Assembly: GCF_040054535.1 (NCBI RefSeq)
Contig: NC_090791.1
Coordinates: 17,872,327-17,936,326, forward strand
Direction: 5' to 3'
Length of the DNA: 64,000 nucleotides
From: Antennarius striatus
Taxonomy: Eukaryota > Chordata > Actinopteri > Lophiiformes > Antennariidae
Below are positions 1 through 64,000 of this stretch, piece by piece (position 1 is the first letter of the stretch; every line of letters begins with the position of its first letter). The notes under the pieces are model-generated. The model saw only the letters and a list, made by a program, of their open reading frames with translations, was not told where the DNA came from and made no database searches. The position numbers and the translations under genes are program-made.

Positions 1-4714
<4,714 letters not shown>

Positions 4715-5606
4715 ACTTTAAAGCCAGACGTGTTTCTGGCTGTATCAGGAGAGTGTGAGGTCTAAACCCCCACCACCCCCGGTGTCGTCTCCTCACACTT
4801 ACGGTCTTCATTTTTTAATCCATTCTATCACGTCGGCCTCGTACTGAACAATGGCATTTCAATGGGGAGGACTGCGGGTCACGAGAGGTTCTGGTACGAA
4901 TCCCTGGATTAAAGTAATGGCCTGGGCTTGATCCTTATCTGATGACCCCCAACATTGACCCCAGCAGTCAAGTGCCAGGAAACAGCTGATAAGCTTTGCT
5001 TGAGGAGAGAAATGTGCACTTTTTGATGCCTGTGTTAGCACAAGTGCTCTTTTGTAAACACTTTTACAGGCGAATGCTGAGCTCCCTGCCTCTAGCAAAA
5101 ACACGCAGAGAACAAATCCATCCCATCCATCCTCTCTGTTTCAGCCTTACTCCATGCAAGCATCTCCAGGCAAGATTCCAATAGGTGCACGCTTGACCTG
5201 GTTAGGGAAAGCTTATTTTACCCTCTATTGACCACCTTCTCGTCATTTCCTTCCCTCCTCTGCTTACGCACGTCTATCCCTTACTCTGTTTTCTTTTCAA
5301 CTGTTTACCACACTGTTCTCACAATTCTTTTCTTCATCAACTCGAGTGGAAATGCACGAAACGAACAAGGACGAACAAGCCTGGGCTTTTTTGGCCTGCT
5401 GAGCGTCTTCTGTGAAACATCAGAGCACCAAATCCCTCGCGTACTTCCATGAGTGTCTGGAACTAAACAGCTCCAAGGTCACGGTATGAGAGCAGATGTT
5501 AAATAGCTGCCACGGATGTGACAGCATAGCAAACTAATGCTGTCAGCGAGGAGCATGCAGCAACGTAAACTGAGAAAACATGACTGATTCTTGACAATTA
5601 GTTAAC

Positions 5607-5640
5607 GCACGCGCGCGCGCGCACACACACACACACACAC
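5607..5640. repeat. Alternating (CG)n(CA)n tract
   Basis: A run of GC dinucleotides passes directly into CA dinucleotides, giving strict purine-pyrimidine alternation. Such tracts are classical candidates for left-handed DNA. No gene is attached to it. Confidence 0.9.
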
Positions 5641-6094
5641 AAACCTTTGAACTTAGTCTGGTCAATGGATTAGTGAGAAATGTCAGTGTTGGGTTACGGT
5701 GCCAATGCGAGAAGAGCCCTGATGGCTGCCATATGGTTGCAGGTCAGAACAACAGGTCTTCAGCCGTGCATTTGGTGCTTCCTCTGAAGATTAAATGACA
5801 GGGAATCAATCTGCTGCTCTTCTAAACTACAAACAGAGGCCTTTACCAAAAGACACCTCTCACAATTACCGTTTGCCCACAAAGCTGGGGGTGGGGGGTG
5901 CATCACTTCTCCTCTGACTGCTGTTAGAGCATGAAACATCCACTCTCCGTTATTATGATAATGGAAAACACTAATAATGGACGTGTGGATTTAAATGTGT
6001 TTTCCTAAGGGTACTTCAGCAAGGCTCTATCAACATCGCCCAAATCTGCAGGAAGCCACAAAAGCCTTGACTCACCCCCCGTCTCGAACCACGA

Positions 6095-6112
6095 CCCCCC
6101 CCCCCCCCCCCC
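6095..6112. repeat. Poly-C homopolymer
   Basis: Eighteen consecutive C on the + strand. Similar runs of 9 to 14 C occur near 756, 11095, 11250, 12544 and 12655. Confidence 0.95.
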
Positions 6113-9100
6113 GGTTCCTACTTTACTATCCACTAACACTCTTGTGAAGTGGACCATAGCCCAGTGAACACAACAGACACCAGATATAAACTGCAAAGCA
6201 TGGTAACCTGCACTGGGAGGAGTGGATAAGTCTTTCAGGCCGGCCTGTAAAAACTGGGTAACTCTAGACTCCTGTGAGAGTAATAAATGTTAATGTTTTG
6301 TTGTTGACACCGTTACACTTCAGATAGGCCTAAAGAAAGGAAGTAAAATCACAAACCACAATGTAACGTATATAAGATCCACTGATTGCAAAAAATGTCG
6401 ATTTGTATAACTGACACATGAGGCCTATATTTCCATCGCGTTTGGACGTAAACGCCACAAATATGGGGCGTGACGTTATCCCTGCAGATCAAATCATAAA
6501 GGATTTGGGTTCTTTGATGCAGGACAAAGAAAACTTGCTAGATTCTCAAGTGATAAAGTGGTAAAATAAGACTGTAGGTCGAGCAGGCGCGAATGCAGGC
6601 TGGATGGATTTCTTCAGCAGACCTGTGAGGGGCAGAGACATGCGACGCACGCAGCACTTAAACCGGCTGTTTGGAGTACAGAGGAGATAAGTCCCCCCCC
6701 AACTCGGGGGAGAGTAGGAACCAAACCTCTGCACCCATAATCCCTGTCTGTGTGGATTACTGTACATTCCCTTAGATACATGTTTTAATTATGTAAATGA
6801 AGCAGCAGAGCTTTAACTTTAGCAGCAGTTAGCGGTTTTATGCTACATCCTCTCAGATGAATGAATGGATCCATTTTCAAGCAGGGATTTAAGAAACAAA
6901 AGCCATCACACCTGGTGCAAAACATTTTTGTGTAGGTCTAATTTAAAGTGTGAAGAGGATCTGTCACCAGTATGCATTTAGGCTATTTTATTAAAAGCAA
7001 TGGTGACAACAGTCCCCCCCCCTCCCCGCCGCCATTTGAATGCAGGCAGTGTTCACGTCCCCCTCTTCTGAAGTGAGCGATGTCTCATCACCTGAAACAA
7101 TTCAGTTTGAGAAAGTAAGCTGATGCACATGACCTGGAGTATATTTAACACACCAAAAATACCCAACGTTCAAAAAGAGGAAGGTTTTTCTTACATTTTT
7201 TTTTTGTGTGTCTGGTAATCTTTTATGTCATGAAAAATCGACAGGGGATATTTCCACATTTTTATTTGACACTGTCGTTCTGTTTGGATCGATTGCGTGT
7301 ACAAGCGAACCTAAAGGACACATAACAGTGGCTTAAATAGAACATGTACCAGAAATGATAAGCACACCTGCTGCGATCCACCATGCTTCCCTTCATGCTA
7401 CCCATTATATAAGACAGCTGTGTGTGTCGCTCAGCATTGTGTGTTACAAACTAGGGATAAACAATAGATGGAAAGTCCCCATCGCAAAGCCTGAGAACGG
7501 TTAGAGTTTACTGTTAGCGACATCCCCGGTGGAATCCTGCATCTAAAAGTAGGAGCAGAGGGTATTCAGCAGCTTGTCCTCTTTGGGCCGTGTGTGAATG
7601 AGTGAAACTACACTGTGGTGTTTTTCCTCCGTTGGTCTAATGCATGGCGTCCTTTCTGACTCAGCCCTCATCTCCTTCTCTGACTCATAAACTGATTACG
7701 TTTCCCGCTTCATGCAATATTAAATTAAGGTCAGGTGATCATAATATACCTGAGCATTTCTGGCCATCTAGAAAGTGCTCACAAAGTTCATACATAATAA
7801 AAAAAAACAACCCATTGCTGGTAAAAGCTGAACAGTGTCAGGCACTGTTTCTCGTCTCCAACCCGGTCTGTTGTTGTCCTGTGGCTCGATTACCTTTCAT
7901 CCCCACTAAATGTTCATTTTAAATTTCTTTATAAATTCTGTATTTATTATTCATCATGATGTAAGTGAAATGTAAAAAAAAAAAAAAAAATCACACATTG
8001 ACACGAAATATCCTACAGGCAAACCAACAAAAAAACTAAAGTTGAAATTGCCTCTTTGTTTGTTACTCACATTTACATGTCTGTCTGTAAGTATAAATGT
8101 AACAAGAGTAATCTGTGCACGAATGCAAAGATTAATCAGGTTGGTGTGAATTTGGCAGTAGCATTATCATTAGCATTAGACGAAGCAACATTCTGCTTCT
8201 TAAGTGCTGTTAGTGTTGTAAAATGAAGGGGTGTGTTTCACCAAATGTCTTATTGTTCCTCATTATAACACGGAGCAGCCAAAAAAATGTTGACTTTGGA
8301 ACCATCATGAAAAGGTCCAACTTTTCATTCAAGTTTTGACGGCGCGGCGCCGGCGTGTGAAACAATGTGACCTCTGAGAGCGTGTTTCAAGGTGCACATC
8401 TAGCAGCTCCATGAAGTCATCTTCCTCGGGGGGTGGGGGGGTGGTGGTACAGGAGGCTGCTAATAACAGCTGCCAGATGTGCAGCGTCCCGTGGGTCTGT
8501 GCACATTCTCACAGACAATGGAATGCTTGTGAGGAGCCCCAACAGGAAGTGAGGTCAGGGCTCTTGACCCCTCCCCTAAAAGCTTTAGAGGGAGCTTCAG
8601 CGGTGGAGCAGCTTTTGAAAGGGTCCCATCATAAACCCAGTGATGATGAGAAGTGAGTCCATAAAGGCGGGCTGTTGGTCCAGCCCACGGAACACTTGAG
8701 GTTGGGGCGCAGACTGCGAATAACAAAAGGATCTGAGACACGTGTCTTTACCATTAAAGCTGTTTAACTTGCCTCAGAGTTATAGCAAAGCTGATGCTTT
8801 TTTTTTTCACCAGTTGTTCTCTTTTCTCTTTAAAGCAGTTCTTTCCAAATAGTAGCTGCTCCTGCGGGGGCGGCAGGGATGAGTGTGGTGAGAATGGTTG
8901 CACAATCTTGATCCTTCCTCCACCAGTAAACCATCAGCAGACACGACATGAGTCAAAGTTGTTGAGACCGTTTGGTAGAGACCAGATGTACCTCAAGGCT
9001 CATTTGAAGCTGCTGGTGTGTTTCAGTAATGGGCTTGTTTCATTCCCTCCCTTAACTAGAATGTATGATGAACAGTGAGGTGTTTTCTTGTCCGGGGTGT

Positions 9101-10000
9101 TGTGATGTAATCTATGTGGGCATGACTCTGAATAAGTACCACCTGCTGGCTGACGTGCTGTCATTTAATCATCAGATGTGTATCGTCAAGTTAAACTCTG
9201 AATCATCAGTCTGGACCATTATGTTTCGTGCAAGTCTTTTATTTTCCATCCATGTGGACATTTAACCAAAATGACACTCGGCCTCTGAGGTAAAAGCTAA
9301 TGTATCTCCCACAGGAGTCACTGATCGCCTGGGATATTTTGTAATATAATTCATCAGTACTGTAGCAGCGATGTGCAGCTCCTTCCCCCATCACAGACGT
9401 GACGTCATAGCCCCTGAGATTACTTCAACCCTCAGCGGAATGACTCTCCGGACGTTGCCCCCCTCAGGGGTTGGATAGGGACTGTCTCACTGGTAGCAGC
9501 ACCTGCCCCTCTCTATGTCTGTCTGGGCACAGTCTTGGTTACCAACAAGCCCTGACTTACCTTCACCTCACCCTCCTCATCACACACACACCTATACCCA
9601 GACCTGGGGGTGGGGGGATGAGAAAACTACTTGCCATGACTCACAGAAACAACAAACACATGTATCACGAGGAGAAAGAGGTGAAGTGCTTCTGTTCTCT
9701 TTTCATCTTAATGTAAAAAAAAAAAAAGGAAGATTCTGTGAAACTGTCCCATGATGGGGGCAGAGCTGACCCTCTCCTAGCAGGATGAGTTGACAGAGTG
9801 GGACTCCTGCTGGGATCTGCTCGGAGAGAGGAAGTGAAGAGGTGGGACATCTGGACTTCATTTGCTCACTCCACAAATAAGCTTCAAAATACTTTTATAA
9901 AAAAAAATATTTTTTTTTCAGATTTCTTTCTATATCTATTACTTTTTTCATCGCTACAATCGCAACTCTTGATGGGCACATGACGTGACGGTCTGTCTCT

Positions 10001-10576
<576 letters not shown>

Positions 10577-11007
10577 GTAAGTCAGTGACACCCTGTCCAA
10601 GTAATAATCAAACAATAGGATCTATTTTTAACCCGCTTGTGTAGGCTTCGCTTTAAAAGTGTACATCTTCGTGCTTGTGCGGATCTAAACTTTCGATCAA
10701 CAACAAAAACAACAACAAAAAAACACCTCGGACGCGTTTATTATCAGGTGAACGTCTGCATCGATCTGCAAATGTTTGGTGACAGAAGGATCGCTCGCAT
10801 GAAGCGACACGCTTCTCCCACCGCAGACAGAAACGGGCTCAGCCCGCAGCCGCCCGCGTTAATGAACCGGGATACAGCTGTCGATCATACATGGGGGGGG
10901 TTGGGGGGGGGGTTGTGCATCATATTTTGTCTGTATAGTTTTTTTTGTGTGTGTGTTGGAGGCTGAGATGAGCTGCGCGCACCCCAGGCGTGTCCTCACA
11001 GGGGTCC

Positions 11008-11009
<2 letters not shown>

Positions 11010-11045
<36 letters not shown>

Positions 11046-11056
11046 GGGGGGGGGGG
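11010..11056. repeat. (CA)n followed by poly-G
   Basis: About 34 bases of CA repeats run directly into a run of G (11044-11056). Low-complexity sequence within the probable s1pr2 intron. Confidence 0.95.
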
Positions 11057-14000
11057 TTCCTCGGAGCCGTTGCAGCCTGCTGTGCCCAACGCACCCCCCC
11101 CCCCCCCAGTCTGACCCCTCTAATGTTGTTGGGGCTTGTTCATCCGTCACACTAAAGACGGCATTGTGTTGTAAAGATGTATTAATAAGACAAAAGCCCC
11201 CATTATCCCCACGCACCGGAGTTAATCTCACAGGGGCTGGAGATGTGCCCCCCCCCCCCAGAGAAAAGCAGCACAGAGAAAGATCTTAACAGACTGCAGG
11301 ATAAAGTTTGTGCAGAACATCACTTTATACACAATCAAACATAATGATTGTGGTTGTGTATTGGAATTAGATTGTAAATGGAATATTTGCAGGATTTGAG
11401 TTTGCGTCATTGTTTGCGGTCCTGGTAGTTACTGGTCATCATAACCCCCCCCCCCATACTAAAATCAGGCTGACTACACAGCTTGTTGTTAGCCCAGCAC
11501 AGGAGGATACGCAGGTGTCAGCAGTCCAGTCCTGAGGCGTCCTGTTGTGGGTGAATCCTCAAATCACCGTGAGATAAGATGATAAGGTGGAGGAACTAAC
11601 GTTTATTACCCAGATAACACCCCCCCCCCAATCCATCACCTCCCACCCTGTGGTTGGTCTGGTTCAGTCAGCACGCGTCATGCTCACTGGTCGGTGGTTT
11701 TATCTCAACACCAAAGCTGAAGTTGTCAGTTTGAGAAGCAAAAAACTCTCTAATAGATGAGGATGGTAGAATCAAGTAAACGTCTTCCAGTGATAACATC
11801 TGTGGTGGGGGGAGAGGAGGAAACTGGCTCAGCAGCATTAGCCGGGGGGGGGGGGGCAGTGAGCGCTGATGGCCTGTCAGCAGGTTCCATTGATGCTGGC
11901 GTTCTGCAAGACCAGCTCGGTTTGTTTGAGGCATGCGTTAATGGACCAAGGTGCTTCTCCCAGCATGCCTTGCACTGACTGAAGACTAGTTATGGTACAG
12001 TTGGCGAGCCATCTGTACCACAACACCCCCCCACCGCCCCTCCATGTGTGACTGCTGCCAGGCTCCTTCACAGATCCACCATCCTTGGCTTCGGAGAACC
12101 TAACCCCCGTTTCTGTGACCGGTGCGATCTGATTGGCTGGACGGCTTCAGACTCGACACACACATAGTATTTTTCTTTTCAGTCCAGCAACCTATGACAT
12201 CATGAGTTCAGGATCTGTAGGTTACTGATCCGGCTCTGTGGCTGTGTGTAATTGGACCCCCATCTCAATGGGGACTGCCGGGGGGGACAGCGTGAGAAAT
12301 GAAGCCAAAAGGATGAGCCAAACAAATAAATACATGTATGAGTGCATCGCTGGATAAATAAATAAATGAATGGTAATTCGGTGGTGGGAACTGGATTTGC
12401 AGCACTTTTCTCAGCCCACTAGGGGGTTGATGGTGGGACGGGCGGTGGGTGGGTGGGTGGGTGGTGTTGATCCCTGATGGATGCTCGGGTTTCAGCTCAG
12501 GCCTGAGAGCGGTCTGCTTATAGGAAATAGCGAGAAGGTTTGTCCCCCCCCCCCCCTTTGTGAGACTGAGTCATCTTTTGTTGCCTGCAATCACCACTTT
12601 ATTCAGGGCAGATTGGGTGGGTAACAACACCGAGAGATCAGAGTGCTCCTGAACCCCCCCCCCCCCCCCTGGGCCTTTACCTGGTTATAAAAGAAACCGC
12701 TCATGTCAGCATGTGTTTCATCAGAACAGACCCCCCCCCCGCCCCCTACCCCACTGTCACATCAAGAAGACCTGGCTGGTCCTGATGTGTGGCTTTAGGA
12801 CTTTGAGATAGTCGTAGTAACGTGACGACTTCTTGCTGGTACTCCCTCTTCGCCTGAAAACACTTTTCCTTGGGTGTGGCAGCCGGAGCAAAATAAACGC
12901 CTTCTGCTCGCAAGCTTCTCAAGCGCACAAGTCACAACACACAGCTGACAGCGTGTGGCGTTATGATTCACGGCCAAACCCTGGCAGCGACTTTGGATCA
13001 GGATAAATAAAGTAGGACGTCCACCACGTTTGGCCCCTTTTTCGTGAGCGTAATTGGAAATAGGTGGTCACTTAAACATCACGTCTGCATTTTGTTGGCA
13101 GGTAGAGACGTAACACATGCACACTTACTCTCCATCTGTCTCGTCTTTTCAAAACAACCCTTCCGAGTTGCGAGAGGATTCCGTCATGCTCGTCTGATTA
13201 TTACATAAACATTTACGTTAGCTGATATTTGCTAAGAGAAAGAAGTGTCGCTGACTATTTCTGGGATGGTGCTTCAACCACTGAAAGAATCCATTAGCTT
13301 TAGAGTATCCTGTTACATTCCTATTCCACTTGAGAGACTTGGACAAACTCTCGAACCCCCCTCCCCACCCCCCCAAACATGACCAGGTGCTGATGCTTGT
13401 AGCAGCATGCTGCGGTTTGTGATGCGTTCTAGGGTGGGGATCAAGCTTCTTCCTCATGTCACATTTCAAGCTCGGACCGGTCCACGTTCCACAGGAGAAC
13501 GGCGTGGGTTAGACGTGATGCTGCTAATTGTTTTGTAGAACGCGAGCAGGAATACTTCCTGGTGTCGTATAGGAACGCAGCACGCCTCTGTGTGACAATG
13601 AGAAGTAGATTGAATACAAGGTTTGTGGTTATTCCTCTGGGTTTGGATGGAATCAGTGCATTAGGTGATACACAGTGGGGTATTTTTTTAACAGTATGGG
13701 AACAATCTTACACTCTGTTCTAGTGGCAGCCCAAATTGGTGTGGTTGTGTCGTGGTTTCCCTGTTCTGGTCTGTTTCGGTGCTCCTGCAGCTCTGAGAAT
13801 GACCAGAATCATGGAGCAGGTACACATGAAGATGCTGTGGTTTTGGAGACCTCTTCCTCTTCCTCCTCCTCCTCCTCCTGCTGTCGTCTTCTCTCCTGGA
13901 AGCTTTATTTGTGCAGCTGGAAAACTCAACAGCATTACTTCAACACCCCAGCTCCCCAAGTCTATAAGTATGCAGGATTCTTGGATTTTAAAATTGCCCC

Positions 14001-14843
14001 GTGCAGCCAGTCAGAGCCTGCTGAAGACATTAATTGTGAATGGAACGGAGTCTACTTGGTCTGGCTCTCTAATCAGCTTTTTTAATGACTGACAGACTTT
14101 AAAAATAAAACAAAACAGCAAAACTGTGACGCTTGTTTTGTTAGGAAAAGCTATTAAGATTGATTATCCTGTAAGTCTCTCCAGGGTTGAAGGGTTGACA
14201 TTAACCTCCATTCGAGCACAAACGGGGTCATGTCAGAGGCCAGAACACTCCACTGCAGCAACAAGATACAGTTGGAGTGAGTTTATTTCAAATGAATAGG
14301 ACAGCTTGTCCAATATGTGCATTTGAGATGAGCTTCGTCTGGGTCCCGAGGTCAAGTGGCCTTTCTCATAAAGATCGACGCAGCAGCGCTGCTTTCTGAG
14401 CTGTTGGTTGAAAAAGATTCCCTGGCAAGACGCTCCACCCAAAACCTTGCATAAGTCCTGGAACAGCTGCATAAAAAGCCAAGTAGTCTAAAATGAGTCT
14501 TTTCTTTTTTTAACGTTTGTCATGTTGCCATGAAGAAAAACAGACAATACATTAAATACCTCCTTGTTTCTGCTCTTCCACATCTGTTTTTCCACAATTT
14601 TAAGAAGGGCTCTCCTTGTGCCAGGGAGTCCAAAGAGCTTTTTGAGGAATTAGATTTTTTTTTTTTTTTTTCCTGAAAGGAAGACATTTCAGCTGTATAA
14701 AATACTAAGGCACAACTGTGAAGCATGTGGACACAGCAGTGTTCCCTCTCTAGGCAACCCGTGTTTTTCCTCCCACAACAGAGCTGTGTTTAATGGATCC
14801 GTGTTTGCCAGAGGAGTCTGGGGTTGTTTTCTTATGCTGGACC

Positions 14844-14880
14844 GTGATGTAGTGATGGAGGGCCTCCATCACTACATCAC
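14844..14880. repeat. Perfect inverted repeat, 18-bp arms, 1-nt spacer
   Basis: The left arm GTGATGTAGTGATGGAGG (14844-14861) is the exact reverse complement of the right arm 14863-14880, with a single G between them. There is no mismatch. Confidence 0.95.
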
Positions 14881-15506
14881 CTTATCTGTGGGCACGAGGC
14901 AGAAGCAATCAGGGCAGCTTTGTGTCAGCCTGTAAAGATGGTATCATTTTCCATTGTGTCGTGCTATGCTGAGTCGCCGGAGCTTCTCCTGTCACGTCCA
15001 CTCTGACTTTTCTTCTTTTCTTTTTTTCTTTTTGGCATGCTGTGTACCAGTAATGATGTTCTATGCATCACAAAATCACTCTGACATCAGTGGAACAAAC
15101 ATGAGTGTCACGGCAAACCCCCACTTTGTTACGGAGGTGCACAAACCGCGATATTTGTTTGTCATATCTCGTGTTTGTCGGCACGCCATGCTACAAATAA
15201 ACTAAGCTCTTTCTCGCAGCACAACTCCCACATGCATAGTGACCCACAAGAACATGAGACGGGGTGGAGTTCAAAGTATACCAATGGAGTAGGAGAGGAC
15301 AGAGGCAGCAGGACAAAAGATGTCTCAAAAAGAGGGTTCAAAGCCATTCATTAGGGGAGACCTCATTGTTACAAGAAGAACATGGGAAGGTGTGCAAAAG
15401 GGTAGAGTGACTGAAACCTGAATCATGCGTTCACACCTGAGTGTCTGACGCAGGCCAGACAGGCCCGATATCTACAGCATATCTTATAACAGATATCACA
15501 GCAGCT

Positions 15507-15507
<1 letters not shown>

Positions 15508-15589
<82 letters not shown>
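15508..15589. repeat. (GT)n microsatellite
   Basis: About 82 bases of GT dinucleotides within the probable first intron of s1pr2. Confidence 0.98.
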
Positions 15590-15591
<2 letters not shown>

Positions 15592-18500
15592 TGAGTCTGT
15601 CTGAAAAGACGCAGTCTGGTTTTGACACTTTAGTACACGCACAGAAACCTGCTGCTAAACATTTTTAACTGCGGTGTACCACTGTTCCGTGCAAAGTGTG
15701 AAGACTGACAATAGATTTTATGCACTTACAAAATCTCAGGACAACTGCACATGCATGCCGTGGAAAATTCACTCAAGGCTTTTATAGCTGCTGTTTTAGA
15801 ATTATCATTATTGAGGCTTTGCAAAATATTTCTCACAAATAAGATTCAGGATGTATTCACATTTCTGAGAAAGCAATCTAGTTGTGTGGGGCTTCTGCTT
15901 TTCCTAAATTGGGAGCCGTTTTCAGAGTCGGTGCTGTAATGAAGTCTTTAATAGGGGACTGTAAGAACATGTCTGCCCCAGATGTGTGCTAAATAAATCC
16001 TTCTTGATGTGTGTTTAATCACCTCTTTGTGGGTTCGTTTTTTTGATCTCTGTGGTGAAGTTTAAAATATATTAAGCGAAGAGATGGGGGTGTTACAGCG
16101 AGGACGATGTAGCCTTGCAAATCAGGGAGACGTATGAAAGGGGGGGGTGATATGCAAAATAGAACGTTATAAAAAGGAGAATTTTGAAGCTGGTGGCTAA
16201 AGTTGACAGGAGTGGTAAGCGGTGAAAGTATTACAGTATTACAAGAAAAATTGTGATTACATAAAATGGAACAAAGTTTCAAAGACGAAACGACTGAAGT
16301 GAAGAATAAAAAAACCCATGTGAATCATTGTGAAACACAGAAGTGCAGCTTTTATTTCTGACTAAATTTAGCTGCCAGACTGGACCCGTCTGAAGTGGCT
16401 GAAACTGAAGCCTTAGATTGTCTGTGAAGCAGAAGGGGAATCCCTAATTAACTGATACACCCCTACTAATTTGGGGGCACACACGCTCCCAATATGTAGC
16501 AGCCTGTGTGTGGAGCATCATGGAGTTAACAGAATATCAAACAAAGAGAGAGGAAGGGTTACTTTGGCCTTTGGAGTCACGATTCGACATTGAAAAACAC
16601 AAAAGGGAGCGTCGAGTCAGTCGGAACTCTTCTGCTCTTTGCATGTCGACTGCTGAAGGTTTCTTGCTGCTGATGCAAACACACTGTTGTAATCCACTGT
16701 GTCTGTTTGCGTTCTTACTTCTTCTTAAAACTTCCAGTCTTTATTCAATTGTTTTTATGAGTCAATATTGCATCAGAATAACGAATGATGACTTATTGTT
16801 TGTACGTCACTCGTCCGTCAGCGTAGGCCACTGTCTTCCCCTTGATTACAAGACCAGTGAGAGAAATGACCGCACTTATCATCATTTAGCTCTCTCTTGC
16901 AGTATGCTTGTGAAGTTGTAGACATTTCTTGTGTTCCTTATTTATCACACGCAGAACGATTACAGAGAAGTGCTGATGTATGACACAGATTTGATGGGCT
17001 TGAAGTTGACAATTTTTTTCCGTCCCATCATCAAGGCCGGAGAATCGGATGTCTCTCAACAACCGCTCAAAAATTGCTCCAGTCCGCTCCGTTGCAGCTG
17101 GAGTGATGCCACAAATTGACTGCAAATAGTCAATAGGCCTGTGCTAATGTGAAAAGATTTCACACGTGGAGCCCTGGGGGTCCGTGATGGATGGAGCAGC
17201 GTAGAACCGCTGCAGCCACCTGTCAGCAGACATGATCCATCCTGTGGTGGCGCAGCGTGATCGCATAGGGCTGCCTGATTCAACAGCAACAACTAACACA
17301 GGCCTGCGTTAATGAACCATGGGTGAAGGGACTTGTGATGGCCGTCAGCGTGAAGACAAGGACTTATATTCATAAAGTTTAAGAAAGAGGAAAGTGTACA
17401 AAACAACCATGGGTGTTCAGTGTTGTCATTTACTAAGGATTGAGGCTTCCTTGGAAGCAGTGAAAGCTTGTGGTGGAGGTTAGGCTGAGTTAGCTCCTGT
17501 GTGTCTGACATGTCAACACTTGACTACATTGCTGTGCTTTGCACACAGACTTTCCTCCCAGTAGCAGCAGCTCCTACACTCTATGAAGTCACATTCACAC
17601 CTTTTATTTTACTTCTGCTGAAATACCCCTGGCACACTTTCTTACATCATGATATCCTGTTTCTGCTCAACGATTTTCTGTCGAAACAGATTTTTGCATG
17701 TTCTGCTTTAGCGTGTCGCTCTCAGCTTCACTGACAGTTAGATCACATGCTGATTATCGTGGCTGCAGCCCCCCCCCCACACACACACACACACACCGTC
17801 CTTCAATCTGTGGATGAGTAACAAGAGCATATGGTAGAGGAAAGGTGTGGAGTGTCTCTGTTTACAGTTTCCCAAAATGCAAAGATAAGACGTGGACCTT
17901 TATCCTCATTAATGGCTGTAAAAATGGAACAGGAAAGAGCAAATCACATCAGCAGATGTGTTCTGTGTGTCCGTGATGGATTTGGGGCTGTTCTTAAAAT
18001 GGAAAGACGATTAAGGCCGTTCCTGTTGTCTCTCATACGTTGCAGGAAGTCATTAAATTTCCTTAAAATGGAAAAAGTTGAATTGCTTTTTTTAAATAAC
18101 ATTTTTCAAATGAATACCATTTTTTTAAAAATAGTTCCAGGTGTCATAGAGTTCTAACGCTTAATCAATCCATTGATTTCTTTTGAAGGATTGATTCCTA
18201 TCAAACTGCTAATTGTTTAACTGTTGAAGTTATTCTAAATTCTTTTGTTATTTGAGGGTTTTTACAGAGCTATTTGGACAAAAGAAGATCTTTAAAGAAT
18301 CAGTTCAATGGATCATTTCTGTTTTTACATTTTATTTAGTAAATGTTGTGGAAATAATGAGCAAATTAATCCATAATGAAACAATAACTGCTGCCATAAT
18401 GCTGTTGGACATTTAGACAAGTGGACACACGCCTGTGAGCTCAGAGCGTGACGAGCAGATGAAGAAAGCTGTTACCGGATATTTCAGACCACAAAGAATC

Positions 18501-20246
18501 TCTGTCATTCTTCCACGTAAACAAACAGGAAAACATAAATAGATAAGCTGGAAATGTAAACTGTCCATTTTCAGTTTCAGTCCATCTTATCTAGACTAAA
18601 CTGTTTGTGTGAAATCGTACACAAGTGTGTCTGTACGGAAATGTCGTTTCCATGGCTTTTGTTCACCTTCCCTACAAAGAAAGAGGGTTTGGTGGTTTGG
18701 GGTGTTACAGGTAGCAGCTGGTGTAAATGGGCGGCGTTGCCATGGTTTTTTGGTGAGAAGACCCTCTGCTAATTGGGGCTTATCAGGTGTTTCTGGGGAA
18801 AAACACCTGAGTCTTTGTGCAACTGTCAGTCCCATGATGGAGAGGGGAGCTCTTTTCTTCTTGTCAGGGTTAGGAGAAAACAAGAGTCAGCTTTCAGCAA
18901 CGAGGCATCACTTCCTCTTGAGCGTTTGGAAATCCGGGCTGTATACGGTTTGCACCTGAGTACGGCTGTAGTTCTTCAAAAGTCACCGATGTGTGTGGTT
19001 TTGCAAAGTAAACATCACTGTGACAATCCTAATTACACTTTGTTAGAAAAATGTGTGTCACACCGCAGGAGTGTCTCTGCATCCTTTCCAACTGGTAAGA
19101 CCCGGATGGAGTTTTGGTGGCGAGAGGTTTTCTGTCTCGGTGTCCAGCTTTTTCAAAAATATTTAAAATAAGTTTTTAAAAGTCTTTCACTTTTTAAATT
19201 ATTTGCTAAAACATTATGTAATCCTTACAGTACTTAACACTTAACATGTACTAACAACAATCTTTTTAAATCTTAAATAATGTTGGACTACTGAAATGCG
19301 TCCTTGTTGCTATTCTCCTGCATTTGTTTGGAAAGGAGTCTTCGGTTGACATGGTGCACTGATGTTTTTACAGCGTGTTGTTCTTATTGTGGAAGTGACA
19401 GCGACGTCTGGGTTGAACACAGGGCACAGCTTTGACAAAGGCTTCAGAGGGAAGGGTTGCATTGCAGGAAGTCTGAACTCCCAGTCAGCCAATCACAGTG
19501 GAAACGTCTGAAAGGCACATGGCAGGTAGAGGGGCGGGGCCTGGCTTGCAATTAGATGGTGCTGTGGGCAAACCAGCCTATCAGGTTTCCCACACAGTGA
19601 AACCCCTTGATGACAGACGCCAAAGGACTGCAGGTGAGGACCTTGAGCTGTCAAGACCAGAGAGGCACATGAGAACAGTCCTGGCTGAGCTGAGAGGAAG
19701 TCCCGGTTCAGGCCCAGCTGAAGCGACTGGTTTTGCTCAAGCAGACTGGAGTCTGTGAGACGGGTTTGTGTCGGGTTGCTTTTACAGTCATAGAATCATT
19801 ACAGGCTGCAGTAACGTAACCAAATGGAATTATGCTGGTGCAGGCGGCACACGTGCTCACACTCAATCCTTTTATTTGTCTATTAATGAGCTTAAAAGGC
19901 ACGAGGAGTGGATAGAGCATTTCTGATAAGGGAGCACTCAACCATAAATACATTTCTGGATTGGAACAGATACAGTTATGATACAGCTGCTGCTGCAGCC
20001 AAATGGAAGTGTGCTCTCCTATTATTGAGGCTGAAGGGCAACACTCTGCACACAGAAAAGAGGCTTTTCTTTGTTCCTGCTCAAGGAAACAGTATGCCGG
20101 TTATTATCGTCAGCCAACAGCGGCTGTGTGCCGAAAGCTGCATGAATGCAGGGGAATGTCCGTCACAGTCAGCCTTGTGTGTGTGTGAAGATATATTTCT
20201 GTCCGCATGCTGAGCAGAATTGTGTGCTGTGTAACATGTCACATGA

Positions 20247-20289
20247 ATGTGTGTGTGTGTGTGTGTGCGTGTGTGTGTGTGTGTGTGTG
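20247..20289. repeat. (GT)n microsatellite, interrupted
   Basis: GT repeats with one GC interruption near the middle, in the probable s1pr2 intron. Confidence 0.9.
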
Positions 20290-21683
20290 GACGTCACAGT
20301 GTAGTCCAGGATCCCAGCCTTTGTATCCAGATGCCGTTCCACATGCATGCCCTCTCACATGGCTTTGTGCCGTTCCCCCCTCCATCTTTCAGTCTCCTGG
20401 GTTTGGAGTCAAAAGTTTGCTCCCAGTTTCCCCCTTCAGTTAAGAGCTGCAATCACTGCAAGCATCAGCGTCCAGTTACCGCTGGAGCTCGCCCGTCAGG
20501 GGATCTTGTTACTTTGGACAGGTTTTAAGACACCGGTTCCACCTTTAATTAGATTTCCAGAGTTCCTATTTCATTTTGTTTTCAGCCCCCGTAGCTACAG
20601 TCCACTTCATGTTGTTTTGGTTTGTTTATAGGTTTTCCTTGAAAAGGGTTCTCTGAGCAATTTAAAACCACATTAGTGGTTCACAAGGTTTTTGTTAATT
20701 GGTTTGGGTGTGCTCTTATAAAACTTTAACCCTTAGGAGGTCAAACTTTTTTTTTTTTTTCATTTTGGTTTTAACTAGGGTTGTTTAGTCTTTACGTCGT
20801 GCGTGCATCAGACCATAACATGACTCTTTTCTCCACCATTATACATAAAGCTGTTTGTTAATTATATTGACATTGTCTCACCGTAAGACGCTTAATGTGG
20901 AAAAGCTTTACTGTGTTGAGAGCCTAAACTTGCTTTATGCCACAGACAAGTGGTTTATCAAGTCTTTACCTGAAGAGAGAAGCTCTCACCTTTTCTTCTC
21001 AAGCTTCTGTTTGGTCTGTTGTCTGCGTTTGTGACTTGGTTGGAAGAGTGAAGACGTCTAGAAGCTATTCTGAATTTTCAATGGATAGCTCGCCGGAGTG
21101 GAAAGGTTTTCTCCCTGGACCAAACCCATGTGTTGACAGCGGTGTGCTCTGACGGGGTTAGTGGAATGTCTCCTCCAGATTGTGAGTGGAACTCTTTGTG
21201 TCAGACTCGTCCCTCCTCCACCTGCAGATGATCTAAGTTCACCTTCCAGAAAAAGGCACATCTTTGAGATTGTGTATTGTAAATTATTACGTCCTATCCC
21301 TTTTAGACTGGAACTGTTGCCTTTGTGGGTGTTTAGATTAGGATGTGACAGAATGAAACAATTCATTATGCCGTGTTTATCTATAAGATCACCTCACAGC
21401 CATTTGATTGGTTTTTGCCTTGAAGCTTCACTCTACTGCTGCTGCTGTTCTTCCTCTCTTTGTATTTCTCTTAATACGATCCAGACTTCTTCAAGTTTGA
21501 TTCAGAACACATTTCAGCTGCAGACACTGAAAAACAGGTCGTCGTCTAGTTATTTTGCCAGAGGACTTAAATTTTGCCGAGAGCTATGTTATGAAAAAAA
21601 TGTAAATTTGCTTTGTCGCCATTCCGTCTCTAGCGTTGCCAGTAACCCAGGATGTCTGTGTCTGTCTGTCTGTCTGTCTGCAG

Positions 21684-21826
21684 GTGATCCACAAAGAGCT
21701 GCTTCGACGTGACAGTGGGACGGGCATGCTCCCCCCTGGCCCAGGCCCTCTTCCTGTCCTTTACTAAAAGGAAATGATTATTGACTAAGACGCTCCGCAC
21801 AACAAACACAATTAACGGTTGTGTGA
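21684..21826 (+). other. s1pr2: 5' UTR part of s1pr2 coding exon, with a short uORF
   Basis: A (TCTG)n pyrimidine-rich tract ends in CAG at 21681-21683, a good acceptor. The UTR that follows has an upstream ATG at 21726 opening a 13-codon frame that ends at 21767, about 60 bases before the first s1pr2 ATG. Confidence 0.6.
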
Positions 21827-22942
21827 ATGAATCTCTGCCGCAAAGCCACAGTGCTCTGCCACCCCGTCACCATGAAGAGCAAGTATTCCCAGTACCACAA
21901 CAAGAGTCTAATCCACCCCTACTATGCCTTTGCTAAGAACATGACCCCCCAGGATCTGGATAAACACATAGAGAATAAAAAACAGCTCACGACCCTCAAC
22001 ATTGTGATCATCGTCCTCTGCACCATCATCATCCTGGAGAATCTGCTGGTCCTAATCGCCGTCTGCCGCAACAAAAAGTTCCACTCCGCCATGTTTTTCT
22101 TCATCGGTAATCTGGCGTTTTCTGACCTGCTGGCAGGCTCAGCCTACATAGCCAACATTTTTCTGTCAGGGTCAAGGACATTCGATCTGATGCCAATACA
22201 GTGGTTCATCCGGGAGGGTACGGCTTTCATCGCTCTGGCTGCTTCGGTCTTCAGCTTGCTGGCGATAGCCATGGAACGCTATCTTGCTATCACCAAGGTC
22301 AAGGTGTACGGCTCCACTAAAACATGCCGCATGTTCCTTTTGATAGGAGCTTGTTGGGTGACCTCCATTTTGCTGGGAGGACTTCCCATCATTGGCTGGA
22401 ACTGCATCAACAACCTCCTTGAATGTTCTGCTGTTTTGCCACTCTACTCCAAGAAGTACATCCTCTTTGTCGTCACCATTTTCAGCATCATACTCCTCTC
22501 TATCGTCATTCTCTATGTGAAAATCTATTTGATTGTACGTTCCAGTCACCAGGAAGCCACCAATTCAGCAGCCTACGCTCTTTTGAAAACTGTCACTATT
22601 GTACTGGGTGTCTTCATCATGTGCTGGCTGCCTGCTTTTACCATCCTCCTCCTAGATTCAGCCTGCAGGATACAGTTCTGCCCAATCCTCTCCAAAGCAG
22701 ACATCTTTTTTGGCTTTGCCACTCTGAACTCGGCACTCAACCCGGTGATCTACACGCTCCGCAGCAAGGACATGAGGAAGGAATTCCTGCGTGTGCTGTG
22801 CTGCTGGGGGGTGCTGCAGAGCGGGCAGCCCTCTGACCGCTGTCTGGTGCCTCTAAGAAGCTCCAGCTCTCTGGAGCACTGCACCAACAAGAACGAACAC
22901 CAGACCACACCGATCATGCAAGACTGTACCACCTGCGTCTGA
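21827..22942 (+). CDS. s1pr2: Sphingosine-1-phosphate receptor 2
   Basis: A seven-transmembrane receptor for sphingosine-1-phosphate at the plasma membrane. This family member signals mainly through G12/13, Gq and Gi; the zebrafish orthologue (miles apart) is needed for heart-precursor migration. The frame is one uninterrupted exon of 371 residues. Seen in it: ENLLVLIAV in helix 1, KFHSAMFFFIGNLAFSDLLAG in loop 1 and helix 2, MERY as the DRY-type motif, LLKTVTIVLGVFIMCWLPAF in helix 6, NPVIYT as NPxxY in helix 7, and a CC pair after helix 8 for likely palmitoylation. The tail ends DCTTCV, a class I PDZ-ligand type. Helix and loop sequences match S1PR2 better than S1PR1 or S1PR3. Adjacency to dnmt1 matches the human order. 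A second in-frame ATG at 21872 (residue 16) has a much stronger Kozak context (GTCACCATGA). Confidence 0.95.
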   Translation: MNLCRKATVLCHPVTMKSKYSQYHNKSLIHPYYAFAKNMTPQDLDKHIENKKQLTTLNIVIIVLCTIIILENLLVLIAVCRNKKFHSAMFFFIGNLAFSDLLAGSAYIANIFLSGSRTFDLMPIQWFIREGTAFIALAASVFSLLAIAMERYLAITKVKVYGSTKTCRMFLLIGACWVTSILLGGLPIIGWNCINNLLECSAVLPLYSKKYILFVVTIFSIILLSIVILYVKIYLIVRSSHQEATNSAAYALLKTVTIVLGVFIMCWLPAFTILLLDSACRIQFCPILSKADIFFGFATLNSALNPVIYTLRSKDMRKEFLRVLCCWGVLQSGQPSDRCLVPLRSSSSLEHCTNKNEHQTTPIMQDCTTCV

Positions 22943-23428
22943 TACGGTGCTAACACGTAGGATGCTTGTGTGTGTGTGTGTGTGTGTGAGCGAGCGAGTG
23001 TGTGTGTGAAAGTTTATGTAAAGCGGCTGTGATGACACATAGAGATGTTCAAACACAAGCTAGCCCACTTTGGACTGACATTTCTAGCAAGGTTGCGACA
23101 CATTCATCTACAGTGCAGACTTCCTGTTAGAATCCAACTTCTGTGAATTCACAATCAGCTTTCAAACTAGTCCGCCGTGCAGCAGATGTAAAAAAAAAAA
23201 CACAACGTTTGAACCACTTTTATATGTGAGAACTTTTAAAAATGTGAAAATAGCTATTTCATAGGTACTCAATCATTCAAATGGAGTGCCACACATTGTC
23301 ATGTAAGCCTGTCATCTTGTTTTTGTTTCTCAAAAATGTAAACCCCTATTAAAGATCCAAACTAGAAATATAACATGCATACTATCACAGTTAAGGTGAA
23401 TTGTTTAAGCCTTTCAAGACCTGCAGCG

Positions 23429-23457
23429 GCGCTCAGCTCTGTATCAGAGCTGAGCGC
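23429..23457 (+). repeat. Perfect stem-loop in the s1pr2 3' UTR
   Basis: GCGCTCAGCTCTG (23429-23441), spacer TAT, then its exact reverse complement (23445-23457). As RNA this is a GC-rich 13-bp stem with a 3-nt loop. Its position 0.5 kb after the s1pr2 stop places it in the mature mRNA if the distal poly(A) site is used. Confidence 0.85.
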
Positions 23458-24681
23458 TCACTCCACACAATCGGGGCTACACAGTATATTCCCTATTTAA
23501 CCTCGCTTAACCCATTTGATTAACTACAAAAACTTACATAATCTGCATACACTTAATGCATGAAATTTTAACTTGTAATTTGTATGTGATGATGTGTATG
23601 ATATATTCCAGCTTCCATCACTAACACCCCTTCCCCAATTTGTCTTCATAATCTGTCCCCCCTTTTGCTTTTACTGTTGTCTTTTTTGTATCTTAACGGT
23701 TTCCGTGGGGGAAGGCCTAAACAGAAAGCACGTTTCCTGAAAAGCCAGTTGGCACTGATGAATCTCAGTGACAGCTGTTCAGCATCTTTGATGAATGGCA
23801 TCGGTGTCCTGACAGTGTTGTAGCAACATAGCAGCAGTGTGCTGACTCTATTTGAGCCTTCCTCTGGGAGAATTAGGCTGAATGTATGTATGAAGTGTTT
23901 TGGGGCAGATGCTCCATTTTTGACAGTATTATTTGACCATTATTTTGAGTTACCAAGTCATTGAGGGGCACAGAGTGGGATGAACAGGTTTGTTACTCTC
24001 ACTGTGAAGTCTTAAATAGCACCATGAACAAGACTTTGTGGAGAGGATTTAGGTGAATTTACAAGCCATAAAGGGATGTAGGTGTGTCTCATCTTTCCTG
24101 AGGACCCCTCCGCCCACTAGAAAACAGGCTTAGGGTTTCAGATGCACAGGAGAGATCAGCCCTCCTGGGAGGTCAGATTCATCTTTATTCTTTTGCATCC
24201 TACGACACACAACTTCCTTTAGCCACAGGAAGTCCTGTTTTTCATAGTACAGTTCCTGTTGTTGGGGTTAGATGAACCCTCTTCCTGTCAACACACAATT
24301 AAAACTTCACTCTTTCAGTATTTTTAATTGACATACGCATTCAGTTGACCAAGTAAAAATGGTGAAAAGCACTTTGGCAGCTTCATTGATGTTTGCTTTC
24401 CCCACATTTTTTCTGATTGAGAGGTGTTTTGATCTGTGTACACGTCACTTCATTGTGTTGCCTGACTTAATGATTTTTTTTTAATGATAAATACATGAAT
24501 AACTGTATGTTTGTAATTATGTATGTATGTATATTTGTATGATTTGTATGATTTGTCTTGTATGAAATGTCCTGTGTGCAATAGCCTTGTGTGTCCAGTA
24601 GCACGCTGCCTCTGTTAATTGGTACAATCTGAAACACTAATGTAGGTACATAAACTTTTTGTTAAGTGCATTCCTTTTTTT

Positions 24682-24687
24682 AATAAA
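24682..24687 (+). promoter_or_regulatory. s1pr2: Polyadenylation signal, s1pr2
   Basis: AATAAA, followed by overlapping AATAAATGAAAT and a T/G-rich stretch (CCTTTTGTAGTTTTGTTTTA), a usual downstream element. Confidence 0.6.
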
Positions 24688-24705
24688 ATAAATGAAATAC
24701 TGAAA

Positions 24706-26500
24706 GAAATCCTTTTGTAGTTTTGTTTTAATTGTAATTACAGCTGTATTATGTCTGCAGGTCCCGAGATGCCTTCCTTTTGTGCCTTCATATGAGAAGT
24801 ATTCAAAATGCAGCATTTAATCCAAACATGCTCTGACAAGGTCAGGAAAACACTAGCTTCAACATGAAAGCCTGAAAACGACACACACAAATACTTCTTA
24901 GCTATTAATCGTGACCCACTCAACTAAAAAATTTATTTTGTTACTTGGGAGGATGAAGCAAGATGGGGCTTCGATGGGAAGCTGGGCAGAGGGGCTGAAA
25001 CTGGGGTGTGGTGAACAAGAATGTCTATTTGAAAGATAGTTTGTCTGAGAGAAGCATAAGAAAGGCCCCGAGGGAGATCTTTGGGTAAGGAGGGGGGAGA
25101 CTCGAGGGTAGGGTGAGTGAGCAGGCTAACTTCTAGTGGCCTTGGGAGAGTTGGGGCTGTTTCCTGTCAGACATCCAGGATTCCTGGGTGGGAACATTGG
25201 CTGAATCAGCCCCAGGAGGCAGCGCTGCTGGGATGTCTGCCAAGTCTCTGCAGTGCCCTGCAGGATATGACATCAAACCTGTAGGTGTAGTTGTATGCTG
25301 ACATACACACACATGCATACCCACACAAAGTATACAATACTAAAATGGGGGATTTCTATACAAATTAGAAACGTTTGGAATACTGGGCAAACTGTCATAA
25401 CGAACTTTTTCTAGTGCTGAATCATTTTGCCACAGTAGTTACACACACACAAAGCGTTCGTTTAGAAGATTGATCAATGCTCAATAAAAATACATTTTTA
25501 TGTTCAATTTATTTCACACGGGGAAACTGCTTTTGGGTGTGGTCAGGCTGGATGTGTGTGAAACGTAGCATGATTAGTCACTGGAAGGGGCCCAGAGAAG
25601 TCTTCTGCGCTGATATGGTGACATCTACTGGTGAAAGAGGTGAATAGCAACTCAAGAATATTTTCTCCTTTTTCCTGTGAGTTGTTTTTTGTTTATTTTT
25701 TTCAAATTAGCTAACTTTGACATCATACATGAAACATATATAGAGAAGGGGGAAAAAAAGAAACGTAGCCAGCCTGTAACTTAACGAACATTTAATCGAT
25801 CCTTCAATGATGAACTGAATCTCTATGCAGGTCTAATCTTTTCCAAAATGCTTCTGACTGGTGGGAAGTTTCATTTATACTCATCTGAGAGTCGTTAAGG
25901 TTATACTGTACTGTGATTGAAAATAGTGTAATATATATGAAACTCAGCACCGGTCAGCTAGAAGCGATAAACGTTTTGGATTAGAGGGGAAATGTCTTCA
26001 TACCTTAAATAAAAGTTCAGTACTGTACTGACAGTACTGAACTCCTGGATTAAAGCGGAAAATATGACCACGATCTGGATGGATTTACACCAACAACATC
26101 CATTCCAGTAACACAAGGACGCAAATCAATGACATGTGACACGTAAATCAACAGCTGTTATGCTGCCCTAGCATTAACTACTACTGTTTTCATAAATCAA
26201 TCATTAGTGAGTGCACACGTTCAAAAATAAACATTCGCCAACTCAAACTCAAAAATGTATTCTAATATTGTTCGTCGGTGAACAGCGTTTAGATTGCTTC
26301 CGCTTTGCCGGCCGTCTACAAAAATACAGAAGGGGTACATCGAGTTAGTTGTTTCTGACAAGATAATTAAATATTTGTAAATAAAACACATTAAACCCTG
26401 GATAATCGTTTATAATTTATACATACAAAAAAAAAATCTGTTTTGCATTCAAACGTTGCATTTATCTGGACTACACTAGCTCCCATTTTGGACTGTTTCC
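24706..26500. other. s1pr2-dnmt1 intergenic region
   Basis: No coding frame that I recognise. It contains a 13-bp perfect inverted repeat at 26014-26043 and A/T-rich sequence. Its right end passes into the CpG-rich dnmt1 promoter. Confidence 0.6.
26014..26043. repeat. Perfect inverted repeat, 13-bp arms
   Basis: AGTTCAGTACTGT (26014-26026), a 4-base spacer, then its exact reverse complement (26031-26043). It lies 0.7 kb upstream of the dnmt1 start codon. Confidence 0.9.
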
Positions 26501-26529
26501 CCTACAGATCATCGCAGTGGTACATTCCA

Positions 26530-26724
26530 CAACGCCCGGGTTTCCGCGCGAAAAGACGGCCCGCGCGCCCGACTCGCCTATAGCATCCATTGCAGGCAGA
26601 AGCTCACAATAGGCAGTCACAGTGGAGACGTCCCGTGGATGTTAGCGCCGGGCTCAGACATTGTTTTAACGGATCTTAACGCGTTTCTTTCTTTTGGTCT
26701 TACACGTTTAGCTAGCTGTTGGTC
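26530..26724 (+). promoter_or_regulatory. dnmt1: dnmt1 CpG-rich promoter and 5' UTR, with E2F-like site
   Basis: A CpG-rich stretch around 26530-26580 stands out from A/T-rich flanks. TTTCCGCGCGAAAA at 26541-26554 contains the E2F core on the minus strand (TTTCGCGC). E2F control fits the S-phase expression of DNMT1. The transcription start cannot be fixed from sequence. Confidence 0.5.
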
Positions 26725-39141
<12,417 letters not shown>

Positions 39142-39365
39142 AACGGGGCTTCTCTCACAGCAGCAATCAACTCCACAGATCCTGGTGTCAGGCAATCATT
39201 CCTGTAAAGAAGCTGGCTTTCATTTGTGTCATTACGTGGCCACTATGGACATTCTGTGCAGTGCCCTTCTGTTATTTTGTTTTTAAATGTGCTTTTAATC
39301 ATGTTAGAAAATGGTCACCCGCTGTGGGTTATATTGTATGTAGTTTTTATATGTGTAATGTTTCA

Positions 39366-39371
39366 AATAAA
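39366..39371 (+). promoter_or_regulatory. dnmt1: Polyadenylation signal, dnmt1
   Basis: AATAAA 225 bases after the dnmt1 stop, followed by a GT-rich stretch (ATGGTTGCGTATTAATGTTTTC). Confidence 0.75.
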
Positions 39372-39794
39372 GCTCCTATGAAATGGTTGCGTATTAATGT
39401 TTTCAACAGTTAAAATAAAAATGCTGATATTAAAAAAACAAACCTAAAGTCGATTTTAAATTCTTTGAGAACTGCATGTTTGGGTGCAAGAGGGCTTCTT
39501 TTTGATATGTTTAATTCCAGATATGAGATAAAATCTGTATCTAGTGATCATCTGATGGGTTTAAGTAACATTTACGTGAAGTCTACAGGAAGTGGGATGA
39601 TGAATATACACAGGAGACGTTGGCTATTAGAGCTAGTTTTTTATTCCATCTTTAATGTGTATTGTTGCTGGTATTTACCAACAGGATTCACTTCTGACAG
39701 TTCAGAAACTAGTGAGTCGGGTGCTTCATCCCTGTTGTTCCAAAAGTTAACGATCCAACGGAATTCATTCATCCTGTTTTTTTATATTGTATAT

Positions 39795-40880
39795 ACAGGT
39801 ACAAAATTGTTGGTACTCCTCGGTACATGATAGAAAATATGTAATAAGTAAGAATTTGCTGAAAATTACTGCAACTCCAACATTACTTTTGACTGGATCA
39901 ACAATCATTTTAAAAAACTAATGAAACAGACCCGAACAAAAATGATGGTACCCCTACAAGTGTCCAAATGTCCCCTCATTAACATCACTGCTGTCCTGAA
40001 ACTTGTCTTACGTCTGATTTAACGGTGACAATTAGTCCCTGTGCTGTTTATTGATGTGTTTAACACACTGAACATAGACCACAGGAAGTGTAGGAGAGTT
40101 GAAAGAAAATTAAAGGCAAACATGTTAAAAGTAAAGGTTGTAAGGCAGTCTCCCAGCAGCTTGATGTCCCTGTGATTAGTCTCATTCAGAGGTTTAAGGT
40201 CCACAGGACTGGCTACCATCGCTGGATGGATAATAATAATGGTTTCCAGACCAGAACAACTTCCAGAGAAATGGTCAACTCAAGGTCAAGGTACATCAGT
40301 GTTTGATGACACCCTATGTCAGTTTGAGCCAAAGCGGACTTCATGGGAGATGGAGGACTTGACTTTTCCACAAAGCATTCTGACAAGCCACAAAGGTTCT
40401 GAGACAAAACTAGAGCTTGTTGTTGAGACACATCAGGTCTGTGTTCACACTAAGAAAATAACACTTCCTACTGCGAATCACGGAGGAGCTTCATTATGTT
40501 CTGGGACTGCTTTGCTGCATCTGGGTGTCTTGAATCTGTACAGGTTCAATGGAATCGTAATACTATCAAGACATTCTGGAAAGAAATGTGATGCCTAGTG
40601 TCACAAACCTTGGTTTAAGTTGCAGGTCATGGGTCTTCCAGCAGGGTAATAACACTAAGTACAGTTAAAAACACCCCAAGATGTCTAAGAGCTAAACACT
40701 GGACTATTCTGAAGTGGCCTATATGACCTAAATCCTAAAGAGGAGAAAGAAGCTGACCTTAGACCAACAGTCCAGCACCAACACCTACAGCCTCAGTAAA
40801 CAAACCACTCTGAAATAAACTGACTTGAAATATAAAACCACAAATTAGGGGGACAACAATGCCAAAAAAATTTGTGACCA
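39795..40880. mobile_element. Decayed Tc1/mariner-like transposon
   Basis: The left end begins after TA with CAGGTACAAAATTGTTGG, a sequence I recall from Tc1-family elements in fish. The right end (near GCCAAAAAAATTTGTGAC, 40861-40878) is a weak inverted match. Between them, conceptual fragments around 40130-40260 look like the helix-turn-helix region of a Tc1 transposase, broken by stops. It occupies the space between the tail-to-tail ends of dnmt1 and eif3g. Confidence 0.45.
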
Positions 40881-40888
40881 TAATGATT

Positions 40889-40894
40889 TTTATT
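40889..40894 (-). promoter_or_regulatory. eif3g: Probable polyadenylation signal, eif3g
   Basis: AATAAA on the minus strand, 58 bases after the eif3g stop codon, giving a short 3' UTR. Confidence 0.5.
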
Positions 40895-40951
40895 TGGATA
40901 GCAGCCACTTTTACCACAAAACCTGGCCTCAAATATATTCTGATGATTTCC

Positions 40952-43509
40952 TCAGTTGTTTGATGGCCTGCAAAGAGGGTTGGATAAAGTTAAAAACAAT
41001 AATTGACATTCTTTGACACTTGACTGATTAAAATGACAATCACTTACTTGGCCCATTCAACATTGAGAATAAGATGATCATATCCAAATCCTGACACTCC
41101 AGCGATGGCTCTGGATGCATCCTCCCGTCGGTGGAAACTGATGAAGGCAAATCCCTGCAGGAAACAGAGGTTTAACGACACAAGTGGACATCAGTCAAAT
41201 ATAACACAATAAATACAAATATAACCAGTTAGAAATTGGCTGAAATATAACTATTGTTTATTAAATGCAAACTGCAACTGAAGAAATCTCCAAGCATGGG
41301 ATCCATTCCAAAGACGTCTACAAGCCACAGACCCTGATAAAAATTCCTCCTTCCCGTTTTATTTTTAATTCCTTTATTATTTGCGGGACACGGACCTTTG
41401 ACTGCCCGGTGTTCTTGTCCTTGGCCAGGTAGATCCTTGAAATGGAGCCAAAGGGTCTGAAAAGCTCCTGCAAGTCTGTCTCACGGGTATCCTCAGACAG
41501 ATTGGTCACACGAATCGTGGCGTTGTCATCAGCTGTGTGGAACAAACATACAATGCTTTTACTGGCAAAGGATTTCACAGCGGCCTATTGATGTCAATGG
41601 AGACGATCTGATTAGCTTGCACTTACACCCACCTCTGCGGTTGGGCTGCATGGACTCCCCTCTACGCGTGCCACCATCCCTCAAGCTTGGAGGTACGTAC
41701 TTCCCAGTCTTGCTCTGTGCAGGCTGTGCAGGCTCAGGTTCCGCTGGTGGAAAGAGAAGAAAGTTGAAGATCAGACTACGACAAATTAATAATCCTAAAG
41801 ATGGGATTGGAGGGCTGATGTTACCAGAGCCAGCAGGTTTCTCCTTGTCTGCAGTGGACAGCCCAAGCTGTTCAGCCAGCTCCTTCTGCATGGGTCCCAG
41901 GGTGTCCTTGTATGGACAGCGGGTGGTCCAGTGGTCACCTTTGCAAATACGACAAGACACTATTTTCTGTCCTTTCAGTTTGCTCATGGGATCCTCGTCC
42001 TGGTCCTGGGCGTTCAGGTCCTGCAAGGGTTAAAAAGAGGTACACAGTCAATACCACCATTAAAGAATGTTTATACGTATTGCACAGATAAGCAGCAGCA
42101 CACATGAGTAAAACTCAATGTCAACGCTCACCTCTTTGCTGGAGATGAAAGTCATGAAGACATCATCGCTCACTGTGGTGGTGGCAACATTTGGTCCTGG
42201 AGCATCAAACTCTGAGTTACCAAATTTTTTCCAGTTCTGAAATGAAAAGATATAATCAAAGACAACAGAGTTTACCGAACTGCTGCTCATTAAAATAAAA
42301 ATGCTTCTTTGATTTAGCCAAAAAGCAAACCTTTCTCCTGGCAACAGCTTTTGAAGCTTTTCTTGTCTCAATCTTGAAGGTTCGCACGATCTAAGGGTCA
42401 GAGACAAGGCCGCAAATAAACTTTACATCATTTTAAATGAGGTCTTTTCACCTACTGTGTTCAAAATGCCCAAACATCTGTTGTATTTAAATACTACTAT
42501 ACCACTGATTACCATGTAGAAATGAAATGAAGCCTCTCTATGAATGCTGATGAGGTATTCAGCTGTTCAGAGTAACCAGGTGGTGACTAGTTGGAACTAT
42601 TGCTGTTATTTTATTCCATTTCACACTCCAAATCGTAAATGGTTTGGGATTCTGAATGACAGTAACATCTGAGAACTTTATCATTCAGATAACTAAATGC
42701 AATAGCAACAGCCATATGTTGGTCTCACAGCAATAGAAAATGTAGACTTAAGAACGGTATTTGCCAGGCAATAGGAATATCAGACAAACCAATGCAGAAA
42801 CTAAAGATGCAAAATAGAACAAAAACCACACAAATTACCTTGAATTTCTTTCCGTCATCATCTATTTTGTATTCTGTCACTGTTTTTATATTTCCTTTAA
42901 TGGATTCCTTCGGGGATGGTAGCGTACCTGACAAGAAAAGAATTAATATGTACAGTAGTCCAAAATAAAAACGTACCCATAATATTTCAGCCCCTAACAC
43001 ACTGACAATTACACAATCAGTCTTAAACCGTGTTAAATTGGATGTACAGACCCTTACGCTCTACCTCACCCCACAGGCTGCTAACGTGCTACTGCTAAGG
43101 ATGCTAACTCTACAGTACAGCAATGTCCACGGGCCTCAGCATATGTAGATAACATATCGTCAAAATTATCATTTTAAATATCTCCATTCTATAACTGTAT
43201 TCTAATATATTATATTATCACCAAAATGTCGAGAGTATGTCAATTCTGAACTATGAAGCCCGACCGACACGTGGAAGTGGAGCCGTCTAACCGGCCTCCT
43301 CCGCGGGGAAACCAAACTAGCAAAGAAATGCTACCATTAGCTACTGGCTATTTACCTTCATCTCCTTCTTCCTCTACTTGGTCTGCCCAGCTGGGCTTGG
43401 AGCTGAAAGGCGATAGATCGATAGACAATATTAGATCAATTGAACACCACCAACAACAGCAATTAAATGTTTATAACAGAACTCACTCGTCATAGTCAAT
43501 AGACGGCAT
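40952..43509 (-). CDS. eif3g: Eukaryotic translation initiation factor 3 subunit G
   Basis: A subunit of the eIF3 complex, which in the cytosol promotes 43S assembly, scanning and re-initiation. Coding exons in transcript order: 43509-43487, 43402-43356, 42927-42839, 42390-42331, 42236-42132, 42020-41825, 41743-41633, 41532-41396, 41154-41048, 40967-40952. All have GT-AG ends and matching phases, giving 296 residues, close to other fish and shorter than human (320). The N-terminus starts [20 protein letters not shown]. An eIF3G N-terminal domain holds a CCHC-type knuckle ([13 protein letters not shown], about 131-143). A C-terminal RRM (about 212-292) has RNP2 IRVTNLSE and RNP1 GFAFISF. The end WAKPSNN comes from a 16-nt last exon. 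The protein lacks an acidic insert found near residue 25-50 in human. Confidence 0.95.
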
Positions 43510-43578
43510 CTTCTCGGCACCACGGCTTCAGGACGACACTGAGTGGAGACTGTGACGAGTTCAAAGCCGCGAGGGGAA

Positions 43579-43592
43579 TGACTTCCGGAAAG
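43579..43592. promoter_or_regulatory. eif3g: ETS-type palindrome in the eif3g promoter
   Basis: ACTTCCGGAA at 43581-43590, about 75 bases upstream of the eif3g ATG. It contains the CCGGAA core on both strands, the binding site of ETS factors such as GABP, which are common in TATA-less housekeeping promoters. Binding is inferred. Confidence 0.4.
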
Positions 43593-43845
43593 TAAACTTC
43601 ACAGTAAAAGCACAACGTCTGTTGGATTTCAAAATAAGAGTCATATATCGTCATGGCAGAACTGCATAAACATGCATGTTTTGAGCAAAAATTTAATATG
43701 ACGAAAGAAAACAGGACAAATTATGGTATAGCACCATTGTTATTATTTTCTCCTTTCTGAAATAAAATTAATAGAGTGAGTGCAATATTTGGCAACGGAG
43801 ATTTTCAGTCTACCAGATAGATTTTCATCCTATATGTGTTAGATG

Positions 43846-44099
43846 CCCACATGAGCGTCTGTTCCGGATGCCTCCGGGACGCCTCCCTGGTAGGACATCT
43901 CCTCCCGGCATGTCCTACCGGGAGGAGACCTCGAGGAAGACCTAGGACATGCTGGAGGGACTATGTCTCTCAGCTGGCCTGGGAATGCCTCGGGCTCCCC
44001 CCGGGAGGAGCTGTGGTGAGAGGAAAGTATGGGCATCCCTCTTGAGACTGTTGCCCCCGTGACCCGGCCCCGGAGAAGCGGTTGAAGATGGATGGATGG
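43846..44099 (+). mobile_element. 5'-truncated LINE 3' end with 12-bp target duplication
   Basis: A 254-bp insert whose translated end (WRDYVSQLAWECLGLPPGG) is the C-terminus of a non-LTR retrotransposon ORF2. It is followed by the usual CCCGTGACCCGGCCCCGGAG segment and a (GATG)n tail. The flanks ATGTGTTAGATG at 43834-43845 and 44100-44111 are identical, a clean target-site duplication. The clade (L2/CR1-like or RTE-like) cannot be decided from this fragment. Confidence 0.85.
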
Positions 44100-44111
44100 A
44101 TGTGTTAGATG

Positions 44112-44793
44112 TATAAAATTTGCTGACAGAAAAGAACTAAAAACATATAACAACATTTTCATTTTAAAATGAAATAAAGTCTGGATTCAAGAGACATGCT
44201 GTGTGTGTGGAGTGCTTTTTTTTTTAAAAAAAAATCTTATGGCATTTCATACAACCACCTCACCAAGCAGATTCCATCTGATATTTGATTTCTGAACCCA
44301 ATGTGTTAATCACCCAAACACTGTTATTGGGCTTGAAAATGCAATGGGGTATAAGTATAATTTTAGATTAAATAAAAAGAAATACTCATGTAAACTTTGC
44401 AGCTACTGAATTCACAGATCATCACCAGTCCATGTTGCTCGATCAGTGATTTTGGAGACCAGAAGTATTATCTTTCTACAAATAGCATTTCTTTACTTTC
44501 TTTCTTGCAACAGACAAAATCCTCAATATGGAATAATCGTTGCAGTGAAGACGACTTAGTGTTCTTGATTAGACACCGACCGCACTGGCGTTCAGAAGGT
44601 CAGCGGACATCGAACAACAATTCTAGTCTCATTCCTCCCTCATTTGCTGCAGACCAGGACAGACAGGAAGTGAACGTACCATCAACAAATAAATCTTTGT
44701 CACAGATGTTGACAACAAAGAAATTAAATATCCTGTGTAAAATAGTTTGTAGGACTAAAATCTGCTTAATACCGATCGACATATAATAACAGT
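44112..44793. other. Non-coding region downstream of p2ry11
   Basis: A/T-rich sequence between the LINE fragment and the p2ry11 stop codon. The part adjoining 44794 is the p2ry11 3' UTR; its end is not clear. A plus-strand frame of 129 codons across 44397-44786 has no family resemblance. Confidence 0.5.
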
Positions 44794-45741
44794 TTACAGA
44801 ACAGTTGTGGAGGTGCAGGCCTTCTTCGCCATGTCTCTCCTGTTGTCCTCTGAGCTCTTCCCACAACAAGCCACTCTGATGCTGTCAAACACGGCCATGT
44901 ACAGGATGGGGTGGATGCACATGTTCAGAGCTGCCAGCCCCTTGGACACCTGGTACATGTTGTAGACCCAACAGACAGACTCGTTCCCGTGGGTCTTCAA
45001 ATACAAGTGGTATATCTGAAACACGTGGTATGGAATAAAGGAAATTGCATAAAGCACAACCACTGATGCAACTAACAGGGCTACTTTGCGTTTCTCCAGT
45101 GTGGTTATATTAGTATTTTTCCACACTACCCAAATCACCACACAATAAGAAGTGAAAGTAACCAAGAAAGGAACAAGACACCCAAACACAGACAGAAAGA
45201 TTTTGTACTTGAGGTACGGCCCTTCATCAGTCTTGTCACAGAAGGACACACACAGAGTCTTGTTATAATACACACAAACAGATGCAAATTTCAACACAGG
45301 GCAGGAAATGACTGTGACTACAAACCAGATGATGCCACTGCAGACTTTGGCGTGGGCAGGCTCTACATGGGATCGGGTAAAGAAGGGACATGCGAGTGCC
45401 ACGCATCGGTTCACGCTTATGGCCATGATGAAGAAGATGCTCACATAAAGGTTACAGGTAAAAAGGAACTTCTCCATTTTGCAAACAAAGTCACCAAACA
45501 TCCAGTGTTTTCCCTGCGAGTAGTAGACGATGAGTAAAGGCAGGGTCAGGACGTACAGCAGGTCACTGATGGCCAGGTTACACGACAGGATGACGCCGGT
45601 GTGCCAGTTCCTCTTCTCTCTGACCACCAGCAGCCACAGGGCGAACACATTTCCTGCCAGGGCCACGATGAACTCAACTCCGTACACCGAGGGAAGCAGC
45701 GTCATTTGGAAACTCTCACAGTCAGAAAAATTGTGCATCAT
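44794..45741 (-). CDS. p2ry11: P2Y purinoceptor 11-like G-protein-coupled receptor
   Basis: A seven-transmembrane receptor of the P2Y family. Human P2Y11 responds to ATP and couples to Gq and Gs. The main coding exon encodes 315 residues. Features seen: FLFTCNLYVSIFF in helix 3, NRC in the DRY position (human has NRY), PFFTRSHVEPAHA in loop 2 closely matching human PFFARSHLRPKHA, VALLVASVVVLYAISFIPYH in helix 6, and CIHPILYMA in place of NPxxY, again as in P2Y11. The C-terminus TTVL would suit a class I PDZ domain. A splice acceptor (TTTACAG|GTTTAGG) sits 7 bases before the ATG, so an upstream exon exists. Human P2RY11 also has an intron at its extreme 5' coding end, so a few codons may lie in an exon I could not place. 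Neighbours eif3g and ppan support the name. Confidence 0.88.
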   Translation of the reverse strand: MMHNFSDCESFQMTLLPSVYGVEFIVALAGNVFALWLLVVREKRNWHTGVILSCNLAISDLLYVLTLPLLIVYYSQGKHWMFGDFVCKMEKFLFTCNLYVSIFFIMAISVNRCVALACPFFTRSHVEPAHAKVCSGIIWFVVTVISCPVLKFASVCVYYNKTLCVSFCDKTDEGPYLKYKIFLSVFGCLVPFLVTFTSYCVVIWVVWKNTNITTLEKRKVALLVASVVVLYAISFIPYHVFQIYHLYLKTHGNESVCWVYNMYQVSKGLAALNMCIHPILYMAVFDSIRVACCGKSSEDNRRDMAKKACTSTTVL

Positions 45742-46896
45742 CCTAAACCTGTAAATGTTTATTCATTAAAAATCCATTCTCTGAATTAAAGCCGCATTTA
45801 ATCAAACACACATGTAATGCATTATTAATTCTTACGACATTTTTTTTCACAATAAAAAAGTAAAATGTTAAGATTTAAATCCTCTTACCAAAATGTTGAT
45901 TTGCAGAGAAGTGATCGGAGATTTCATGTGTGGTATCTGTCAAGGAGGCGATACCAGTTATCTGTCTGTGGTTACTTAGTCTGTTCTGTCATTACTCTGG
46001 CAGCAGCAGATCCAAAGGAGACGCTGAGGATTTGCAGAACCTTGAAAGACACTTCTGATCTATATTTGGGACATTTCACAATTTGAAGAAGTGAAAATTT
46101 GAAGACAGCCTACAGAGTTTTGTCTGTGAACAGTCAAAGCTGCTCATGTTAGGTCTGCAGGCCCCATCGGCACGATGGTGCTACTGCAGCTTATTCCTAA
46201 AAACTGTGTGTTTTTCAGAGTGTGGAAAGCGCCAGTGCAAGCCTTACATAATTACATTTTTGGACCACTTCAAGGAAGACTTCTCTCTTTTTTAACATTA
46301 CTTGTATATCCATCAGTGCACTGGTTAACCGATGTGATAGTTCTGAACGTTCTAGGTTTGTAAATGGGCTTATGTAAGTCTTTTCTAGTCTGGGTGATCA
46401 CTCAAAGCCCTTAACATGTCAGCATCCACCCATTCATCCACCTGGGCCCTGGTAAGGTGAGGGGTGAGGAGGAAAACAAGAATGCATCTTGTGATCCTCT
46501 TACTCCTCATCTTTTCTCGTCCTTTCAACACAACGGTGAAGATGATGCAATGGAAAGCACCGAATCTGTCATCACTGTTTGTTCTCCTGACCTGATGGTC
46601 TGTCATGTTCGTGTTATTACCTATAGAAAAGGAACTGGCTGAGACTTGTTAAGCATCACAGTGAGAGTTCCTGTCTGTCATCAGTGCTGAAGTATCTGAA
46701 CATGACTGAAAAAAATGTTTTAGATACATATAACATAATAATATATATAATTTTGTTAACCGTGTCCGCTAACACGGACGTGAGTCATCTGATAACAGAA
46801 CAGACATCCTGGAGCCCATTGGGGTAGAACACAGAGATCATGTCAAGGTTTCATGACAAAGATATTCAGCTGCAAAGTTAAAAGGCATGTAAACCA

Positions 46897-47223
46897 CATG
46901 TGTCAAACTCATGGCCTGGGGGCCAAATGTGGCCCGCAACATCATTTTATGTGGCCCGCTATAGAGCGTAAAAGATCAGACAGTTTCATTACCTGACAAA
47001 TAAAAAGGATGTGTTATAACAGAACAACAAACAAACATGGTTGTTCTGTCTAACTATAATGTTTGTAACTTGCATAAGTGATAAATTCAGAGTTATTTAA
47101 CATTTAGAAGTATTTATATTTATTTTGCATTACATCGAGTTACACTTATAAGTTACATCTGGCCCTTTGAGGGCATCCGTGATACTGATGTGGCCCTCGG
47201 TGAAAATCAGTTTGACACCCCTG
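46897..47223. mobile_element. hAT-type non-autonomous transposon
   Basis: The left end CATGTGTCAAACTCATGGCC and the right end GTTTGACACCCCTG are the ends of a widespread vertebrate hAT repeat (CAGGGGTGTCAAACTC type). GTAAAC occurs on both sides just outside or at the ends, so the exact target duplication is ambiguous. Internal GTGGCCCGC and GTGGCCCTCGG stretches also pair. Confidence 0.75.
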
Positions 47224-48031
47224 TGGTAAACAGTTCAGAAAAAAAAAAGTGGTGACACAAATGACTAAATATGTTACCCAGAGTTTAACAGCAGACCTGC
47301 AGACGTGTTGACCTCCGGTAGAAACAGGATGATGTGGATGTGGTTAAATGTCCTGCTGGAGCAGACCCCCCTAAACCAAAGCGTTCCACGGACTGCTGCT
47401 GCTGGTCGAGCCGTGGAAGGTCGACCCCCACGCCCGGCAGATGCTTCTCTAAACACATCTACCTGCCTGTACTCGTAATCTCACCATCAGTCGCAGCCCA
47501 AACACGTCTCGAATTCAAATCTTCCTGCCCCGCCCGTCTGACGCGTCGTCCGCCTGTTCGAACGCAGCCGTCGTGTCCACTGGATGACATTACACAGGAA
47601 CAGAGACGAGTGTCCCAACATGATGTGACAATGACCAGGAGTAAAGAATGACATTAGAATAAAGAGCAAGTGTGCGCAAAGTCAGTTCTACTCAAAATTC
47701 TGACTTGTATCTCACAATATAGTCCTTGTTTTCTTCCAGTGGTCCTAATCCTCAGATCTAATTCACGCACATAAACAAAAAAATGTATGTTTATCTTATG
47801 TATACATGCATTAACATATCGTAATTTACATCTTATTGCTTTTATTGAACCTTGCAAGAATCAAAAATCATTAATCAATTTCCCATAATGTGTGGCTACG
47901 AGAGAGCAAGAAATGATCAACAAATAAAATTATATTCAGTGTTATTCAGAAAAAATATACAGTACAGGAAACCTCAAAGCGCTGCTTTCCGGGGTCATCG
48001 ACTGTTGTGTTGCTGCAGTACAGATATCCTG

Positions 48032-48044
48032 CCACTAGAGGGCA
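48032..48044 (+). promoter_or_regulatory. CTCF-like motif
   Basis: CCACTAGAGGGCA fits the CTCF core CCASYAGRKGGCR at every position. It lies between p2ry11 and ppan. Occupancy cannot be judged from sequence. Confidence 0.4.
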
Positions 48045-49389
48045 CCAACGTGGTCAATTAATGAAGCTTGTTGATGAAGCACATTTATCCAGAAGGGATC
48101 ATGAAGCCTCATTTTGACAAAGAGTGATTGTTGGTTCTTCTTCCTCTACAAGTTATCACTTTAGTTCTTCCGTTTCCTGTTCTTCTACTGTTTTTGTATT
48201 TGTGGGAATGGACTGAGTGGAAAATTAATATTAATGTAAAAAAACAGTTCATTACATTTAAATTTATGTTCTTTCGTATCACCCATCAGTATAATTTTTG
48301 CCTTTTTCTCTGGTTTTGTTCCCATTACACCCAAACAGCTTCTTCTATAGTCCATTAGACTGTCAGCATAAAGAACTGTTTTAAATTAGAATTTAAAACA
48401 TGTCCCATCCAATTCTTTTGTGGCTATTTATCACCAACTACATTCATTATATGTTACATGTGTACTGTACTTCTAAAATAATTCTCCCAAACAAGACTGT
48501 AATGATTAATTTAAATCTATCGTTCTACTAATTGTTATATTTACCCATGTATCTGTGATTTATACACACTAGTTTCTTTTCTTCCAGGGCTTACTTTATA
48601 ACTTCTCCAAAACTGTTTGTAATTTCCCTTCGTCCAACCTCGAGGATTGGTTATAAACATTATATGTTCCATGTTTTTATCCCCATTTTGAAGTGTTTAT
48701 CAGCTGTCTGAATTTGAATATTTCCACCAATATAGTTTATAAATGACATGCATTTTTGTGAGTATTGTAAATATAAATTACAGTACAGATAAACTGACCC
48801 GAGGCAAAGTCTTGGCAGCTTCTCTGTAATGCATTTTTATCATATTTCTGGTTTTAATTTCACACGACTAATTTAGTAGCTCAAGACTGCTAATACCCGT
48901 GATATATTAACCAGCTTTGTCCCTTTACTTTTAAGTTTGAATGAGGACAAGAGGTTTTCGTGTTGATGCATATTTTTTTAATTCTCTCATCTGAGCTGTG
49001 ATCTTGTTCCAGATTTTAAAAATTCCTACCTTGCTAGACAGGAACATTTGCTTTTACAAAATTATCACCGACACTTGGTAGCTTTTTTTTGTATGTAATC
49101 CTCACATACAAAGTCGTTGAAGGGAGAACAGCTCTGCACTGCTGGGAAAAAGTCATATAAATTTGGAGGACAATGTTTTTAATATACACAAGTTCATTTT
49201 CAATATTAAAATCACAGTGTAAGAATAGAAATTTGTCCTTTCGCTGATATTCAGGAAAACAGTTTTGCCAACCCCATCACTCTTGATGGAGCCTTCCTGG
49301 GTTCTTCAAGTGGAGGATGGGAGCTTCCTGCCTTCTGCTGGTCCAACAGAACACAGTCACTGTCCACGTCCAGGGAGGACAGCTCATCT

Positions 49390-52300
49390 TCAGCCTTTCC
49401 CCTTCCTCTTTTTGAATCCTTGCTTAGCTCCTGCACCTTTCTTCTTCAAGCCCAGCTTGGTTTTCTGACCTTTAGGCTTGAACGATTTCTCTTTATCTCT
49501 CTTCCCACCAAATTTCCTCTTCCCACCAAACTTCTCGCCATCACCTGATTTCTTTGCTCCAAATGTCTTTTTCTTTCCAAATGGTTTCTTGTCTTCCTTA
49601 AATTTCTTCTGTCCTCTCCCTGCTTTGTGCTGCCGTCTGTCTGGGCCTCTTCTCTTCGGCAATTGGGTGTTTCTGTCTGCTTTTGGAGGTTTTCCAGGCG
49701 ACACCTTTCTCTTCTTGACAAGTCCATGAGTCTTTTCCGTACTCTTTCGCTTCTTGGTAACGAACATGTCTTCACAAAAACAAAAGCACTGGATCAGTAA
49801 CCAAACTCAGAAGAAGGATGAAGCTCAGGATATACAGCACACAAGTTAGACTCACCTTCATCTGGCTCCTGCCCTACAGCCTGTCTGTAGTACTCAGCAT
49901 CATCATCAGATTCAGCGGCGGCTGCCTGTTCGTGCTGCGACCCAGGATCCTCCACCTCGCTGTCCTCTTCAGCCCCAGCGAGCTTCTTCATGCCTTCAAT
50001 GCTTCTTTTCCTTTAATGTGGGGGTAAAAATCTTTTACATACCATCTAAATAAAACATGGTAAAAACATGTAATTAAACACGGGACCAGCTTACTTGTTC
50101 TCGTCTCGTTTCACTTTCTTCTCAGCAACATTCTGCTCCTGCTTTTTCCGGCGACTTACTTTCTCTTTTAGCTGGGCCTCCTTCCTGTCAAGGATTTCCT
50201 GGATTTCCTCCTCTGTCTTAGAGACTAGCAAACATAAAAACATTAGCTGCCCATAAAAGACAATCTGTATAACAAACTATGCAGCTTTTAGATGCATCAG
50301 TAAGCGTTTACTTTTAAGAGTAATCATTTGATTCAGATCTGTTTCTTCATCATGTACACCAGAAGCAGGACAGAACAAACGACAGAGGGACACTCACTGA
50401 CGGCGTGATAGAGGATGTTTCCCTCTCCCATGCCTTCTTGTATCTTCATCAGTTGCAGAGTTAATCGAGGACCAATCTGAGGTAAATACAATGGAAAAAA
50501 TACAGATGCCATTCGTGCATCGTCATGAAAAAATCAAAAAATCCCTTTGTGAGGACACTCACCTCGGTCAGACGGACGGCGCTCTGCTGGGACGCCATGT
50601 TGCCTCTGCCGGAGTAGGCCTGTGGCAGTTCGGTTATGTTGTGCTCCCCATCTTGTTCTGCTTCGCTTTCTGAAAGGTTTGCCCCCCTGGGGCGGCACAA
50701 AACACTTCATGAGCTACTACAGCTATGCTACTACAGCTACAATTGCACTTTTAACAAAAACCCTACTTCATCAGCAGCTCGCTGATATCCTCCAACTTGT
50801 TCATGTTCGGGAACTTCTCCTGCATCAGCTTCTTGACGCCACGGCTCATTCCCACAGGGACGACCTTTAGGCTGCTGCACGGCAGGGACACATCGACACG
50901 GGTCAGTGTGGAATCGTCATTAGTTTGTTATTAAAGATCAGCTACAGCGGCCTGCAGCTGCGATGCCCTCTGCTGAGTACCGTCACACATTAAACGTTGG
51001 ACGAGTAACTTTTACTTACTAATGGCGCAGTTCTATTTCGGCGGATGCTGGGTTGTAATTCAGCAGCACGCACCTCTTGATGTTGTTGAGGTTCACCTGT
51101 AAGACAACAGCGTCCTGATTCCTCTTCTAAAGCTCACAGAGTTTAACGTACACGCGACTAGATGGCTCAAAAGATTTCAAAATCAGAAAGCGTTTACTTT
51201 TTCAAAAATCTTCAGACAATCTCAGAAGACTATACTCTCATCACGCCAAAAAGGCTTTAAAATCTTGAGTCATGCAGAGATGATGCAACAGTTTCCCTGC
51301 AAACACATTACCTTGTGCACGTTAATAGAAGGAAACATGTTTTGAAACATGGTAGCCATGAGTTTGATGTGCATTCCATCAGATCCAAAGTTGTTGAGGA
51401 TGAGCAGTGGGTGATGGGTGAACTGTTGTTCGTGCATCCTGTGTTTCTTCAAAGATGACACCACATCTTTGACAAGGCAGTACTGAGAAAAGACAATGAC
51501 TCATAAAAATTGATATAATATGGGGAAAACTGTAAAAATGTTTTAGTTGGGGCACATCAGTGCGTTTACTTAAAAAAATCACTGACAGTCAAATTTAATG
51601 CCATCATCATCTGAGCCCATCTTAATATAAAACTCTTGCTTTATTTTATATTTACCTTTAGGACTCTGAAATGAAGCATGGGACCTTTAGGAAGGCGGGC
51701 AAGTCTCTGAAAAGAATTATTAGATGAATGTTACAGAGAACATAGATTAAAAACACCCAAAAAGTGATGCTGCTGGTGTGACATGAGCTCACCATGTTGA
51801 GACTGCTGGGAGTTTTACTGAAGATCATGAAGTGTGAAACTCCCAGTGGTCCTGCAATCGCCACAAAGTCTTTCAGCACATTTTTTTTCCTCATCTGGCC
51901 CACCCAAAAAAAGCAGAGTTTCATTCATTAGTGTGTGGAAAACAGCCCTTTTGGGCCACAACAATGACCTGCAGGGTGGAACACAGTCATGTGGGTCATT
52001 TTAACGTCTAAATCTATTAATGAAGTAAATCCGGTTGTCGTGTGGGGGCTCATCAGTGCGTTTACTTTGAACATACATCACTGAAAAGTCAAGTCACAGA
52101 GTGTCATCATTTGAGCCCGACCATCATCATTTCACCGAGAATTAGATTCACGTAACACAGCTGGCCAGAAATAAGAAATCAGTAACTCCCATTTTGGGCA
52201 AACAGATGAGTGATGCAATGTAATGCACCCAAAAGAGATCAGAAACCCCTTTCTGCTTACGGGAAGCAAGAACATACTGAGGACAACTGGTGCTGATTAT

Positions 52301-52679
52301 TACAGACGAACCTTCAAAGACTCTGCAGTGTAAGGCTCCATGACTTTCCGCATGTCCAGGACGAGCTGACCGACGTTCTTCCCAATCTGACCCCGATGAA
52401 ACACGAAGGAGTGCGGGACGCTGCCATACGCCTCCTCGGCCACATGGTTGGCGGTTGCCCTGGATTTCTTTTGGTTCTTTGTCTGAAAACAGGAAAATCC
52501 ATATATTAACTATCAGATCAGGACAGCTAAATGAACAATACACCAAACGCGTTATTGTACGTTAACGTCAGACACTGGAGATAAACGACAGGTTTCATGA
52601 GTAGCAGCGTTGTTTCAACAAACCGACTTTCCCGTAACGCTGCTAGCAAAGGCCGCTGTCTTACCTTCGACTTCCCCAT
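49390..52679 (-). CDS. ppan: Peter pan homologue, ribosome biogenesis Brix-domain protein
   Basis: A nucleolar protein of the SSF1/Peter pan family, needed for maturation of 27S/32S pre-rRNA into the large ribosomal subunit. Coding exons in transcript order: 52679-52665, 52482-52312, 51894-51793, 51706-51656, 51482-51312, 51096-51020, 50874-50767, 50686-50563, 50476-50398, 50224-50095, 50010-49856, 49769-49390. Phases agree and give 520 residues (human 473). A Brix domain covers about 25-300, with HSFVFHRGQIGKNV, LKDFVAIAGPLGVSHFMIF, HRMHEQQFTHHPLLILNNFG, GMHIKLMATMFQNMFPSINV and HNITELPQAYSGRGNM. An acidic stretch (EEDSEVEDPG, ESDDDAEYY) is followed by a long Lys/Gly/Phe-rich basic tail (GGKRKFGGKR), usual for nucleolar factors. 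Exon 1 has only five codons. Exon 7 begins at a tandem CAGCAG acceptor. Introns 2, 4, 5 and 9 carry snoRNA-like elements. Confidence 0.95.
50293..50358 (-). ncRNA. Box C/D snoRNA, SNORD105-like, ppan intron 9
   Basis: Minus strand: box C ATGATGA (50347-50353), an internal CTGA as box D', AATGATTA as box C', and box D CTGA (50297-50300). The guide directly upstream of box D (AAAGTAAACGCTT, then one A) is perfectly complementary to 18S rRNA AAGCGTTTACTTT. By the box D plus 5 rule the target is the C in AAGC, two nucleotides before the usual SNORD105 target U. The element ends 68 nt before the 3' splice site, the usual distance for intronic C/D snoRNAs. The terminal stem is weak. Confidence 0.75.
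51166..51269 (-). ncRNA. Box C/D snoRNA, SNORD105-like, ppan intron 5
   Basis: Minus strand: box C GTGATGA (51238-51244) and box D CTGA (51183-51186). A 13-nt antisense element AAAGTAAACGCTT lies one base upstream of box D and matches 18S AAGCGTTTACTTT. Box D plus 5 falls on the C of AAGC. The boxes are brought together by an outer stem, CTCAAGATTT (51269-51260) with AAATCTTTTGAG (51177-51166), and a small inner hairpin GCCTTTTTGGC. The element ends 69 nt before the 3' splice site. Edges depend on how much of the outer stem is kept. Confidence 0.7.
51550..51618 (-). ncRNA. Box C/D snoRNA, SNORD105-like, ppan intron 4
   Basis: Minus strand: terminal stem GGGCTCA with TGTGCCC (one mismatch), box C ATGATGA, box C' AGTGATT, guide AAGTAAACGC and box D CTGA (51557-51560). 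The 10-nt guide is complementary to 18S GCGTTTACTT, and box D plus 5 falls on the U of GCGU, the known SNORD105 target (U799 in human numbering, from memory). It ends 67 nt upstream of the 3' splice site. Confidence 0.85.
52046..52118 (-). ncRNA. snord105: Box C/D snoRNA, SNORD105, ppan intron 2
   Basis: Minus strand: a perfect 7-bp terminal stem GGGCTCA/TGAGCCC encloses box C ATGATGA (52104-52110), box C' GTGATGT, a 14-nt guide TTCAAAGTAAACGC and box D CTGA (52053-52056). The guide is perfectly complementary to 18S rRNA GCGTTTACTTTGAA. Box D plus 5 pairs with the U of GCGU, the site methylated by SNORD105. Mammalian SNORD105 genes also sit in PPAN introns. This is the best-formed of the four copies, although it ends 151 nt from the 3' splice site, farther than the others. 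Confidence 0.9.
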
Positions 52680-53640
52680 GATGAACGGATGCAAACGGCT
52701 TCAGTCAACGACTAAAGTTATTGTTTCTACTATGTCATATACTGTCAGACAAAATATCTACATAATTTCATCAAAAGCTAAAACGCAACAACGCAGTTAA
52801 ACTACAGGAGCTACGTGACTTTCCACATGGTTCATCCGTGCTGTGTCACAAAATAACGTGTCCGTGTTGCTCACTTGTCTTCCAATGGTTCCCAGAAAAA
52901 CTGGTCCGCCTTAACGAAAGACGAAAAGACTCCGTTCTCAATCAAGCGGATTATTATATTTTACCTACAAGTTATTAAAGTTTTACAGTTTGCCTGCTGT
53001 TCATATTTCACGTTTTGGGGTTGAATGACTGAAATCCAATGTCATGCTATCTATTTGCTGTCTATTCTCTCTGTCTTCCCCTACAATAAACTGATGATGA
53101 CTGATTGAACTGAATTCCATACTTTCTGACATCATACCACTCTCCCATTTTAATTTCTATAAATACACACATATTGCACCCCTGAGGTACGAAGGTAAAG
53201 AAATGGTAAAATTTTCCTGAAATTTGGCAAAGCCACAGCAAAGGCAAGATGACTACTGTACTGGTTTTCAGCCTAATTTTTTTTTTGCTGGGAACAGCTA
53301 GTAACATTTTATTCAATTACCTCATAGGTTTACCAAAGCTTTACCTTGTTCAGAATGTACATCTGTACTTGGTTTACTGAGAGACAGTAGAAAATCCAGT
53401 ATCACAGAGGTAGGGAGTTGTTAAGAGAAAGAGAAAACTCACAGCCCTCTGTCCAATGAGAGAATCTTGTCTCTCTACACTAGTCCAGAACTACACCAAT
53501 GTCTGTGATGCAAACATCAATTTTAGGGAGGAATCAGATGTCCTTTTTTAATAAGGTGTTCCTCTTCATCACAAATGAAATCAGCCGTTGGCTTTGCAAT
53601 GAAAGGATCTCCCATCCACCTATTCTGAGGACTGTTGTCT
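52680..53640. other. Upstream of ppan, no gene seen
   Basis: The first 250 bases contain the ppan promoter, with an inverted CCAAT (ATTGG) type element near 52880 and no TATA box. The rest is A/T-rich with no recognisable coding frame. Confidence 0.5.
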
Positions 53641-53645
53641 GAGAA

Positions 53646-53804
<159 letters not shown>

Positions 53805-53809
53805 CTTTA

Positions 53810-54005
53810 ATGATCCCAAGGGAAATGGAAAGAATTCTCTCATGAGGGAGATTTGCTGCTTGGAACATGGAGTAACTGTAGTGGCATTCAAGTCATTGTT
53901 TTCCACAAATTCACTCCAATAACCGGAGTCAGAAGCTCCCCTCTCCAGGCATTTGTGGTACATCTCTAGCTTTCTAGAGAAGGAACTGATTTTGTCTGCA
54001 AAATG
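53810..54005 (-). pseudogene. hAT-like transposase fragment
   Basis: Minus-strand frame with [34 protein letters not shown] and [11 protein letters not shown]. This pattern (a charged helix, a short FxxLxEFVE-like segment, then a QxxxLxxxFxxYFP-like segment) is found in hAT-family transposases of the GTF2IRD2/ZBED type. It is only about 65 residues, with no catalytic triad. The frame then runs into the TAGA repeat. Family assignment is from pattern memory. Confidence 0.4.
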
Positions 54006-54104
54006 AGGAATATGTGTAACGTGTATAAGAAATACTTTATTTATTTTTGTGAAATTCCTGCTACAGTATGCATATAGTTCACCCTGCTTTGAGAGGTTCA
54101 ACAG

Positions 54105-54117
54105 CGCCCTCTACTGG
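54105..54117 (-). promoter_or_regulatory. CTCF-like motif
   Basis: On the minus strand CCAGTAGAGGGCG, matching the CTCF core CCASYAGRKGGCR at every position. It points opposite to the motifs at 48032 and in the two LTRs. Confidence 0.4.
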
Positions 54118-54144
54118 AGTCTATATAGAACAGATCGGAAGCAG

Positions 54145-54440
54145 ATGTCTGGTGTCAGTTCTGCCCAGCACCCTGCTCCGGTAAGATGGTCGGAGGTTGT
54201 GCTCCGCAAAATATACAAATTACACAAAAGCTAACGTGAGATTTGTTACAAGATTAACAGAGAAGTAACAGCACTTGCCATGGTATCTCTGTGCATTTAC
54301 GTTTTGTATCGCTTTGTTGTTGCTCACGTTAGCATGCTATATTTTGTATTGAAGTCAATATTATTTCCCCCCATATAGACGCCATACCAGTGGAGGTGCT
54401 TACCACATTGTATGTGTCTGTTGTTGACCACTCATTGCAG
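54145..54440 (+). other. Two-exon-like unit with a 199-nt intron
   Basis: A short block ending CACCCTGCTCCG at 54180 is followed by a consensus donor (GTAAGA), 199 bases, and a pyrimidine-rich acceptor (TTTCCCCCCATATAG) at 54379. A second block (54380-54440) then ends at another donor (GCAG|GTAAAT). The same two blocks occur fused without the intervening 199 bases at 54812-54905. The function is unknown. One frame is open through both blocks (PVEVLTTLYVSVVDHSLQ in the second) but starts after a stop. Confidence 0.5.
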
Positions 54441-54811
54441 GTAAATGTTGTTGCACTATGCGTGAAGTTTAATATTCAAAACGTACATGTGTTGCGTTGC
54501 CCGCCTTTTTAGGCGAAGTCTGTTTTATCTGTTGGCTACCTCTAAAGAGCGCCATTACGCTACTTCTTTATTTATTTTATATTGAGTCTTGGATTGTACG
54601 TTTATATTTTCTATTTCATATTTGTAATTCATAAAATATATTTTTAAAAAAGGATGATGTTGGTTAAAATAAGTTAAAACATGTTGTATGCAATTAATTG
54701 TAAAAAAAAACAAACAACATTCACCACTATACGATCACTTGTTAAAATTCATTATATTGAGACATTTTATATGCAGTTAAGGTAATTGTAAAAATATTAA
54801 TATGTCCTATA

Positions 54812-54905
54812 CTGGCGTCAGTTCTGCCCAGCACCCTGCTCCGACGCCATAACAGTGGAGGTGCTTATCACATTGTATGTGTCTGTTGTTGACCACTCAT
54901 TGTAG
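54812..54905 (+). pseudogene. Intron-less copy of the 54145-54440 unit
   Basis: About 94 bases match the two blocks at 54148-54180 and 54380-54440 with roughly 5% difference. The 199-nt segment is removed exactly at the GT and AG. Sequence after it (GCTACCCTAAG) differs from that after the first copy, as if a third exon followed. It may be a processed retrocopy, or the ancestral form with an intron gained in the other copy. Confidence 0.55.
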
Positions 54906-54909
54906 GCTA

Positions 54910-56078
54910 CCCTAAGTAAAACCACATCATCTAACCAGCCCGTGTGTGTGTGTATTCTTGGCAGGACGGGTACACAGCAGTTACATATGCACGTCTCTGC
55001 TTTGAAGCAGCCAAGTCATTCAGTCATTCAGTGCTCCAAACACATCAGAGATGCACCAGTTTCATCATAAACTGTTCATCAGTCAACTTGGCAATTGATG
55101 CTTTCCATCTCCCGAAACAACCAAGTTTCCCTTTGGAACTCAAAACACTCACAGAAAAACTTTTTTTTTGCATTTCATGACGATTTTAATTCATTTTTAG
55201 TGTAATGGTGGGGTTTTCGTTTTTTGTAAGGACAGGAGACAGTGTAAAATACAAGATATTTATTTGCCAATTCAAATCATGTACAGGTTGAGTAGCAGTA
55301 CAATAATATCCACAGGTTGAGTATGAGTCCAATAATAATATCGATGATATTGACAGACAGGTTCAACAAACAGACAAGTTCAACAAATACTTATCTAAGC
55401 ATGATGAGAGCTCTGGAGACGAAAAAGTCCTCCGGTGTGTTGTTGCAGAACATTCTGGGTACAGGAAAAAACTTCAAGTACAAACTAGAAAATGGATCAC
55501 ATATGTTTTTATACCCCTAAAGGTGTGACTAGGGGGAGGTATTAACCTCGGCCCATCTGCTTTCAACCAGTTCTTTACAGGCTTTCAGTTGGTACGTCAT
55601 GACCTCCAGACGTTACCAAAAATATCAAGTCGACAGTTTCACAAAACTATTTGATGACATAATATAATTAGTCATGCGAACCCTGTGAGGATCTGCTGCA
55701 GACATTCTTCGGATGACCCTGTGCAGAAACATACATTCTAATTTCAAGTGTAGTGTATGAAATGATCTGGCTAGCTGCTTCTGTCAGTGTCTAACTTCTT
55801 CCAAGGATACCCACAGTCATGCAAGCATTTCCAAATATGGTCTAAGAGCAATTATTTTCATGCAGCGTCTTCATGACTTCGAGACATCCTGAGGCCACCT
55901 TCACAAGAGCTGAATAATATGACACACACAACAACCCAGATCTTTGGTTCAATTAAATGATATTATTTTGTTATATTATTGTATTATTTTATTGCATTAA
56001 AAACTTTCCACCACAGTGTATTAAAAGGTTCTTTAGTTCTAGAGATATCTTAAAGTGACTTTACCACGACCCCGTCTG
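54910..56078. other. Non-coding, no recognised gene
   Basis: Contains an imperfect tandem duplication around 55282-55345 (CACAGGTTGAGTATGAGTCC and a similar unit before it) and A/T-rich sequence. No protein-like frame is recognised. Confidence 0.5.
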
Positions 56079-56521
56079 CATGGCCCCTAAGGGTTTATTT
56101 GGGTCACAAAGACTTAAGTTAGTTAAAATACTCTAATATACGCTAAACACTGCTAAAAACACTGCCCCCCATTTAAAGCACTTTCCCCATTTAAAAACAT
56201 ATATACAGTTAACCTTATTTTTGCTCGTTGTTCATTTCTGCCAGCATCCAAAAACTGTTTTGTGCCTGTGACTGTAAAAGGACAGCAGAGGGCGCTTCAG
56301 GCTGAGTGAGTAACATGCACTTCACTGAAGTGAAACAGAAAGTAGAGTTCAGTTCTGATCGTTCCAGTCAAGACATCAGCCACGAACTACTGAACGTAAA
56401 CTGAAATACAGTACTGAATATGTGTTCCTACTGTGTTTCACAGATACCCCCCCTTACCCTGAAAACAAAATAAATGTGTTGCACCGGAGTGAGGAGTCTT
56501 CTTCATTACATATGTGTAACA
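56079..56521 (+). repeat. Left LTR
   Basis: Starts near TGGCCCCTAAGGGTTT and ends TATGTGTAACA. It is nearly identical to the right LTR, with scattered substitutions and a few small indels. It carries a CTCF-like ACAGCAGAGGGCG and a poly(A) signal-like AATAAA near its 3' end. Confidence 0.9.
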
Positions 56522-56596
56522 TATTTTGGCGAGCCAGCCAGCCAGGAGACACCAGAGGTCACATAAATAACCAAACCTTCATCAATCTTCTCTGAG

Positions 56597-57000
56597 ATGG
56601 ATAACAGCCAGTTCTTGCGTGATCAAGTGAGCGCAGCCCTATGGCAGCTGAAGGAGGAGCTTCTCGTGGATGTCTGAAGGTACATGAAGTGCGATGGCCT
56701 GGACAGTGGGGATCCCCAAAGTAAGCCCAGAAGGGCACTCATCAGGATGGCAGAGAGCGTGATGGACCAGATCGAGAAAGATCAAGAGGAGAGTGAGATT
56801 TGTCAGTATCTAACTGATGTACTAAAACATATCGAAAAAGGAAATAAAGAATGCCTTCATCCAGAAAAAGAGCAAACTCCAGTGAAGCCTTCCACAATGA
56901 AGGGGCTGGAGGAGGAATACGTCTCACCAAACAAACCACCCCAGAAAAGACCAGCATCCCATACCAAGGATCCAGGACATGCTAGATGCACTGGGGGGAA
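56597..57000 (+). pseudogene. Truncated gag-like fragment
   Basis: A frame beginning at the ATG at 56597 meets an in-frame TGA at 56675-56677 and stays open afterwards (MKCDGLDSGDPQ onward, rich in Glu/Lys) until it runs into the reverse transcriptase segment. The C-terminal half of gag, the protease and the start of reverse transcriptase are missing, apparently through one internal deletion around 56960-56985. Confidence 0.6.
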
Positions 57001-59029
57001 GCTCATGGTTCTCAGTGTTAGACCAGGGGAAGGCTTACCACCAGGGCTCCTTGGATGAAGCGAGCCGCCCACTGACAGCCTTCATCACGCCCTGGGGGCT
57101 CTATGAATGGGTCCGCGTACCATTTGGCCTGAGCTCCGCCCCTGCAGAATTCCAGAGGAGCATGGAACATTGCCTGGCTGGCCTGAGAGACACGGTCTGT
57201 CTCCCGTACCTTGATGACAACCTAGTACACAGGAGCAGCTTTGAAAAACACCTGGAGCATGTCCGCTTAGTGCTCCAGCTCTACAAGGAGCATGGTGTTA
57301 AGTTAACTCCAAAGAAGTGTGAGCTGTTTAAATCCAGTGTGCGTTTTCTTGGTAGGTTGGTGACAGGGGAAGGTTACACCATGGACCCTGAGGAGTTGGC
57401 ACCGGTAATGAATCTGAAGGAAAGAACAATTGACACTGTTGGTGAGCTATGCCATGTGCTAGGGTTCCTATGTTATTATAGGCCTTATATCCCCAACTTC
57501 TCCCGTGTGGCCCTTCCACTGTACAGCCTACTGTCTGTTCCAAACTCTGAATATCACACCTCTGAACCACCAGCGGGAAGACACAAGAAAACAGTAAAGA
57601 AAAAGAAAGGTCAGTTGCCATCACTGGCACCCATACAATGGACCACCTCTCACCAGGAAGTGTTGAACCAGCTCATTGACACCCTCACAAAGCCTCCTGT
57701 CCTTGGGTATCCTGACTTCACTCAGCCCTTTGTGTTACATTGTGATGCATCACAGATTGGTTTGGGTGCTCTATTGTATCAGCGCCAGCAAGGGAAGATG
57801 AGAGTGGTAGCGTATGGCTCCCGCACCCTGAGCCCGTCTGAGAAGAGATACCATCTGCATTTCGGGAAGCTGGAGTTTTAGCGTTAAAGTGGGCCATTTG
57901 TGAACGCTTCCGTGACTACTCATTCCATGCTTTGTCGTTTGTTGTTTACACAGACAACAATCCCTTGACATGTGTGCTCACTACTGCAAAGCTCAATGCT
58001 ACGGGGCACAGATGGGTGGCGGAGTTAGCAGATTACAACTTCACCATACGTTATCGCCCTGGGAAAAACAGCTCAGATGCTGATGGGCTGTCTCGAACAC
58101 CTTTGGACAATGAAGACTACATGAGAAGCTGTACTACTGAGTCAAGTCAAGAGGCAATCAATGCGATCGCGGAAAGCATGATGGTGGAAAGCAGAAACCC
58201 CTGCCAAGGGATTGGGGTGGTCCACATGAATGCACTGAGCCTTGTGAAAGACTGGGATACTGGCCAGACTCTCACTCCCTCACAAATACGGAAAGCTCAG
58301 GAAGAAGATAAAACGATATCCAGAATCCTTTGGTATAAATCACAGAATAGGAGGCCAAGTAAGACTGAGATGAGAACAGAACACCCTGCTGCTGCGACAC
58401 TTCTGAAACAATGGCTAAAGATCCAGGTAGATGAAGATGGTGTCCTGCGCCATAGAACCTCCTACCGAGAACAGCTGGTGCTTCCCAAAGCCTACTGTCC
58501 ACTGGTTTTCAAAGAACTGCATGAGGACATGGGCCACTTAGGAGTGGAGAGAATGCTGACCTCATCCGAGAAAGGTTCTACTGGCCGCATATGTACAAAG
58601 AGGTAGAGCATTTTGTTACCAGTGTGTGTGACTGTCTTGAAAAGAAGAAGCCACATGTGCACCTTTGACCCCTATCCATACCACCTATCCGTTTGAGCTA
58701 GTCTCAATAGACTTTCTCTATTTGGATAAATGTGAGCATGGCTATGAGTACTTCTTGGTAGTCATGGATCATTTTACAAGGTTTACCCAAGCCTATGCTA
58801 CAAGAAATAAATGTGCGAAAACAGTGGCAGAGATACTCTTCAATGACTTTTCTCTAAAGTTTGGTTTTTGCCACCGTTTACATCACGACATGGGAGGAGA
58901 GTTTGAGCACAAGCTGATGACCAGACTGAAGAACCTCTCAGGCATCCAGGGTTCACACACGACTCTGGTGATACCAACAAGTGGCGTCTCAGATCCAGCA
59001 GCAGAAACCAGCCGAGTCAACAGTTGCTG
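56979..59029 (+). pseudogene. Broken pol: reverse transcriptase, RNase H, integrase
   Basis: The reverse transcriptase segment has VPFGLSSAPAEFQ and the catalytic YLDD. The connection and RNase H segment has PFVLHCDASQIGLGALLYQ and, after a one-base frameshift near 57880, VYTDNNPL. The integrase zinc-binding region has GHLGVERM. The core holds two of the three acidic residues (SIDF and HHDMGGEFE). A second frameshift lies near 58560, a stop near 58667, and the core is cut off before the third acidic residue around 58980. The order RT, RNase H, integrase is that of Ty3/gypsy. Confidence 0.85.
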
Positions 59030-59083
59030 AATCCTCGGGCAGAGCCATTCAAGCCACACCAGAGTCCTCAGCACCTCCACCTA

Positions 59084-59251
59084 GAAGAGGATGTGCCACT
59101 ACATAGCGAAGAGGATGTGCCACTACATAGCGAAGAGGATGTGCCACTACATAGCGAAGAGGATGTGCCATTACATAGCGAAGAGGATGTGCCACTACAG
59201 AGCGAAGAGGATGTGCCACTACACTGCGAAGAGGATGTGCCACTACAGAGC
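59084..59251 (+). repeat. 24-bp minisatellite, 7 units, inside the retrotransposon
   Basis: Seven tandem copies of GAAGAGGATGTGCCACTACA plus TAGC, with a few substitutions in the last three units. It is in frame in one reading (EEDVPLHS repeats) and replaces the 3' part of the integrase region. Confidence 0.97.
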
Positions 59252-59525
59252 GAAATGCCACTACAGTCTCAGAGACCTGAACCAGGGCTGGACAGTCATG
59301 GGGGAGTTGAGTTAGAAGCAGAGCAGTCATAGCCGGCAAGACAACACCCACAAAGACACAGGCAACGTCCGGTGGTGCTGAGTTACGACACATTGGGTCA
59401 GCCTTCTTTAATTGCCAGAGACACTCAGAATAATGAATGGAAACCCTTATGGCGACCATGGATTGTTGAGGGACAGTATTGAATTCCAGGAAATGTCAGG
59501 AGACATTTGATTTTGTGGGGGAGAG

Positions 59526-59968
59526 TGTGGCCCCTAAGGGTTTATTTGGGTCACAAAGACTAAAGTTATAGTTAAAATAATATACGCTAAAACACTGCTA
59601 AAAACACTGCCCCTCATTTAACACATTGTCCCCATGTAAAAACATATACTGTATACAGTTAACCTTATTTTTGCTCGTTGCTTATTTCTGCCAGCATCCA
59701 AAACCTGTTTTGTGCCTGTGACTGTAAAAGGACAGCAGAGGGCGCTTCACGCTGAGTGAGCAACATGCGCTTCACTGAAGTGAAACAGAAAGTAGAGTTC
59801 AGTTCTGATCGTTCTAGTCAAGACATCAGCCACGAACTACTGAACGTAAACTGAAATACTGAATATGTGTTCCTACTGTGTTTCACAGATACCCCCCCCC
59901 TTACCTTGAAAACAAAATAAATGTGTTTCACCGGAGTGAGGAGTCTTCTTCATTACATATGGGTTACA
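59526..59968 (+). repeat. Right LTR
   Basis: Begins TGTGGCCCCTAAGGGTTT after the purine-rich tract and ends TATGGGTTACA. It shares the CTCF-like ACAGCAGAGGGCG and the AATAAA with the left LTR. Confidence 0.9.
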
Positions 59969-60329
59969 TCTGAGTTGTGATTGATTAAAAATAATTACTT
60001 ACAGTTCATGAAGCAACTTAAGTGTTCCTGAATGTAAATCAGAACTTCAAGCTGTTACTTGTCTTTATGTATATCTGATCATTATTTTTGTGATGTTTTA
60101 AATAACTATTACTTGAAGCAGGTGGCAACAGATTAAATATATTCCTATAGAAAAAAACAACAACTCAGAAAGCTTTCCAGACCAACGATTTATTAAATCT
60201 CTTTGAATGGCTGGTTAATTTGTTACAGTAGAGTGGACATGTTAAAGTAGTTTTTATCAATGAATAAAACATTATCTTTACATTCAATGGGATAAAGCGT
60301 ATCATCTCCACTGCAACCCTGTCTCTCTC
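59969..60329. other. Non-coding flank and likely 3' UTR of the retinol saturase-like gene
   Basis: A/T-rich. The portion next to 60330 is the 3' UTR of the minus-strand gene. TTTATT (minus AATAAA) does not stand out close to the stop, so the poly(A) site is unclear. Confidence 0.4.
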
Positions 60330-63903
<3,574 letters not shown>

Positions 63904-64000
63904 CTGTTAAAGGATAAAAAGATGCTTACATACATAACTATCTTTTAATGACAGTCAAAAATGTTAATGACTGTTTAGTCATCTCTACGTCATCTTTTGT

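Follow-up and report, generated by a model that had tools for sequence, protein, structure and literature searches.

In the fish assembly analysed here, ppan is probably the host of four box C/D snoRNAs that fall into two guide types, one for position U799 and one for position C797 of 18S rRNA. The assembly totals 548 Mb, and the window (the whole 64,000-nucleotide stretch of DNA that was analysed) is part of its contig C16. As the preliminary description had claimed, introns 2, 4, 5, and 9 of ppan each contain a box C, a box D, and the same core, GTAAACGC, on the minus strand; the cores and boxes could be located in the spliced gene model, and the elements are referred to as E4, E3, E2, and E1, respectively (Table 1). 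In all four, box C takes the form RTGATGA and lies upstream of the core, and box D is a CTGA that follows the core by 1–3 nt. The span from box C to box D is 58 nt in E4, 54 nt in E3, 62 nt in E2, and 57 nt in E1, which, with the guide directly upstream of box D, gives each element the layout of a box C/D snoRNA (boxes about 54–62 nt apart). On these sequence features, the presence of box C/D snoRNA-like elements in ppan introns is well supported. Scanning the other introns for [AG]TGA[TA]G gave no match in introns 1, 3, 6, 8, and 10, and one weak hexamer in each of introns 7 and 11. For H/ACA RNAs, the Rfam scan of the window at gathering scores was empty.

Table 1. Positions of ppan, its intronic elements, and neighboring open frames in the window
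Feature	Position	Strand	Details
ppan coding region	49390..52679	-	host gene; spliced model, 12 exons, 520 aa
E4, intron 2	52043..52120	-	box C from 52110; core 52065-52058; 1-nt spacer; box D 52056-52053
E3, intron 4	51547..51620	-	box C from 51610; core 51569-51562; 1-nt spacer; box D 51560-51557
E2, intron 5	51178..51249	-	box C from 51244; core 51197-51190; spacer TTT (3 nt); box D 51186-51183
E2 flanks, possible external stem	51165..51269	-	fold, intron 5
E1, intron 9	50293..50359	-	box C from 50353; core 50311-50304; spacer TTA (3 nt); box D 50300-50297
GPCR (rhodopsin-type) open frame	21827-22942	+	Pfam
C-5 cytosine DNA methylase open frame	35471-36208	+	Pfam
eIF3g open frame	41559-42029	-	Pfam
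Second GPCR open frame	44794-45762	-	Pfam

All 11 introns of the spliced ppan model are GT-AG. The product contains a Brix domain, and its best solved relative is the Suppressor of SWI4 1 homolog. Its first 232 amino acids have five matches in the 548-Mb assembly; since all five lie within the ppan gene, a single copy of ppan is seen in the assembly. The neighboring open frames and ppan together resemble the mammalian gene order DNMT1-EIF3G-P2RY11-PPAN. Elsewhere in the window, retrotransposon reverse transcriptase and RNase H domains are found at 56901-57881 on the plus strand (Pfam), and a long AGAT tetranucleotide microsatellite lies upstream of ppan at about 53648-53804.

The core with box D alone is not exclusive to ppan. 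The string GTAAACGCACTGA occurs at seven places, two in ppan and five outside, and GTAAACGCTTNCTGA, which also joins core and box D, at five, two in ppan and three elsewhere in the assembly; a further core in the window, the fifth, lies at 6448 on the plus strand and has no box D. Such places would be expected if the intronic motifs had arisen by chance, a reading that we regard as highly improbable. The pattern GTAAACGCN{1,4}CTGA has four matches in the window against a shuffle mean of 0.01, and once box C is included, as TGATGAN{30,60}GTAAACGCN{1,4}CTGA, the whole assembly yields five matches, four of them in ppan introns within one 2-kb stretch, with none for the reversed-pattern control. 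None of the outside places was accepted as a further copy. The fifth match to the full signature (L010) is likely due to chance, the A-rich guide extension being absent by eye; the five outside GTAAACGCACTGA matches (L001-L005) were rejected after inspection by eye of 180 bases each, and the three outside GTAAACGCTTNCTGA matches (L030, L031, and L034) lack a box C in the preceding 85 nt and give no Rfam match at gathering.

The four elements fall into two classes according to the distance between core and box D, which is 1 nt in introns 2 and 4 and 3 nt in introns 5 and 9. C/D guide RNAs direct methylation to the base that lies opposite their fifth nucleotide, counted upstream from box D. This guide nucleotide is an A opposite U in E4 and E3 and a G opposite C, two bases upstream, in E2 and E1. 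The spacer difference and the box D+5 rule thus give two predicted sites, U799 for introns 2 and 4 and C797 for introns 5 and 9, and the earlier proposal of four guides for a single rRNA site gives way to a prediction of two guides for each position. The numbering is fixed by the published site of SNORD105B, which is tabulated with 18S-U799 and host PPAN in PMC6466398 and listed with 18S-Um799 in PMC12931454, so that the second site becomes C797. The same split separates the Rfam consensus sequences of snoU105B (1 nt) and snoZ39 (3 nt): E4 and E3, and not E1 and E2, have the SNORD105 register of GTAAACGC followed by a one-nucleotide spacer (U799), and E1 and E2, and not E3 and E4, have the snoZ39 arrangement of GTAAACGC and a three-nucleotide spacer. 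PMC10911272 describes SSU-C797 methylation as incomplete and growth-dependent in human fibroblasts and places C797 among nine human rRNA positions whose methylation differs between fibroblast growth states; a list in PMC11426995 gives it as methylated in mouse muscle. For X. laevis, PMC8797249 names nine 18S modifications as human-only; U799 and C797 are both absent from that list, which suggests that the two positions may be methylated in X. laevis.

Comparison with Rfam models follows the same division. In the scan of the window no match reaches its gathering score, and the fits are to be read at that level. E4 and E3 match the full snoU105B model (RF01173) at 32.2 and 25.8 bits, below the gathering score of 49, and E1 matches the full snoZ39 model (RF00341) at 27.5 bits, below the gathering score of 39. 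E2 is matched only generically by C/D models, apart from a partial, 13.7-bit match to snoZ39 that skips most of the model, and so fits neither family; neither E1 nor E2 was reported for snoU105B in the Rfam search. Weaker matches to other C/D families overlap the same spots as E4, E3, and E1. Two other below-threshold matches, to sR53 (inside exon 11) and SraG (at the junction of exon 2 and intron 2), were set aside as chance.

Across the assembly at E<=10, snoU105B finds E4 (E 0.0098) and E3 (E 0.63) among 58 of 69048 first-look candidates scored, and snoZ39 finds E1 (E 1.1) and L009 (E 6.1) among 70 of very many first-look candidates scored. L009 was rejected as a further copy, no core being present in the stretch examined. 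Prokaryote control genomes give matches at E<=10 as well (11 of 14 for snoU105B, 4 of 14 for snoZ39), though none of these exceeds the cut-off. Given these control matches and the partial scoring of candidates, the family scores alone are weak, and the pattern search is the stronger evidence. On their sub-gathering scores we call E4 and E3 SNORD105-like and E1 snoZ39-like, and give E2 no family name. Membership of the SNORD105 family, first proposed for all four, is therefore supported at the sub-gathering level for introns 2 and 4 and is not supported for intron 9, where snoZ39 fits best, or for intron 5, which fits neither family. The covariance comparison that had been suggested as a check bore out three of the four elements, as matches to snoU105B or snoZ39 below gathering, and failed for intron 5.

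We take the vertebrate 18S target segment to be AAGCGTTTACTTTGAA. Against this general vertebrate segment, rather than one read from this genome, the longest unbroken pairing is 14 nt for E4, 10 nt for E3, 13 nt for E2, and 13 nt for E1, in agreement with the 10 to 14 nt of perfect complementarity first described. In E1 and E2 the pairing is lengthened by the spacer TT, which faces AA of the 18S segment. Searching the assembly with 18S segments of 37 and 15 nt gave no matches. A DNA search recovered two degenerate 18S rDNA copies, L025 (on C1) and L024 (on C8). In L025 the start of the target site is missing, a folded-back copy of the preceding stretch occupying the place of the sequence just before TTTGAAAAAATTAGAG, and in L024 the target site is altered, which leaves no intact copy of the target among the sequences recovered.

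Two eukaryotic 18S sequences found in bacterial assemblies (L018 and L021) served as stand-in targets and are not the fish's own 18S. Against L018, the guides upstream of box D pair over 13 (E4), 9 (E3), 10 (E2), and 10 nt (E1); shuffled guides did as well in 0, 12, 1, and 2 of 200 cases, respectively. Against L021, E4 alone stands out (11 nt; 0 of 200 shuffles), with 68 to 84 of 200 shuffled guides as good for the others, and none stands out against the 5.8S plus LSU of L021. A second target reached through D′ guides was considered and rejected, as none clearly beats shuffles against L021 and L018 rRNA (best 21 of 200). Eukaryotic rRNA is present in contigs filed as bacterial genomes (L015, L018, L020, and L021), probably as contamination.

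Could all four elements instead be SNORD105 copies for U799 only, in which the longer spacer of E2 and E1 is tolerated or these two copies are drifting? The 8-nt core is identical in all four and the host gene is that of mammalian SNORD105/105B, as this would predict, and the likeness of E1 to E3 and E4 over the whole element lies above 500 of 500 shuffles, though it is carried by the common boxes and core. We nevertheless consider this unlikely: both E1 and E2 have a three-nucleotide spacer whose two T's add pairing to the 18S segment and whose length is that found in snoZ39, E1 matches snoZ39 and not snoU105B, and C797 is itself a known methylated site (PMC10911272 and PMC11426995). Sequence similarity points clearly to E3 and E4 being paralogues: their likeness is reached by none of 500 shuffles when whole elements are compared, and by 4 of 500 when only the part from box C to core is. 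Between box C and core, the other five pairs of elements are weaker (33 to 108 of 500 shuffles as similar). The ppan copies were probably made by cis duplication.

For splice-site distances, the RNA end was counted as 5 nt past box D. Splicing-dependent C/D processing favors a spacing of about 65–80 nt from the 3′ splice site. The RNA end lies 153 nt from this site in E4, 69 nt in E3, 81 nt in E2, and 67 nt in E1, such that two of the four fall within 67–69 nt; of the three elements first placed 67, 68, and 69 nt before the splice site, those of introns 4 and 9 stand, and introns 2 and 5 have the longer distances. The outlier in spacing is E4, even though its family match is the best of the four. 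Intron 2 contains a possible alternative acceptor, CTGCAG (CACCCTGCAG), at 51969-51974 on the minus strand; it precedes the acceptor of exon 3 by 74 nt, and its use would put E4 79 nt from a splice site and shift the reading frame. With 12-nt flanks, E4 has a terminal stem of -15.0 kcal/mol, the sole clearly significant stem among the four elements; 1 of 1000 shuffles is as good, compared with 63 for E3, 92 for E1, and 852 for E2. In the fold, the outer flanks of E2 can pair with each other, a weakly supported pairing (60 of 1000 shuffles as good with 32-nt flanks) that resembles the external stems described for C/D RNAs lacking terminal stems. The z-scores of whole-element folds range from -0.85 to 0.10, so folding energy lends no support.

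These differences raise the alternative that only some of the four work, with E2, and perhaps E4 or E3, being decaying or poorly processed duplicates. The 13.7-bit score of E2 and its want of a close terminal stem, the distance of E4 from its splice site, and the 10-nt guide of E3, matched by 12 of 200 shuffles against L018, are all consistent with this. Since both boxes and the core are preserved in every element, and E2 keeps its 13 nt of pairing, we think it quite unlikely.

Considered together, these data favor a model in which all four elements act as guides of two types; expression, processing, target use, methylation, and competition of the ppan elements would proceed as follows. After splicing, exonucleases would trim each ppan intron to its snoRNP, and fibrillarin would methylate the 18S base singled out by the box D+5 rule. 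The intron 2 and 4 copies, of SNORD105/U105B type, would guide 18S-U799. For the intron 5 and 9 copies, whose three-nucleotide spacer is that of the snoZ39 consensus, the target would be C797, which lies two bases upstream. Because both guide types pair with the same 18S segment, only one could occupy it at a time. Through this competition, splicing and processing of individual ppan introns might conceivably set the ratio of C797 to U799 methylation, a suggestion that we offer only tentatively and hold to be rather doubtful. If it is true, C797, which is growth-variable in mammals, could be tied to ppan expression. If C797 guides adjoin U799 guides in fish ppan, the gene would provide a test case for overlapping guides that use a common rRNA segment and for any dependence of C797 methylation on the output of the host gene. 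Cis duplication of guide RNAs inside a ribosome-biogenesis gene is in itself already well known.

The ppan set is mostly ordinary in kind, and extends the mammalian PPAN arrangement rather than forming a new kind of system. Human PPAN reportedly holds two SNORD105 copies. SNORD105/SNORD105B (RF01173) has the core and one-nucleotide spacer in common with E4 and E3, and its tabulated host PPAN and site 18S-U799 (PMC6466398) match the prediction for these two elements. E4 and E3 differ from it in scoring below gathering and in sharing their gene with two three-nucleotide-spacer elements. The core and three-nucleotide spacer of snoZ39 (RF00341) are common to E1, which matches the full model below gathering. 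PMC3384982 reports detection of snoZ39 in mouse ES cells and brain. Our literature search found no statement of its target or host gene; from the consensus spacer, we infer that the target may be C797. PMC8178906 gives cis duplication as the usual route for C/D families and reports that in most human C/D families (59.5%) every expressed member shares a single host gene. As in such multi-copy families, the related copies of the ppan set occupy separate introns of a single gene, but here, in contrast, they appear to be split between two adjacent target positions.
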